Shown piece after piece: positions 1 to 64,000 of a DNA stretch of 64,000 nt. Below the pieces are notes generated by a model. That model was not told where the DNA came from and ran no database searches. It worked only from the letters and a program-made list of their open reading frames with translations. Every line of letters starts with the position of its first letter. The stretch's first letter is position 1. The stretch comes from Gemmatimonadota bacterium (GTDB taxonomy: Bacteria > Latescibacterota > UBA2968 > GCA-2709665), in assembly GCA_028877215.1 (NCBI GenBank), contig JAPPFJ010000018.1:58714-122713 (forward strand), in the 5' to 3' direction. The position numbers were made by a program, and so were the translations under genes.

Positions 1-218
1 GTCATCGTGCCGCCGTAGTTCCCATCCAGTATCCAGGCCTCGCGCTCGAGGAGCTCCCCGTGCTGGCGCTGCCAGACGTCCTTTGGGGGCTTTTCCCAGT
101 TCGGCCTCCAATGCACGGCGTCGAGGTGTACGACCGGCAGGTCCAGAATGGATCCGAGCCTGACGGCCAGGGTGGATTTTCCCGCGCCTCCGCAACCGAT
201 GATGCAGACCTTTCGCAT
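1..218 (-). CDS. P-loop kinase, adenylate kinase-like / DNA topology modulation (FlaR-like) protein; truncated by window edge
   Basis: Minus-strand reading MRKVCIIGCGGAGKSTLAVRLGSILDLPVVHLDAVHWRPNWEKPPKDVWQ... with Walker A GCGGAGKST; runs off position 1, so absent from the ORF track. Confidence 0.75.
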   Translation of the reverse strand, partial: MRKVCIIGCGGAGKSTLAVRLGSILDLPVVHLDAVHWRPNWEKPPKDVWQRQHGELLEREAWILDGNYGGTM

Positions 219-525
219 TATCGATTTGCCGTTTTCTGTCGTGGTTTCTGGCTGCATGTCTTCCTGGTTCATCTCCCGCCGGATAAGGGAGTCCTCATTC
301 AGACCCCTGAATCCGGCCCGTATCAGCGACGTGGATGCCTTTGACTCGGTTCAGATTCGAAGCATCGGCATAGACGATGGGTGTGGTGATTCGACAAATC
401 GGATCCCCCTTTCGGTTCTCATTCCCACACATGGAATGAGTGATATTAATGCTTGTTAAACAATAATCCGGGGGAGTAATTCGGTACATATGCGCGCCTG
501 CCGATGCCCAGTTAGACGCCAGGCG

Positions 526-1386
526 TCACTTCCAGCTCAGGTCCGAAACGATCGGATAGTGATCGCTGGGGTAGAGCGAACCCCGGTGGCTTCGGACAAT
601 ATCGGATGTTTCCACGTCGACCTCCAGTCCCGCGCCCCGAAACAGGACCCAGTCCAGGCGCCAGGAGAGATGATGGAGCATCGGGTCGTATTCCGTTCCT
701 GCGTAACCGTGATAGGTATTCGACGCCGCTCCGTCGCGAAGTCCGGCACGCAGGAACGCATCTTCGAAGCCTGCCGCAAGCAGGATCCGGTGTACCGCGT
801 CTGTAATCGTGCTGCCTGCTGCTGCGGGGTCCTTCACCTCGGGCGTCCACGGATTACAGTTGAAGTCTCCGGTCAAGATTTGGAGTTCTCCGTCTCTTGC
901 AGCATTGGCAATCCACCGGTTCAGCAGAGATGCGCCTCCGGTCCGGGCCTGTTCGCTGATGTGGTCCAGATGGGTATTCACGTGGAGGAAGTCCAGGCCA
1001 TTCGCGAGGTCGTGAAGACGGACCCAGGTTGCGGTCCGGACGCAGGCGGAATCCCAGGACCTAGAGTAGCACTCCGGCGTGGTGCTGAGCCAGAACCCGC
1101 CCCTCGAGCGCGGCTGAAGTCGCTCACGCCGCCAGAAGACCGGGTTGAAGAGGTGCGGCGGATCGTTCGCGTGCGGGCCCTGGAAGCTGTCGTACGCCGT
1201 CAGCGCTTCGCCGAAGGTGGCGAAATTCGGCCACTGCGTTTCCTGGAAGCCGATCAGGTCAGGCGACGCGTCTTCGATCACGTCGCAGACCAGCTGCGAG
1301 CGGCCCGAACCGATCCATGCGTTCTCCGGCTCATGTTCGTCGTAGCCGCCGGCAAGGTTGAAACTCATCACGCGAAGTCCGGACAT
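526..1386 (-). CDS. Endonuclease/exonuclease/phosphatase family protein
   Basis: 286 aa; MSFNLAGG, IGFQET, TGDFNCNPWTPE, YPSDHYPIVSDL motifs typical of the EEP superfamily. Confidence 0.85.
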   Translation of the reverse strand: MSGLRVMSFNLAGGYDEHEPENAWIGSGRSQLVCDVIEDASPDLIGFQETQWPNFATFGEALTAYDSFQGPHANDPPHLFNPVFWRRERLQPRSRGGFWLSTTPECYSRSWDSACVRTATWVRLHDLANGLDFLHVNTHLDHISEQARTGGASLLNRWIANAARDGELQILTGDFNCNPWTPEVKDPAAAGSTITDAVHRILLAAGFEDAFLRAGLRDGAASNTYHGYAGTEYDPMLHHLSWRLDWVLFRGAGLEVDVETSDIVRSHRGSLYPSDHYPIVSDLSWK

Positions 1387-1448
1387 TCCTGAGTCCTGTA
1401 ATGCAAGTTTCGTGCCGATATCGGATGGGGCAATAGAAAACCTATGGT

Positions 1449-1754
1449 CTATCCACCGCGGATGTGCGGACGCACTTCCCGGTCCAACCGTTCCGAGAGC
1501 GCCTCCTCGGCGACTTCCAGCTCAAAGTTCGTCTGAATGTTCATCCAGAATCGGGGGGACGTATAGAAATACCGGGCGAGTCTCAGCGCCGTATCCGCGG
1601 TTATGCCGCGTTTGCCGAGGACGATCTCGTTTATGCGGCGCGGCGGCACCCCGATGGACAGCGCCAGGTGGTTCTGGCTGAGATCCATCGGCTCGAGAAA
1701 CTGTTCCTGCAATATTCTCCCGGGATGAACGGGAACCGTTTCGCCAGCGGACAT
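1449..1754 (-). CDS. higA: HigA-type XRE addiction-module antitoxin (orphan)
   Basis: MSAGETVPVHPGRILQEQFLEPMDLSQNHLALSIGVPPRRINEIVLGKRGITADTALRLARYF. The longer track start (1865) reads into a repeat array and is less likely. Confidence 0.85.
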   Translation of the reverse strand: MSAGETVPVHPGRILQEQFLEPMDLSQNHLALSIGVPPRRINEIVLGKRGITADTALRLARYFYTSPRFWMNIQTNFELEVAEEALSERLDREVRPHIRGG

Positions 1755-1852
1755 GGCCGTTTTCTCCAGAGCGATCGATTGCGACGCCACAAGCGGCGCC
1801 GGAATTCCCGATTTTCGCAGGATCGCACAATACGTTATTTTATAACGTTTTC

Positions 1853-1992
1853 CGTTAAATGACAAGTACTAAATTTGATCCGCTAAATATAATACGTTAA
1901 ATAATTTTCGTTAAATGGAATTCATTTAACGATAGATCTTTAATGTATCTCGTTAAACTATTTTCGTTAAACGGAGTACGTTATATTAAATG
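1853..1992. repeat. Phased 14-bp direct-repeat array (about 10 units, consensus CGTTAAATnnnnnn)
   Basis: Units start at 1853, 1867, 1881, 1895, 1909, 1923, 1937, 1951, 1965, 1979. CGTTAAA[TC] is exact at 1853, 1895, 1909, 1951, 1965; the others are degenerate. Confidence 0.85.
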
Positions 1993-2497
1993 CAGACACA
2001 ATGCAACGCGATGATCAGACAAAGCGATCAGTGGTCAGGAAACGAGCTCTTAGCGGTCAGCAAAGATCAAAAGCGAAAGGCAAGATCAAAGCAACCCCCC
2101 TCCAGCCACCCAGACCTCTCTCCCCGGCCCTCTCACTGGAAGCTATCAGCTATTGGCGGTCAGCCGTCAGCTAAAATCGAAATCCAAAGTCAAAACCTAC
2201 CTTGTCCCCCAAGCCCCGCAGACCTCTCTCCCCGGCCCTCTCTCCCGCGGGAGAGAGGGAGTAAAAACGGGTTTCGCGTGCCGGTAAACTAAGTAGTCTC
2301 ATTGATAGGATGTCGCCAAACTGGTAGATCTACCCATCAACGTTCCCCTCCCGTGCAAAGGAGGTCAGGTGGTAGGTTTCGTGAGGCAAGACGGTAGACG
2401 GGAGAGATTACCAGCCTTGTAAGGTTTCTTCTCATGCCGCAGGCAAGTCGGAGTAACTGATCGGCAGTGGTTTCTTCTCCCGTCTCACCTCTCCCCT

Positions 2498-3190
2498 CTA
2501 ACGGTTTTTGGTCAGCCTCAGCATGTTCGTATCGCCCCGACGGAATTCGAATGGAACCGCAACCACCTCAATGTCTGCGGTTTCTTGCATGGTGCGGATC
2601 GTACCGTCCAGATGCCTGGAACGATTACCCGCCATGTCCAACAGCGGATAGACCCGGACCTCGCGCCCAACCCGAAGCAGTTCCCGCAGGTACGATATGT
2701 GAGTCTCGGTATCGAACTCCTCCGAGTAGAGAAACAGCAGGTGGGAACAGAGGACAAGATCGAAGGATCTGGCCCGGAAGGGCAAGTCCGGAAGATGCCC
2801 GGCAACGTAGCGGCCGTTTGCGACGGCCGACCGGAAGTCGCGCAGAAAGGTTGAGAGGACGTCACGGCGCAGCCTGACGACCGATTCGGGACTTCCATAG
2901 TGGTCCCAGATAAACCGTGCGTACGCTTCTCGCGCGCCCTTGAGCATTCTGGCGGACGTGGATTCGAAATCCACCTCGATAATGCGGCCGGAAAACCTGT
3001 AAACGGGATCGACGGCGACGACGAATCGCCCGGTTCCACCCCACTCGGCCGCGAACGACGACGGCCCTCCGCCACAGTCCAGGACCCGCGCGGACGAAGG
3101 GACATCGGACAATGCGAAGAATGCCTCGTATTCGGCCGCGCTCCGCCCCCAGGCGGGAACGGCTCCACCAAAATCAAATTCGCTGGACAT
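2498..3190 (-). CDS. Class I SAM-dependent methyltransferase-like protein
   Basis: 230 aa; VLDCGGGPSSFAAEW glycine-rich motif I and SFDLVLCSHLLFLYS. Confidence 0.7.
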   Translation of the reverse strand: MSSEFDFGGAVPAWGRSAAEYEAFFALSDVPSSARVLDCGGGPSSFAAEWGGTGRFVVAVDPVYRFSGRIIEVDFESTSARMLKGAREAYARFIWDHYGSPESVVRLRRDVLSTFLRDFRSAVANGRYVAGHLPDLPFRARSFDLVLCSHLLFLYSEEFDTETHISYLRELLRVGREVRVYPLLDMAGNRSRHLDGTIRTMQETADIEVVAVPFEFRRGDTNMLRLTKNR

Positions 3191-3472
3191 GGATGTGCAG
3201 ATCTGGACTGGAAATCATAAAGACGACGTTCTATTCACACAAAGACACTAAGACACAAAGGCACAGAGAAAATGCAGAGAAAGGCCGTCAGACAAGAGCG
3301 AAAACCAAATTCAAGATCCACATCTCGCCCCAGCACCGCAGACCTCTCTCCCCGGCCCCTCAAAATCGGGGAGACGGAAGAGGGTAGAGATTACCTGCCT
3401 TGTGAGGACTCTCTTCGTGCCGAAGGCAAGAAGAAAAAATACCGGGCAAGGATTTCTTCTCCCGTCTCACCT

Positions 3473-4444
3473 CTACCGTCTAACCGCTTTTTTGATGACC
3501 TCTTCGATAAACCCGGCTTTACCGGCCTGATACGCCGGCCGGTCCTTTGGAAATCGATTCGCCAGGTCCCGTTTCAGCCTGCTGTAGTCTTCCGCAAGGC
3601 TTCGGTTCGATCTCAGGCAATCCCGGAAAAGGATCATATCTTTCCAATCGGTGCTGGTTTTTTCGAACATATGTATCTGATGCGTGCGGGGATCACCCTT
3701 CCCGAAATAGTGCCTCCGGGGGATGCCGTTTTCTCCTCTGAATTCGTACCCGATCCCGGCAAGCGGCTCTATGCAGATCGTCGCTTCGTGAAAGTCCTCG
3801 ACGGCGATCGCAACGTCCAGCTTTGGCTTCGCGCACATCCCCGGGATGGACGTGCTGCCGACGTGCTGGATATCCTCCACGTAATCACCAATCGCTTCTT
3901 CGATATTCTCCTTCTCCAATTCGAACAGGACGTTCCATTCTTCCCGATAGGGCGAAACCGACACATCTCCACCTTTCAATCCGAGCAACCGTCCCTCGCT
4001 GAACAATTCCGGTATCCGCTCACGGGTCAGAAAGGTCCGCAGTTCCGGATCCACCCTGGGTATTGAGTCGATTGAGACCCACGAGAATGCAAAAACAACA
4101 CCGGATTCCGGACCCACCGTTCCAATGTGCTCCCATTCGTCCGGCAAGTCAGAATCGGCCCTGAACAGGTAGTCCGTCCGTTCCACGTCCGACTGGATAT
4201 ATGGTTTGAAGTACCGTGTTGTCCCGATTTTCCGGATAAACCGCAGTTCTTCGATCCCCGACTCTTCGAGGGTTTCGCGGTGCGCGGCCTGAAGCGGCGA
4301 TTCATCGCGCTCCAGGTTCCCACCCGGAAGTCGATAGTATTCGTACCCGACGGATTTGAGCTCGAGGACCAGTAATTCGCATCGCTCATCCGCACTATAC
4401 CTTATGATGTACGCAAATGCCTTATGGACGAGAGACCTGGTCAT
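3473..4444 (-). CDS. NUDIX hydrolase - GrpB (UPF0157)-like fusion protein
   Basis: 323 aa; Nudix box GGNLERDESPLQAAHRETLEESGIE in N-half; GrpB-like VEDIQHVGSTSIPGMCAKPKLDVAIAV in C-half. Confidence 0.8.
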   Translation of the reverse strand: MTRSLVHKAFAYIIRYSADERCELLVLELKSVGYEYYRLPGGNLERDESPLQAAHRETLEESGIEELRFIRKIGTTRYFKPYIQSDVERTDYLFRADSDLPDEWEHIGTVGPESGVVFAFSWVSIDSIPRVDPELRTFLTRERIPELFSEGRLLGLKGGDVSVSPYREEWNVLFELEKENIEEAIGDYVEDIQHVGSTSIPGMCAKPKLDVAIAVEDFHEATICIEPLAGIGYEFRGENGIPRRHYFGKGDPRTHQIHMFEKTSTDWKDMILFRDCLRSNRSLAEDYSRLKRDLANRFPKDRPAYQAGKAGFIEEVIKKAVRR

Positions 4445-4633
4445 GGGTTTACATTGCCGGGCATGTTAGTGGGCGGCGCAATGGTCTGCTCGCGCCCTGA
4501 CCGATACGCTTATACGCCAATCGCTGATCGAATGGCTGCCAGAGTTTCGGCGTGCGTCTGATTGCTGTTGTCGATTGCTGTTCCGATACCGGGATCGACA
4601 GGGGGCATTCGATATTGGCATCGTCCGCGACCG

Positions 4634-5401
4634 TCAATCAATGAGTCCCCAGAGCCGCTTGCGCTCCGCGGTCCAGTCGGGCCAATCGGGATGCACGTGT
4701 TTGAGCGCAGCCAGATCTCGCCTGCGCCCGCCGGCGGGATAGTAGTTCCAGCCCATCGCGCGGCGCGGCCCGGCGGCCGTCTTGATGCCTGTGGCGTGCC
4801 AGCATGACGGGGTCCACACCAGCGTCCATCGGGGGTCGAGGACAACCTCCACTTCGTGCGGGTGGCGGGCGAAAAACTGACCGGGCATTTCGTCGTGCGT
4901 CCCGGTGGCCAGTTCGAGCTGCAGAAGTTCGGCCCCGACCTCCTCCGGGGGACGGTGCTGACTGCCCGGCAGCACCCGGAGCGGACCGTTGCTGGCGTCG
5001 TGGCGGTCGAGGGCGGTGCGAAAGGACACCTGCCGGACTTCCGGACCGCCGTCCACGTGCCACGCTACCTGGCGCCTTTCGCCCCGTTGCACCTTCGAAG
5101 CGTCGCCGATGCCGCAGGCCCCCACATGCACCTTCTCAACGCCCAGAATCCCCCGCGCTGCATCCACGAGGTCGTGCCGCTCCACCATTTGCAGCACCGG
5201 TTCCCCGATCATCAGGAAGAGACACGCCAACCGGTTGCAGCCCGCCGGGAACTCCGTGCGCTCCCATTCCGGTTCCACTTCCTGCTGCCTGCTGTCGACT
5301 TCCCGCACACCCTTCGCCCCCAAAGGGTTCGGGATGAGGAAGAACCCGTTTCGCTCGAAGTGCGCCAACTGGTCGTCGCTGATCTCCAGGCGATTCTCCA
5401 T
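4634..5401 (-). CDS. Phytanoyl-CoA dioxygenase family protein
   Basis: 255 aa; FERNGFFLIPNPLG, WHVDGG, LRVLPGSQHRPP motifs. Confidence 0.8.
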   Translation of the reverse strand: MENRLEISDDQLAHFERNGFFLIPNPLGAKGVREVDSRQQEVEPEWERTEFPAGCNRLACLFLMIGEPVLQMVERHDLVDAARGILGVEKVHVGACGIGDASKVQRGERRQVAWHVDGGPEVRQVSFRTALDRHDASNGPLRVLPGSQHRPPEEVGAELLQLELATGTHDEMPGQFFARHPHEVEVVLDPRWTLVWTPSCWHATGIKTAAGPRRAMGWNYYPAGGRRRDLAALKHVHPDWPDWTAERKRLWGLID

Positions 5402-5404
5402 GAT

Positions 5405-6481
5405 TCAAGCCCTCGCTACGGTTAATTCAGCCAGTTTGTCCTCATCGAATTCCACGCCCAGGCCAGGGCCCTCGAGCGGTGTCAGAAAGCTGCCTTCCGC
5501 CCTCACGCGTTCCCTGGCCGGCGACGCCATATACAGCAGCGGACCCATCGGGTCGCACGGCAACCGGACCTGCGGTGAGGTGATGCCCACGGCAATCTGG
5601 GCGCTCATGCCCAGCGTAGACTCCTGGTCGGTGCCGATCAGGCAGGGCAGGCCCGCCGCCTCCCCCACCGCCAGGATACGCTTGACGTGGGTGGGGCCGC
5701 CGGACACGCAGGCCACATTGAACGCTGTACATGCGCCTCGTTCGACCGCCTCCCACGCCTGCTGCAGGGAGCCGATATGCCATGTCACGGGCAGATCGAC
5801 GCGTTTGGTGAACTGCGCACTGGAACGCATGTCATACGTCGGCTGCTCGAAGTGATACGGGTCGTGACGCCGCAGCCTGTCGCCGTAGCGCAGCACCTCC
5901 ACCCAATCGCGGAAGCGCCCGGAGAAGTCGATTGACTTGAGCCGGATGAGGTCGCCGTGCCTGGACTTCATCTCGGTGAGGAAACGGTCGTCGAGGTCCA
6001 CGTCGCCGGAGACGTAGTAGCGGAACAGATGGTGACCCAGGTCCACCAGGCGCTGCAGATAGGATCCGGCGCGTTCGAAGTCCTCCAGCACCTGAAATCC
6101 GAAGATCGGGTAGCAGCAGTAAAGCGCGTCGCGCACCTTGCCGCCGAGCATCTGGTACACGGGTGCGCCCTGTACCTTACCGTTGAGATCGTAGAGCGCC
6201 AGATCGACGGCGCTGGCCACGTGCGGATCGGAGACCGTGCTGTTCCAGGTCCGGGCGCGGGCGAAGTCGTTGATCTTGACGATACGACGGGCGTCGCGAC
6301 CCTTCAACTGTTCGTTCAGCTGCCGCGCCAGGGCCGGCACGTCGGCGCACCGGCTGTCCGACGCTTCACCGAGGCCGATCGGACCGTCGTCCACGTGGAC
6401 CTTGATCAACACGTGTCCGGATATTTGGCCGTAGTAGCGCGGCGTCTCGATCTGGATGACTTCGATTCGGTCGATCTTCAC
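5405..6481 (-). CDS. Mandelate racemase/muconate lactonizing enzyme family (enolase superfamily)
   Basis: 358 aa; VKVHVDDGPIGLGEAS, ALYDLNGKVQGAPVYQMLGGKVRD, HFEQPTYD motifs. Confidence 0.85.
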   Translation of the reverse strand: MKIDRIEVIQIETPRYYGQISGHVLIKVHVDDGPIGLGEASDSRCADVPALARQLNEQLKGRDARRIVKINDFARARTWNSTVSDPHVASAVDLALYDLNGKVQGAPVYQMLGGKVRDALYCCYPIFGFQVLEDFERAGSYLQRLVDLGHHLFRYYVSGDVDLDDRFLTEMKSRHGDLIRLKSIDFSGRFRDWVEVLRYGDRLRRHDPYHFEQPTYDMRSSAQFTKRVDLPVTWHIGSLQQAWEAVERGACTAFNVACVSGGPTHVKRILAVGEAAGLPCLIGTDQESTLGMSAQIAVGITSPQVRLPCDPMGPLLYMASPARERVRAEGSFLTPLEGPGLGVEFDEDKLAELTVARA

Positions 6482-6797
6482 GAGCTTCTCCCGGCTACGC
6501 GCAAAGGCGATTCATTCACAACGCGAAAACTTACATGGATGGACAGGATGAACAGGATAAAAAGCCAAAGCCGACCAGGATTAAGCAGGAATATAAGGAT
6601 TAGGCAGGATTACAAGCAAAAACAGGATCAAAACAGGCAAGGATTTGCAGGATTAGAAACCACGTGCAATATCAAAACCTGGTGATGTTCAGCCGCAGCC
6701 AAACAAGCCGAATCGAACATACGAAGGATTGACTGTCAAATCACTCCCCCTGAGAGGGAGGTGCAGAAGCCGAACCTCAGGTGACAAGGTAGGATTT

Positions 6798-7493
6798 TTA
6801 CGCCGAATCACCAAGCGGGAACGTCAACCTCCTTTGGAACCGGAAACTCCCGTCGGGGACCATATACGCCAATCCGTCGCACAGAAATGAGCCGACAGGC
6901 GCCGTTTCCTGGAGCCGCGCGCAGAGTTGAAGGCTCTCTTCAATGGAGATGAACTCGGCGACCGTCATGTGCGGTGCAATGTCGCGTCTGCGATGGGCTT
7001 CGTCCGCAAAGCCCGACGTACCGTGAAGCAATTGCTTCAGGCGCTCGATCGGTTCCCTCGGCGTGATGCGATACGCGACACCCGGGTGCCGCGCGGAGGC
7101 ACAAAGCCTGTCATAGTGAAGCTCGAACGGCCGGACGTCGGCCAGGACGCCGCGGATTTCGCCGGCAAGCGCGGGACTCATTTCGCAGCAGAGAGGATCG
7201 GACAAGGAGATGTGTGCCGGACACCACGCCGCCGAGCGGGGATCGTACCTTGCACGCAGGGAATCAACGTTCCGTGACACGTCGGGCGGCGGCAGGATCA
7301 GGATGACGCCCAGCCGGTAGCCGCGCTGCCAGTCTTCCCACTTCGATGTATCCGTTGCATACGTGATCACAATGAACTCCTGACCGTCTGCGGCGCAGGC
7401 GCGTTTCGATGGCACGCCCTTTGCGTGATTGAACCGGCAGGATGACAATTCCGGTCGGCTTGAATTTATAGAGAAAATCGCGCTTGTGGTCAA
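6798..7493 (-). CDS. 2H phosphoesterase / 2'-5' RNA ligase-like protein
   Basis: Two H-x-S/T motifs, HISLSDP and HMTVAEF; true start may be downstream of the track start. Confidence 0.6.
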   Translation of the reverse strand: MTTSAIFSINSSRPELSSCRFNHAKGVPSKRACAADGQEFIVITYATDTSKWEDWQRGYRLGVILILPPPDVSRNVDSLRARYDPRSAAWCPAHISLSDPLCCEMSPALAGEIRGVLADVRPFELHYDRLCASARHPGVAYRITPREPIERLKQLLHGTSGFADEAHRRRDIAPHMTVAEFISIEESLQLCARLQETAPVGSFLCDGLAYMVPDGSFRFQRRLTFPLGDSA

Positions 7494-7629
7494 TATAAGA
7501 TTGAAAATAAATATCCTATTAGTGAAATCCCTTGAATCTGAGTTGAAATCCTACTATATGCATCCTCAATTGCGAGGGTACGCCTGTCTGCATCTTGCAT
7601 CTCGAATTGCACATAGGTTTTCAATACAA

Positions 7630-7745
7630 TTCACTGCTGTCCGAAAACCGTGGGACTTTCGGACTCAAGGCTCGAATAGCGGCTTCAATTGGCGATCGTG
7701 TACGAGCTTGACCCGGATAACGAACACCAGATTGCCATCGGTTTG
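7630..7745. repeat. Dispersed intergenic repeat family D copy
   Basis: CTGCTGTCCGAAAACCGTGGGA...GACCCGGATAACGAACACCAGATTGCCATCGGT; similar at 8338-8450 and, inverted, at 13735-13818 and 56083-56200. Confidence 0.75.
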
Positions 7746-7911
7746 CATTTCTGGATGATTTTTCCAGTCAAATATTCCGCGACTTTCGTAGTTAATCAAA
7801 TCCGATTTCAGGCAGGTAGGATTCAAGATATTCCAGTACACCTGCTCAGAACCGTCATTTCCACATAATCTTGAACAACAGTGACATTTCGGTTAAATTT
7901 GTGAGGATGTT

Positions 7912-8259
7912 ATGTCCAGGAAAGAGATTTGGACAATTGGAAACAGAAAGTGGTTTGAGCGACTGATGGTTTTGCTGTTTATCGGTGCATTGGGGACTTG
8001 GTTTTATTATGGTAACTCCGATATTATTAAAGCGTTGGAATCTATGGTTGTGTTTTCGGTAACCGGTGCATTCGTTATTCTTGCAGGAGGTGAAGCCATG
8101 TTAGGCGTCCTGGCGGAAATACGGCGTAAGCAGCGAGAAGAGGGGCGAGAGGAGGGGCGAGAGGAGGGAAGAAAAGAAGTACTCCAATGGATTAGAGAAC
8201 AGGAGGAAGCAGGGGTGCGGTTTAAGGAACCTCCTCCATATTCTTCTGATAAGAAATGA
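7912..8259 (+). CDS. Small membrane protein with charged C-terminal REEGREEG repeat
   Basis: 115 aa; hydrophobic segments LMVLLFIGALGTWFYY and MVVFSVTGAFVILAGG, followed by a terminator hairpin. Confidence 0.65.
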   Translation: MSRKEIWTIGNRKWFERLMVLLFIGALGTWFYYGNSDIIKALESMVVFSVTGAFVILAGGEAMLGVLAEIRRKQREEGREEGREEGRKEVLQWIREQEEAGVRFKEPPPYSSDKK

Positions 8260-8286
8260 TCGAAATTTGTTCAATGCGGTCCATGT

Positions 8287-8318
8287 AAAAGCCTCCACGT
8301 GATGACGGAGGCTTTTCC
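8287..8318 (+). terminator. Rho-independent terminator
   Basis: AAAAGCCTCC-acgtgatgac-GGAGGCTTTT perfect stem with T-tract, 28 bp after the 7912-8259 ORF. Confidence 0.85.
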
Positions 8319-8337
8319 TTTTGGGAATTAGACCCAA

Positions 8338-8450
8338 TCACTGCTGTCCGGGAACCGCGGGATTCCCGGAGATAAGGCTTCAAAAGTGGCTTCTATGGGC
8401 GATTTTATACGGGATTGACCCGGAGAACGAACACCAGGTTGCCATCGGTG
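8338..8450. repeat. Dispersed intergenic repeat family D copy
   Basis: CACTGCTGTCCGGGAACCGCGGG...GACCCGGAGAACGAACACCAGGTTGCCATCGGT, similar to 7630-7745. Confidence 0.75.
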
Positions 8451-8572
8451 ATCCATATCCTCCTGTCGGACAAACCATCGAGGCGATGGGACTGATGAAG
8501 GATGAATTATTGCGCATTGCTACCGCGTTTTTTCATTCAGCCTTTGCGCACGCAGCCGCGATCAAGGACCTG

Positions 8573-9181
8573 CTAATAAACATAGTAACAATGCCGACTC
8601 ACCGCATTTTCAAATCTCTCGCCCTCTTGTTCCTGTAACCTATTCCATACAGCAATAGTACCTAAATTATCTTCCATTGCCCGATGTGTCTGTGATTTAC
8701 GATAACGGCACCAATCCATTGCATTCTGCAACCTATATGTATTCTTTACATATTTTTGAAGGCCGCGAATCTCACGATACAGTTCCATTACGCACACAAA
8801 CAGATCTGCAGCCGCCACGACGTGCGAAGGTAGGAATTGCAGCTCGAATTCCGCATTATAAACCGCCACGACTCTATCACGAATCGCGTCCCTTATTGCG
8901 GGAACCTGATCTACAAATGTCGAAGAATGCGCGACCGTTTGTGGACTTATTCCATGAATCCCTTGAGCCTCCGGCCAGGATTCAGCGTAGACCGGTTTTA
9001 TATATTCATTCATAATTTCACGGCCATCGTAATCAGCTATCGCGATCTCCACAATTTCATCATCCTCATAAAGACCTGTGGTTTCAATATCAAGAAATAC
9101 GGGTCTGCTGATGTCCACGACCTTTCCATCGTGTCGCTCCAGCATACTCCCCTCCAGTTGAGCAGTGTGCTCTTGACGCAT
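8573..9181 (-). CDS. 3'-5' exonuclease (DnaQ/DEDD-like)
   Basis: 202 aa; FLDIETTGLYEDDEIVEIAIAD ExoI motif, VAVYNAEFELQFL ExoII, HRAMEDNLGT ExoIII. Confidence 0.85.
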   Translation of the reverse strand: MRQEHTAQLEGSMLERHDGKVVDISRPVFLDIETTGLYEDDEIVEIAIADYDGREIMNEYIKPVYAESWPEAQGIHGISPQTVAHSSTFVDQVPAIRDAIRDRVVAVYNAEFELQFLPSHVVAAADLFVCVMELYREIRGLQKYVKNTYRLQNAMDWCRYRKSQTHRAMEDNLGTIAVWNRLQEQEGERFENAVSRHCYYVY

Positions 9182-9221
9182 GTAAATTTAAACTATCAGC
9201 GCAGACGACGAAAATCAACAA

Positions 9222-9250
9222 AAACCCCCGACCCTTTCACGTGGTCGGGG
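9222..9250 (-). terminator. Terminator downstream of thioredoxin gene
   Basis: CCCCGACC...GGTCGGGG stem; minus-strand reading ends in a T-tract (plus AAAA at 9221). Confidence 0.75.
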
Positions 9251-9308
9251 ATCTTGTTCGCCGCGATTTCCAAACTTGACACTTGGTCACGTCAAAAAAC
9301 ATCGAGCT

Positions 9309-9331
9309 CCACTGTATCCTGGATACAGTGG
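9309..9331. promoter_or_regulatory. Perfect 23-bp palindrome, operator-like
   Basis: CCACTGTATCC-t-GGATACAGTGG, 11-bp arms around a single central base. Confidence 0.7.
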
Positions 9332-9403
9332 CCCTGGAAGAGAATCCTACATCCGCGGCGGTTGGAAACCCGAAACGAAAAAACGATCAACGGACCCGCG
9401 CGA

Positions 9404-9739
9404 CTAACGGCGCACGTCGGTTAGTATTTCCTCAATGGAATCGACGAGCCGTTGTTTGGGTACGGCGCCTACCACGCGGTCCACGACGTTTCCATCCTTG
9501 AAGAACAGGAGCGTTGGCAGGCTCTGTATACCGTACCGGACTGCTGACGAATGGGATGTGTCGAAATCCATTTTCCCGACTTTCAGCCGCCCGGCGTATT
9601 CGGCGGCCAGTTCCTTGATAATCGGGGCGATGAGCCGGCAAGGGCCGCACCAGTTCGCGCCGACGTCGACGAGCACGGGCGAGTCTGAGGAAATGACCTC
9701 CGTCTCAAAGGTCGCATCCGTAAACGTGGCGGGCGTCAC
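9404..9739 (-). CDS. trxA: Thioredoxin
   Basis: 111 aa; VLVDVGANWCGPCRLIAPIIKELAAEY active site and SLPTLLFFKDG. Confidence 0.95.
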   Translation of the reverse strand: MTPATFTDATFETEVISSDSPVLVDVGANWCGPCRLIAPIIKELAAEYAGRLKVGKMDFDTSHSSAVRYGIQSLPTLLFFKDGNVVDRVVGAVPKQRLVDSIEEILTDVRR

Positions 9740-9756
9740 TGATCTAACCTCCTTGT

Positions 9757-9996
9757 TTAAAGTGATTTATTACTCGGATCGAGCCGCGAAAAGGCAGGGA
9801 AGAAGAATTCCGGTTCGATGGACCGGACCCTGCCCAGATCGCACATCAGGCCGATATGCTTCGCGTTGGGGGAGATCCTGCCGGTCTCCCAACGGGCAAT
9901 GGTGGACTGGGGAACAGCGAGAATTTCTCCCAACTGCTGCTGGGTCATCCCCACGGCATGACGAAACTCCCTGATCCGCAGCCAGTCGAACGGCAC
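9757..9996 (-). CDS. XRE-family helix-turn-helix regulator
   Basis: 79 aa; VGMTQQQLGEILAVPQSTIARWETGRISPNAKHI. Confidence 0.9.
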   Translation of the reverse strand: MPFDWLRIREFRHAVGMTQQQLGEILAVPQSTIARWETGRISPNAKHIGLMCDLGRVRSIEPEFFFPAFSRLDPSNKSL

Positions 9997-10024
9997 GAAA
10001 CCCTCCTGCGGTTATATCATCTTT

Positions 10025-10038
10025 GCTATAAATATAGC
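10025..10038. promoter_or_regulatory. Operator-like inverted repeat upstream of XRE gene
   Basis: GCTATA-aa-TATAGC, 29 bp upstream of the XRE start. Confidence 0.5.
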
Positions 10039-10204
10039 GGATCGCAGGAATGCTGTCAAGGACGATATTGTTCCTGGCATATCCATCGATACGGATTTGG
10101 AGGCACTGAATGGGGTGTCGCGGGTACCGCTGGTCGGTGTTGTATAAGGGGCACGATGGACGCGAGCGTGGACAACGGGCGCGGATGATCCGTTCACGTC
10201 TAAC

Positions 10205-11230
10205 TTATGCGGCCCCTTCAAGTCCTGTTTTCAATGTCGAATAACATGCGTTCCATCGGTCCAATTCATCCCGCACCTCTTCTTCATCTCCCATGGTCGT
10301 CCAGCAGGTGACGCCGTGGATGAACATCAGCATCCGTTCGATCGCCAGTGCAGCCGATTTCTCCCCTCGCCACGGCGGTTCGCAGACTTTCCGGTACGCT
10401 TTGAGGAATGCGGCTTCCACGCCTTCGTCCACGAGTCGATATCGCGCCGGTTCGCCCCACGGCAAGTCGGCTTGCGGCGCCAGGTAGTACATGGAGACGC
10501 ATACTTCGAACACGCGCCGACCTCGAGACCCGTGATTGCAGTCGATGAACCAGAGTTGCCCTTCGCGATCGATGATCATATTCCGCGGGCCCGTGTCCAG
10601 GTGCAGACCCGTTTCGACCAGGTGAGGACGCAGGCGATCGATCGCTTCGGCGCAGCGTTCCATCGACGCCACGTACTCGATGAATTGGTCGTGATATGGC
10701 TTTCTCCTGGTCGACACCCGCATCTTACGGACGTCCTCCACCAGACTGTCGATCGCCAGATGATTCATGCAGAGACTTTCTTCGTCCGGAAGATCCCGGT
10801 ATCCAACGCCTGCATTGTGAAGTCGGGCAATTTCAGACCCCGCCAGACGCACGTCCGATTCGATTCCCCGCGTCGGCGGCCTTCCCTCCACGAACGGGAA
10901 GACCTCGACTGTCATCCCCCGCTCCGTCACCGAGAAGGTCTTCCCGTCAAACGAACTCAACGGCAGGACGGTCCGTACGCCACGATCGTTCAGGTGCGTC
11001 TGGAATCGATGTACCTGCGACAGACGACGAACCAATGACAATGAACCCTCTGAGTTCCGCGCGGGAGCGGAGACCCGCAGGACGTGCGATTTCCCGGTAT
11101 TCCCGCACGCGATCCTGACGACATGGGCGATCCTGCCGCTCATGGCGTGATATCGTCCATCCCAGAGAATCTCGTACTTACGTTTGAGCCATTCGGGATC
11201 TGGAAGCGAATGGTCCAAGCTCAACGCCAT
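10205..11230 (-). CDS. Aminoglycoside phosphotransferase-family (APH-like) protein
   Basis: 341 aa; LHLDTGPRNMIIDREGQLWFIDCNHGSRGRR catalytic/Brenner-type motif. Confidence 0.8.
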   Translation of the reverse strand: MALSLDHSLPDPEWLKRKYEILWDGRYHAMSGRIAHVVRIACGNTGKSHVLRVSAPARNSEGSLSLVRRLSQVHRFQTHLNDRGVRTVLPLSSFDGKTFSVTERGMTVEVFPFVEGRPPTRGIESDVRLAGSEIARLHNAGVGYRDLPDEESLCMNHLAIDSLVEDVRKMRVSTRRKPYHDQFIEYVASMERCAEAIDRLRPHLVETGLHLDTGPRNMIIDREGQLWFIDCNHGSRGRRVFEVCVSMYYLAPQADLPWGEPARYRLVDEGVEAAFLKAYRKVCEPPWRGEKSAALAIERMLMFIHGVTCWTTMGDEEEVRDELDRWNACYSTLKTGLEGAA

Positions 11231-11352
11231 ATCACCCCACCTCTACACCATGGAATACCGTTGCCGCCAGTCCAAAACCAAAGGTGTCGACGGCGTGCGC
11301 GTTCATCTTCGACTCCGATGGATCGTATCGTCGAACGGCAGGTGTCAGTATA

Positions 11353-12093
11353 TCACCCACCATTCAGCTCTTCGTGAATCCGCCGTTTTCCGAACTCGAT
11401 AAAGGATTCAGTCTGGTTATTCAGCAACTCGCGTTCGTCCGGCGTCTCCGTACCCCGGTATGACGCGACTGCCGCGGCGATTAGCGGTTTCCATTCGGGA
11501 AACCGGGAACGAGCCCATTTGCCGCTGGAAAACTTCGATGCAACGACGTTACGCTCCTGCACGCTAAAAATGATCCGGCACATGTTGAGGACGCAGTAGT
11601 CGGGGTATTGAAGGTTCTGCTGGATGAACGTCAACTCGTGCTCGAGAGCAGTCGTGATTTCGACCCACGACGGCGCCGGAAAGATATCCTTCGGGGGCGG
11701 ACCATAGAGCGTAATGTAACGCTTTGCCCTGATATGCGCGCAATGCAGCGACCATGATTCGTCCCGTATTTCGGGCTGCAACTGGTGGGCGGGTGGGTGC
11801 GTTTTGACGGCATCCTCATAGAGGATGAAATAGGCGTCCAATTCTCCACCCAGTGGCGGAAAGCGCTCCGAAAGGTCCCTCTGCAGTTGAAGAATCGCGT
11901 CTTTGTCTCGACTGCGCAACGGTCCGGTGAGGATCACGTGACAGTCTATGTCCTGAACCGGCCCGGAATCCGGAAATACGGAGGCACCGTGCATGTAGAT
12001 GCCGTGCAGGTTCTCATCGAGGATAACTTCAAGACCGCCAACGAAGGCCTGGCAGACCTTCCTGGCGTTTGAGGGGAGTTGGTCGAACTTCAT
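11353..12093 (-). CDS. Nucleotidyltransferase with AadA-like C-terminal (DUF4111-type) domain
   Basis: 246 aa; IYMHGASVFPDSGPVQDIDCHVIL and CVLNMCRIIFSVQERNVVASKFSSGKWA. Confidence 0.75.
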   Translation of the reverse strand: MKFDQLPSNARKVCQAFVGGLEVILDENLHGIYMHGASVFPDSGPVQDIDCHVILTGPLRSRDKDAILQLQRDLSERFPPLGGELDAYFILYEDAVKTHPPAHQLQPEIRDESWSLHCAHIRAKRYITLYGPPPKDIFPAPSWVEITTALEHELTFIQQNLQYPDYCVLNMCRIIFSVQERNVVASKFSSGKWARSRFPEWKPLIAAAVASYRGTETPDERELLNNQTESFIEFGKRRIHEELNGG

Positions 12094-12126
12094 AAGGCGG
12101 GATGCGTCACCTATCGTGTGATGGCA

Positions 12127-12603
12127 TCAGTCGAGCGACGGGGAGATGCTTTTCTTCAAAGTATACCGCACTTCTTCATAGCCGTCCTTTATTACGACCT
12201 CTCCCCTTCTCCGGCCGAGATGTTCGTAGAACCCCTCGGCGCGGGTGTTTGTTTCTGTTTCCAGCCAGATCTCCTCAGCGCCGTTTTGCCATAACCAGTC
12301 AACAGCTGTCTTCGTCAGCCGTCGCCCGATTCCGCGGCCTTCGTATGCCGGGAGGACGAACAGCGCCCAGATGGACCGGGTTTTGCTATTCGCGATACAA
12401 AATCCGACGACGGGTTTGCCGGCTTCCGCCACCCAACACCTGCCCTCGGTCCGCAGCAATTCCTCGGAGCGCTCGGGCGTTATACCGGACGCTGCCAGAT
12501 CTGCCTCGGTCATCGCGTTTTCGGTCACAGCCGTCCGGATTTCGAACAGCACGGGTATGTCGGCTGCGATGGCCTTGCGGATTTGGACCTGGTCTATGGT
12601 CAA
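12127..12603 (-). CDS. GNAT-family N-acetyltransferase
   Basis: 158 aa; IWALFVLPAYEGRGIGRRLTKTAVDWL acetyl-CoA binding motif. Confidence 0.9.
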   Translation of the reverse strand: MTIDQVQIRKAIAADIPVLFEIRTAVTENAMTEADLAASGITPERSEELLRTEGRCWVAEAGKPVVGFCIANSKTRSIWALFVLPAYEGRGIGRRLTKTAVDWLWQNGAEEIWLETETNTRAEGFYEHLGRRRGEVVIKDGYEEVRYTLKKSISPSLD

Positions 12604-12647
12604 TTCATACGGTCCTTGATTGGTCGACTCCGGAACCCTCTCTGAAT

Positions 12648-13145
12648 TTACGACTTGCCGGGCGGCTCAGATACGATACCGATATTCTTTGGCCCCTTGA
12701 ACGGGAATTCGACGCGTTCAAAGGACACCTTATGGCGGCCGTAGTATGCTTCGATGGCATCGAGCAGTTCGTCCCTTCCCAGTTTTTCCTCAGACCAGAA
12801 ATTGCAGCAGGGCACGAGGACTACGGGTCGAGTGAGAGCTGCCTGAGCCACGGGCCGGGTCGCTTCGTCGGCGTGCAATCCAATAATCAGGTCATAGAAG
12901 TCAGTCATAGAGGCATCGAATTCCACAGGTTGGTTTGGCACGCCCTTGAGCGTCCAGGCGCGAGGGTCGACGACCTCGCAGTCGTAATTGTACCGCTTGC
13001 GCAGAATCCGGGTCAACATGCCCTGCCCGCCGGCAACGTCTGCGAGATAGCGGACCGTTTTTCCAAAGCGCGTATCTATAAATGATGCAAGCACATCAAA
13101 TCGCTTTGGATCACCATGAAATCGATGTCGAGAGTTACTCTTCAA
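12648..13145 (-). CDS. Small class I methyltransferase-like protein
   Basis: 165 aa; YLADVAGGQGMLTRILRKRY, YDLIIGLHADEATRPV, VVLVPCCNFWSEEKLG. Confidence 0.65.
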   Translation of the reverse strand: MKSNSRHRFHGDPKRFDVLASFIDTRFGKTVRYLADVAGGQGMLTRILRKRYNYDCEVVDPRAWTLKGVPNQPVEFDASMTDFYDLIIGLHADEATRPVAQAALTRPVVLVPCCNFWSEEKLGRDELLDAIEAYYGRHKVSFERVEFPFKGPKNIGIVSEPPGKS

Positions 13146-13166
13146 ATCCGTTATTTTCTTATTTCA

Positions 13167-13818
13167 CATCGCAACTGACCAAAAACGGGTGAGGTTAACT
13201 ACGAAAGTCGCGGACGTGCGCCAAATATAGGGATGAAAAATACTCCTATAGCCATTGGCGAAACGTATCCGTCACACTTTCGCCTGAATGTCATGCAAGG
13301 GAGGACGAAAGGCTGGCAATTCGTCCGCGCACAGGTTTGTCCTCAAACGGCATGTGCGACACGTCCAATAGAGAAGACGGGAGATTCTTCGCTCCGCTCA
13401 GAATGACATGCTTTGCATTAACCATTGGCAAAATGTACCGGTCAGATCTTCGCTCCGCTCTGAATGACACGCTGGCCAACAGTCAAGCACAATGCTTCCC
13501 GCTGTCATCCAGAGGAGGCCTGCGCGCGACATCGGCGAAACGCGTCCGTCACACGTGCTTCCCACGATCATTCCGAGGTGGCGCCAGGCCGACGAAGGAT
13601 CTACTGCAGCATCGTCCCGTGCGATTTGCTCGCTTCGATACCTGGGAGGCAGCACGTCCGCCTCCAGCGCAGGACGGAAGCGGCGAAAGATGCTTCGACG
13701 CCGGTCAGATTGAGAAGCATTGCAACAGACGCGAACCCGTGGCAACCTCGTTTTCGTTGTCCGAGTCAAAGCCGACCATATTTGCGAATGGAATCCAACG
13801 GTTCTTGGACAGCAGTGA
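13167..13818. repeat. Composite intergenic repeat (families A+D), about 650 bp
   Basis: Shares multiple blocks with 55585-56200 (ACTACGAAAG...AAATATA; GAAGACGGGAGATTCTTCG; GTCATCCAGAGGAGGCCTG; GCCGACGAAGGATCTACTGCAGCAT; GAAGCGGCGAA-GATGCTTCGACGCCG; inverted family D). Confidence 0.85.
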
Positions 13819-13847
13819 TTACACATTACGGCTTCGTTCTAAAATAG

Positions 13848-14216
13848 TCATTGTACATTAACAGGTTCCCGTATCACCGATGATCTGAAAAACCGCTCCT
13901 GGAATTCGGTCAGCGCCAGGATCTGCTCGTCGGAAAAGTCCTTGCCGGGGGACGCGATAACGAGCTTGTCATCCTCATCGTCAGACCGTCGTATGACCGC
14001 GATACACCTGCCTGTGAAGGTCCCGACCGGTTTGCAGACACCCAGAATATAGGCGTCCAGATCCTCGCCGTCAGGCGCCGGCACGCCCGGGAGAAAACCG
14101 TAGTTGACGGGATAGACGAACCCCGCGTCAGGGTGCCTGGATCCCAGCGGCCGGTCGACCGAAATCCGGACTGTCTTTCCGATGAACGTCCTCGCATCCG
14201 CGAGTTGGTGCGTCAT
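13848..14216 (-). CDS. Inorganic pyrophosphatase-like protein
   Basis: 122 aa; DRPLGSRHPDAGFVYPVNYGFLPGVPAPDGEDLDAYILG. Confidence 0.85.
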   Translation of the reverse strand: MTHQLADARTFIGKTVRISVDRPLGSRHPDAGFVYPVNYGFLPGVPAPDGEDLDAYILGVCKPVGTFTGRCIAVIRRSDDEDDKLVIASPGKDFSDEQILALTEFQERFFRSSVIREPVNVQ

Positions 14217-14255
14217 ATTTTGTTGATCTCCACCGGCAAATCTTCCGCTGCACCT

Positions 14256-14600
14256 TTACACCCGGTCATAAATGCAGGCATCCAGAATACTCAACACCTC
14301 ATTGAGTACGGACTGCGGTGCTTTCGAAACCCGTATCGCGTTCCGGCTGATGAAATCAACTGGTTTGATTTGCTCCACCATGATATAGCCGCTGATGTCC
14401 TGTCCTTCCGGAATGGAAACATGAAAGGGGATATTCCTGAGGGTGCTGGTGATCGGGCAGACCATCGCAAGACCCGTATGTCTGTTGAACATCGTCCGAC
14501 TGATTACCAGCGCGGGACGACGGCCCATCTGCTCATGCCCCCGCTGCGGATCAAAACTTAGAACGACGAAATCGCCTTTTTCGGGAACATATTCCGGCAT
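14256..14600 (-). CDS. mazF: MazF/PemK-family endoribonuclease toxin
   Basis: 114 aa; KGDFVVLSFDPQRGHEQMGRRPALVISRTMFN...VCPITS. Confidence 0.93.
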   Translation of the reverse strand: MPEYVPEKGDFVVLSFDPQRGHEQMGRRPALVISRTMFNRHTGLAMVCPITSTLRNIPFHVSIPEGQDISGYIMVEQIKPVDFISRNAIRVSKAPQSVLNEVLSILDACIYDRV

Positions 14601-14849
14601 TTACCAGGCCTCTTTTCCTGTGGGACCTCCCCATTCCGTTTCTTCGACCTGATCGTTCGTAGGCATCCTGGAGACCAGTTCGCGCAAATCGTATTTCCCT
14701 CGCACTTTAGTAAAGGGTTCGACGATGATCTGTCCGTCGTTGACGGAGACGTTGACCTGATCTCCAACGTTGATTCGGGCTTCCGTCATAATCGCTTTGG
14801 AGAAGCGAAGTCCCTGGCTGTTGCCCCATTTCTGTACTCTGGTCACCAT
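14601..14849 (-). CDS. mazE: MazE/AbrB-family antitoxin
   Basis: 82 aa; VQKWGNSQGLRFSKAIMTEARINVGDQVNVSV, directly upstream of mazF. Confidence 0.93.
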   Translation of the reverse strand: MVTRVQKWGNSQGLRFSKAIMTEARINVGDQVNVSVNDGQIIVEPFTKVRGKYDLRELVSRMPTNDQVEETEWGGPTGKEAW

Positions 14850-14878
14850 CGGCCGCCTCCTTCAATTCCAAAGATCCA

Positions 14879-14905
14879 TAGTGTATATACTAAGTATATA
14901 CACTA
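14879..14905. promoter_or_regulatory. mazEF operator palindrome
   Basis: TAGTGTATATACT-a-AGTATATACACTA, perfect 13-bp arms, 29 bp upstream of mazE. Confidence 0.85.
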
Positions 14906-14968
14906 ATTTGTTTGATTGCAAGAGTATTTAAATAGATTGGGTTGTGGGTCGGTCTGGACCTGTCGATT

Positions 14969-15427
14969 TCACCCTGTCAGAATTTCCATTTGAACGTGCG
15001 TATCATCTTCGTCGACGATCGAGAATCCCAGCCTGTCGTAGAATGCGATGGCGCGCGTGTTGATTTTCAGAACCTGAAGCCTCACTACCTTTTTCTGTGC
15101 ACGAGCATCCGAGACGATTAGCCGCATACACGCCGACCCGAGCCCCTTCCGCTGGTATTCGGGAAGAATGAAGATCTGATTAATTCTGACCCGATCGGCG
15201 GTCGCAGACGTGGAAAAGTAACCGACGTCAATCCCTTTATACTGGATAATTCGCGCATCCTGTGAAGCAAACCGCAATTCATGCAACTCTCGCTGATCGG
15301 CTCCGTCCCAGCCCCAGACCTTTTCGACGTATTCCCGGAATGCCGCCTCCTTCACGGCAAAAGTGAAGTCAACGTCCACCGAATCCGCCTTGCGAATAGC
15401 GAATCCATCCATAGCAAAATCATACAT
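14969..15427 (-). CDS. GNAT-family N-acetyltransferase
   Basis: 152 aa; INQIFILPEYQRKGLGSACMRLIVSDA. Confidence 0.9.
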   Translation of the reverse strand: MYDFAMDGFAIRKADSVDVDFTFAVKEAAFREYVEKVWGWDGADQRELHELRFASQDARIIQYKGIDVGYFSTSATADRVRINQIFILPEYQRKGLGSACMRLIVSDARAQKKVVRLQVLKINTRAIAFYDRLGFSIVDEDDTHVQMEILTG

Positions 15428-15482
15428 TTATGTCGTGAAATCTGTTGAAAACGCTTTGAGGTCATTCCACGACAATGGACTC

Positions 15483-16052
15483 CTAGGCACCAATCCCAGC
15501 GGAAATCTCGACGATGTCAAGATCGGGCCGTGAAAGCACGACCGAGGATGGCAGTCCCAGTTGTTTCCACAGAGCGAACGGTTCCAGGTAGGAATTGCGG
15601 CTGACGAACAGGCTCATAACGGTCCCATGTGTGACGATCGCGATGTTTTCTTTCTGTGGGCGGTCCGAAAGTCTTTGTACCGCGTTCGCAAACCTTTCAT
15701 ATGCGCAATCCGCTGTTTCCTCACCGAAAACCTGATCGGCGGGTTGTTCGTAGAATTGCCTGATCGATTGCTCGAATCGCTCCTTCTCCAGGAAGCCGAC
15801 GTTGACCCGCTCATGTTCGTGCAGCCCTTCGACCACTTCCATCGGAATTTTGAGAACGCCCGTCGCGATTTCAGCCGTTTCAATGGCCTTGGGTTCGATG
15901 CTGCTGACGACCCGGTCCAGATTATACCGGTCCAATCGCTCGCCCATTTTCTGCGCGCGCCGGCGCCCTTCGCAGGAAAGCCGCCATTCCTTCGCGGGTA
16001 CGGACGGATCGATCTCCGGCAACGAATGTTTCACAAGAATGAGCGTTTGCAT
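15483..16052 (-). CDS. Histidine phosphatase family protein
   Basis: 189 aa; LILVKHSLPEID, AEIATGVL, IAIVTHGTVMSLFV; the phosphoacceptor motif is KHS rather than RHG. Confidence 0.75.
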   Translation of the reverse strand: MQTLILVKHSLPEIDPSVPAKEWRLSCEGRRRAQKMGERLDRYNLDRVVSSIEPKAIETAEIATGVLKIPMEVVEGLHEHERVNVGFLEKERFEQSIRQFYEQPADQVFGEETADCAYERFANAVQRLSDRPQKENIAIVTHGTVMSLFVSRNSYLEPFALWKQLGLPSSVVLSRPDLDIVEISAGIGA

Positions 16053-16205
16053 TAAGACGCGACGGCTCCTTCCAGACGCACAGTGGAGTTGACGCTAGAT
16101 GCATTCACCTCCGCTCAGAATGACAGGCAGGCTGACGTAACCTCTTCTGCTCCAGTCGGATGATGACCTATCCGTCTGTCATTCGCACCGGCCAGCCGTG
16201 CAACA

Positions 16206-16318
16206 CATCCGCAGCACTCCCCCCTTGAGGGGGAGTCGCAGAAGCCGAGCCGGTCCCCTGAACCTGAGGTAGGATGCCAACGGGGCCGGCGACGGCTGAT
16301 GCGGTGGGGGGATTTCAA
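16206..16318. repeat. Dispersed repeat family B copy (inverted)
   Basis: CACTCCCCCCTTGAGGGGGAGTCGCAGAAGCCGAGCC...GGCCGGCGACGGCTGATGCGGTGGGGGGATTT. Confidence 0.85.
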
Positions 16319-16366
16319 CCCCTTATCGTATTCAGGCGAATTGCGTCGAAGTCCTCATGTAAGATT

Positions 16367-17674
16367 TCAATGTCCTTCCATTCTCAGAGCTTGCTGCACG
16401 GCGTTGCGCACAATCCGTCTCTTGTCATTCGCGATTGACCGAACCGCCGCCAGAGCGTCGGAGGTGCCGATTTTTCCTAAAGCCAGCGCCGCCTCCGCCC
16501 GAGGACCCTTTCGAGGATCCTTGAGACGGGATGCGAGGAAGGGCACCCCCCTCGGTTCCCGAAGTCCGGCAAAGGCATGGGTAACGCCGGAAAGTGCCTC
16601 AAGATCATCGGTGTCACCCAAGGCAATCAGACGATCGAAATGGTCTCCGCCAGTCATCGAAAGTATCCGTACGGCAAGACTCCTCGCCACTCTTGCTTTG
16701 TGTCGGGCAGGATAGGAATCGCCTGCAAAGCGGATATAATGAAACGCCACGTCCTGGGCTTCGTCAGCCCATTTTGCCACCCAATCGCCGATCTCCTGAA
16801 TATCGTCATCAGTGCCCGGGAAATAACGCATGGACGCCATTTCGATTGCGCCGCGAACGAGTTCGTCTCTGGGAATGACCGGAAGAACACTGCGCGCGAA
16901 CGTCGCGATTTCCTTCGCCTCCCGACTTTGACTATTGGACGCATGCGTGCCCTCCGCAAGTTTGAGTACCTCCACTGGCGGCAGATGCCTTGCAGCCGCC
17001 AACATCATGGCGCGGGCTAGACGGGGAGTCAGAAAGGTCCGGTGGTAAAGATGAAGCATTGCTTCCAGAAACCTCGGGCAATGTTCGCGAAACAGCATCG
17101 CATGCTGCCGGGCATCTTCGAGGCTCAACCCAGAAACCTCGGCGACGAGCATCTGACAAAGAACGTCGGAATCCAGGTATCGTCGCGGCGCCAGACTCCA
17201 AAGCATTTCCGAGATGCTTCGCTTCCGCGACCACGGGATTCCGTTTTCGTAACAACAGGTTTCGAGTTCGGAAATCACGTCCCCGTGCCAATGCCTGTCC
17301 AAGGCTGTTGCTAGTGCTGCAGCATCTTTGATCTCCGGCCAATTCAATTGTGCGATGAGACATTCGGGCGGCAATGGGACTTTGAACACGACCGTGTCTT
17401 CCATCTCATGGATGTAGTCCCGCCCACGCTCATACATATCTAGATCGACGGCTAGAACCACGCCGACATCGGGTCCCTCGGCGCGGCGCCGCCTGATAGG
17501 CGTGACGTGATAGAACCAGGTCGCCTGACGGTGGCGGTGCTGACCGGATTTCCGCGCGGGGTGAAACCCTTCCTTGCGGATCGCGTCGGCGTTCTCTCGG
17601 CTTGTTGCGTGCCAGAGAGCCTGCTTGTCCAAGAGACTGTCCGAAATCGATGGCACCTGCATGGGGTTCCCCAA
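16367..17674 (-). CDS. HEAT-repeat-like protein with putative ADP-ribosyltransferase-like N-terminus
   Basis: 435 aa; N-term QALWHATSRENADAIRKEGFHPARKSGQ resembles KptA/DarT-type ART starts; C-term GVPFLASRLKDPRKGPRAEAALALGKIGTSDALAAV HEAT-like. Confidence 0.55.
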   Translation of the reverse strand: MGNPMQVPSISDSLLDKQALWHATSRENADAIRKEGFHPARKSGQHRHRQATWFYHVTPIRRRRAEGPDVGVVLAVDLDMYERGRDYIHEMEDTVVFKVPLPPECLIAQLNWPEIKDAAALATALDRHWHGDVISELETCCYENGIPWSRKRSISEMLWSLAPRRYLDSDVLCQMLVAEVSGLSLEDARQHAMLFREHCPRFLEAMLHLYHRTFLTPRLARAMMLAAARHLPPVEVLKLAEGTHASNSQSREAKEIATFARSVLPVIPRDELVRGAIEMASMRYFPGTDDDIQEIGDWVAKWADEAQDVAFHYIRFAGDSYPARHKARVARSLAVRILSMTGGDHFDRLIALGDTDDLEALSGVTHAFAGLREPRGVPFLASRLKDPRKGPRAEAALALGKIGTSDALAAVRSIANDKRRIVRNAVQQALRMEGH

Positions 17675-17735
17675 AACTCAGGAATATTCGAAGACTCGCG
17701 GTGTGGACGCTGGCAGCGTGTTGTTAGACAGCAAG

Positions 17736-18011
17736 TTACTTCAGGTTCAAAACCAGTTCTTTACCCAATGCCCTTGCCGCTTTTCTCAGCGTTGACAACC
17801 GAATGTCTCCGGCACGGTTTTCCAGGCGAGAAATCGCTGTTTTTTTTGTATGCATCAACCTCGCGAGTTGCTCCTGCGTCAAACCGGCTTCCTGTCGGGC
17901 ATGCCGCAGCAGAACGCCGAATTCGAACTCCTTGTACCCTTCCTCGAATCCTTGCTTAAATTTGGGATCTGACTTTTTTCGCCGCGCAATATACGTTTCG
18001 ACGTCACCCAT
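17736..18011 (-). CDS. XRE-family antitoxin-like regulator
   Basis: MGDVETYIARRKKSDPKFKQGFEEGYKEFEFGVLLRHARQEAGLTQEQLARLMHTKKTAISRLENRAGDIRLSTLRKAARALGKELVLNLK. Confidence 0.9.
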   Translation of the reverse strand: MGDVETYIARRKKSDPKFKQGFEEGYKEFEFGVLLRHARQEAGLTQEQLARLMHTKKTAISRLENRAGDIRLSTLRKAARALGKELVLNLK

Positions 18012-18158
18012 GATTCCCGCTCCCTGCGATAAAATTCTATGCGCCTCGCCATTCAAAAAGATAACATATTCGTTAACCTTCGACAACAAAAAAACGGCGA
18101 ATACAAGCCTGATGTCCGTGGCGGAGTTACGGACCGGAATTCGGCGTCCGACTCCCTC

Positions 18159-18632
18159 TCACTGGACCACGTCAACCGGTCTCCAGGGCGGTCCGTTCCG
18201 GGTTAAACTCTCAAGGAGGGAATAAAGGTCCCGCGGCGAGAACGTCTCTTCAGAGCTGCCGATGTCGTCGATAGACCACCAACGAAACTCGCGGAACGCC
18301 GATGCCTCGCCCTGAGCGGGATTCCCGTCCATGATCGGTTCGAAGCGGTCGGTCTGAACCCGATAGAAGTACTCCCTCTGGCTGTAGTCGCGGTGGTCCC
18401 ACGTGAACTCAACTCTCCTGGTCAAGACCAGTCGATCCACTGAGAATCTCGTTGCGCCAGTCTCCTCGGCAACCTCCCGGCGAAGCGCATCCTCGTCGGA
18501 CTCACCGGGCTCAAGCCCCCCGCCCGGAGTCACCCAGAATTCAATTCCGGATACAGGCTCCTGCACCCTCATCAGCAGGACATGGCGGTCCGGCGTCAAC
18601 ATCACCGCTCGTACGACTCTTCTTCTAATCAT
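18159..18632 (-). CDS. NUDIX hydrolase
   Basis: 157 aa; GGGLEPGESDEDALRREVAEETG. Confidence 0.93.
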   Translation of the reverse strand: MIRRRVVRAVMLTPDRHVLLMRVQEPVSGIEFWVTPGGGLEPGESDEDALRREVAEETGATRFSVDRLVLTRRVEFTWDHRDYSQREYFYRVQTDRFEPIMDGNPAQGEASAFREFRWWSIDDIGSSEETFSPRDLYSLLESLTRNGPPWRPVDVVQ

Positions 18633-18671
18633 CGATTTTTCCGTTTCGGCGCTTTCGTTCGTTTCAGCTAT

Positions 18672-19640
18672 TTACCGCACTTGTTCAGCTACAAGGCTTC
18701 TTTCCGGTTTTCCGTGTGCGGGGACCTGCGATGCCAGTTCGTCGAGTAACGCACGAATACGACGCTCGTCACCTTCGATGAAAAGCGGTGCCAAAGGGCC
18801 GCGGCCATGCAGAGTCTGAAGGAGCAAATCGATCTGTAACATACGCTGTTCCGGCGTCCTGCAGGTGGGCCACAAACGCACGAAGTCTCGTGCGGGTTGC
18901 GGGTTGCCCGTGGTGAGGGGCCTCGCGCTCTTACGCCAGGCCTGCCAGGTAAAAACGTGACCGCAGCCCTCGCATTCGAGTCTCTCGTCGCGTCTCTTGA
19001 GCCCTTTTCGATAATCCCTCCACCTGCGCCGATAGCCGCAGCCCTCGCACCTGATTTCACCGCCTGTGTGCCGAGCTGTTCCCTGGCACCCGGGACAAAG
19101 CAACCGTTCATCGTTGGATTGTCGGTTTCGCCGTTTGCGGCCGGAACCCTCGGGTTTGCGAATCAGACCGCGGCATGAAGGGCAAGGAAGCCGTACGCGG
19201 GATCCAATGGAACGGTGGTAGGCCCTGGGATCCCATTTCGTCCCGCAGTTGCACCTGAGCGGATTTTTCCCTTTCAACAACGTACGGCAGTCAAAACAGC
19301 GGGGCTTTTCGCGGAGCGCCTTCCGGCATTCCGTCCATAAGAGGCGGCTTGAGCAATGGGGACAGTGAAACCAGCGTCCACGATCTCCGTGCCAACCCAT
19401 CCCGTAAAGGGGATCTATACGGCGCTGTACCCGCGTCTGGCACCGGGGACACGCCACCCGACCATTCTGGAATGCGTCGGCTACAGTCGCAATATCCACA
19501 CTACGGGCGTACAGAGACGTCCCCACGTCATCGAGCGCATCTTCATCGTATACACCCAGCCCTGCGAAGCGATAGAGACGCCGGATTCGAGCCTGTTTCA
19601 CCCGAGGCGCCCATTTCATGGCAATCTCATTCGCTGGCAT
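18672..19640 (-). CDS. Multi-zinc-ribbon protein of unknown function
   Basis: 322 aa; CxxC knuckles CPRC, CPHC, CFDC, CPSC, CPGC, CEGC, CEGC plus RCNCG. Confidence 0.7.
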   Translation of the reverse strand: MPANEIAMKWAPRVKQARIRRLYRFAGLGVYDEDALDDVGTSLYARSVDIATVADAFQNGRVACPRCQTRVQRRIDPLYGMGWHGDRGRWFHCPHCSSRLLWTECRKALREKPRCFDCRTLLKGKNPLRCNCGTKWDPRAYHRSIGSRVRLPCPSCRGLIRKPEGSGRKRRNRQSNDERLLCPGCQGTARHTGGEIRCEGCGYRRRWRDYRKGLKRRDERLECEGCGHVFTWQAWRKSARPLTTGNPQPARDFVRLWPTCRTPEQRMLQIDLLLQTLHGRGPLAPLFIEGDERRIRALLDELASQVPAHGKPERSLVAEQVR

Positions 19641-20028
19641 ATCGGCGTGTCCTGTCTTGTCGGTCGATTCACCGGGCTAAAACCATCGTCTCTTGAGAAG
19701 GTCGAATACTACGGAGGGAATATGGTCCCAAAACGCGCCAAAATCAAGTCCCCCCCTCCCCGTTTCTGCATACCGGATTGAAAGGAAAGTCTCTAAAATT
19801 ACCTGATATTAAACGCTTTATGAGAAAAATAGAAAAACGCAGAATTCCGGGGAATTCCTTAGCGTAAAGGCACGCGCGCCATACAGTAAGACCGATGGGA
19901 AGATTCGATAGTTGGCGGGTCAATTCTGGCAGGATCTGCGAAATGTGGCGGGGGTCTCTTGAATGAGCACCAATTGCGTTGGAGGTGCAATACCGGGTTA
20001 GCCGACGATACGCGTGGCTGTCGAAACA

Positions 20029-22551
20029 TCATTCGTACCGCAGGACATCAACCGGATTCGCCCGGGCGGCTCTGCGAGCCTGCCAGCCGACGGTCACCAG
20101 AGCCAAACCGAGCGCCAATGCGCCGGACAGCGCGAAGGTCCACCAGCCAACGTCGACCCGATAGGCGAAGTTCTGCAGCCAACTCTCTGCACCGAAATAC
20201 GCGACAGGCCAGGCGATGACGATGGCAATTATCACCAACACTACGAAATCTCTGGATACAAGCGCAACGACGCTGGTAACGGATGCTCCCGCAACTTTTC
20301 GAATAGCGATTTCCCGGTTGCGCCTCTCGACAGCAAATGATGCGAGGCCAAATAGCCCCAGAAGGGCCACAAAAATCGCCAGTCCCGAAAATGCGCCGAA
20401 GACGCGCATCACTCGCTTCTCGTCTTGATATAGCTGATCGAAGTCAAAATACGTATCCAGAAACGTATAGCGAAAGTGTATCGAGAGCGCCAATTCAGCG
20501 CATTTGTCCCGGAGGAACGAGAGGGCCGCAGGAAGAGTCCCGGGGCGCAGTTTTACTACAAGACCCGAGGCCGCCATGAGCCGTCGTGGATCCATATTGA
20601 GGCGCAACGCAACTGGTACGATCTTGTGGTGCAGCGACCGGATATGGAAGTCTTGCACAATGCCCACAATCGTACCTGTCGATTCGAGTTCGTCTCCCCA
20701 ATTCATATGTACCCTCTGACCGGTCGTTGTTCCAATACCCATCAATCGGGCGGCCGATTCGTTTAATATGACTCCGTCATAGGACCCGGTGGCAAAAATG
20801 GACCTGAAACTCTGCCCGGCGATCAGTTTGATTCCCAACGTCTCCAGGTAATCCTTATCGATAAACATCGTGTAGATTTCTGTCGGTCTGCCTTCAGGCG
20901 CGTCCATCAACGTATACACATTTCTTGTTCTTGAGTCGTTCCCGGGAACATCTGTCGCAAGTGACACACTGAGGATATTCGGGTTTCGCCTCATTTCACT
21001 CTTTATGGTCCGGACGCGGCGCTCCAAGGATCGCACGTGATTCTCAATTTCGTTCGCAATTGCCGCACTGCGTTTAATCCGGTTTTGATTCGGTTCGTTC
21101 TCTATCGCCCTGACGCGGCGCTCCAAGGAACGCTGCAAGTCGTTCTCGATTTCCGGTGTATAGAGCACGACCACATTTCGTCTGTCAAAGCCAAGGTTCT
21201 TGTTTTTTGTGAAGTGCAACTGCCTTATCACCACGCTGGTTACTCCGATCAGACCTATGGAGATTGCGAATTGGAAGACGATTAGGCCCTTTCGAAATCC
21301 TGCACTCCTCGGTGTCGCTCTTGACAGGTCCTTCATCATCACGATGGGACTGACATGCGAAAGGAAGAATGCCGGATAGCTCCCTGCCAACATACCGACA
21401 ACCAGTGCGGCCACGCCTAACGTAAAGAGAAAACGTCCGCTGTAGCCGATCGCAAGATACCTGTTCACAGTCGCATTCAGAATTGGCAGGAACATCTCCG
21501 TAAGCATGACGGCAGCGGCAAACGCGATTACTGCAACAATAACTGCTTCGCCCAGATACTGCCGTATCAGTTGCCGCCGGTGCGCCCCCATGACCTTGCG
21601 CAGACCCGCTTCCCGTGCCCGATTGGCAGTGCGCGCTGTAGCCAGATTCATATAGTTCGCGCAGGCGATCAGCAGGACGAGGATTCCGACTGAACCAAAC
21701 AGGTACAGTTCTTTAATGTCGCGGTTGGCGCCGAGTTCATATTTCAAATCAGAATGCAAGTGGATATCTGTAAGCGGCATAAGGCGGCAGGGCATACTAG
21801 ACATCCGCACGTGCGAGGCGGATTTGCCGCCAGCATCGTCTGGTGTGAACTGATGCGGCAGCCAAGCACTGATTTTTTCTGCTAATTCACCAGGTGATGC
21901 CTTTTCGTCGAGTATAAGATAGGTGTATGCGATACCGTTCTGCCATTCACCGTAAGGATAGGATGTGTAAGGTAGCAGTCCCTGGAAGGAAAAGTGGGTA
22001 TGTCGCGGAATTTCGCCAAGTACGCCCGTGACCTTCACCGTTCTCTCAGATGCGTAGCCTGCGTGTATTTTCAATGCCTTTCCCACGGGATCCACCTCTC
22101 CGAAGTAGCGATTTGCCATGTCCCGGGAGATCACGATCGCATCGGGCGACGTCAGCGCGGTACTCGGATCTCCCTGATCAAGTGAAAAGGAGAATACGTC
22201 AAAGAAGTTCGAGGTCGCATACAACAACCCTTCTTCGGAAAATTCCCGGTCCTGAAATGCCATCCGGGTATCTGTCATTGTATAAATGCGAACGGCCTGT
22301 TTAATATCGGGAAAATCCGCAACGAGCTTTGGACCGAGATGCGCGTACGTCGATGCTCTGTTCCAGGTTGAGAACCTGTAAATGCGATCGGCGTACTGAT
22401 GAAACCTGTCGTACCGCAGTTCATCTTCAATCAGCAACCCGATCATCAGGCAGCACGCGACCCCGACCGAAAGCCCGGCAATATTGATGGCCGAATAGAG
22501 CTTGTAGCGGCGCATATTGCGAACAGTGATGAGAAGCACGTTTCGGAACAT
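20029..22551 (-). CDS. ABC transporter permease, MacB/FtsX type
   Basis: MFRNVLLITVRNMRRYKLYSAINIAGLSVGVACCLMIGLLI start, ATARTANRAREAGLRKVMGAHR and FAVERRNREIAIRKVAGASV signatures. Track start is 22620; 22551 preferred. Confidence 0.9.
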   Translation of the reverse strand: MFRNVLLITVRNMRRYKLYSAINIAGLSVGVACCLMIGLLIEDELRYDRFHQYADRIYRFSTWNRASTYAHLGPKLVADFPDIKQAVRIYTMTDTRMAFQDREFSEEGLLYATSNFFDVFSFSLDQGDPSTALTSPDAIVISRDMANRYFGEVDPVGKALKIHAGYASERTVKVTGVLGEIPRHTHFSFQGLLPYTSYPYGEWQNGIAYTYLILDEKASPGELAEKISAWLPHQFTPDDAGGKSASHVRMSSMPCRLMPLTDIHLHSDLKYELGANRDIKELYLFGSVGILVLLIACANYMNLATARTANRAREAGLRKVMGAHRRQLIRQYLGEAVIVAVIAFAAAVMLTEMFLPILNATVNRYLAIGYSGRFLFTLGVAALVVGMLAGSYPAFFLSHVSPIVMMKDLSRATPRSAGFRKGLIVFQFAISIGLIGVTSVVIRQLHFTKNKNLGFDRRNVVVLYTPEIENDLQRSLERRVRAIENEPNQNRIKRSAAIANEIENHVRSLERRVRTIKSEMRRNPNILSVSLATDVPGNDSRTRNVYTLMDAPEGRPTEIYTMFIDKDYLETLGIKLIAGQSFRSIFATGSYDGVILNESAARLMGIGTTTGQRVHMNWGDELESTGTIVGIVQDFHIRSLHHKIVPVALRLNMDPRRLMAASGLVVKLRPGTLPAALSFLRDKCAELALSIHFRYTFLDTYFDFDQLYQDEKRVMRVFGAFSGLAIFVALLGLFGLASFAVERRNREIAIRKVAGASVTSVVALVSRDFVVLVIIAIVIAWPVAYFGAESWLQNFAYRVDVGWWTFALSGALALGLALVTVGWQARRAARANPVDVLRYE

Positions 22552-22628
22552 AACCGGCGACACCCATTGATCTGTGTAGCGGTCTGCAGGATTGACGGAT
22601 ACGGCAGATGATAGATTCATCCAGAAGA

Positions 22629-22646
22629 ATCAAAAACCGTGCCAAG
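22629..22646 (-). promoter_or_regulatory. Putative sigma-54 promoter
   Basis: Minus strand CTTGGCACGGTTTTTGAT: TGGCAC-N5-TTGA against consensus TGGCAC-N5-TTGC. Confidence 0.5.
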
Positions 22647-22731
22647 TAGCCATATGCCTATTTTTCAGCAAGTTATATGTAGCGGGCCGGAAATGGGAAC
22701 CGCTGGAATGTGTCCGTTTTTGATACATTAA

Positions 22732-22747
22732 TGTCCGGAAATGGACA
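22732..22747. promoter_or_regulatory. TGTCC-N6-GGACA inverted repeat (enhancer-like)
   Basis: TGTCCGGAAATGGACA about 90 bp upstream of the putative sigma-54 promoter; second half-site TGTCCG at 22711. Confidence 0.45.
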
Positions 22748-22803
22748 CTCGGAGGGGTCGCGGAGGGCTGGCAGGCGATGGCAGAAACCGGGGGCTGAAC
22801 AGA

Positions 22804-23913
22804 CTAAGCCAAACCGAGGTCCTCATAGATGGCGCTGTTCGTCTCTCGGTTGCGGACTTGATGGGCTTCTTCTCCGGGTGTGCCGTTGAAGATGCAGACG
22901 ACAATCACGCTCGCATCGGGATCCACGAAGGCGATGGACGACTGATAGCCTGCATTGCCAAACGCGCAGGGTGAGGCGTACCGCCCGAAGCCGTACGGAA
23001 CCGACTCTTTGCCGTACGTATTCGAGTTGACGTAGAAACCCAGCCCCATGTCCACAATATGACCCAGGATTTCGTCCTTCAGGCCGGTTCGATGCCGGGC
23101 TGTAATCGCTTCAACCGTCTGCGGAAGCAGGATCGTCTTCCCGTTGAACCGCCCTCTTCCGAGCAGCATTTCGTAGAAGCGACCCAGTTCCCTCGCCGGG
23201 CCCCTGCCACTCCCACCCGGCACACATTGACCGATCGTTCGATCCAGATCCACGCTGTAGTGCGACGGCTCCGGCGTATCGGCAACGGTATTGTACATCA
23301 ATCCGATCCGGTCCTTCCTCGCCTGATACGTCGATGAATCCATCGAGAGGCTGCAGTTGGGCATATCGAGCGGATCGAAAATCTCCCGATGGACGTATCT
23401 GTCGAAGCGCATGCCGGTCTTGCGTGAAACGACCTCGGCAAGCACGAACCAGGCGTTCGCCACGTCATATCGCGCCCGCCTCCCCGGCACCCAGCCTTCC
23501 CGCAAGGGTGCATCGCAAATTCCGGCGACGATTTCTTCCCATGAAGCTCCCGACCACGCGACGTCGACGGGGCCGATCCCGGCGGTATGCGTCAGCAGAT
23601 GCCGAAACGTCAGACGGGCCTTCCCGCGGACGCCGAACTCCGGCAGGTGGGCGCAGACCGGATCGTCTATCCCGATCCGGCCCTTCTCCCACACCTGGGC
23701 GACGGCAACCGCGGTGATGCCCTTGGTCAACGACATCCAGACGGTTATGGTGTCACTCGTCATCGCCCGGGTTGTCGTGGCATTCCCGACTGACACGTCC
23801 GCGACGGCACTGCCCTCGACAGACAGGTAGAGTTGAGCGCCCGGATGGAGTCCGTCTTCGACGCCTGCCTGCAGCAGATCGACGGTCCGTGTCAGAGATA
23901 TATCCATTCGCAA
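22804..23913 (-). CDS. Serine hydrolase (class C beta-lactamase-like/esterase family)
   Basis: 369 aa; WMSLTKGI SxxK motif, LTFRHLLTHTAGI, RYDVANAWFVLAEVVSRKTG. Confidence 0.88.
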   Translation of the reverse strand: MRMDISLTRTVDLLQAGVEDGLHPGAQLYLSVEGSAVADVSVGNATTTRAMTSDTITVWMSLTKGITAVAVAQVWEKGRIGIDDPVCAHLPEFGVRGKARLTFRHLLTHTAGIGPVDVAWSGASWEEIVAGICDAPLREGWVPGRRARYDVANAWFVLAEVVSRKTGMRFDRYVHREIFDPLDMPNCSLSMDSSTYQARKDRIGLMYNTVADTPEPSHYSVDLDRTIGQCVPGGSGRGPARELGRFYEMLLGRGRFNGKTILLPQTVEAITARHRTGLKDEILGHIVDMGLGFYVNSNTYGKESVPYGFGRYASPCAFGNAGYQSSIAFVDPDASVIVVCIFNGTPGEEAHQVRNRETNSAIYEDLGLA

Positions 23914-23936
23914 GTCAACTCTCCCGCGGCACCAGA

Positions 23937-25841
23937 TCAGGACCGGTGCAGGTCCGGGTCCTCCACGGCCTCGTAGATCACGCCGCCCTCGACGTTGCGT
24001 GGCATGGGCGCTCCCGTGAGGTAGCAGACCGTGGGCGCCACGTCGATGACGCGAACCTGCCGCTCGAGGGGTCCCGCCGGGCGCACGCCGGCGCCCGCGG
24101 CGATGAAGGTCGAGTGCTGGCCGGCCATCCCGAAGGAAACGGAGGGCAACTGCTTACCGTGGGCGCCGTCGTACTCCGGACGCAGGGCATAGACCACGTC
24201 GCCCACCCGGTCCGACCACAGGTTCACCATCTCCGCGTCCTCGCGGGTGACGGCCAGCGCGAATGTCCGCCGCCCCGTGGCCGGATCTACATGGTCGTAC
24301 AGTGCCTGGATAATGTCCTGGCAGACGGCGTCGTAGTCCGCGGGATCCACGATGCCGCCGGGTTCCCGACCCTTCAGGTTCACGAAGATATGTACCAGGC
24401 CCACGTCCGCCGCGCGAGTCCGCGACCAGTCGATGCCGCGGTTGGACCCGCTGCCCGTGTATTTCAGAAAACCGGCCTGCTCCAGCACCGCCGCGACGTT
24501 GACGACGGTATGCTGCTGGGATGTGCCGCCGTGGTCGGAGACCAGGAAGAAGGCGGTATCGTCATCGGCGACTTCGCGCAGACGTCCGATCCAGCGGTCG
24601 ATGGAGGCGTAGGTGCGCTCCACGCCTTCGCGGCAGCGACGCTGCACCTCCGGAGGCGCCCCGGAGTGGGGATCCGCGGCGCGCAGGAAGAAGTGGCTGG
24701 TGTAGTCCGAGGCGTGGGTCTCCGTCATCAGCAGGTTCCAGTCCCGTGAGCCGGCGAGATACTCCGCCACGTCCGCCAGGCGCTGGTGGTGGAACTCCAG
24801 CAGCTCGAAATACGTATCGTCGTCGATCAGGCCGAGGGCATCGCGGGCCGGATTCTGAAGAAAGTTGCCCACGTTCCGGTCGATCTCGCTGGCCACGGAG
24901 GCCGGCTTCGTGTACCCGTCGGGCGGCCAGATCTGGGGGATGAAGAGCTCGAAGGCGTCGGCCTCGGGCGTCAGCGTGATCAGCTTGGCACGGACGTACC
25001 CGCGCACCTGCCCGCCGTCGATCTCGAAGTTGTCCAGCCACCACTCGCTCCACTCCCCTACCCCCAGGTCGGCCAGCGGCTTTGACGCGTCCTTCGACCG
25101 GCAGAGACGCACCCGGTCGTAGCCGCCGGCGCCGGCGGCGTAAATCAGCGCGTGGAGTGGTACGGGGGCGCCCTCCCGACCCCGCTTCATGCCCTCCCGG
25201 CCCCTCGCCAGCGACAGGATGGTGAGGACCGCCTCCTTCGGCGGGCGCTTCGATTCGGGCGCGCCGGACCATCCCACGGCGTCCGACAGCGTCACGGGGT
25301 CGAACTCGCGTACTCCCTGCAGCGCGCTCGGATCCAGGGTTTCCGGGTCGCGCTGCGCCTCGAGCCGCCTTGGCGCCCATTTGCCGGCGACGAACAAATG
25401 ATAGCCCGCCACCTGGTGGTGGTTGGAAACGCCGGGACCCGTGCCCTCCACCTGCACGCCCGAGCGCACCGTGGGCGGCCACGACATCTCCCACTTCACC
25501 AGGATTGGCGTTCGGCCGCCCCGCTCGAAGGCGTTCCAGATGTACTCCGAACGTGACAGGGAGGTGTCGATGCCCCAGAGTGTGCGATCCAGGGGCTCCC
25601 CCACGTGGCGGATGTTGAAGTCCATGATCCCGTGGGTGCCCGGCCACGATCCGGTGGACAGGGCCGTCCAGCCCGGCGGCGTGAGCGTGGGAAAGACGCC
25701 GACCATGGGACGCCAGACGCCCGCCTCCATCAAAGCGCTCACGTTGGGCATATGGCCCGCGTCGGCCATGTTCTTAACGAGTTCCATACTGGCGCCGTCC
25801 ATGCCTGCGACAATGGCGCGCCGGGCGGGTGCGGTACTCAT
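23937..25841 (-). CDS. Alkaline phosphatase-superfamily type I phosphodiesterase/nucleotide pyrophosphatase-like protein
   Basis: VAGMDGASMELVKNMADAGHMPNVSALMEAGVWRPMVGVFPTLTPPGWTALSTG and FFLVSDHGGT. Track start is 25871; MSTAPARR preferred. Confidence 0.88.
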   Translation of the reverse strand: MSTAPARRAIVAGMDGASMELVKNMADAGHMPNVSALMEAGVWRPMVGVFPTLTPPGWTALSTGSWPGTHGIMDFNIRHVGEPLDRTLWGIDTSLSRSEYIWNAFERGGRTPILVKWEMSWPPTVRSGVQVEGTGPGVSNHHQVAGYHLFVAGKWAPRRLEAQRDPETLDPSALQGVREFDPVTLSDAVGWSGAPESKRPPKEAVLTILSLARGREGMKRGREGAPVPLHALIYAAGAGGYDRVRLCRSKDASKPLADLGVGEWSEWWLDNFEIDGGQVRGYVRAKLITLTPEADAFELFIPQIWPPDGYTKPASVASEIDRNVGNFLQNPARDALGLIDDDTYFELLEFHHQRLADVAEYLAGSRDWNLLMTETHASDYTSHFFLRAADPHSGAPPEVQRRCREGVERTYASIDRWIGRLREVADDDTAFFLVSDHGGTSQQHTVVNVAAVLEQAGFLKYTGSGSNRGIDWSRTRAADVGLVHIFVNLKGREPGGIVDPADYDAVCQDIIQALYDHVDPATGRRTFALAVTREDAEMVNLWSDRVGDVVYALRPEYDGAHGKQLPSVSFGMAGQHSTFIAAGAGVRPAGPLERQVRVIDVAPTVCYLTGAPMPRNVEGGVIYEAVEDPDLHRS

Positions 25842-25858
25842 AAGATCTCTCCTGTGGT

Positions 25859-26080
25859 CACAACTGTCCAAAAACGGGTGTGGTTAACCTCAATTCAATA
25901 AAGACAACCGTCGAATTGGCCACAAAAGGCTCGAATGCGGGGAGAAGGTAAAGGTGAGACATGAGAAGAAGCCCTTGCCCGATACTTTATTCCTTGCTTG
26001 CCACCGGCAGGTGAAGAAACTCCACTAGGCAGGAAATCTCTCCCCTCTCCCGTCTACCCGCTTCTCATGGGCCGGAGGGA
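25859..26080. repeat. Repeat region: CAACTGTCCAAAAACGGGTG motif followed by an inverted family C copy
   Basis: CACAACTGTCCAAAAACGGGTGTGGTTAAC matches 13165-13196; GGTGAGACATGAGAAGAAGCCCTTGCCCG...CTCTCCCGTCTACCCG is the inverse of 2385-2510. Confidence 0.65.
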
Positions 26081-26205
26081 GAGATCCCGTTCACGTCCAG
26101 TGATTGTGAATGTCACAGAATTGCGCGAAATAAACGGCTGGCAAAAAGGGCAGACGGGAATGTCCGCACCACCCTCAAACCGGCGCGCTCAGCAGGTAGA
26201 GGACC

Positions 26206-27276
26206 CTACGGAAGACGTGGAATGACTTCCTTCGCCATCAATTCCATCGAGCGCTTCATCTTCGCCTTGTCGTCCCAGTCGTGACCGATCATCAGGACCG
26301 CGCCGAATCCACCCGTGACGTCGTACAGCTCCTGCAGGCGTCTCGTCACCGTGTCGGGACTGCCGACGATGGCGATCTCATCGATGAAATAGTCGCGGTT
26401 GAGGTCCGCATCGGACATCCCCGGGTCCATCTTCGGCAGGTCCAGCATGTTGGCTGCTCCGAGCATGCCGCGAAGATACATTAGAGAATCGGCGAAGGCG
26501 CCATTGTAGGCGTGCTTTCGAGCCTCGGCATCGGTCTCGCCCACGCAGATGCTGCGAGAGATCCGCCAGTCGCGCCGGTCCGGATCGGGCCGCCCCCCTT
26601 CCGTGGCTCCCTCGCAGTACATCTCCCAATGCCGTTTCACCTTGTGCGAGGGCGCCATATTGATGCTGATGGGCAGGAACCCGCGCCTGCCGCCGGTGGT
26701 GGCCGCCATGGATTCTTCCCTGACGATGCTCATGGCGATCGGAGGATGGGGCTTCTGATAGGGCTTCAACACCTCCCCCAACCCCAGTTCCGGGACTTTC
26801 TGCGCCAGCGCGACGTTCCAGAAATCTCCCTTGAATTCGAACGGCCCGTCCTCGGTCCAGAGTTTCAGGACGATGTCCATCGCCTCCAGGTTCATCAGCC
26901 CCTGGGTGCGTGGGTCCGGCAGATCGAACAGCGGCCAGTCGGTAGGCACGCCGCCCTGCCCGAAGCCGACGTTGATGCGCCCTCTGGACAGGTGATCGAG
27001 ATACGCGAGGCGCACGGCCACGTTCGCCGGGTGATGCTGGGTCATGATGGTGACCCCCGTGCCCAGTCGGATTCGCTCCGTCTGCGGCAGCACGTGGGCG
27101 ATAAACACGTCATTCGCGGGAATCGGCTCCCACATTGCGGTGTGATGCTGGCCGATCCAGGCCTCGGCGAAACCGAGTTCCTCGGCCCACAACACGCACT
27201 CGATATCCTCTTCGAACGTCTGGGTGCGGTCCTTCTGCGGCGGATGCAGTGGCATCATGAACTTTCCGACTTTCAT
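26206..27276 (-). CDS. LLM-class flavin-dependent oxidoreductase
   Basis: 356 aa; CVLWAEELGFAEAWIGQHH, ERIRLGTGVTIMTQHHPANVAVRLAYLDHLSRGRINVGFGQG. Confidence 0.93.
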   Translation of the reverse strand: MKVGKFMMPLHPPQKDRTQTFEEDIECVLWAEELGFAEAWIGQHHTAMWEPIPANDVFIAHVLPQTERIRLGTGVTIMTQHHPANVAVRLAYLDHLSRGRINVGFGQGGVPTDWPLFDLPDPRTQGLMNLEAMDIVLKLWTEDGPFEFKGDFWNVALAQKVPELGLGEVLKPYQKPHPPIAMSIVREESMAATTGGRRGFLPISINMAPSHKVKRHWEMYCEGATEGGRPDPDRRDWRISRSICVGETDAEARKHAYNGAFADSLMYLRGMLGAANMLDLPKMDPGMSDADLNRDYFIDEIAIVGSPDTVTRRLQELYDVTGGFGAVLMIGHDWDDKAKMKRSMELMAKEVIPRLP

Positions 27277-27394
27277 TTTCTTTCCTCCCGAACAACTGAA
27301 ATCAATCGTCGGTTGTCGACCGGTTCTTCATTCACCTTGTGCGTCATGGCGTGGTCGATAAATCTCTCTTTGCGTGTGCCGCTGATCTTGCGAA

Positions 27395-28288
27395 TCACTG
27401 ACCATTGCTACCAACCGTTTCATCTGCCGGCGCTCTCAGACTCTCGAACACGGCGGCGGACAGGATGATCAGGCCGCCGGTGATTTCCCTGCCGGATGGA
27501 ATCGCTGCCAGGAAGATCACCGCGATGATGACGCCGTAGACGGTTTCCAGCGCCAGGGTTATTCCGACGACTTTCCCCGAAAGGTGCCGCTGGCTGTTGA
27601 CGAATAGAATTCGTGCGAAACCGGTCAGCACCACGCCCAGCGCCACCACGAGCACGAGGTCCCTTGTACCGGGCAACTCGAAAAGGGTCTCATTGTAGAA
27701 CATGAATGGGAGAAGGAGCAGGCTCGCGATGCCCAATTCATAGGCTGAAATGTCCCAGGTATTGTATCTGTCGATGATCCGTTTCTTGCGCAGCAGGATG
27801 AAGAGGGGGAGCATTGCGCCGGAGGCCATGCCGTAAAGAACCCCCTGAAAATTCGCATCGGACAGATCGAATTCCGGCGCCAGGCAATATACACCGATCA
27901 ACACCGCAACCGCACTGGCGAAGTCAACGGCCCGCAGCCTGACTCTAAAGAAGAGACTCTCCAGAAACACCATGAGCACCGGATAGGTGTACGTCGTTAC
28001 CAGGCCGATGGCGACCGTCGAGACCTTGATCGACTGGAAGAAGAGCACCCAGTGGACCGAGAGCAGGACCGCGATCGCCGCAAAGGTCGCAAGATCGCTC
28101 CAGCTCCTGATGGGCGCGTGGCTCTTAAGACGTATCGCGACGAGGAAGAGGACGATGGCCGCGAGCGCAGTCCTCCAGAAGACGATCTGATACGGGTCGA
28201 GGTCCACCGCTTTTCCGAGGGGACCGATGAATCCATACAGGAGTGTCGCAACATGCACCTCCACGAGCGCCCGGGACCTATCTGTCAT
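27395..28288 (-). CDS. DMT/EamA-family transporter
   Basis: 297 aa, about 10 hydrophobic segments in two EamA-like halves. Confidence 0.85.
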   Translation of the reverse strand: MTDRSRALVEVHVATLLYGFIGPLGKAVDLDPYQIVFWRTALAAIVLFLVAIRLKSHAPIRSWSDLATFAAIAVLLSVHWVLFFQSIKVSTVAIGLVTTYTYPVLMVFLESLFFRVRLRAVDFASAVAVLIGVYCLAPEFDLSDANFQGVLYGMASGAMLPLFILLRKKRIIDRYNTWDISAYELGIASLLLLPFMFYNETLFELPGTRDLVLVVALGVVLTGFARILFVNSQRHLSGKVVGITLALETVYGVIIAVIFLAAIPSGREITGGLIILSAAVFESLRAPADETVGSNGQ

Positions 28289-28355
28289 CCCTCGGCCTCA
28301 ATACCGAACGCGGGCCTGGGTCGATTTTCATCTTCAGTCAACGTCTTTTCAAAAT

Positions 28356-29015
28356 TCAACTGTATATCCCTATCGTTACCCGACGCACCCTGGTCGACGC
28401 CTCTCCATCCGCGACCAGCCTTGTCCGGATGGCGGGCGCAAGCACCTGTCCGGTCGGAAAGCCCTGCGGACCGCAGGACACGTAGGAATACCCCAGATGC
28501 GCCTTGGCTGACTTCGTCTCGACATTGACGATGACCCCCAGGTCGACGTCATCGATCACCGTCCCGCCATCGCCGATCTGACCGTCGTTACCCTCCGCGA
28601 AAAGCGTCTGCTCACCCTCCATAGACCCGTCCCGCATGACAAGCCGCACGCGTCCGGCCGGCGATACGCCGGCATCCACGGGAACCGCCTCCAGTTGAAT
28701 CCCGGCAGGATTATCACCCGGCGAAACAAAACCCAAGCTGAACTCCGCCGGCCCGTTCACCGTAACTCCCACCGCCACAAGTTCCACGACCTTCGCGACG
28801 GACATGCTCAAGGATGACCCGCTCAACGTCACGCCGTCGCCGGTGTTACCCCGTGCGATCATCGCGTAGTGACTGCCGTAGGCATCCGTATAGTCTCGCG
28901 TCGCGGCGCTGGACGATCCGGTCAGCGTTTGCGTCATCCACGCCGGCAGGCCGTGTGTGAAGTTGACCTCCTCGACCTCCGCGTGATAGGTCGTTCGAAG
29001 CAATCTTCGGTTCAT
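28356..29015 (-). CDS. Hypothetical protein, beta-rich
   Basis: 219 aa ORF collinear with its neighbours; no family recognised. Confidence 0.55.
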   Translation of the reverse strand: MNRRLLRTTYHAEVEEVNFTHGLPAWMTQTLTGSSSAATRDYTDAYGSHYAMIARGNTGDGVTLSGSSLSMSVAKVVELVAVGVTVNGPAEFSLGFVSPGDNPAGIQLEAVPVDAGVSPAGRVRLVMRDGSMEGEQTLFAEGNDGQIGDGGTVIDDVDLGVIVNVETKSAKAHLGYSYVSCGPQGFPTGQVLAPAIRTRLVADGEASTRVRRVTIGIYS

Positions 29016-29070
29016 GGTTCTTCCCCCTGCATCCTTTCTCTCGATTCATTTGAATCCTGATATGCTTCAT

Positions 29071-29982
29071 CTACTTCCACTCGATCACCGCGGCGTTGAT
29101 CCCGCCGCACAGCAGATAGAGCTTGTCCTCGTGAAACACCGGAAACGGCCAGTGTCCGGATTCGAGCACACACCCCATGTCCTCGTACGGACCGGTCACG
29201 TCCGAACCCTCCGAAAGCGCCCCGGAAAGTCCTCGGTCATCGTTGAACAGCATCAGCCAGCGGTCCCACAGACGAACGAGGATGGATGCGAACGGCCCCC
29301 GGCTGCCCGGCATATTCCCAAGCAGCGGTTTTTTCGACAGCCGCCAGTGAATGCCGTCCACGCTCATCGCCAGGCCGGCCACGGTTGTCACGCCGTTCGC
29401 CTGAGCGTTCCACCCGAGCCCGTTCCCCTGAAAGGTCCCAATGAACAAGGGGCCGTCCTTGACCACCCGGACATAGCTCACGCTCTGACCGTACCAGTGG
29501 TTCTTTCGGTTCGGGTGCGTTGTCATTATCGGGAAGATCTTCTGATCGAAATGCACGCCGTCACTGGAAGTCGCGAGCGCCGTCGGCTGCCTGCCGCTCG
29601 TGTGTACGCCATGGAAGTACATATAGACCTCCCCGTTGTGCATGACGGCCGAGGGAGATGAAATGTGCTTCGTGAACAACGTCGCCGAAAGTTCCAGCAC
29701 GGCCCGTCGCCACGTCCAGGGCCCCAGCGGGTGCGGCGCCGTCGCAAGCCAGATTTCCGACCCGTCGTGCGTCGCCACGTACGCGTAGTACGCGTCGATC
29801 GGATCCGAAAGCACGCCCGCCGTCGGCAGCACCGAGATGTACGTCGCGTCCTGTCCCGCGAATTCCTGGTCGTCAGTCGCCGTCAGGACCGGGTTTCCCT
29901 CGTACTGCACGGCCTTTGGCAGATGAAACGACATCTGTCCCGCGGCGCCGGCCGCGGTGTACTCCAACGGAAAGGTCTTCAT
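29071..29982 (-). CDS. Glycoside hydrolase-like five-bladed beta-propeller protein
   Basis: 303 aa; DPIDAYYAYVATHDGSEIWLATAPHPLGPWTW, SSPSAVMHNGEVYMYFHGVH, LATSSDGVHF, AMSVDGIHW. Confidence 0.7.
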   Translation of the reverse strand: MKTFPLEYTAAGAAGQMSFHLPKAVQYEGNPVLTATDDQEFAGQDATYISVLPTAGVLSDPIDAYYAYVATHDGSEIWLATAPHPLGPWTWRRAVLELSATLFTKHISSPSAVMHNGEVYMYFHGVHTSGRQPTALATSSDGVHFDQKIFPIMTTHPNRKNHWYGQSVSYVRVVKDGPLFIGTFQGNGLGWNAQANGVTTVAGLAMSVDGIHWRLSKKPLLGNMPGSRGPFASILVRLWDRWLMLFNDDRGLSGALSEGSDVTGPYEDMGCVLESGHWPFPVFHEDKLYLLCGGINAAVIEWK

Positions 29983-30668
29983 CCTGTTACCCTCACTGTA
30001 TACATTGTATACGACAATCTTCCGGCAGTCCCATCCACCGGAAGCGCTTTGACCAGGTCGTGAAATGAGTCATAGATCTCACATTCCGCACCTGCAAACC
30101 GGAACTTGTCCTGGTGCCCCTGCAATACGACAAGCGGAAGGCAGCCCACGGCGCGTGCCACCTCCACGTCGTGGTCCGTGTCGCCTATGAACAGCGTCCG
30201 GGATGGATCGAGGTCGAAATCTTCAATCAGTTCGCGGCATCTCTGCTCCTTCGACACTGCCAATCGATCGGATAGCCCATAAACACCCTTGAATCGGTCC
30301 TGAATTCCGTGAATGCGCACCCACGAAACGACCATTTCCTCTTGGGCAGCCGACAAAACGAACTGGTCTATTCCATGTTTCTCCAGGTACTCCAGCGTCT
30401 CCGCGATTCCCGGATTGAGCGAACACGATCCGATTCCGGCCTGGTACACGCTGTGGAATTCATCGGAAATGTCACGTTGGACTTCACGGTCAAGGTCGAA
30501 ACCCAGATGACGATAGTAATCGGATACGGGAAACCTGAAGACCTGTCGATGCGTCGCCTTGTCGATCGTCGGGAGTTCTCTTCTGCGCAACAGTTCATTC
30601 ATCGAGCGCGTGGCAAGCTCCACGTCATCCAGAATGGTACCGTTGAAGTCCCAAATCACTGATTTCAT
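29979..30668 (-). CDS. HAD-family hydrolase (phosphoglycolate phosphatase-like)
   Basis: MKSVIWDFNGTILDD, LSAAQEEMVVSWV, FIGDTDHDVEVARAVG motifs; track start is 30758. Confidence 0.88.
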   Translation of the reverse strand: MKSVIWDFNGTILDDVELATRSMNELLRRRELPTIDKATHRQVFRFPVSDYYRHLGFDLDREVQRDISDEFHSVYQAGIGSCSLNPGIAETLEYLEKHGIDQFVLSAAQEEMVVSWVRIHGIQDRFKGVYGLSDRLAVSKEQRCRELIEDFDLDPSRTLFIGDTDHDVEVARAVGCLPLVVLQGHQDKFRFAGAECEIYDSFHDLVKALPVDGTAGRLSYTMYTVRVTG

Positions 30669-30818
30669 TGCACTTTTATAAAGTACCCGAGCCAATGAAA
30701 AACACATCCGCTCATTGAATATAATCCCCGCCAGCCAACCGCACCGACGGGGATTCACACACGTACTGATTTCAATTTTACAATACCCACTCCAGCGTCC
30801 GGACCTTCATTTCAGGTG

Positions 30819-31058
30819 TCAGTCGTCACCAACATCATCTGAAAGCGCCGGCTTGCTTTCTCTGGTCACCCGAATCAGGAAACGCAATGCCTCATTAACG
30901 GAATCAGCGTCCGGAAACACCTTTGCAACATCAGGTTCCAGCCGGACGACGAATCTGCCAAAGCCCTTTCGCCCTGGTCCCACTTTCCTCGCCTGTAGGC
31001 TCTTCAAGTCAAATTCCGACCGCATTTCATCCTGAATGGGTACCTTGTCCATTGCCAA
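30819..31058 (-). CDS. Small hypothetical protein
   Basis: 79 aa; RFVVRLEPDVAKVFPDADSVNEALRFLIRV. Confidence 0.5.
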   Translation of the reverse strand: MAMDKVPIQDEMRSEFDLKSLQARKVGPGRKGFGRFVVRLEPDVAKVFPDADSVNEALRFLIRVTRESKPALSDDVGDD

Positions 31059-31137
31059 TTGCGTCTCTTTTTCGCAGGGCTTTCGTCAGTCCGCCTAACC
31101 CGCGTTCGGCGCTATTCCAATGCAAGACGAAAAACCA

Positions 31138-31320
31138 TCATCCGCCAGCTTTGGGCTTCGTTCCGTCACAGTGCTTCAAAAACGTAAGCCTTTCCTTATG
31201 TCTTTTCTCTTTTCTGCGCAGTCGTTCTACAATCTGGCGAATATCGTGGTTGCACTCTTTTGCGATCCTTCGTCGAACCGCATGAATCTCCTCAACGATA
31301 GGATCCTTCCACATAATCAT
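31138..31320 (-). CDS. Small conserved-type hypothetical protein (MWKDPIVEEIH family)
   Basis: 60 aa; MIMWKDPIVEEIHAVRRRIAKECNHDIRQIVERLRRKEK, a small-protein pattern I associate with TA-like accessory loci. Confidence 0.5.
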   Translation of the reverse strand: MIMWKDPIVEEIHAVRRRIAKECNHDIRQIVERLRRKEKRHKERLTFLKHCDGTKPKAGG

Positions 31321-31507
31321 GCTCCTTCAGGGTCTTGCAATATCCCGCATCTTGGTACACAACGCCAATATAGATTATTGGCTCTCCCGGAGCAAGGTTT
31401 TCGATGGTTCCTTAGCCGAAAATCGCAGGAATGCCCCACGGCCGACGACGTACAAACCGTACGGCTCCGTGGGAATGTCTATGATCTTTAGACCTTTCAG
31501 TAAGACT

Positions 31508-31676
31508 CAACGCAAAATGTGCAGATGCATAGTCATGCTGCTTCCAAACGATATGGTAACGTAATCCCCCCACCGCATCAGCCGTCGCCGGCCCTTCGAC
31601 AATCCTTCGACAGGCTCAGGACAGCGGCTCAGGGGACGGCTCGGCTTCTGCGACTCCCCCTCAAGGGGGGAGTGAT
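31508..31676. repeat. Dispersed repeat family B copy with extended left module
   Basis: GTAAGACTCAACGCAAAATGTG...CATGCTGCTT...AATCCCCCCACCGCATCAGCCGTCGCCGGCCCTTCGACA...GGCTCGGCTTCTGCGACTCCCCCTCAAGGGGGGAGTGAT. Confidence 0.85.
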
Positions 31677-31800
31677 CGGTTCACCAAACGGCGCGTGCGT
31701 TCTCTGTAACCCAACTGGTTGCAGCTGAGCAAAGCGAAGCCGCGCCAGGGTGTCGACGATGGAAGATGTAATGGTACCTGGGAACGATAAATCACCTCGC

Positions 31801-33114
31801 TCAATTCATCAATTTGCCGAGAACCTCAAGACCCTTCTCAAGAATTGGATCCTCCGATTCGCCCCATGCATCCGTCAGCGTGTCGACAAGCACAGATGGC
31901 ACGTACGCGCTTCTTGACGATCCGACGAACTCTTGAGGTGCCGGGTCACCCTTCAGCGTGCCGTTGAAGATCCTTTGATTTGTACACTGAAATCCGATTC
32001 CTGAATTGGGCATCCGCATCGTTAAGACCGAACCCTCCAGTCCCGCCATCTTCGTTCCGACCACAGTCGCTCGATCAAGTGCATCCAGACTGATTGCCAG
32101 ACCCTCGCCCGCGCTTCCGGTCCAGCGGTTCACCAGAACGACCAGTGGTTGTTTGTACCGCCACTCGCCTCTCGGTCTCACCCGGCTCAGAAACGGCTCT
32201 CCTTTGCGGGGTACGGTTCGCTGGTACACGCGTTCCCGATCGATCAGGCGTCCGATAATTCCCTCGACGCCCCCCGTATTGCCGCCGCCGACTTTGCGCA
32301 GGTCCAGGATCAGACCGTTGGTATCGCGCAGTTCTTCCAGTGCGAAGTCGAATAGATCCGGGAGTCGACCGCCTGCCAGTGTGCTGTTGATGATCATGTA
32401 ACCGACACGGGGATCTAGTGTACGAAAATCAAGTCTGATTTCGTGTTGCGAATCATATACTGCATCAAAGGCGTCGAACGGGATGGATACTGGCGTCGCT
32501 TCACCCTGGAATTCGACTTCGATGGTCCTGATCTCATTCCGATATCCCGCCAGGACTTTTCTCAGCGTCCAACCTCTAATCTCGTCGTCGACCTCGACGA
32601 TTGCCCTGCCCATACGCTTTCGGACGGCGTCTTCGATCGACATTCCATTGAAACCAAGGATTTCCATCCCGGGCCGCAGACCCGCGAATTCGGCGGGAAA
32701 GCCCGGTCGGATTCCCGTTACGATCGCTCTTCCGTCGATCCACTCAGCCCAGACGTCAGTCCGCGAAGGCACGATGTTCGGAGAAGACGGCGTATGCGTG
32801 TTCAGATGGATATGGTCGTCGTACAGCTCCTCAAGGACCTTCTCCAGCAACGCGACGAATTCCGATTTTGTCGAAATCGTTCGGACTGCAGGTCTGTAGA
32901 TCTCGTTGACCCGATCCCAGTCCGTCCGCTTCTCGTCAAAATATGCATAGTCCGTACGGAACGTTTTCCACAGAAAATCGAAGTCTTCTTCATACTGTTC
33001 CGCCGTGAGGTCGTTCTGCGCAAACGCGATGGAACAGCTGAGGAAATTGAACGTCAACAGCGCGCAGAAGATCAGTGCGAAGAGCATTGGTATTGATCCT
33101 ACGTCACGGTGCAC
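31801..33114 (-). CDS. S41-family (C-terminal processing protease-like) peptidase
   Basis: 437 aa; YDDHIHLNTHTPSS, PGFPAEFAGLRPGMEILGFNG PDZ-like, DTNGLILDLRKVGGGNTGGVEGIIGRL, VLVNRWTGSAGEGLAISLDAL. Confidence 0.85.
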   Translation of the reverse strand: MHRDVGSIPMLFALIFCALLTFNFLSCSIAFAQNDLTAEQYEEDFDFLWKTFRTDYAYFDEKRTDWDRVNEIYRPAVRTISTKSEFVALLEKVLEELYDDHIHLNTHTPSSPNIVPSRTDVWAEWIDGRAIVTGIRPGFPAEFAGLRPGMEILGFNGMSIEDAVRKRMGRAIVEVDDEIRGWTLRKVLAGYRNEIRTIEVEFQGEATPVSIPFDAFDAVYDSQHEIRLDFRTLDPRVGYMIINSTLAGGRLPDLFDFALEELRDTNGLILDLRKVGGGNTGGVEGIIGRLIDRERVYQRTVPRKGEPFLSRVRPRGEWRYKQPLVVLVNRWTGSAGEGLAISLDALDRATVVGTKMAGLEGSVLTMRMPNSGIGFQCTNQRIFNGTLKGDPAPQEFVGSSRSAYVPSVLVDTLTDAWGESEDPILEKGLEVLGKLMN

Positions 33115-33182
33115 AAATAGGGGTCATCCCCACGAGAATTGCTGCATGAAAGGCATCCGTTGTCTGAAGAAACACAGGTCGC

Positions 33183-34337
33183 CTAACCAATTTTCCTTTG
33201 GAAGAGGCCAAATGGTGTCGCCGCGTAGAGTTCATCGGGCATTTTCGGATTAATCCCAAGTTTCCATATACGTGATCTCCATCGATATTCGGTTCTTTCT
33301 TCTTCCGTTCCGTCGTAGTTTCTGAATCGAAAAGCAACGCGTTCTGCCCGGATGTTTAGAGGAAGACCGCGGCTAACTTCACTCCAGATTTTTCCATGAT
33401 CGGTCGAATGGCTGACACTTCCATCGTCTAAACCGACAAATGTCGTTCCTGCGTCGTACGGATGGAAGCAAACTGCAGAAACCGGCATCCTGAAGGGACC
33501 AACTGCTTGCCATGAAACCCCTCCGTTGCGTGTTTCGAACAGCCCCGTGCGAAGACCAACAAACATTATCCTTGGATCGATATTGGAAATCGCGAAGTCG
33601 TGCACCCCATTGTGATCGTTGAGATCATGGAATTTCCCTTCGGGAAGGCCTGTCGAGCACGGGTTCCAGGATTCACCGAAATCCTCCGAAACGTACATTC
33701 CGGCCGATTCGTCAGGCGGCGCGCAATAGATGCCGGCAAATACCCGATCGGGAAATGCAGAATGGACACCAATTCGGCAAACGCTTGTGGCCCAATATCG
33801 TCCATCTGCCTGTAAATTGCGACGCAACGTGGGAAGGCCTTCTTGAACATGTGTCCATGTCTGTCCAATGTCCTTGCTTTTGTACAGTCCGCCATCCGAC
33901 CCGTATAGCATCATCTTGCTGTCTTGCGGGTGAAAACAGAAACAAATGCCGTTCAGGGCAAGTGTCTCCTTGCCCCGAAGTCCCGTGTTCGCGTAGACCC
34001 AGGATTTCCCACCATTCTCGGTCCTTAATATACCGTGTTGTTCCGCGGCAAGGAACAAGACATCGCGATTTCGATGACTGATCGCCACACTGTGTTGATT
34101 TGGCCCAATTCCGAGAGTGAATTTGCAGCCTACGTCTATCGGTTGCCATGATTTTTTCTTAGTATTAAACCTGTAGAAACCTTCAGGGCGAGTCCCTACG
34201 ATTAATTCATCTGGCCTTTCAGGCTGGAAGGCGAATGTGTAAACGCGAGTTCGAACTTCAGGTGGCCCGATTCGAATCCACTCTGTGAGATTGTCCTTTT
34301 CTCTTGCTGTCATTTGCCAATCACGACCATGTTTCAC
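33183..34337 (-). CDS. BNR/sortilin-like beta-propeller glycosyl hydrolase-type protein
   Basis: 384 aa; repeated Asp-box-like units: LRTENGGKSWVYANTGL, YKSKDIGQTWTHVQEGL, YVSEDFGESWNPCSTGL, FETRNGGVSWQAVG, SHSTDHGKIWSEVSRGLP. Confidence 0.85.
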   Translation of the reverse strand: MKHGRDWQMTAREKDNLTEWIRIGPPEVRTRVYTFAFQPERPDELIVGTRPEGFYRFNTKKKSWQPIDVGCKFTLGIGPNQHSVAISHRNRDVLFLAAEQHGILRTENGGKSWVYANTGLRGKETLALNGICFCFHPQDSKMMLYGSDGGLYKSKDIGQTWTHVQEGLPTLRRNLQADGRYWATSVCRIGVHSAFPDRVFAGIYCAPPDESAGMYVSEDFGESWNPCSTGLPEGKFHDLNDHNGVHDFAISNIDPRIMFVGLRTGLFETRNGGVSWQAVGPFRMPVSAVCFHPYDAGTTFVGLDDGSVSHSTDHGKIWSEVSRGLPLNIRAERVAFRFRNYDGTEEERTEYRWRSRIWKLGINPKMPDELYAATPFGLFQRKIG

Positions 34338-34483
34338 TGCCTGGTTCTATTCGAAAATGCACCACCAATGTGTGTTGCCGTGGCCACAATACAATTGCAA
34401 ATCGACTCCGCCAGGCGCCACCCCTTTTTCGGGCTGTCGGTCAGCCAATTGTGTGAGGCCGTGGATAGATTCTTTCGGTAAGA

Positions 34484-34655
34484 CTTCCTCGCAAGATGTG
34501 TACATGTGTAAGCATGCTGCTTGAATGCGTCAAGGCGTTGAAATCCCCCCACCGCATCAGCCGTCGCCGGCCCTTCGACAACCTTCGACAAGCTCAGGGC
34601 AGGTGCTCAGGGAACGGGCTCGGCTTCTGCGACTCCCCCTCAAGGGGGGAGTGAT
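34484..34655. repeat. Dispersed repeat family B copy with extended left module
   Basis: GTAAGACTTCCTCGCAAGATGTGTACATGTGTAAGCATGCTGCTTGAATGCGTC...AATCCCCCCACCGCATCAGCCGTCGCC...CTCCCCCTCAAGGGGGGAGTGATT. Confidence 0.85.
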
Positions 34656-34788
34656 TGGACCGTTAAACAGGCTCGCGCGTTGACTTCCATCTCTACCAAG
34701 AACTACCGTCGCCAGAAGATGATGGCCTGCCTCGACAGAGCGCAACCTTCGCGGAAACTCTGTTCAATTGGTTTGCCATAAACGGCGT

Positions 34789-35397
34789 TCAGAGAATCTC
34801 ACTGCCAAAGTCCGCATAGGTCCCCGCGGTGGAAAGCCTGATTGGGGTGTCGGGTTGATCCAGCTCGGTTGCGATGGAATCCAGCGCTGCGAAATCGGGG
34901 ATGGTCCAGACGGCAAGGCCGCCGGGTTCGGGCGCCAACTTCCCGATTCTCTGCACGAGGAGATTCAGCGTGAAATCAGGATGGCGTTTCGCACGGCTCT
35001 CGAAGAAGCTTCTGACGTTCTCCGTGGTGTCGCGGGCGCCGAAGAACTCGGCGTAGTACGTCCCATTGCGGGCCGGGACCGGTTCGAGCAACGGATTGTA
35101 GCAGCCGGCCACGTCGATCCGCGCGACCTGAAAGAACGGCTGTTCCAGGTCGTCCGCCTCGCCGCTCCGAAAGATCCGGTCCCACGCGTCCAGTCTCTCG
35201 AGACCGGCGTTCCGCGTGTGCCAGACGGTCATGTACTCCGGTTGGGGACCCAATCGCCACGTACGGCCGACGGACAGAACCAACTCGTCTTCATACCCGC
35301 TGTCCCAGCCTTCCTGTCCCTGTGCGGCCTGTGCGCGAAACGTCTCCAGATCGACTCCTGGCAGTCGGCTGATGTACTCGATGTAGACTAGCCCCAT
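34789..35397 (-). CDS. Dimeric alpha/beta-barrel (NIPSNAP/EthD-like) protein
   Basis: 202 aa; YIEYISRLPGVDLETFRAQAAQGQEGW, RLGPQPEYMTVWHTRNAGLERLDAWDRIF. Confidence 0.5.
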   Translation of the reverse strand: MGLVYIEYISRLPGVDLETFRAQAAQGQEGWDSGYEDELVLSVGRTWRLGPQPEYMTVWHTRNAGLERLDAWDRIFRSGEADDLEQPFFQVARIDVAGCYNPLLEPVPARNGTYYAEFFGARDTTENVRSFFESRAKRHPDFTLNLLVQRIGKLAPEPGGLAVWTIPDFAALDSIATELDQPDTPIRLSTAGTYADFGSEIL

Positions 35398-35414
35398 GGT
35401 GTATGTTGTCCTTA

Positions 35415-35576
35415 GAAGCCGTTTTAAAATTCCCAGCGGTCTTCGCGCGGCTGCAAAAGCGCCGGTCAGCGTTGGTCAAACCCACCCGTATAGACAAATA
35501 TGGGCGGGTTTTCCCGCCTTGACCGCCACTTTTTCGCTCACGCTCGGGAACTCACCGGTAATTTTAAAACGGCTTC
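35415..35576. mobile_element. MITE-like element, 162 bp, 17-bp perfect TIRs, TTA duplication
   Basis: GAAGCCGTTTTAAAATT...AATTTTAAAACGGCTTC flanked by TTA at 35412-35414 and 35577-35579; internal stem AAACCCACCC...GGGCGGGTTT. Confidence 0.7.
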
Positions 35577-35583
35577 TTATAAT

Positions 35584-36645
35584 TCAAGCTCCTGCGACAG
35601 CGACTTCACGCCCGGACGACGCCGATGCGTAGAGCGCGTCCATCAGCCGCTGGATTCGAACGATCTCGCTGCCGGAAACGGGAGACGCCTCTCCCTGACG
35701 GACGGCGCCCAGAAATTCGTTGATCAGCTGCCGCATATCGTAGTCGCAAGGCTTCAGGCGGGGGGTCTCCTCCTCTCGCCACGATCGTCCGTCGTCGGTC
35801 CAGATTCCAAGCGGCGAGACAGACGCGTTGCCCCGGTCTCCAAGAAAGTCCCAACCCTCGTTTCTGTCAGAGGGTCCCTGAAAAAAATCTCCCTCCACGG
35901 TCAGGACGGTGTCTCCGGACAGCCGGATAAAGCCCGCGCCGAAGTCTTCGAAATCCGGATCGAGCGAATTCGGATCGACGTCGTCTGCCGGGGGTCCGGC
36001 CGGCGGCGGGCGGTCGGACCCCCGCTGATGTCGGAATGCGCTGGCGGTCAGGGGCTCGGGGTTGCCTAGAAGCCAGAGTACGAGGTCAAGGTTGTGGATC
36101 GTCCAATGCGCCAGAACGCCGCCGCCGGACGATCCGCGCGAACCGTACGCGATCGCCGGCCGGCCGTTTGCGCACCCTCCCCACGTCCGAACGGCGTACA
36201 CGTGGCCGAGGACGCCTTCCGCGATCCGGTCTCTCAGGTAGCGTGACTCGTCCCAGGTCCGGTATTCGAAGCAGATACTCAGCAGCCGGTTGTTTTTTTC
36301 GGCGGCGCTGACCATGTCCCGGGCCTCGCCCGTATCCATCGCCACGGGCTTCTCGCACAAAACGTGACATCCCGCCTCGAGGCACATCACCGTGAGGTCC
36401 CGATGGCTTGAAGGCAGCGTAGCGATACTGACGACGTCGGGCTTTGCCTTCTCGAGCATCGCTTCCGCGTCCCGAAATCCGGCGGCTTCAAACTGCCTGC
36501 TCGCCCGCGCCAGCCGTTCGGAATCCGGATCGCACACCCCCACAAGCGTGCAGACCCCGGCATCCGCTGCCTCTCTGTAGGCCGGCAGATGTTGCGAGGT
36601 TGCGATCTGACCGCACCCGATCACGGCGACTTTCGTCGGACTCAT
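35584..36645 (-). CDS. Gfo/Idh/MocA-family oxidoreductase
   Basis: MSPTKVAVIGCGQIATSQHLPAYREA and AGCHVLCEKPVAMDTGEARDM; track start is 36741. Confidence 0.93.
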   Translation of the reverse strand: MSPTKVAVIGCGQIATSQHLPAYREAADAGVCTLVGVCDPDSERLARASRQFEAAGFRDAEAMLEKAKPDVVSIATLPSSHRDLTVMCLEAGCHVLCEKPVAMDTGEARDMVSAAEKNNRLLSICFEYRTWDESRYLRDRIAEGVLGHVYAVRTWGGCANGRPAIAYGSRGSSGGGVLAHWTIHNLDLVLWLLGNPEPLTASAFRHQRGSDRPPPAGPPADDVDPNSLDPDFEDFGAGFIRLSGDTVLTVEGDFFQGPSDRNEGWDFLGDRGNASVSPLGIWTDDGRSWREEETPRLKPCDYDMRQLINEFLGAVRQGEASPVSGSEIVRIQRLMDALYASASSGREVAVAGA

Positions 36646-36694
36646 ACAGACCCTCGCGGAAACCGGTCGATGAAATGCGGTGATACGGTAGAGG

Positions 36695-36890
36695 CGCGAA
36701 AATCGGGTAGAGGTGAGACGGAAGACGGTAGAAGAAATCATTGCCCGGTATGGTAATCCTCCTTGCCGACGGCACGAGAAGAAACCTCACAAGGCAGGCA
36801 ATCTCTCCCGTCTAACGTCTCCCCTCTCACCGTTATTAGGCTTTTTCTCCTCCCGGCTCCCGTCTTGCGTCTATCCGCCTTTTGCTGACG
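36695..36890. repeat. Dispersed repeat family C copy (inverted)
   Basis: GAGGTGAGACGGAAGACGGTAGAAGAAATCATTGCCCGG...AGAAGAAACCTCACAAGGCAGGCAATCTCTCCCGTCTAACG. Confidence 0.7.
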
Positions 36891-36916
36891 GCTGAAAGCT
36901 GATAGCTGCTTCTGCG

Positions 36917-37471
36917 TTAGTTCGAAAGTATCGTCCCCGGTACCCGGAGGATTTCGCAGTCCGTGAAGCTTCCCTCTTCGTAAGTCAACCTGACCCCTTC
37001 ACAATAGTTGCAGGAACGTCCCCATGATTCGTGGTCCGCATCGGGCAGGCAACCGACCGCACTGGCTTCGATAAATCCGCCATGAGATAAGATCAACGCC
37101 CTGCCGCCGGCCGGAAGCGACCGGGCGACGTTGTCGTGAAAAGCGGCCAGTTCTCTGGCGAAGTTGGCGACGACACTGTTGGGATGTTGGCGAATGAAGG
37201 CAGAGAATCCGCCAAATCCCACGTCGAAAGAGATTTCCGCATCCGACGGCATGGAAGCCAGCAGTTCGACCTGACGGTCAACGGCATAGCCCATCGCAAT
37301 GCCGGTCTCGAATGCGCGTGGGACGGTACTCGTGTACACTTTGTCGAATGCCGTCATCCCCTCCCCGACCCGCCTGGCGAGGTCAACGCCGGCTTGACAG
37401 AGATGCTGGCCGGGTTTCGTCCGCATCGAGTGTCTTCGATGTTCGATGAATCTGACTGGCATGTGAGTCAC
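36917..37471 (-). CDS. Histidine phosphatase family protein
   Basis: 184 aa; MPVRFIEHRRHSM...VYTSTVPRAFETGIAMG...LILSHGGFIEA. Confidence 0.75.
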   Translation of the reverse strand: MTHMPVRFIEHRRHSMRTKPGQHLCQAGVDLARRVGEGMTAFDKVYTSTVPRAFETGIAMGYAVDRQVELLASMPSDAEISFDVGFGGFSAFIRQHPNSVVANFARELAAFHDNVARSLPAGGRALILSHGGFIEASAVGCLPDADHESWGRSCNYCEGVRLTYEEGSFTDCEILRVPGTILSN

Positions 37472-37599
37472 CTCCCAGGTTCACGGTTTCCCGGCTGCAT
37501 CGCCTCGGAGTCTTGAGGCCGCGAATCGTGATCGGATTTCGCGTTGTATGACGATGATCCGGTTCCGGCGTGTCGGTCCCACCTGCTAAGGATGGAGTA

Positions 37600-38339
37600 T
37601 CAGACCGCCAGGATTGCGTTTGGCAACTCGGACAGCGATTCGATTGCGAGGTCGAATTCACATGATCCGGCGTTCCCCACTCTGACCGTCTCTGCCCCGA
37701 GCTTCGCGGCGGCCAGAAGCGGCATTTCGTGATCATCCACGACGATCGATTCTTGAGGCCTGGCCCCGACTTCGTTCAGGATGCGAGCGTGAAAGGTCCT
37801 GTGCCCTTTCTGATAGCCGACCAGATCGGACCCGAACGGCCTGCCTATCAGTTCACGAATACCCATGCCCGTTAGCAGGGTCTCTATCACCCATGACGGG
37901 TTGCCGGACGCGGTATGGATCTCCAAGTCTTTCCCAGCGCCTCGATCGCCGCTCCGGCGCCGGGAAAGACGGCTCGGGTGTTCAGATAGACGTTGGTGAA
38001 TGCGCGCTCGGCAACGTCTACCCGTTCTTCGAAGGTGCGGGGCGCTTCCACTCCAACTTCGTCACACAGTTGCAGAACCCACTCGGCATGCAGTCGATCC
38101 CACCATCTTGACAGATTCAGTCTTCGTAGACCCAGCGCCTCCGTGTATTCTTCGTTGCCCCGATTCCATACCCGCAACCACAGCCGTTCCTGATGCTCAG
38201 CCCACGCGTCAGCGTCTCCACCCAGCAATTCGCTGATCGCGGCGCCGACGAGCCTGCTGCTCTCCGCTTCCCACATGGCGTTGTCGAGGATCACGCCGTC
38301 GACGTCAAGAAACAGAAACCTCAGTTCATCCCGGCCCAT
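37600..38339 (-). pseudogene. HAD-family hydrolase split by a -1 frameshift (or programmed frameshift)
   Basis: ORF 37887-38339 (FLFLDVDGVILDN...IEALGK) continues in the -1 frame as DLEIHTASGNPSWVIETLLTGMGI... (37600-37926). Junction lies on GGGAAAG (plus 37929-37935). Confidence 0.8.
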
Positions 38340-38599
38340 TTTGTCTTTCGCGCCCAGTCGAAGAAAGTGAACGGATCAGCCTTCATAAGACGGATCACGC
38401 ATCCATTAACCTTGATTCGTAAGTCTTCGGGTACGTAAATTCGAATATATGATTGTAAATAAAGGCGATTAGACGGCTGATTACCAGGATACACCAGGTC
38501 ACTGGACGTGAAGGAAGAAACGTCCTTCTATACGTCGAAAACGCCCTGTTTTGGAGGGTTTTATCGCGTCGCCGCGTTGCTGTTTTTTTCGGATTGAGG

Positions 38600-39469
38600 T
38601 TAACGCGCGCTTCGGAAAAACGCCATCAGGTCTTCGCGCACCCGACGGCTTCCGTGGACGATGCTGTGAGGTTCGTCTTCATACAACCTGAACTCGGCGC
38701 CGGGGACCTTCGCTGCCAGATCCCTGCCCCATTCCACGGGCACTTCCCTGTCCCTAGCGCCGTGAACGACAAGCGTTGGCGCCCGCACGCGTTCGCATTC
38801 GACAGACAGATCTCTGTCAATGTAAGCGTCAATCGACTTCAACTGGGTCTCGTACCACGCCTCGCGATCCTGAAGGCTGGACTTCGCCACAAGCCTGCTG
38901 ACTCGCGCCTCGTATTCCGCCAGCGTTCCCCGCTCATCCATCTCGTCGCGTTCCCAGAGAACATCCAGAGAGAGTTCGACACCTTTGGGCCGGCACCTCC
39001 ACGCGGCCGCAGCACCCTGTTTATAAAGGATTTCCAACTGTTTCTTGACAATCCGGGTAACCGGATCTTCGTCCGGCCAGAGATGCGCCGCGGTTCCGGC
39101 CAATACCATTGTCCTGACACGCTCCGGGAAAAGCGTTGCAAAGAGGATCGCTATCGGTCCCCCGGCGGAGGAACCGATGACGTGCGCGCATTCGATATCG
39201 AGGTGGTCCAGCAATTCGACCAGGTCGCGCGCCTGGTTCTCCAGGTCATAGCCCGACTCCGGGCGGGAAGACAGCCAGCAGCCCCGGCGATCGTACATCA
39301 CATACCGGAATTCCGACGTGAAATCCATCTCCCATCCCCATACTCCGTTCGAATCGGCACGGAGATGCATGTCGAGCGAAGGAAATCCACCGTGTACGAA
39401 CACGATGACTTCGCCTTCCCCGCGGACGTCATAGAACATACGGAAGCCGTTAATGGATGTGTATGGCAT
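38600..39469 (-). CDS. Alpha/beta hydrolase
   Basis: 289 aa; VIFVHGGFPSLDMH, HVIGSSAGGPIAILFA nucleophile elbow, LVVHGARDREVPVEWG. Confidence 0.9.
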   Translation of the reverse strand: MPYTSINGFRMFYDVRGEGEVIVFVHGGFPSLDMHLRADSNGVWGWEMDFTSEFRYVMYDRRGCWLSSRPESGYDLENQARDLVELLDHLDIECAHVIGSSAGGPIAILFATLFPERVRTMVLAGTAAHLWPDEDPVTRIVKKQLEILYKQGAAAAWRCRPKGVELSLDVLWERDEMDERGTLAEYEARVSRLVAKSSLQDREAWYETQLKSIDAYIDRDLSVECERVRAPTLVVHGARDREVPVEWGRDLAAKVPGAEFRLYEDEPHSIVHGSRRVREDLMAFFRSAR

Positions 39470-39592
39470 TTATTCCAACCTCAACAAGCATTGCAAACCC
39501 GTTCAGCAGGCTGTCAAAGGCCGCGCAGCCCCTTGACGGGCTCAGGGCAAGTGCCCAGGACAGGCTCCGTGATCGCTGCGGAAGTGTGCGGG

Positions 39593-40351
39593 TTAGACGA
39601 GATCCGAGCGGACACTCGTCTTGAGGGTACCGAACTTGAACGGATCGTGAAACCGTTCGATCAGACCCTCTTTCAATTGCCTCTGCAAGGTACGGACGAT
39701 TGACTTCGCGTGGATGTGATCATGCCAGATGTACCGCCGCAGAGCCTTTGCCGTCGTCCACTCCTCACCCTTCCCATAGTGCACGCCGCGTCCTGATTCA
39801 CGCTCATACAGCCCGGTTATCCGCGACAGGCACTCGCGTCTCCGCTCCACGAACGAACTGGACACCAGGATCGGTGTAAGTCCCAGGCACTGCAAATAGT
39901 AGCCCTGTACGCGATCCACGTGCTGATATACTTCTCGGATTGAACTTGGCGCAATTCCATAAAATGTCTCTCGATCTCGAGCCGGATCCCTCCTGTCAAG
40001 AAGCGTTGCGGCTTCGTACAGATCCTGGAAGCAGGCGCCGGAAAAGGACGCGATCTGAATCCACTGGTCGAACTTGGACCGATCCAGCCGTTCTCTATCG
40101 TAATCCAGAAGGATTTCGCTGTCCGCGTCTTCGACGCACAGACCGCTTCGGTGAATCCTGGTTCGCACCACCGTGCAAGAGGCGCCGGGCTTGAGCCCGA
40201 GCCAATTGGCATAACGCCGTATCTCCCTGTCGACTTTCGACAAGCATATCCCTTCGGCAGACCCGCGGACAAAGGCGCCGGGGAGCTCCGCGACGAATCC
40301 GATCCATCCTGTCCCGTTCGTCTCAAGTTCGATATGTGCGAGGTCTGGCAC
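39593..40351 (-). CDS. Hypothetical protein, possible HicB-like N-term and DinB-like C-term
   Basis: 252 aa; IELETNGTGWIGFVAELPGAFVRGSAEG and RYIWHDHIHAKSIVRTLQRQL. Confidence 0.45.
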   Translation of the reverse strand: MPDLAHIELETNGTGWIGFVAELPGAFVRGSAEGICLSKVDREIRRYANWLGLKPGASCTVVRTRIHRSGLCVEDADSEILLDYDRERLDRSKFDQWIQIASFSGACFQDLYEAATLLDRRDPARDRETFYGIAPSSIREVYQHVDRVQGYYLQCLGLTPILVSSSFVERRRECLSRITGLYERESGRGVHYGKGEEWTTAKALRRYIWHDHIHAKSIVRTLQRQLKEGLIERFHDPFKFGTLKTSVRSDLV

Positions 40352-40677
40352 ATTGAAATTGATAGCGCGAGTTGCGATACGAAAACCTCCAGCACAGGAT
40401 TGTCCTCACAGCCACGCACCCCGGCTTCTGTCTTCCAATGGCTCACGGCCCTTTTTTCTCAGTTGCTCGATTATTTCCCGATCGGTCTCGAACGCCAGGT
40501 CGACGGGAGATTAAACACGTGCGAACCGTCCTTCTTCAGCCGGGTTGTCACCAGGCGCATCGTTGCCATATAAGAACGTGAGGGATCACACTCATATACG
40601 CAGGTTCGAATCACGTGTCAAGGTCAATTCCCCGAATGCGCCGCCATTCTTGCGGCTGCTTTCCAGCTTCCGTTTAC

Positions 40678-40706
40678 TTGACGAAGCCGATCGTTTCGTG
40701 TATACT
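40678..40706 (+). promoter_or_regulatory. Sigma-70-type promoter
   Basis: TTGACG - 17 nt - TATACT, 47 bp upstream of ATG 40754. Confidence 0.7.
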
Positions 40707-40753
40707 ACCAATTGAATTCCTGTAAGTTCTGTGTTCTTCCGGAGACAGTAAGG

Positions 40754-41065
40754 ATGTCTTTTTCCTTCAAACGGATTCATCCCGTTGTCATTTTCGCCCT
40801 GGCGATATTCGCGGGTTACCTTGCGGTATTTCTACTTGCCGCCTTCGCCGGACACGATCACGAACACCCATGTCACGATCATGATCAGCAATGTCATGAT
40901 CCACAGTGTGCGGTCTGCGCCTGGTTCGGCAACCTGAGCATCATTCTGCCGGCAGTGCTCGTGCTGCAGCTTTGCTTTCTGTATTTCAGGCAGGGTTTTT
41001 TCTCGTTCCATTCCCCGCGCACTTCCCTCCTTCTGCCAGACGGACGCGCACCTCCCGTGTCCTGA
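40754..41065 (+). CDS. His/Cys-rich small membrane protein (copy 1)
   Basis: MSFSFKRIHPVVIFALAIFAGYLAVFLLAAFAGHDHEHPCHDHDQQCHDPQCAVCAWFGNLSIILPAVLVLQLCFLYF: two TM segments flanking a His/Cys cluster. Confidence 0.75.
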   Translation: MSFSFKRIHPVVIFALAIFAGYLAVFLLAAFAGHDHEHPCHDHDQQCHDPQCAVCAWFGNLSIILPAVLVLQLCFLYFRQGFFSFHSPRTSLLLPDGRAPPVS

Positions 41066-41381
41066 TCCAACCTCACGTGTCTTCCTGACACGTCCTCCGT
41101 ACTTCCAGGTTTTTTCAAACAGATCGTTCCAGGTCGGACCTGGCTTTGATCCGCGCGTGCAGACGTGTAGCTCGGTTCTACACGCAGGTAGACTCTCGGA
41201 ATAGGGCAACGTGCATTCCCGCCCCTCTCCGGGTCAGGCTACATCGGCAACGCCAGATGACCGGCCCAACGGATTTGCCTGCCGGCAACTTGCCGACACA
41301 ACCGGAATGCGTCTGCCTCGTAGGCGGGTATTCATGCGTTTATCAAGGCGAAGTGAAATTTTGGCACACTGGAGAGCATTA

Positions 41382-42653
41382 ATGCTCAGCATGCTGAAGA
41401 TGAAAACATCCATTCACTGGATTGCAACGGCGGCGGTTGTCGCCGTGTTCGCGTCGGGTTGTGGAAAAGAAGACCCCATTACTCCACAGGAAGAGCATTA
41501 CGAAGCCGAAGGCCTGGTCCTCCTCGACTCCGGTCAGCGTTTCTTCCGCTATTTCCGGGGCAGGATCGACTCGGGCGACGGCCGTGCGGAAATCCTGGCG
41601 GTCGCCCACGGCGAAGTCACGAGCAAGTGGAGCATCCGCTTCCTGGACAGGGACGGAAACGAAATGGCGCCCCCCACCGGCGAGGGCTTCAGTTTCACGT
41701 GGGAGATTGCGGATACGTCAATAGTGGAAGTCGTCCAGGACCCGGGGGAAGCGGGTAAATTCGTCTTCGCCCTTCGCGGCCTCGAAGATGGCGAAACTAC
41801 CATCAGGCTTCAAATCTCGCACGAAGGGCACGTCGACTTTACGACGGTGCCGCTCCCGGTGTACGTGGTAGAAGATATCGAGCACTGGTCCCATTTCAAC
41901 GCGGAAGGGCTCGTCATCATCGAATCCGGCGTTCGGTTCTTCCGCTATTTCCAGGGCGAGATCGACTCTGGCGAAGGTCGGGTGTCGGAACTCACGGTCC
42001 CCATCGGCCTGACGCCTCACTGGCGAATTGTGTTTCTGGACGAACACGGAGAGGAAGTAGACCCGCCGGACGATCCCGAATTCTCGTTCGGCTGGACCAT
42101 TGCCAACCCCGACGTTCTCGAAGTCGTTCAGGACGAAGGCGACGAGGGTTCGTTCGAGTTCCACCTGCGCGGCTTGCAGGAGGGCGAAACCACGATTGTA
42201 TTTGAAGTCAGGCACGAAGGGCACGTTGACTACCGCACACGCCCCATTCCCGTACACGTAGAGTCACAGGAGGGCCAGCACGGCGATCCCGTGGGCGTTC
42301 GGCTTAAGGAAGAAGACAGCGGCGAGTTGCTTACACAGGCGCCCGTTAAGGGAGAAGGCGAAGCCACCGAGGCCCTTGCCGTTGCCGCAGGAGACACAAC
42401 CGACCACGTCGCGACGTTCTTCTTTGACGAAGACGACGTGGAATTCCAGCCGGAAGCGCCCGATCACACGCTGGGCATCGCGGTGGCCGACACCGCGCTG
42501 CTCGCAATCGATCCGCCTGTTGCCCCCGAATACTGGGCCTTCAGACTCATCGGCAAGAAAGCGGGCACGACCACCATTACACTTTCCATTCTCCACGACG
42601 GCGAGGCGGAGGACGAATTCGCGCCCATTTCGGTGGCGATCACCGCACCGTAG
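41382..42653 (+). CDS. Repeat-containing lipoprotein (copy 1)
   Basis: MLSMLKMKTSIHWIATAAVVAVFASGCGKEDP lipobox; internal repeats EGLVLLDSGQRFFRYFRGRIDSGDGR / EGLVIIESGVRFFRYFQGEIDSGEGR; third domain GVRLKEEDSGELLTQAPVKGEG. Confidence 0.8.
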   Translation: MLSMLKMKTSIHWIATAAVVAVFASGCGKEDPITPQEEHYEAEGLVLLDSGQRFFRYFRGRIDSGDGRAEILAVAHGEVTSKWSIRFLDRDGNEMAPPTGEGFSFTWEIADTSIVEVVQDPGEAGKFVFALRGLEDGETTIRLQISHEGHVDFTTVPLPVYVVEDIEHWSHFNAEGLVIIESGVRFFRYFQGEIDSGEGRVSELTVPIGLTPHWRIVFLDEHGEEVDPPDDPEFSFGWTIANPDVLEVVQDEGDEGSFEFHLRGLQEGETTIVFEVRHEGHVDYRTRPIPVHVESQEGQHGDPVGVRLKEEDSGELLTQAPVKGEGEATEALAVAAGDTTDHVATFFFDEDDVEFQPEAPDHTLGIAVADTALLAIDPPVAPEYWAFRLIGKKAGTTTITLSILHDGEAEDEFAPISVAITAP

Positions 42654-42957
42654 CAGAAAACGCTGCGGGAGGGTTTTCTCGCCCTCCCTCCGTCTGCAAG
42701 GTCGGAGCACATTGCAGATGACTGACGTGTACAGGATAGAGCTTCTGCCGAGATTGTCCGTATGATCCCTGAGCCCCGGCAGGCCGACCTCACAATTTAC
42801 CACCTGCCGGGCCGGCACGTCCGGGTTCTGGCACGAGATCACCCGAGCCAGGCCGGTGCGACGTCCTGTGGGACGAAAGGGATGGGTTCGGAAGTTACGT
42901 TGCCAGTGTGTTCATGGCTGTAACCAGGTTCGTTTGCGCTTATCTGGAGACCGCAGG

Positions 42958-43260
42958 ATGTCTTTTTCCTCCGGACGGATTCATCCGGTTGTCGTAATCG
43001 CGCTGGTGATATTTGCGGCCTACCTGGCGGTATTCCTGCTTGCCGTCTTCCCCGAACACGATCACGATCACGGTCAGCCATGTCACGATCACGAACAAAC
43101 GTGTGCCGTCTGTGGCTGGTTCAACAACCTGAGCATCATTCTGCCGGCAATGTTGGCGTTGCAACTCTGCTTTTTGTATTTCAGGCAGGATTTTTGCTCG
43201 TTCCGTTCTCTGACTTCCTCCCTCCTTCTGCCACGCGGACGTGCACCTCCCGTGTCCTGA
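42958..43260 (+). CDS. His/Cys-rich small membrane protein (copy 2)
   Basis: MSFSSGRIHPVVVIALVIFAAYLAVFLLAVFPEHDHDHGQPCHDHEQTCAVCGWFNNLSIILPAMLALQLCFLYFRQDF; close paralog of 40754-41065. Confidence 0.75.
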   Translation: MSFSSGRIHPVVVIALVIFAAYLAVFLLAVFPEHDHDHGQPCHDHEQTCAVCGWFNNLSIILPAMLALQLCFLYFRQDFCSFRSLTSSLLLPRGRAPPVS

Positions 43261-43271
43261 ACCATCCCGGT

Positions 43272-43432
43272 GTCCTGTCCCAAAAATTCCTCACCATTCG
43301 ACCGCCGATTCATCCCGTCTCGCTGAAACGTGGACATCGAGCATGTCGAAGGCGCCGCCCTGAGCTTGTCGAAGGAATGCGAGCCGGGCGACTCAGCGGT
43401 CAAATTAGGGCAGCTTATTTCCGGGACAGAAC
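43272..43432. mobile_element. Insertion of about 160 bp with imperfect terminal inverted repeats
   Basis: GTCCTGTCCCAAAAA ... TTTCCGGGACAGAAC (12/15 match as inverted repeat); absent at the equivalent place in copy 1 near 41075. Confidence 0.5.
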
Positions 43433-43743
43433 GCTGGCGTGTCTTCCTGACACGTCCTCCGTACTTCCATTTTTTTCAAACAGGTCGTACCAGGTCGGCC
43501 CTGGCGGCTAACCCGTGCGTGTAGAAGTGTGTCTTGGTTCTTCACGCGGGTAGACTCTCGGGATTGGGCGAAATGCATTCCCGCCCCTCTCCGGGTCAGT
43601 CGACACCCATATCGCCAGATGACCGGCCCAACGGATTTGCCTGTCGGCAACTTGCCGGCACAACCGCAGTTCGTCTGCCACGCGGGCGGATGCTCATGCG
43701 TTTTTCGGGGCGAAGTGAGATTCCAGTACACAGGAGAACCTTA

Positions 43744-44997
43744 ATGTTCGGCATGCTGAAGATGAAAACATCCCATCACTGGATTGCAACGGCGGCGGTT
43801 CTTGCCGCGTTCCTGTCCGGTTGTGGAAAAGAAGACCCAATTTCGCAACAGGAAGAGCATTATGAAGCAGAAGGCCTCGTCCTCCTCGACGGAGGCCAGC
43901 GGTTTTTCCGTTATTTTCAGGGCAGGATCGACTCGGGCGACGACCGTGCGGAAGCCCTGGAGGTCGGTCACGGCGAAGTCACCAGCAAGTGGAGCATCCG
44001 CTTCCTGGACAGGGACGGCAACGAAATGGCGCCCCCCGCCGGCGAGGGTTTCAGCTTCACGTGGGAAATTGCGGACACGTCGATTGTGGAAGTCGTTCAG
44101 GACGCGAGCGAAGCGGGTAAATTCGTCTTCGCCCTGCGCGGCCTCAAAGATGGTGAAACCACCATCGAGCTTCAGATTGCGCACGAAGGACACATCGACT
44201 TCACCACGGTGCCGCTGCCGGTACACGTGGGAGGAGAGTTCGAGGCGGAAGGGCTCGTCATCATCGAATCCGGCGTTCGATTCTTCCGTTACTTCCAGGG
44301 CGAGATCGACTCTGGCGAAGGTCGGGTTTCGGAACTCACGGCGCCGATTGGCATGACGCCCCACTGGCGCATCATGTTTCTGGACGAAAACGGCAATGAA
44401 ATAGATCCGCCGGAGGATCCGGAATTCACATTCGGCTGGACCATTGCCGACCCCGACGTGGTCGAAGTCGTTCAGGACGAGGGCGACGAGGGTTCTTTCG
44501 AGTTCCACCTGCGCGGCTTGCAGGAGGGCGAAACCACCATTGTATTCGAAGTCAGACACGACGGGCACGTTGACTTTAGTACAAAACCCATTCACGTACA
44601 CGTGGAGGCACAGGAGGGCCAACACGAGGACCCCGTTGGTGTGCGGCTTAAGGATGAAGACAGCGGCGACGTTCTCACCCAGGCGCCGCTGAAGGGAGAA
44701 GGCAATGCTACCGAGGATCTGACGGTTGCCGCAGGTGATTCGACCGACCACATCGTGGCGTTCTTCTTTGACGAACACGACGTGGAATTCCAGCCGGAGA
44801 CGCCCGACCACACGCTGGGCATCGCGGTGGCCGACACCTCGTTGCTTGCCATCGATCCGCCGGTAGCGCCCGAATACTGGGCCTTCAGACTCATCGGCAA
44901 GAAGGCCGGTACCACCTCAATCACCCTTTCCATTCTCCACGACGGCGAGACGGAAGAAGAATTCGCGCCGATATCGGTGGAGATCACCTCACAATAG
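43744..44997 (+). CDS. Repeat-containing lipoprotein (copy 2)
   Basis: MFGMLKMKTSHHWIATAAVLAAFLSGCGKEDP; near-parallel to 41382-42653 throughout. Confidence 0.8.
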   Translation: MFGMLKMKTSHHWIATAAVLAAFLSGCGKEDPISQQEEHYEAEGLVLLDGGQRFFRYFQGRIDSGDDRAEALEVGHGEVTSKWSIRFLDRDGNEMAPPAGEGFSFTWEIADTSIVEVVQDASEAGKFVFALRGLKDGETTIELQIAHEGHIDFTTVPLPVHVGGEFEAEGLVIIESGVRFFRYFQGEIDSGEGRVSELTAPIGMTPHWRIMFLDENGNEIDPPEDPEFTFGWTIADPDVVEVVQDEGDEGSFEFHLRGLQEGETTIVFEVRHDGHVDFSTKPIHVHVEAQEGQHEDPVGVRLKDEDSGDVLTQAPLKGEGNATEDLTVAAGDSTDHIVAFFFDEHDVEFQPETPDHTLGIAVADTSLLAIDPPVAPEYWAFRLIGKKAGTTSITLSILHDGETEEEFAPISVEITSQ

Positions 44998-45194
44998 CTG
45001 GAACCACGGCGGGAGGGCGAGAACCGCCCTCCCGCCACTCACGGGTTCAGGCTACGTCTGCAGAGGCGGGCAACCGGGCCGGCGATTTGGCATTTCGCCA
45101 ACATTCCGGCAATCCGATGTTCGTCCTCCGCGACGGCGGATGCTCACGGGAATTTCCGGACGAAGTGAGATTCCGGTACACAGGAGAATAGACA

Positions 45195-47435
45195 ATGTTC
45201 AGCACACTTACGGTGAAGCCATACCGTCGATTGATTTCAGCGGCGGCGCTCGCGTTGTTTTCAATGGCCTGTCTGGCGGGTGCCAGCTCAGCAAATCAGA
45301 CCGTGTTGATCGAAGGGTATGTCTTCGACAGCGAAACCGGACTGCCCATCGGTAATGTGAACGTCCAATCCGCAGATCACGCCACGCGTGCGTCTACGGA
45401 CGAAAAAGGCCGGTTCGTGCTCCAACTGTCACCGGGTGACTATCGGCTGTCACTTACGCACGTCGGCTATCGGGAAACGCGCCACGAACTGGACATCTCA
45501 AGCGCCAGGCATCCCATTGTCTATCTGGAACTGGCGCGACTGGACCTCAAGCTCGACCCCATCGACGTTGTAGCTGAACGCGCTGAAACCCGATTTGAAG
45601 AACTGCACGAGGCCACCCGCGTGCTTTCGGGCGACGAACTCAGGAAGAAATACAGCATCACGCTGGCCGAGACCATGAAGAACGAACTCGGTGTTGCCAT
45701 CCGGAGCATGGGGCCGGCGCCGGCCCGACCCGTTATCCGCGGGCTCAGCGGCGACCGCGTGCAGATCAACGTCGACGGCATTGAGTCTCAGGATCTCTCC
45801 GCCACGTCGGCCGACCATGCGGTAACCGTCGAGACTTTCAACGCGGAACGCCTGGAAATCATCCGTGGTCCCCGCACGCTGCTGCACACGGCCACGGCCG
45901 GCGGCGGTGTCATCAACGTCGTCAAGCACAGGATCCCCGAAACCCGGCCGGAGCGCTTCTTCGGAAGCGTCGGCGCCTACGGGGAAACGGCGAACCTGGG
46001 TTATTTCTCGTCCGCCGCCCTTACCGCCCCCGTTGGGCCGCTCGCACTACGTGCCGAGACCACCTACCGTGATACCAGGGATATCCAGACCCCGGTCGGC
46101 CGGCTCGCTAACACGCCCATCAACACGCGTACGTATGCCCTCGGCGGGTCCTACGCGGGGGAACGGGGATACGTCGGCGCTTCATTCGATCAGTTCGAGA
46201 CGCAGTACGGCATTCCTGGCGGATTCGTCGGCGCGCATCCCAACGGCGCGGACCTGGATATCGTACGTCGGGTCTACGATGGGAAGGCGGTCTATCGGTT
46301 CGACGGCGGGATGAAAGACAGAATCGAGGCAGGCTTCACGAGGGCCTACTACTACCACGTCGAGTACGAATCAAGCGGCAGCGTCGGGTCAGAGTTCCTT
46401 TTTCATGACTACAGCGGCGATCTCGAACTCTACCTGAACACCGGAAACAAGGAGCAAAACACCGTCCTCACGGCCGGCTATGAACACCGCAATCTCAAGC
46501 TGGGCGGTTTTGTCTTCACCCCGCACACGCGAAAGCAGGACGTCAACTTCGGGCTGTACCACGAAACAACCTGGCGCAACATCGAGCTACAGGCCGCGGC
46601 CCGATACACCCATGCGACGTTTGACCCACGCCTCCAGGCGGACTCCAACCCGAGCCTGGTCGTAGACCGCGCCTTCCACATATGGTCCGCGGCCTTCAGT
46701 CCGCTCGTGCCCATTTCCGACCAGATGACCGCGGGCTTCAGCCTCAACCGCTCCCAGCGCGCGCCCACGATCGAGGAACTCTACAACGAGGGACCGCACC
46801 TGGCCGCTTACACCTTTGAGAAGGGTAACGTCGAACTCAACGCTGAACGCAGTTTCGGCGCGGAGGCATTCTTCCACTACCTGCAGCCGGGATTCGACCT
46901 GGTCTTCACGGGATTCTGGAACGAATTCGGCAATTACATCGCGCCGCGAAATACGGGAGAAATCAACTGGTCTCAGCTCCTTCCCATCTACGCCGCGGAA
47001 GGAATAGACGCGAGAATGAGGGGCGTGGAATCCCACCTGAAATGGCGTCCGAACGCGCGTCTGGAACTGGAGATGAAACTGAGCCACGTGCGCGGCGAAA
47101 ACCGGGACGACCGCATGCCCCTGCCCGAAATGCCGCCGCTCAAGTTCGTGGGCAGCGCAACCTACAGGCACCCATGGCTAACAGGTGGCGGAACCGTAGA
47201 GTGGGCGGCAGGACAGAAACGCGTGGATACCTACGAGGACCCCACCGACGGTTATTCGGTCTTCGGCGTCTACGTACAGCGGGATTTCCTCACGAATCAG
47301 GCCCGCCACAGCTTTGTCCTTTCCCTTGAGAATCTTCTCGACACGGAATATCGCAACCACCTTTCGCGCGTCCGGTCCGTGATGCCCGAAACCGGCCGTA
47401 GCCTTAAACTGAACTACAAGATGTATTTCTTTTAG
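45195..47435 (+). CDS. TonB-dependent receptor, ZnuD-like, with N-terminal carboxypeptidase-regulatory-like domain
   Basis: 746 aa; IEGYVFDSETGLPIGNVNVQSADHATRASTDEKGRFVLQL and PVIRGLSGDRVQINVDGIESQDLSATSADHAVTVETFNAERLEIIRGPRTLLHTATAGGGVINVV plug. Confidence 0.88.
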   Translation: MFSTLTVKPYRRLISAAALALFSMACLAGASSANQTVLIEGYVFDSETGLPIGNVNVQSADHATRASTDEKGRFVLQLSPGDYRLSLTHVGYRETRHELDISSARHPIVYLELARLDLKLDPIDVVAERAETRFEELHEATRVLSGDELRKKYSITLAETMKNELGVAIRSMGPAPARPVIRGLSGDRVQINVDGIESQDLSATSADHAVTVETFNAERLEIIRGPRTLLHTATAGGGVINVVKHRIPETRPERFFGSVGAYGETANLGYFSSAALTAPVGPLALRAETTYRDTRDIQTPVGRLANTPINTRTYALGGSYAGERGYVGASFDQFETQYGIPGGFVGAHPNGADLDIVRRVYDGKAVYRFDGGMKDRIEAGFTRAYYYHVEYESSGSVGSEFLFHDYSGDLELYLNTGNKEQNTVLTAGYEHRNLKLGGFVFTPHTRKQDVNFGLYHETTWRNIELQAAARYTHATFDPRLQADSNPSLVVDRAFHIWSAAFSPLVPISDQMTAGFSLNRSQRAPTIEELYNEGPHLAAYTFEKGNVELNAERSFGAEAFFHYLQPGFDLVFTGFWNEFGNYIAPRNTGEINWSQLLPIYAAEGIDARMRGVESHLKWRPNARLELEMKLSHVRGENRDDRMPLPEMPPLKFVGSATYRHPWLTGGGTVEWAAGQKRVDTYEDPTDGYSVFGVYVQRDFLTNQARHSFVLSLENLLDTEYRNHLSRVRSVMPETGRSLKLNYKMYFF

Positions 47436-47469
47436 CATCCGCTCACCGTCGGCGGAGTGACAAGTCAAC

Positions 47470-47499
47470 AGCCCCGTGTCAGTCGTTATACACGGGGCT
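47470..47499 (+). terminator. Strong hairpin after TonB receptor, terminator-like
   Basis: AGCCCCGTGT-cagtcgttat-ACACGGGGCT, 35 bp after stop; weak T-tract. Confidence 0.6.
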
Positions 47500-47552
47500 G
47501 GCTTCTCACTGGCCTGAACGTTGAACCATGGAGTACAAACGGCGATATACTA

Positions 47553-47573
47553 GGGCGACCCTTGTGGTCGCCC
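47553..47573. repeat. Perfect hairpin GGGCGACC-CTTGT-GGTCGCCC
   Basis: 8-bp perfect stem, 5-nt loop; related hairpin GGGGCGTCCCTTGTGGGCGCCC near 61591-61612. Confidence 0.7.
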
Positions 47574-47606
47574 AGGTGTAGGGAACACAGCAAACACCCT
47601 TCAACA

Positions 47607-48566
47607 TCAACCTGACTCTTCGCTGTTGAAGAACGGTATCATATTACCCTTTCCCGGAACGCCTCGCCAATCGTCTTCCTCATCGGAACCCGAAAATATG
47701 CTCTGTGCATCGCGCGGCAACTTGCTGACGTGCATCAGGAAGGCTAACGCGCTTTCGGCTTTTTCTATCGGAAATCGGTATCCATAGTGGTTTCCGACGG
47801 TCTGCGCCGTCCGAACGAACAGCCTGTGGATCACCTGCAAAGACTCGGTGATATCGTCATAATCCGATCCGGCGCAGGTCCGTTCGAACTCCCGCCAGTC
47901 CTCAGCTTCAAGGTGCTCCTCCAGGTTTTTCCCTTCGCTTCCCAGCGATCTCTCGAATCCCTTCGTCACGCCGATGTACCAGCCCAGCATCAGGACAAGG
48001 TCTTGCCGCAGGCGGCCTATATGACACTTAAGCACCGGAAGCTGTCGACGCCACAAGGCCTTTGGAACGTGCGATCCGAGGCTGAAGCAGAATGAGTCGC
48101 AGCAGTCAGCATACCACTTCTGCGTGGGTTTCGTGATGAAAAAACTTCGTTCACTCGGACCCGGGAGATCGGGAATCAGCCCGTCCTTGTCCAGCAGGAC
48201 CCGGGTGAGACTGTCGAATGTGCGCGTCTCCGCCAATTCGACATGCAAAAAAGCCATATCGATGCGATTGCCGTCTGAGAATTGGACGTTGTAGGTATAG
48301 CGACCGTCGCGGATGCCGGGCCGGTAGACCTGGTCCTCTACTTTTTCTACGAGGAGCGGGACCCCAAAGTACGGAACGACGTTTTTTTCTTCTCTGAATG
48401 GTACGAGGTTCGTGACGAAAAAGGCAATATCGTAGTCCCGGAAAATGTCCTTCTCGGCGTTCGGGTTGACACGAGATCCATTCATTAGAACCGCCCGAAT
48501 CCGGTCATCGGCTCGGGCAAAGCCGAGGATCAGCGCCAGCATTTCGTCTTCGGTTCGCGTCGTCAC
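47607..48566 (-). CDS. Aminoglycoside 6-adenylyltransferase-like (AadE-type) protein
   Basis: 319 aa; AVLMNGSRVNPNAEKDIFRDYDIAFFV, FSDGNRIDMAFLH. Confidence 0.85.
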   Translation of the reverse strand: MTTRTEDEMLALILGFARADDRIRAVLMNGSRVNPNAEKDIFRDYDIAFFVTNLVPFREEKNVVPYFGVPLLVEKVEDQVYRPGIRDGRYTYNVQFSDGNRIDMAFLHVELAETRTFDSLTRVLLDKDGLIPDLPGPSERSFFITKPTQKWYADCCDSFCFSLGSHVPKALWRRQLPVLKCHIGRLRQDLVLMLGWYIGVTKGFERSLGSEGKNLEEHLEAEDWREFERTCAGSDYDDITESLQVIHRLFVRTAQTVGNHYGYRFPIEKAESALAFLMHVSKLPRDAQSIFSGSDEEDDWRGVPGKGNMIPFFNSEESG

Positions 48567-48604
48567 GTGATCCTCATTGCAATTGAGATTTCATTAAAAT
48601 GCGT

Positions 48605-49828
48605 TCACACTTCTACGGCATCGGCAATGAACTCCTGATATGCTTCGCGATAGTGAGGCTCCCAATCCGCCCGTTCAGGTTGCCATTGCCGGGCGGCCAT
48701 CCAGCCCAGGACGATCTTCGTTGCGGTATCGAGGTCGGGACCCTCAAGGCTCGCGAGTCCCGCTTCGCGGCGTTTCGCGGCCATTCTGGGAACGAGGTCC
48801 CTGTGGCCGGGTCGATTCCTGTCTCCGGAATTCAAGACCTGGAGATACGCGGGATCCAGAATCCACGGGCGGCGATTCGGGTGTATATCGATCAGAACGG
48901 CACGTTCCCCTTCCGGCGGCGGATCTCTCATCAATCCGTTGCACAGGTGAAAGTCTTCGAAACAGGTTTCGGATCCACACTTCGCGAGGATAAACTCCCA
49001 ATGGTCATCGAATCTCGACAGAAGCCCGTCGACGGGTCCCGGACAACGCTGCCGGATCCCGCCCTCCAACCAGCCGGAGACTTCGGTCCGCGACGTGACG
49101 TCGAGCGTGGGGTCGGCAATCAGGCACGTGTTTTGATAGAAGCGAATCCCCGCGTCGAGCATCAACTCGAACTCCCTGCCGTTCCAGGAATTCCCCAGCG
49201 GCCCATACGGGATGGCTTCCGATGCCAGCCAATGCACGTCGATCTCCCCCAGCCGGGATCCCGCGGCATAGACCTTCGGGACCAGGTCGGACGCACGGCG
49301 ATTCAGTTCCGTACACCAGAAGTTTTCTCGCGCGCTGGTCCCGACCTTTATGATGACGACCAGGCCTGTTTCTCGATGCAACCCCCGGAGATGCACCGCT
49401 CTCAAGCCGTATTCCTGGACGAACAGCTCGACGTCGCTCGCGATTGAAGTAATTTCTACCGTCTGATTCACGGCGTCAAGAATCACCCGCAAGACCGCGT
49501 CCGATCGCAAAACCCTTCCGAAATCGCCGAAGATTCCCAAAGAGGCACTCCTGTCTCGCTCTACCGGCATTTCCGCTTTAATCCTTGAACCCGGGCATCC
49601 GGGAAGTGGATTGAGGATGATTGTGAAAAGATCAGCACTGCACCGCGTTTCAGTCCTCGAAAACCTCCGCCGACAGTTCAAAGCCGGGGGTATGGACAAG
49701 CAGCAGGACCGCCTTGAACCGAGTGTCATTCCTGTAACCGAATGGCACACCCTTCGGCACCAGACAGAAGTCTCCTCCTTCGAGGAGATTATCGTCGGAG
49801 CCCAGTGTAAAGCGAATCTTTCCTTCAA
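48605..49828 (-). CDS. Phosphotransferase (protein-kinase-fold)-like hypothetical protein
   Basis: ETGLVVIIKVGTSARENFW, LASEAIPYGPLG, CFEDFHLCNGLMRD...VLIDIHPNRRPWILDPAY; start uncertain. Confidence 0.5.
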   Translation of the reverse strand: MKERFALHWAPTIISSKEETSVWCRRVCHSVTGMTLGSRRSCCLSIPPALNCRRRFSRTETRCSADLFTIILNPLPGCPGSRIKAEMPVERDRSASLGIFGDFGRVLRSDAVLRVILDAVNQTVEITSIASDVELFVQEYGLRAVHLRGLHRETGLVVIIKVGTSARENFWCTELNRRASDLVPKVYAAGSRLGEIDVHWLASEAIPYGPLGNSWNGREFELMLDAGIRFYQNTCLIADPTLDVTSRTEVSGWLEGGIRQRCPGPVDGLLSRFDDHWEFILAKCGSETCFEDFHLCNGLMRDPPPEGERAVLIDIHPNRRPWILDPAYLQVLNSGDRNRPGHRDLVPRMAAKRREAGLASLEGPDLDTATKIVLGWMAARQWQPERADWEPHYREAYQEFIADAVEV

Positions 49829-49997
49829 TCACAAAGTAATACTTATCGGAACGCTCTGACCGTGCTCTGCGGTGCCGCACTCCGGGTGGGATCTCGACCA
49901 ATGCCAGTGAAGAACTGTGATTGTGGCCGGGGGTATAGTCTTGAATCTCAAGGCCCTCGAATGCGATTTTTCTGGCTTCCCTGGACTTGACGATCAT
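49650..49997 (-). CDS. Cupin-domain protein
   Basis: VEIPPGVRHRRARSERSDKYYFVIEGKIRFTLGSDDNLLEGGDFCLVPKGVPFGYRN. Confidence 0.85.
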   Translation of the reverse strand: MIVKSREARKIAFEGLEIQDYTPGHNHSSSLALVEIPPGVRHRRARSERSDKYYFVIEGKIRFTLGSDDNLLEGGDFCLVPKGVPFGYRNDTRFKAVLLLVHTPGFELSAEVFED

Positions 49998-50079
49998 CGT
50001 AATCCCCCACACGGAACATTCCTGGTATTGGGTGTATCGAATTGGGCTCAACGCGGCTACCTGCTCGGCCGACCGGACA

Positions 50080-51162
50080 TCAGAAGTGGTCCGGCGCCCA
50101 GAAGATCACCTCGCGGCGGGGGAACCACGCTTCGAGGTGGCGAATTTCCCCGGCTTCGAGCGAGACCCCGCGGGCGCGAAGGATCGGTTCCAGGTCGCGG
50201 CCCGAGGACTCCCCAAACAGGAGCCGGCACACCAGGTCGACCGGCAGCCTGCGCGCCAGCTCCGCCGCATCGGGAACGGTCATGGCGATCAGCGACTCGA
50301 GGTCGCAAGGCAGGACCATCATCGAGTTGTCGCCTCCGAGTCTCAAATCGGCGTCAGTGGCGGCGACCAGAGCGTCGACGAAGGGGTGGCCGTGGGGAAT
50401 CACGCCGTGGACCCGGGTCACCCCGGCTTCGTCAATCACGCACTGAACGAGGGCATCAAGGGCGGTCGGATTGTCGTAAGCGACCTCATACACCTTCGCT
50501 TCGTCGCCGTTCCGCGCCCAGTTCATGTAACCACAGAGTCCCGACGGGCTGCGGACGACGGTGGCGGGCAACACGCCCCGAACGCGGGAGGGAGCATAGT
50601 CCCAGTACGGGCGCGGACGCAGCATCGTGCCGCTCCGGCCGGCGTTGTGACGCTGATAGAGCGCGACCGTCTCCTCCAGGTCGCGGCTCTCGTCGAACGC
50701 CAGGACTTCGAGCGCGCGCCGCTCCCGGTTCGGAGAAAGTCGCAACTCCGCGTGAAAGCCCATCAGCGGTACGCAGCACCAGCCGAGACGCAGGTAGAAG
50801 CGCGCAGGAATCGCGCTGAAGAGCAGACCCAGGTCGTATCCATCGTCCCGCATGTGTTCCGCCGCATGCTCCATCAGGCGCGTGGCGATGCCGCGTTCAC
50901 GGTATTCCGGATGCGTGGTGACGCCGCCGATGCCGCCCATGCGTACGGGTGTAGCGCCGAGGTGGACCCGGCGGTCCCAGATGCGCAGCGTGGATACGAT
51001 CCGATTGTCGACAACGACAACCGGCGTGTGCGACGGGCGCCACGTCGGGTCGCCTTCGATGTAACCCCGGTACCGCTCGCGACCGTCGGGGTTGTGCACG
51101 GCGCAGAGCAGGTCCAGCAGTTCCTCGAGTTCCGACTCGTGGATGGGGCGAATCTCTTCCAT
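50080..51162 (-). CDS. GNAT-family N-acetyltransferase (Eis-like, with C-terminal extension)
   Basis: MEEIRPIHESELEELLDLLCAVHNPDG...GGIGGVTTHPEYRERGIATRLMEHAAEHM...IPARFYLRLGW; track start 51480 overlaps the MBL gene. Confidence 0.85.
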   Translation of the reverse strand: MEEIRPIHESELEELLDLLCAVHNPDGRERYRGYIEGDPTWRPSHTPVVVVDNRIVSTLRIWDRRVHLGATPVRMGGIGGVTTHPEYRERGIATRLMEHAAEHMRDDGYDLGLLFSAIPARFYLRLGWCCVPLMGFHAELRLSPNRERRALEVLAFDESRDLEETVALYQRHNAGRSGTMLRPRPYWDYAPSRVRGVLPATVVRSPSGLCGYMNWARNGDEAKVYEVAYDNPTALDALVQCVIDEAGVTRVHGVIPHGHPFVDALVAATDADLRLGGDNSMMVLPCDLESLIAMTVPDAAELARRLPVDLVCRLLFGESSGRDLEPILRARGVSLEAGEIRHLEAWFPRREVIFWAPDHF

Positions 51163-51211
51163 GCTATCCGTTTCAGCCTTACGAGCGCGGCTTACGCACG
51201 GCGATCTGTTG

Positions 51212-52078
51212 TCAGCCGTCGATTGCCAGCGACAATCCGTCGTATGCGATTCTGTACCCGTTCGCCGCGGCAAACGCGTCGAGCTCGTCGTGCTCCAGGT
51301 ATCCTTCGTGCGAAATGTGAGTCGCGTAGACCCGTGCGTTGTCCTTGAGGAGACAGCTGCGCCGGAAGCGGTCCACGTGACCGATGACGTCGACGGACGC
51401 AAGATGGTCGGGCGGGCTGACGTCGATTCCGACGCCGTACGTGTGATCGAGGATGAGCAGATCGAACCGGGTGCCGGCACGCAGTAGATGCTCCCATACG
51501 TGCTCCGGAAGCACCGATGTATCCGTCCCGTAGAATACGGCCAGCCGGCCCTGCTCGATTGCGTAGAGCAGGGCGCCCTCTACTGTACCGTGGTTCGCGG
51601 GATATCCTGTGACCCGATAATCGCCGACGTCACGACCCTTGAATGGCTCGAGGGGCAGCAGGTCGATCCCAAGCGCACGCCGGGCCTGCCGATCGAAGAT
51701 GCTGCCGTATCGGCACCTCCCGGCCAGGTCGACGTCGATGGCTCTCAGTGTTTCGATTGAACCCGCCAGAATCATCTCTTTCGCGAGGACAGTCCCATAG
51801 GATTCGTGCCTCGACATGATGAGCTCGGGGTCGTAATGGTCCTCGTGGGTGTGGGTCATGAGGCAGACGCCGATTCCCGTGAGGGCTACGCCGTGGACGA
51901 ATGACGCGCTGACGACGTCCGGACCGATATCCACTATCAGGTCGTCGTTGACGACGATGGACGACCGCCTTCTGAGGTTTTTTCCGCCCGCCCGCCTCGC
52001 GCCGGTACAGGCCTCACACACACAGAACGGGCTGGGCACAGAAGGCGCGGCCGCTGTTCCTAGAAACGTGACTTGCAT
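51212..52078 (-). CDS. MBL-fold metallo-hydrolase (PhnP-like)
   Basis: 288 aa; TFLGTAAAPSVPSPFCVCEACTGARR, LMTHTHEDHYDPELI, LILDHTYG. Confidence 0.9.
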   Translation of the reverse strand: MQVTFLGTAAAPSVPSPFCVCEACTGARRAGGKNLRRRSSIVVNDDLIVDIGPDVVSASFVHGVALTGIGVCLMTHTHEDHYDPELIMSRHESYGTVLAKEMILAGSIETLRAIDVDLAGRCRYGSIFDRQARRALGIDLLPLEPFKGRDVGDYRVTGYPANHGTVEGALLYAIEQGRLAVFYGTDTSVLPEHVWEHLLRAGTRFDLLILDHTYGVGIDVSPPDHLASVDVIGHVDRFRRSCLLKDNARVYATHISHEGYLEHDELDAFAAANGYRIAYDGLSLAIDG

Positions 52079-52305
52079 ATCCCTACCAGTCCTGTTCGCG
52101 GCGAACGCAGCGACCTCAATTCAGCCTGAACCTGGAGCCGTTCCCTGAGCTTGTGGTCCCTGAGCCTGTCGAAGGGACGAAGGGCCGGCGAAGGACGACA
52201 AAATCCGCCAAATGAACCGTCCGCGTTGCCGGCTGGACACGCGATCAGGGATTCAGATCCATACCTGTGTGACCGAACTGCGGGGAATCAGGTGACTGTC
52301 TTAAT

Positions 52306-53208
52306 TCACTTCAGATTCTCCGTCCGCAATTCCCGCGACCACTCGAAGTAATCGTACAGCCGCACCAGTTCGAACTCTTCGACGACGTCGGCTGCGGTGC
52401 GCTCCGCGGTTTCGCTGTATATCACCGATGTGCCCACCTCCCCGGTGATGACGATGCGCACGGCTTCGCCGTACTTTCGCTTGATATCGTCGAATCTGGC
52501 CCGATTCTTGTCGAGATGCACCACTTCAAAGTCCAGATTGATGCGGGCGGATGCCCAGCTTCTGTAGTTATTGCTCGTGTCCAGGGTGGTCCCCTGGGGA
52601 TCGATGATGGTGCAGGGCGTGCCCCTGTAGACCGAGCCGACGAAGTAGGCCTGCACGTCCAGCGCCCAGAAGTTTTGCACCAGGCCGCCGTGGTACATGG
52701 AACTGAAGAGCAGCAGTTTCGGCCTGAGCTTCTTGTACTGCGCCCGCAATTCGCCAAAGTTCAGGTCGAAACAGATCACCCCGCCCACGGGACCGAATTC
52801 CGTGCGGATCAGCGTCGCTCCGGGACCCGGGCGCGTGCCGTGGTCGAATTCGGGGTAGACCGGAATGTACTTGCGATAGATTCCGGCCAGTTCCCCCCGC
52901 CGGTCGAGCAGGCCGAGGACATTGAAGACCGCCTCGCTCTTGGGTTCCTTCTGATGCACCGGCACGGTGATATAGCAGTTGTATTCCCGTGCCAGGCCTG
53001 CCAGCAACTGTGTCGTCGGCCCTTCCGGCACCTCTTCATCACATGTGCGGCAGATGGTCTCCGGCAGGACGATCAGATCGGGCGTAGTGGCGCGCGCGAC
53101 CTGCCCCACCAGGTCCTTCAGATCCTTATGGGTCTGCGCCATCACCTTCTCGTCATCACCGCTGATCGGCGCGTAGGAAATGCTGGAAACGACGATATAG
53201 TTGCTCAT
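52306..53208 (-). CDS. Carbon-nitrogen hydrolase (nitrilase superfamily)
   Basis: 300 aa; LIVLPETICR (Glu), YRKYIPVYPE (Lys), GGVICFDLNFGELR (Cys). Confidence 0.88.
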   Translation of the reverse strand: MSNYIVVSSISYAPISGDDEKVMAQTHKDLKDLVGQVARATTPDLIVLPETICRTCDEEVPEGPTTQLLAGLAREYNCYITVPVHQKEPKSEAVFNVLGLLDRRGELAGIYRKYIPVYPEFDHGTRPGPGATLIRTEFGPVGGVICFDLNFGELRAQYKKLRPKLLLFSSMYHGGLVQNFWALDVQAYFVGSVYRGTPCTIIDPQGTTLDTSNNYRSWASARINLDFEVVHLDKNRARFDDIKRKYGEAVRIVITGEVGTSVIYSETAERTAADVVEEFELVRLYDYFEWSRELRTENLK

Positions 53209-53298
53209 GGATATATTCCTTTCGTGAGACGATATGTGTGCCTTGAATTCCGTGATCGATCGTCCTGGATCGTCATTGAATCCATTCCGGGAGCAGCC

Positions 53299-53667
53299 TC
53301 AGGAACGTTTCTCCGGACCGTTATGCGCACCGACCCAGACCCGATTTCCATCGGGATCACGCACCCTGAATTCCGTCATGTCGTAGAAGGTTACTCCGAT
53401 GGGATCGGGGTCGAATCCGGCGGCAATCAAGCGGTCGCGTACCGACTCGATCTCGGACGTATAGTAGTAAACGACAGTCGCGGCGTTTGATTCCGTTCGA
53501 ATCGATCTGTCAATCATCACCTGGCAACCATGTTCACCTTCGAGTATGGCATGGCCCCAATCGTCCCTGCGGCGGACGACCTTCAGACCCAGCCCTTGCG
53601 AGTAGAAGGCAATCGCCTGATCCAGATCGGTTATTGGAATCATCGAAGTAATGCGATGTATGCTCAC
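53299..53667 (-). CDS. VOC-family (glyoxalase-like) protein
   Basis: 122 aa; ITDLDQAIAFYSQGLGLKVVRRRDDWGHAILEGEHG, FRVRDPDGNRVWVGA. Confidence 0.9.
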   Translation of the reverse strand: MSIHRITSMIPITDLDQAIAFYSQGLGLKVVRRRDDWGHAILEGEHGCQVMIDRSIRTESNAATVVYYYTSEIESVRDRLIAAGFDPDPIGVTFYDMTEFRVRDPDGNRVWVGAHNGPEKRS

Positions 53668-53686
53668 AGATTTGCCTCTCTGCTGA

Positions 53687-54208
53687 TTACTTCAAGGTGG
53701 TCAGGCCATGCCGTAAGCGGATCTGCCGCCCGTCATCCCGGACGCCACCATCGCGGCGCCACCCAAAGGCCTCGTAGAAGGCAATTCCGCGCTCGTATCC
53801 TTCCACGGTCCACACGATCGCCTCGTTGTACCCGTCCGCAGCCAGATGACGCATTGCGACGGACATTAATGCCGTGCCGATTCCTGTTCGCCAGTGAGAC
53901 GGATCGACAGCGATCGTATCGAGTTCACCGAGGCGTACATTCGCCGGGTTCCGGCTGGGTCCGATGCCGGCGACACCTGCAGTTGTACCCGAATATTCAG
54001 CGACCCACCATCGATTTGGGACGGGTTGATCCAGATCATGCCGCCACCTGTCCGTAAGGGCTGGCGTTACGGTTCTGTCGGCGCGCGACAACAACGCGCC
54101 AAATCCGGCGTTCCAGGAATCGATGTAAATGCGCGCGACAGTCTCGGCGTCAGCAGAGGTGGCCGATCGGATCGTCGGTGGTATTATTCCTTTCGCGTGT
54201 TGTTTCAT
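53687..54208 (-). CDS. GNAT-family N-acetyltransferase
   Basis: MKQHAKGIIPPTIRSATSADAETVARIYIDSWNAGF...LDTIAVDPSHWRTGIGTALMSVAMRHL; track start is 54370. Confidence 0.9.
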   Translation of the reverse strand: MKQHAKGIIPPTIRSATSADAETVARIYIDSWNAGFGALLSRADRTVTPALTDRWRHDLDQPVPNRWWVAEYSGTTAGVAGIGPSRNPANVRLGELDTIAVDPSHWRTGIGTALMSVAMRHLAADGYNEAIVWTVEGYERGIAFYEAFGWRRDGGVRDDGRQIRLRHGLTTLK

Positions 54209-54279
54209 CTGACGGCTTCCATGACGAACCCGTTGTGGAGCGAAACGTGCGCAGTTTTCAGATACGTAGCAATCGCCCG

Positions 54280-54801
54280 TCACGTCTGATAGGAATAGAC
54301 GACGCCGGCATCGGTAAGGATCCCGGACAAGGCGCGCACTGAGTCCACAGGGATGAGCTGGATGCTCCATCGGTGCAAGATCTCATGCATCGTATAGGAT
54401 TCGGAACCGATGGCTTCGACCGGTTCTCTGGATATGTATTCGTTGCTGGGCGTCTTCCTGAAATGGCGGTAATCAAAAATGTAGACGTTGGCCACAAACT
54501 CCGCAATCTGGGTCTCATCCCCCTTATTCACGAAAATGTAACACCTCCTGGCCGCATCTGTCTCGAATCCCAGGATCGAAAGCTTTCGCCTGGATTCTTC
54601 GGAGTTCCTGACTCTTATTCTATGAATTTTCGGAAACAGGTGTATTGAAATCTCGTCGTAGTCGCCGGCATACAGCAGGCAGTCCGGAATATAGCCTGGC
54701 CTGGATCGTCTGCTGCTGCTCCGAAAATCCTCAGTCCGGTAGAATCTCGTTGGCTCGAACACCATACTCTCGCGCGGAGCAGATACCTTGTATAGATGCA
54801 T
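54280..54801 (-). CDS. Hypothetical protein
   Basis: 173 aa ORF, collinear with neighbours; family not recognised. Confidence 0.5.
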   Translation of the reverse strand: MHLYKVSAPRESMVFEPTRFYRTEDFRSSSRRSRPGYIPDCLLYAGDYDEISIHLFPKIHRIRVRNSEESRRKLSILGFETDAARRCYIFVNKGDETQIAEFVANVYIFDYRHFRKTPSNEYISREPVEAIGSESYTMHEILHRWSIQLIPVDSVRALSGILTDAGVVYSYQT

Positions 54802-54981
54802 TGTGTTGACACCTGCCTTACAGCGGAATCACGCTTCAGACGATCTGTTTCGCCGGCAGATACACACCGATTTATTCCATTCTTTCATAGATCTTGCGAC
54901 CATTGATTTAAGTGTGTACTCCTGGAATTGAGTAATAATGTAGCTCTGCAGGCGAGACGCGCTTTCGAAACCCGTGGATCC

Positions 54982-55440
54982 TTACGTCGTTTCAGTGGGT
55001 CGCATACCAGTCCGGCGCGGTTCGTCAATGGGTTCTGACTTCGGCCATCCGGGATACTTTGGAATTCCATCCTGCAGATCGAGCACGGCCTCGTCGCAGT
55101 GAATGTGACAGCTTGCTTCGTGGACATAGCCCGAATCGGCAAGAACCATCGCATACACAACCGTCCTTTCTTTCGCCAGCCGGTTCAACATTCCTGACCC
55201 GCAATGCCTGCACCAATGCCGATTGCTTCGTCTATCTTGATAATTTTCCAGCAATTCCTCGCCTTCCGTGATGCGTACGGCCTCATTTGGCCAGGTCGCA
55301 TAGGCGTTGACCGGGGCCGCGTGCCACGTCCTGCAGGTCTTGCAATGGCAATATCCGGCTGAGACGGGCAAACCTGTTATCTGGATACGGATCCGACCGC
55401 AGAGACAGCTGCCTTCGTACGTAACAGTACTCGGTGACAT
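54982..55440 (-). CDS. GFA-family (CENP-V/GFA domain) protein
   Basis: 152 aa; GSCLCGRIRIQITG, GYCHCKTCRTWHAAPVNAYATW, HWCRHCGSGM. Confidence 0.9.
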   Translation of the reverse strand: MSPSTVTYEGSCLCGRIRIQITGLPVSAGYCHCKTCRTWHAAPVNAYATWPNEAVRITEGEELLENYQDRRSNRHWCRHCGSGMLNRLAKERTVVYAMVLADSGYVHEASCHIHCDEAVLDLQDGIPKYPGWPKSEPIDEPRRTGMRPTETT

Positions 55441-55584
55441 GTTGCCTCCCGTCTCGTTGGGTAACCGATCCGCTCAGCGTATTACAACAGCGAAAAGTAC
55501 GTAAAAAAGTTCCGTTGCAGGCTCCTTTACGAATATATCCTGACTATCGATCATCGTCTTGCATGCCAAGAACCAGTTTGATTC

Positions 55585-56200
55585 ACTACGAAGGCCGGGA
55601 AAGTGTGCGAAATATACGGATTGTAAATTCGTCCTCAGCCACTTGCGAAATGTATCCCTAAAACGTGAGCCCGAATGTTATGCAGGGTAGGTCGAAGGGC
55701 TGGCCAGGCGTCCGCGCACAGATTCGTCTTCAAAGGGCGTGTGCGATTCGTATAATCGAGAAGACGGGAGATTCTTCGGCTCCGCTCAGAATGACATGCC
55801 TTGCCATAACCATTGGCGAAACGTGTTGGTCAGGTGTCGGCAAAAACTGTCATCCAGAGGAGGCCTGGGTGCAACCTCCACGAAGTGCATCGGTTTCACT
55901 TGACACAGACTCTCATCCAGGGCCGGCACCCAGGCCGACGAAGGATCTACTGCAGCATGTGAATATCCTTGTGCGGATTTCACATTTCGATACCTGAGAG
56001 GCAGTACGTCCGCCCCCGACGCGGGACTGAAGCGGCGAACGATGCTTCGACGCCGCTTTGAATGACAGGTATTGAAAAAACGCGAACCTGTGGCAACCTG
56101 GTTTTCGTTAACCGGGTCAAACCCGTCCAAATTCGCCAATCGAATCCACTATTCGAACCTCATCTCCAAGGTTCCCACGGTTTTTGGACAGCAATGGGGC
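55585..56200. repeat. Composite intergenic repeat (families A+D), about 615 bp
   Basis: Collinear with 13180-13818 over multiple conserved blocks. Confidence 0.85.
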
Positions 56201-56442
56201 AATTAGAAAAACAACATAGTGATCTATTCCAATCAGGAATATATCTCACCCGCGTCAGTAGAATTCCAAATCCGTCGGTTTTTGAGTGTAAGAGCTCCCG
56301 GAATGCAGGCTACATTCAAATCGTAGATGAATTCACCAGATGATATTGTTTTTTTAGCACCTATATACGCCGACAGCCCCCGTCGCTCCAGGCAATTGGG
56401 GGCTGTCGTCAAGGTCGTGCCATCGCCTTGTCTTTTAATTCG

Positions 56443-56628
56443 CTAAACCGGTGTCTTCCGGCGTTCACCACCGTAAAATCGAAGCCGCTCGTCCACGGAC
56501 ATATCTTTCGTCTGCTGATAATGCACCTGGCGAATGAAATGCAATTCCTGCATCATTTCATCATTTGGGAATTCCTTCCGAACTTCCTCCCAAATCTTGT
56601 CCTTCTCAGAAGGTGTTACTTCTCCCAT
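56443..56628 (-). CDS. Small hypothetical protein, possibly TA-associated
   Basis: 61 aa; MGEVTPSEKDKIWEEVRKEFPNDEMMQELHFIRQVHYQQTKDMSVDERLRFYGG; ends 10 bp from the PIN remnant. Confidence 0.5.
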   Translation of the reverse strand: MGEVTPSEKDKIWEEVRKEFPNDEMMQELHFIRQVHYQQTKDMSVDERLRFYGGERRKTPV

Positions 56629-56638
56629 GGCTGATCTC

Positions 56639-56911
56639 CTACAATTCAGGCGGGGCGATTATCTCTATCGGTCCGTAGCCTGTCATCGCATTGATCAAAT
56701 TCACTTCTCTTCGAATATTCACCTTTACAAGGTGCTTGAAGTTCCAACTGCAAAAATACCCGATTCCGTTGGCAACCGCAACTGCAACATGATTGGCATC
56801 ATCTGTATATTTCACGGGACACCTTTCCAAAAACGGATTTGATTCACTACGAAAGTCGCGAAAATACGCGAAATATACGGATGGAAGAATCGTCCACAGC
56901 CATTGGCGCAA
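56639..56911 (-). pseudogene. Truncated PIN-domain (VapC-like) gene, C-terminal part only
   Basis: KYTDDANHVAVAVANGIGYFCSWNFKHLVKVNIRREVNLINAMTGYGPIEIIAPPEL is PIN C-term; upstream codons (to 56911) are repeat A sequence. Confidence 0.7.
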
Positions 56912-57193
56912 CGAGTCGGTCCAACCTTCGCGAAGACTGTCATCCAGAGGAGGCCGGCAGGCCGACGAAGGATCTACTGCAGCATCGGATCATCCCCGTG
57001 CGATTTGCACGCGTCAATACCTGGGAGGTAGCACGTCCGCGTCCAGCGCGGGACGGAAGCGGAAAAATCCCCCCACCGCATCAGCCGTCGCCGGTCCCTT
57101 CGGCCCTTCGACAAGCTCTGGGACCGCAGGCTCAGGGCAAGTGTCTGGGGACCGGCTCGGCTTCTGCGACTCCCCCTCAAGGGGGGAGTGATC
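56820..57193. repeat. Repeat A partial copy joined to repeat B copy
   Basis: AAAAACGGATTTGATTCACTACGAAAGTCGCG...GACTGTCATCCAGAGGAGGCC...GGACGGAAGCGG then AATCCCCCCACCGCATCAGCCGTCGCC...CTCCCCCTCAAGGGGGGAGTGATCC. Confidence 0.85.
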
Positions 57194-57333
57194 CAGAGGT
57201 GCTGCCAGGCGAGGCGGGGCGAATGACAGACGGCCGGGAAATCATCCAACCTGCCTTGCGCGACGTATGCGGCACATGCAGGGCTTAACACGTCGTCGCA
57301 GCCGCTCGTGCTTCATTTTGTTTGAGCCGTCGG

Positions 57334-58059
57334 TCAGTCGTCGGGATTCGATCGATGAAAGTACCATACATTGGGTTCTCGATAGGTGCCTTGATCCTTC
57401 TCAAGATCAATCGAGACAGGCGCCAGTCCATCCGGAATGCTGTAGGATCCCGACGTTGAGAATCGCATTCCCGTCCATTTCTCCCAATCCTGGATAGATG
57501 CAGTCACCGTAAGCGATTCGTGCATGAAACCCATTCTTTCGCCACCCATTTCCTCGTGGACACGAAGCCAGGGATCCAGCAGACGACCTTTGTCATCTCG
57601 GCGTTCGGCATACGCTTCGATTGATTCTTCCGCGAACTCGTGTTTCCGATTCGGCCGTACAGGGGCCAGGACGCCCCGCAATCCTTTTGCTGTCGACAGA
57701 GATCGCATTTCGGAAAGGATCTTTTGACTAGTTCCCCTTCTGCGATACATCGGCCGCACGAGAACGCCGAGAGCACAGAGCACGCCATCGGTCTTTAAAG
57801 GCCAATGGGCCGGATAGACCACCTCGTCAATCGTAGACGGCAAACTACGGCCGGGAGTCCATTCAAACGGTACGGTCAAGCCCGCGGCCACCAGGGCATT
57901 GTGTTCCAGGACGAGGATCTGGAAGCCCTGAAACCGGGTGTAAATGGAAGACCAGTTCCTTATGTCCGAGCGTAACAGAAACTCGGGCCACGTGGAATCG
58001 TTGAGTTCTTTCAGGGCGCCAGACGTCTCCGGCATTCGGTCAAGTGTGACCAGATCCAT
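57334..58059 (-). CDS. GNAT-like acetyltransferase
   Basis: 241 aa; LCALGVLVRPMYRRRGTSQKILSEMRSLSTAKGLRG. Confidence 0.75.
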   Translation of the reverse strand: MDLVTLDRMPETSGALKELNDSTWPEFLLRSDIRNWSSIYTRFQGFQILVLEHNALVAAGLTVPFEWTPGRSLPSTIDEVVYPAHWPLKTDGVLCALGVLVRPMYRRRGTSQKILSEMRSLSTAKGLRGVLAPVRPNRKHEFAEESIEAYAERRDDKGRLLDPWLRVHEEMGGERMGFMHESLTVTASIQDWEKWTGMRFSTSGSYSIPDGLAPVSIDLEKDQGTYREPNVWYFHRSNPDD

Positions 58060-58144
58060 CTACGTGATCCAATAGGAAAGGAGGGTAGCGACGGCGCGAG
58101 TTCATGCGCTGATGTATGCAGGTGAAAGTTCAACGCAGCTGTAC

Positions 58145-58678
58145 TTACGTATCCATCAATTCCATTCGGACGAATTCGAACTCCCCGCCATTCGTCCGGT
58201 TCATGTAATATTCGACCTCCCTGAAACCAATTCGTTGATAGACCTTGATTGCACGTTTGTTGAATGCCGCGACGTGAAGCTGGATGGTTTTCGCCGAGAA
58301 TCGGGTTTTTGCAAAATCGAGGCCCGCGCGGGCAAAGTCTTCCCCCAAACCCCTCCCCGTCAGATCCGGACGAAGTCCCAGACCGTAATCCAACACGCCG
58401 TCCGCGACCTGGAACGCGAAGAAACCGACCAGTTCACTTGCGCCATCCCGAACGCCGAACATCGAGTCGCCCCTTAGCGTGGGATCCAGAAGCTCCGCCA
58501 GATCGTCCGCATCCGCCTCGGCATCGTAGAAAGCATACTCGCCATCGTAATGCCAGGTGGCAATTGTCTCGGCGTCCGATTGAGTCAGAGATTCAATGCG
58601 AAACTGCACCGGATGTTCTCCATTTATCTTCGATTTGGCGTTCAATGACGCAAACGGTCCAGGCTCTCTCGAGGCCAC
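58145..58678 (-). CDS. GNAT-family N-acetyltransferase
   Basis: 177 aa; LDYGLGLRPDLTGRGLGEDFARAGLDFAK...NKRAIKVYQRIGFREV. Confidence 0.9.
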   Translation of the reverse strand: MASREPGPFASLNAKSKINGEHPVQFRIESLTQSDAETIATWHYDGEYAFYDAEADADDLAELLDPTLRGDSMFGVRDGASELVGFFAFQVADGVLDYGLGLRPDLTGRGLGEDFARAGLDFAKTRFSAKTIQLHVAAFNKRAIKVYQRIGFREVEYYMNRTNGGEFEFVRMELMDT

Positions 58679-59094
58679 ACGTCGTTCCTGTTGTATCCGT
58701 TTTCAAACTGTGGAACATCAGCTGGCAATTTAAGCCAGGCGTGCTTGTCGACGGTCCAGATGTGTGCGCCAATCTCAAGCATCCTGAGGTCATCCAGCGT
58801 TCTCGAGTTTAGAAGCGCCGTTTCAGGGTGATTCGTGGCAGTCCTGTAAATGACATCACCGCAGGACTTGCAGATGAATTCCGTTCGTTGCGTCGATATC
58901 TTCCTGAACGAAACGTCACCCTGATTGATCACGATGTCGCGTTCCAGGACGATGGTTGTAATCCGGAAGGCGGAACCGGACGCCTTCTGGCAATCGAGGC
59001 AGTGACATGCGTGTACGAAAAGGGGCGGGTTCCGGAGCCCGTATCGGACCTCTACGCAACCGCAGCCGCCTGAGAACCGGGAGCACTTATTCAT
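58642..59094 (-). CDS. GFA-family protein
   Basis: MNKCSRFSGGCGCVEVRYGLRNPPLFVHACHCLDCQKASGSAFRIT...EFICKSCGDVIY; track start is 59142. Confidence 0.88.
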   Translation of the reverse strand: MNKCSRFSGGCGCVEVRYGLRNPPLFVHACHCLDCQKASGSAFRITTIVLERDIVINQGDVSFRKISTQRTEFICKSCGDVIYRTATNHPETALLNSRTLDDLRMLEIGAHIWTVDKHAWLKLPADVPQFENGYNRNDVWPRESLDRLRH

Positions 59095-60055
59095 CGATTT
59101 CTCCAACCGCCTTGCCGAATTGGACGTCGGTTGAGCTCGCATTGAAATAGCTCCTCAACCGCGAGAATGCTTCCCTTTTATATTCATCGGGGAAACTGTG
59201 CCCGCATTTAACCACCGTAAGAAACAGATGATCGGACAAACCCTTTGGTTCGTAGAACTCCTTTCTGGCCTCGTCGAAATATCCACTAATCTGCTCGATC
59301 ATCTCGGGGGTCTTCTCCAGAGATTGCAACACCGTCATCAAATAGCGCGGCGCAATCGCCAGAAGGTTCTTCTTTGTAACCCGCCCCGTTACAAGACCCG
59401 CCCTGACGCGCGGATCGCGAGCCATCGTACTGGCAGCCTGCGCCGATCCCATCGAGTGACCGATCACGCCAATGCGTTCAGAATCCACAAAGTCCAGCGC
59501 TGAAAGAACGTCGACCGCCCGCAGTCCGTCATACGCGTGCTTAAACCAGAAAGGCCTTCCCAGCGGTTCGCTCAAAATCTGATGGCAGTGCTTGTTCTCA
59601 TAGGGATGTCTGATCGAAGGAATATGTCGCTCGCCGCAATTTACCGCATCCGGCGCCAGAACGACAAACCCTTGAATAACAAGCTCATAGCCATAGGCCT
59701 GATCGGGGCGATGGACGGCCTTCCCGACAACGGCATCCTTTGCAATAATGCAGTCGGTGTTGCACTGATGAAAGGCAACCATTGCCGGGTAAGGTGGTGA
59801 GAATCGCTCATCTTTAGGGACCAGAAGGTATGCCGGGACGTTTCGTCCGGACGGCTGAGGCATCGTTTCTTCGGTTTCAACGCGGTAATCTATCTTCCAT
59901 TCTTCGTAAACGTGATCACGATCAGACCGATAGTGCTTGTCCAGAATCTGCACGTCGAGCGGAGGAGGAACAGGGTATTCAGCCATTTCCTCCTTAATCT
60001 GCCTTATGAAATGTTCACGTTCCCGTCTGATGGACATGTTCATCAATTCGCTCAA
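59087..60055 (-). CDS. Acetyl-xylan esterase/dienelactone hydrolase-type alpha/beta hydrolase
   Basis: 322 aa; YPAMVAFHQ, DVLSALDFVDSERIGVIGHSMGSAQAAS. Confidence 0.85.
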   Translation of the reverse strand: MSELMNMSIRREREHFIRQIKEEMAEYPVPPPLDVQILDKHYRSDRDHVYEEWKIDYRVETEETMPQPSGRNVPAYLLVPKDERFSPPYPAMVAFHQCNTDCIIAKDAVVGKAVHRPDQAYGYELVIQGFVVLAPDAVNCGERHIPSIRHPYENKHCHQILSEPLGRPFWFKHAYDGLRAVDVLSALDFVDSERIGVIGHSMGSAQAASTMARDPRVRAGLVTGRVTKKNLLAIAPRYLMTVLQSLEKTPEMIEQISGYFDEARKEFYEPKGLSDHLFLTVVKCGHSFPDEYKREAFSRLRSYFNASSTDVQFGKAVGEIDE

Positions 60056-60071
60056 TCACAATGGGTCGGGA

Positions 60072-61499
60072 TCAACGTTCGTTCCGGGCACAGGGGTTGA
60101 TGCCCGCGGCCAACTCACGCAGCACGTCCACCGCCATTTGCACGTCTTCTCTTCGACAGTCGAACTGCCCCACCTGGAAGCGGATGACGAACTGACCCTC
60201 GTGGATCGTGTGCGTCAGATAGATGCGGCCGTCGTCGTTGACCGCGCGGAGCAGTCGCTCGGTGGCGGCATTGGCATCCTCGCCGTCCGGCGCGTACTGG
60301 AACGTGAAGAGCGAAAGGCGGCAGCCGGTCGTCAGTCGAAATCCGTCCAGCGATGCGATCGCCGCGGCGGCCTCCTCGGACCACGCGATATGGTTCCGGA
60401 TGCGCTGGCGGAGGCCTTCAAGCCCGTGGGCGCGTAGCAGGAACCAGAGCTTGAGCGCCCGGAAACGGCGTCCCAGCGGAATGGTCCACTCGCTGTAATT
60501 GGTGATTTCCGACTGACCCAGCGTTTCGAGGTATTCAGGGCGGATCCCCAGGGTGCGGACCTGGGGTTCCGGGTCGGCGAGAAACTGGATCGAGCAGTCG
60601 AACTGCGCGCCGAGCCATTTGTGGGGATTGAAGACGATGCTGTCGGCCGCCTCCACGCCCTCCCACAATCCCCGTAGCTCGGGGCAGATCATCGCGGAAC
60701 CGGCCCACGCGGCGTCCACTTGGACGTAGAGATCAAACTCGCGAGCGACTTCAATGGCCGGGCGCAAGCGGTCACACGCGCCGACCGACGTGCCGCCGAC
60801 ACAGAGGACGACACCTGCGGAAAGGAAACCCCGGTCGCGGTCATCAGCGATCGCTGTACGGAGCGCCGCCGGGTCGAGAGCGCCGAATTCATCGGTCGGG
60901 ACCTTGACGAGGTTCCGCTGGCCGATTCCCGCGATCCGGATGGACTTGTCGATTGAGGAATGGGTCTCCGGCGAGGCATAGATCCTGAGCCGTTTCTCAC
61001 CCGTCATTCCGGAGTCGATCCCTCGCCAGCTCAGCGCGCGTTCGCGCATCGTCAAAACGGCGCAGAGATTGGCCGCCGTCGCCGTGTCCTGGATGACGCC
61101 CTGGAACCCTTGCGGGAGCCCGAGCGCCTGGCGCATCCAGTCCACCATCCGCGTCTCGATTTCCGTGGCCGCTGGCGAGGTCTGCCAGAGCATGCACTGG
61201 GCCGCCATCACCGCGGTCAGATTCTCGGCAATCATCGAAGCCGGTGCGGCGCTGGCAGGGAAATAAGCGAAAAAGCGAGGGTGCTGCCAATGGGTCATCC
61301 CACCGGGCACGATGCGCTCGAAGTCCGCGAAGATCGCCTCCATGTCTTCCGGCGATTCGGGCGGCGCCTCGGGCAGCATCGCGGCGATTTCGCCCGGCGA
61401 AGTCTGCGCTCTAACGGGCCGGTTCTCGAGCGTATCCAGGTACTCAGCGCCCCACCGCGCGGCACGCTCCGCCCATCGATAGTAGTCTTCCCGTTTCAT
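60072..61499 (-). CDS. PLP-dependent (aromatic-L-amino-acid type) decarboxylase
   Basis: 475 aa; MTHWQHPRFFAYFPASAAPASMIAENLTAVM, VDAAWAGSAMICPELRGL, IVFNPHKWLGAQFDCS. Confidence 0.95.
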   Translation of the reverse strand: MKREDYYRWAERAARWGAEYLDTLENRPVRAQTSPGEIAAMLPEAPPESPEDMEAIFADFERIVPGGMTHWQHPRFFAYFPASAAPASMIAENLTAVMAAQCMLWQTSPAATEIETRMVDWMRQALGLPQGFQGVIQDTATAANLCAVLTMRERALSWRGIDSGMTGEKRLRIYASPETHSSIDKSIRIAGIGQRNLVKVPTDEFGALDPAALRTAIADDRDRGFLSAGVVLCVGGTSVGACDRLRPAIEVAREFDLYVQVDAAWAGSAMICPELRGLWEGVEAADSIVFNPHKWLGAQFDCSIQFLADPEPQVRTLGIRPEYLETLGQSEITNYSEWTIPLGRRFRALKLWFLLRAHGLEGLRQRIRNHIAWSEEAAAAIASLDGFRLTTGCRLSLFTFQYAPDGEDANAATERLLRAVNDDGRIYLTHTIHEGQFVIRFQVGQFDCRREDVQMAVDVLRELAAGINPCARNER

Positions 61500-61708
61500 C
61501 GTGCCGTGTACTCGTCTTTGATTACATTTCGACTCGAATGCGGGCGCAGACCCACCAACACTCGCGTCGTTGGTTCACCCTCGTCATGTAGGGGCGTCCC
61601 TTGTGGGCGCCCGGCCAATTCGACCATAGCGGCCGCGTCATCAATATAACACAATCGCTTCAAAACGACGATTATTCGTAGCTCCAACTGCAAAATCGGA
61701 CTCAGGCC

Positions 61709-62069
61709 TTGACAGTAAGACTTCAACGTAAATGCGTACATGTTTAATCATGCTGCTTGCATACGTAATGGTGTTGGAATCCCCCCACCGCATCAGCCGT
61801 CGCCGACCCTTTCGACACGCTCAGGGCAGGTTCAGGGATCGGCACTGGGCAGGTTATAGGTCTCCCAACTGCGGTTAAATGAACCAAATAACGCGTGGTC
61901 ATTGAGCTTGTCGAAATGCCCGCTATTCAACCGCCCTTCAACCCTTCGCCGGGCCCTTCGACAAGCTCAGGGACCGGAGACTTGCTTCGACAACAAGCGT
62001 GGTGCAAGCAAGGCAAGTTCTCAGGGGACCGGCTCGGCTTCTGCGACTCCCCCTCAAGGGGGGAGTGAT
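61709..62069. repeat. Dispersed repeat family B copy, with left module and internal expansion
   Basis: GTAAGACTTCAACGTAAATGCGTACATGTTTAATCATGCTGCTTGCATACGTAATGGTGTTGGAATCCCCCCACCGCATCAGCCGTCGCC...CTCCCCCTCAAGGGGGGAGTGATT. Confidence 0.85.
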
Positions 62070-62339
62070 TGGTCCATCAAGCCGGCGCGAGCGTTCCCAG
62101 CCACCTATTTGGCTACGGTTGTGCAAAGGGAAGGCGTGCTCGGGCATAATACTTGAATCAGCAACCGCGATTTTGTAGCTTGATCGCGGACCAGGCTTGT
62201 TATGTCATAATGCCCGCGTTTTGATCTCCGCGACACAGATCCTTCGCCAACCGCGGCAATACGATCACGTCAATCGACTTTGATTCTTGTCTCTCCACCC
62301 CCTTTTCTTTAAGAGAGGGGCCGGGGGAAGAGGTCACCA

Positions 62340-62535
62340 AAAAGGCGGTTAGACGGTAGATGAAATACGGGGAGAGGTAAGACGGTAGAGGGTAGAGATT
62401 TCCTGCCTTGTGAAGCTTCTCTTCGTGCCGAAGGCAACGAGGGATAATTTAGCCGGCGAGGATATCTTCTACCGTCTTACGTCTTCCGTCTCCCCGGTTT
62501 TCTCCCCCTCTCCCGTCTCCCCCTCACGAGTTACC
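62340..62535. repeat. Dispersed repeat family C copy
   Basis: AGACGGTAGA...GGGTAGAGATTTCCTGCCTTGTGAAGCTTCTCTTCGTGCCGAAGGCAACGAGG...ATATCTTCTACCGTCTTACGTC; similar at 2385-2510 and 3370-3485. Confidence 0.75.
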
Positions 62536-62559
62536 GCACTTTATCGATAGGACGTTCCC

Positions 62560-63834
62560 ATGGACACGCTTCCGTTACCCGCCCGTCCCGATCTTGCAGA
62601 TTACATCAAGCTGACAGAGGAACTCGTCGAGGCCGCCCGGTCGGAGAGTGCCAACGCCGTACAGGAGTGGTGCGGCGGGTGGCTTGAGTCGATCGTCCGA
62701 AGCTCCGGACCCGACCTGACGGACTTTGTGCGGGGAAGTTGGGAACGGGCGATAGGCGAAGTCGATAAAGGCGCCCGCGGGAAGTCCGAGGCGGCCAAGG
62801 AAGGTGGCGCCGGGTTTGAGCTGGCCGATGCGCAGGCTCTTGTTGCGCATGCCCACAGCTTTGGGGGTTGGGATGCTTTCGCCAGGTTTGTCGACGAGGA
62901 CACGCGCCAGACGCCGGAGGGGGCCGAGTTCGAGGTCGCGGCCGACGCAGTGGTCGATGGGAACGTCGCCAGACTCCGGTCGCTCTTACGCGAAAATCCG
63001 GCTTTAACCCACGCCAGATCGGCGCGCATTCACCATGCTACGCTGCTGTATTACCTCGCCGCCAACGGCATCGAGGACTTTCGCCAGCGGTCGCCCGGCA
63101 ATGCGCCCGAAATTGCGCGGCTTCTACTGGACGCCGGCGCCGAGGTGGATGCCCTGTGCGGGATGGGCAATTCGGATGACACGCCCATGTTGGCGCTCGT
63201 GACCAGCGTACATCCACATCATATGGGTGTGGCGACGGAACTGATTGAGATATTCGTGGAGGCGGGATCCAAAGTGAATGGCGTGAAAGGAGACAACGCG
63301 CCGGTACGTCTGGCACTCAAATTCGGTTATCCCGATTCGGCAGCCGCGCTGGTGCGCCTGGGGGCGGAGGTGAAGACTGTCGCGATGGCCGCGGGACTGG
63401 GCCGGTTGGATCTGACGAAGGAATTTGTCGAGGAGCGCGGCGCATCCGAGTCTGAGCTGGCGGCCGCGTTTGAAGACGCCTGCCGGTTCGGCCGGACGGA
63501 TATCGCCAAATACCTGCTGGCAACGGGCGTCGACGTGGACGGTCAGGGCACTTGGAAGATGACGGGCCTGATGTGGGCCGCTTCCCAGGGACATCTCGAC
63601 ACCATGGCCATGATCCTCAATCGCGGCCCCTCGCTCGAATTGCGGAACGAGTTCGGCGGCACTGCAATGGGCACCGCCCTGCATTTCGCGATCAATTCGC
63701 CCAGACCAGGGGCCGACTATCCGGCCGTGATCGACATGCTGCTGAACGCGGGATTGAAGTTTGAGGGTACCAGGAAGGGAACGGGGCTGGACGATATCGA
63801 CGCCGTGCTTCGCAGGCACGGCAAGGTCGATTAG
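62560..63834 (+). CDS. Ankyrin-repeat protein
   Basis: 424 aa; ARLLLDAGAEVDALCGMG, AKYLLATGVDVDGQGTWKMTGLMWAASQGHLDTMAMILNRGPSLELRNEFGGTAMGTALHFAI. Confidence 0.9.
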   Translation: MDTLPLPARPDLADYIKLTEELVEAARSESANAVQEWCGGWLESIVRSSGPDLTDFVRGSWERAIGEVDKGARGKSEAAKEGGAGFELADAQALVAHAHSFGGWDAFARFVDEDTRQTPEGAEFEVAADAVVDGNVARLRSLLRENPALTHARSARIHHATLLYYLAANGIEDFRQRSPGNAPEIARLLLDAGAEVDALCGMGNSDDTPMLALVTSVHPHHMGVATELIEIFVEAGSKVNGVKGDNAPVRLALKFGYPDSAAALVRLGAEVKTVAMAAGLGRLDLTKEFVEERGASESELAAAFEDACRFGRTDIAKYLLATGVDVDGQGTWKMTGLMWAASQGHLDTMAMILNRGPSLELRNEFGGTAMGTALHFAINSPRPGADYPAVIDMLLNAGLKFEGTRKGTGLDDIDAVLRRHGKVD

Positions 63835-64000
63835 AGCGACAATCTCAACACTTACACAATCCAAGACAGATTAAGGCGCGGCCACCACCAGTCCGTTGAC
63901 AAAGTCGCTCTGCAGGCGAGGTATGGTGTCCCGTCCCGGAGATAGATTTCCGGGACAGAACACTTGCCATTGTGGTCGAAGACAAGGCGCGCGACCGAGT

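Follow-up and report, generated by a model that had tools for sequence, protein, structure and literature searches.

The plus-strand block at positions 40754-47435 of the 64,000-nucleotide stretch of a Latescibacterota MAG analysed here (the window) is probably a zinc-acquisition operon in which two small His/Cys proteins, to judge from their sequences, would serve as CruR-type regulatory uORFs. The order of the block is uORF1-LP1-uORF2-LP2-receptor, where LP stands for a lipoprotein, and the five plus-strand genes which the initial annotation had claimed were all found where it had placed them. As a second copy of the module is present on contig C5, and the same order of TM protein, lipoprotein and TonB receptor, for which that annotation had proposed a search, was found in some 30 other genomes, the module is not a chance arrangement. 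The two uORFs and their main elements are as follows:

40754..41065, plus strand: uORF1 (HC1), 103 aa, with an N-terminal hydrophobic export segment, a His/Cys-rich segment, CAVC, 42 residues and RAPPVS before the stop codon
40853..40918, plus strand: putative metal-binding segment of uORF1, HDHEHPCHDHDQQCHDPQCAVC, derived partly from a 21-bp tandem repeat
41045..41056, plus strand: RAPP codons of uORF1 (CGC GCA CCT CCC), the presumed ribosome-arrest site by analogy with CruR (PMC9426467, PMC12992588)
42958..43260, plus strand: uORF2 (HC2), 100 aa, with HDHDHGQPCHDHEQTCAVC, 42 residues and RAPPVS before the stop codon
43240..43251, plus strand: RAPP codons of uORF2 (CGT GCA CCT CCC)

The His/Cys motifs of both proteins had been quoted exactly. 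Across the family the layout consists of an export segment, a His-rich stretch which expands by repeats, a Cys and then 42-46 residues up to R[ASG]PP; this Cys-to-RxPP spacing was observed in 40/40 homologues, with the PP placed 2-7 residues from the C-terminal end. The C-terminal motif was RAPP in 16, RSPP in 16 and RGPP in 8 of these 40, and both window uORFs end in RAPP. CxxC was noticed in 29/40 uORFs, the remaining 11/40 having Cxx[HYGS] with the His retained, and at identities down to 16% the invariant columns were Met1, one His, one Cys and R.PP. The dN/dS values of the homologues (0.20-0.64) show that the uORFs are translated. When 4,054 open frames of related loci were scanned, an R[ASG]PP ending was found in 52, the full signature in 47 of these 52, and 45 of the 47 lay directly upstream of an LP gene, with 92-317 nt between the uORF stop and the first LP match in most loci. 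The uORF is the first gene of the operon, a second one being internal in tandem arrays. Signature uORFs also recurred at five loci outside the phylum, searched with the lipoprotein profile alone, where the Cys-to-RxPP spacing was 43-44 residues. The commonest family match was Pfam DUF2946 (PF11162; 7/14 uORFs, best E 0.0068), whose gathering score was reached by none of the 14 members tested; two DUF2946 members above the cut-off, from a comparison set holding two in 386 genomes and none in 111, share the uORF layout. Neither the match to the XrtV accessory protein nor the remaining weak NCBIfam matches of the uORFs pointed to a consistent family, and all were rejected. CxxC versus CxxH or CxxY, RAPP versus RSPP versus RGPP, and single versus tandem uORFs form a natural series.

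Because the invariant residues, the fixed spacing, the C-terminal R[ASG]PP and the first-in-operon place match the CruR type (PMC9426467), the His/Cys proteins are most likely CruR/CutF-type arrest-peptide uORFs and not transporter parts. The same features argue against the earlier proposal that they are working membrane parts feeding the receptor. A related possibility, that they are stable inner-membrane proteins which bind metal and take zinc from the receptor, would fit their hydrophobic segments with the His/Cys segment, the purifying selection on them and the growth of the His-rich stretch through repeats; but conservation is strictest at the R.PP near the stop and in its distance from the Cys, not in the membrane segments, and CruR itself works in cis alone, with very little of the protein being produced, which makes this possibility improbable.

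CruR (Bp2923, DUF2946) is the uORF of the cruR-bfrG/crtA-bp2921 operon of Bordetella pertussis (PMC9426467), and the uORFs examined here resemble it in being the first gene of a TonB-receptor operon, in the export segment, Cys motif and C-terminal RAPP, in motif spacing (45 against 42-46 here), in the long spacer and in a C>G bubble at the uORF end. They differ from it in falling below the DUF2946 cut-off, in being His-rich, in a second Cys that is dispensable in part of the family, and in a tandem arrangement in series; moreover, the next gene encodes a new lipoprotein, the receptor is ZnuD-like rather than CrtA, and the context is that of zinc rather than copper. Arrest has been demonstrated in vitro for RAPP, RGPP and CruR (PMC12992588), while that of RSPP is only partly supported, in ApdA/ApdP contexts (PMC12992588). 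Arrest-peptide uORFs with RAPP/RGPP comprise ApdA, ApdP, ApcA, SecM and a predicted TonB-related class, the latter already predicted widely in Gram-negative bacteria (PMC12992588, PMC10987492). Like these, the present proteins are small, exported, end in RAPP or RGPP and lie upstream of functionally linked genes; unlike them, they have a defined His/Cys sensor within a three-gene module, and 16/40 carry RSPP. The initial annotation did not recognise a described system here, and this holds only in part: metal-responsive RAPP uORFs before TonB receptors are known (PMC9426467, PMC9973294, PMC12992588), whereas the literature searched contained neither this lipoprotein family nor the setting with zinc.

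The CutF-like proteins, known from Rhodobacter capsulatus CutF with 5,334 relatives (PMC9973294), are likewise small exported metal-binding proteins with C-terminal prolines, encoded upstream of metal genes and in some cases near TonB genes. Some of their clusters are thought not to be copper-specific, namely His-only ones before HupE/UreJ (PMC9973294), and the main text of that paper makes no mention of zinc. Under control of the CutF type, metal would delay the export of the uORF-encoded protein, the ribosome would open a stem-loop that covers the ribosome site of the next gene, and the genes would be on with metal. The Cys/His motif and C-terminal prolines shared by CutF-like proteins, and the hairpins present near the uORF end within the window, speak for such control. 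On the other hand, activation by CutF relies on a stem-loop and a short spacer, unlike the uORFs here with their mostly 92-317 nt; RxPP is the motif known from CruR; the fold at the uORF1 end is ordinary (z -1.4); and an ample supply of metal would be expected to shut an uptake operon down. We thus give this alternative little credence and retain the CruR-type reading.

A CruR-type device would act together with Rho, which is encoded in the genome, and a candidate loading region was located at the end of uORF1:

41006..41109, plus strand: candidate region for the loading of Rho, a C>G bubble (peak C 45%, G 17%) that spans the stop codon of uORF1

Over 27 loci the C>G bubble around the stop codon of the uORF had a median rank within the top 2% of scans, but it was not strong at every locus (weak in L043 and L044), and it is in part a by-product of Pro-rich coding.

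Each uORF is followed by a lipoprotein gene:

41382..42653, plus strand: LP1, lipoprotein with three Ig-like domains, HxxHxDF in domain 1 and HxxHxDY in domain 2
43744..44997, plus strand: LP2, second lipoprotein, 85% identical to LP1

Two repeats and a third domain had been described in these proteins, and we indeed observed two strong repeats and a weaker third, profile A3 matching each lipoprotein three times; structure prediction with AlphaFold gave three Ig-like domains. With an invariant His and an invariant HxxHxDF motif, placed in domains 1 and 2, the lipoproteins constitute a new family of Ig-like domains, and neither Pfam nor NCBIfam puts a name to it at cut-off. Matches to Chagasin, pilus-N and Big_2 were below cut-off and were rejected, and Foldseek with the lipoprotein returned generic Ig-like proteins only (S-layer, filamin, FdeC) and no functional homologue.

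The operon closes with the receptor gene, in which the equivalents of the ZnuD ligands could be placed:

45195..47435, plus strand: ZnuD-like TonB-dependent receptor with a CarboxypepD_reg-like N-terminal domain, plug and barrel
45813..45818, plus strand: Asp207-His208, by equivalence the zinc ligands Asp99-His100 of ZnuD
46362..46364, plus strand: Glu390, by equivalence Glu340 of ZnuD
46797..46799, plus strand: His535, by equivalence His499 of ZnuD

The ZnuD likeness proposed earlier was borne out by the NCBIfam ZnuD model (E 3e-60, 204.6 bits, far below the curated cut-off of 950 bits) and by PDB ZnuD (E 8.5e-35), and with profile A5 ZnuD (PDB 4RDR) was the best solved relative (E 1.6e-64). 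Compared with ZnuD, the outer-membrane zinc receptor of Neisseria (PMC4557270), the plug and barrel are homologous and Asp99, His100, Glu340 and His499 are all kept, D207, H208, E390 and H535 being invariant in 39/39 receptor homologues; the receptor differs in its additional N-terminal domain and in its score far under the ZnuD cut-off, and the His-rich loop 3 stretch of ZnuD was not recovered in the alignments.

The neighbouring genes point in the same direction. A COG0523 GTPase with WD40, and ZIP, adjoin the operon in relatives, and in one genome (G000) a COG0523 gene adjoins ZnuA and the only FUR-family gene of that genome. A signature uORF without an LP heads a MacB-type ABC and DUF3299 set at one locus (L054), and a uORF-LP pair precedes MacB-type genes with DUF3299 at another (L139). 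COG0523 with WD40, ZIP and the MacB-type ABC with DUF3299 belong to zinc-starvation regulons, though neither COG0523 members nor ZnuD-type sites are exclusive to zinc. COG0523 subfamily 5 has been linked to WD40, znuABC and Zur (PMC2770081), and PA4063-PA4066 is the Zur-regulated MacB operon of Pseudomonas (PMC11481552). The latter shares the split MacB ATPase and permease with the sets at L054 and L139, but control here would presumably be exerted by the uORF rather than, or besides, Zur, and no PA4063 homologue was recognised. Owing to the four invariant ZnuD ligands and the COG0523/WD40/ZIP/ZnuABC-Zur/MacB-DUF3299 context, zinc is the best-supported metal of the module, and the earlier proposal of a metal-uptake module with a ZnuD-like receptor thereby gains support. 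With an estimated contamination of the MAG of 7.4%, a foreign origin of the C28 zinc locus is conceivable.

We also considered that the same type of uORF senses copper and the receptor imports it, as in an ordinary CruR regulon. Copper is the metal to which every characterised CruR/CutF uORF responds (PMC9426467, PMC9973294), many CrtA copper-receptor operons are headed by CruR orthologues, most of the uORFs here (29/40) carry CXXC, which CruR requires as its copper motif, and the receptor gives weak OprC matches. However, its match to ZnuD is far better than that to OprC, the zinc ligands are present in all 39 homologues, 11/40 uORFs have lost the second Cys while the His stays, and the neighbours are those named above and not PCuAC, Sco, PepSY or CopC; a copper regulon is therefore rather unlikely.

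From the uORF architecture and the zinc context we infer arrest, Rho dependence, zinc sensing and transport by analogy, in the following manner. When zinc is scarce, the ribosome would stall at RAPP at the uORF end and protect the transcript against Rho, which would allow lipoprotein and receptor to be expressed. Zinc, when present, would bind to the nascent chain at its His/Cys segment and relieve the stall, whereupon Rho would terminate transcription before the lipoprotein gene. The lipoprotein may bind zinc through HxxHxDF and give it to, or take it from, the outer-membrane ZnuD-like receptor, and the doubling of the module in the window would place the receptor behind two checkpoints in series. 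On balance we lean towards a wider family of zinc-responsive nascent-chain sensors, in which arrest uORFs with a His/Cys site control a ZnuD-type receptor and an HxxHxDF Ig-lipoprotein in Latescibacterota and some other phyla, sometimes two in series, as post-transcriptional control alongside a Zur-type regulator. CruR, CutF and RAPP uORFs before TonB receptors are known; the zinc context, the lipoprotein family and the tandem sensors are new, nascent-chain metal sensing being demonstrated in the literature found only for copper (CruR, CutF). If true, the RAPP-uORF device would be a general means of metal sensing, in which the Cys/His content of the nascent peptide decides which metal is sensed, zinc uptake could be under post-transcriptional control in addition to that by Zur, and the lipoprotein family would gain its first likely function and a partner receptor. 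The natural series of uORFs would offer a ready set for studying how the choice of metal and the strength of the arrest are adjusted.

The non-coding elements of the operon are:

40678..40706, plus strand: sigma-70-type promoter TTGACG-17-TATACT, consensus match 10/12
41066..41381, plus strand: long uORF1-LP1 intergenic region, without conserved reading frame or Rfam match
42667..42688, plus strand: G+C-rich hairpin 3' of LP1, without U-run
43261..43743, plus strand: uORF2-LP2 intergenic region, its 3' part homologous to the uORF1-LP1 spacer
44998..45194, plus strand: receptor leader, 197 bp, homologous to the uORF-LP spacers
45008..45036, plus strand: strong hairpin 3' of LP2, without U-run, within a fold of z -6.3
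47469..47500 (about), plus strand: hairpin 3' of the receptor, without U-run

The strong promoter annotated before the first copy is real, and TTGAC(G/A)-17-TATA(C/T)T is kept 5' of the uORF in same-family relatives; a promoter of its own was not recognised for uORF2. A palindrome GAAAC-N5-GTTTC between -35 and -10 in L040/L042 was considered as an operator and dropped, being absent from L041/L043. The hairpin after the receptor, previously taken for a terminator, exists, but it lacks a U-run and was not called as an intrinsic terminator. The receptor leader itself, with its homology to the HC-LP spacers, had been overlooked. The leaders of LP1, LP2 and the receptor align across about 190 nt, as would be expected of a conserved metal riboswitch, but segmental duplication explains their likeness, the leader is missing 5' of the receptor in L038, L040 and L041, the shared sequence already decays in L041 and L042, and Rfam gave two chance-level matches only and no curated family; a riboswitch is hardly credible on these grounds and was rejected. 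A coding leader was also rejected, the frame being open in two copies and broken in relatives. The receptor leader is the remnant of a deleted LP copy, and in L039 a partly decayed LP copy is still present.

The initial annotation had described a five-gene plus-strand block with a promoter before its first copy, and all of these elements were found:

40678-47435, plus strand: promoter, HC1, LP1, HC2, LP2 and TonB-dependent receptor (gene calls and promoter scan)

The small His/Cys proteins HC1 and HC2 (uORF1 and uORF2) had been taken there for membrane parts of the module; their conserved residues and layout match instead a regulatory uORF, and judged by sequence they are most likely upstream regulatory frames of the type of CruR, the copper-responsive DUF2946 uORF of Bordetella pertussis. 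HC identity drops to 16% across the phylum, and apart from Met1 the columns that never vary hold a single His, a single Cys and the fixed residues (R, P and P) of a C-terminal R[ASG]PP. The Cys of 40 homologues stands 42-46 residues ahead of RxPP with at least two His before it, and the stop codon follows 2-7 residues past RxPP. With dN/dS values of 0.20-0.64, the HC frames are translated and their proteins are held by purifying selection. When 24,736 models were scanned openly, DUF2946, CruR's Pfam family, was hit by more HC members than any other family, always below its cut-off. A C>G bubble, a measure partly raised by proline codons, peaks in the window (C 45%, G 17%) exactly at the uORF1 stop, and set against equal scans of the same DNA, the median peak over 27 loci ranked in the highest 2%. 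Within uORF1 the His-rich sensor segment (40853-40901) is a 21-bp tandem repeat, so slippage can alter how many metal ligands it carries; its length varies between copies.

The first uORF sets came from homology search (families f1 and f2) and from a motif search upstream of the lipoprotein gene (f4 and f6), which makes the latter possibly circular. Two tests lift most of this concern. When all open frames of at least 60 codons were taken from both strands of 1.01 Mb of locus sequence, 52 of 4,054 ended in R[ASG]PP and 47 carried the full signature (His-rich stretch and spaced Cys as well); for 45 of these 47, a lipoprotein gene followed on the same strand at a distance of no more than 1,200 nt. 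In the second test, the lipoprotein profile alone was used to search beyond the phylum, where five genomes yielded relatives, and six loci were fetched. A signature uORF, with RAPP or RGPP and a spacing of 43-44, stood directly upstream of the lipoprotein gene at five of the six, and homologous receptors lay downstream at four.

CruR is exported and carries a CXXC followed, after 45 residues, by RAPP three residues from its end; it is the first gene of a TonB-receptor operon with a long spacer, into which its C>G bubble runs from the frame end (PMC9426467). HC1 and HC2 share this layout from export segment and Cys motif to C-terminal RAPP. RAPP and RGPP arrest ribosomes in many settings and RSPP does so partly, CruR stalls in vitro, and RAPP uORFs ahead of TonB receptors are predicted broadly in Gram-negative bacteria (PMC12992588). 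By analogy with CruR, in which these steps were tested, the ribosome would stall at RAPP when metal is lacking, blocking Rho and allowing the operon to be made; metal on the nascent chain would relieve the stall, and Rho would end transcription in the spacer. Rho is encoded in the genome. As uORF2 has no recognisable promoter of its own in the window, LP2 and the receptor would stand behind two uORF checkpoints in series.

The receptor was called ZnuD-like from the outset, and this reading holds: ZnuD is both its best named family (E 3e-60, under the family cut-off) and its best solved relative. High-affinity zinc in ZnuD is bound by Asp99, His100, Glu340 and His499 (PMC4557270), which a profile alignment places at Asp207, His208, Glu390 and His535 of the receptor; none of the four varies among the 39 family receptors, of which five come from outside the phylum.

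Together with these ligands, gene neighbours and the uORF residues make zinc, as far as sequence can indicate, the best-supported metal of the module. In relatives a COG0523 GTPase and a WD40 protein follow the receptor or precede the uORF, with a ZIP transporter nearby; COG0523 subfamily 5, which includes predicted Zur-regulated members, clusters with WD40 genes and znuABC (PMC2770081). The window's own genome groups a COG0523 GTPase with NicO, an ABC ATPase, ZnuA and its only FUR-family gene; the NicO-type nickel/cobalt transport protein heads this cluster (contig C28, L106 1008-2030). The genes for a split MacB-type ABC transporter and DUF3299 at locus L054 (G010:C1:5627000-5643000, minus strand, 8608-12234) are headed by a signature uORF that has RSPP and no lipoprotein alongside, so the sensor also occurs away from the receptor operon, and such sensors may define a wider zinc regulon. 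At L139 a uORF-lipoprotein pair precedes the same set. Its genome, from outside the phylum, carries the uORF-lipoprotein pair twice (L139, L140), the two lipoproteins being identical; one copy stands before the MacB/DUF3299 set and the other before two tandem TonB receptors. In Pseudomonas, PA4066 is presumably a DUF3299 protein. The split-MacB operon PA4063-4066 is Zur-regulated (PMC11481552). Copper is the main rival, since it is the metal sensed by all the tested examples of such uORFs that we found; the CXXC is required for the CruR copper response (PMC9426467), and its second Cys is lost, with His retained, in 11 of 40 uORFs, which favours zinc. CutF-like sensors number thousands, nickel or cobalt being suggested for His-only ones (PMC9973294). 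Zinc is absent from the main text of PMC12992588 and of PMC9973294, and a literature search limited to open papers found no report of a zinc-responsive arrest peptide.

RAPP uORFs before TonB receptors and CutF-like sensors are already described; the lipoprotein family is new. No Pfam or NCBIfam family names LP1 or LP2 at cut-off. Both have a lipobox. Structure prediction, proposed in the initial annotation, gave three Ig-like domains (pLDDT 83), and Foldseek with this model returned generic Ig-like folds only; distant relatives have a single domain. Two features are invariant across the family, HxxHxDF and a His close to the mature N terminus, and from these we infer a putative zinc site. Read from the sequences, four of the five genomes beyond the phylum keep the motif as HxxHxD[FY], and domain 3 of the window lipoproteins has lost it. 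The Ig-like domain is also C-terminal in larger proteins of G006 and G010 (L058 about 6240-7298, L059 about 7675-8970), which have a dockerin/cohesin-like look or WD40-like repeats and neither uORF nor receptor.

The module, which was to be sought in other genomes, does recur: the lipoprotein is present in 31 of 64 genomes of the phylum, with remoter relatives in the five outside it. The lipoprotein family assigns the window to Candidatus Latescibacterota, since its nearest relatives are in named records that bear the label Latescibacterota/Latescibacteria or, for some submissions, Gemmatimonadota. The window is part of contig C18 of a 5.35-Mb MAG with an estimated contamination of 7.4%, whose contig C5 holds a second copy with one HC, one LP and one receptor. 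Between the lipoprotein and receptor of that copy (L008, about 3543-3800) are poly-G/poly-C runs and Ns that look like an assembly artefact. Doubled arrays occur in separate families (L039 in f1; L063 and L064 in f4), L043 has the order uORF-uORF-LP-receptor, and the whole operon is doubled in L047, L049, L051 and L052. The simplest account of the 197-bp leader ahead of the receptor is that it is left over from a deleted lipoprotein copy, a reading preferred to a riboswitch, which was rejected. The environmental MAG also encodes a resistance-type enzyme: the next gene past the operon (47607-48566, minus strand) belongs to the streptomycin adenylyltransferase family (PF04439, E 1e-82).
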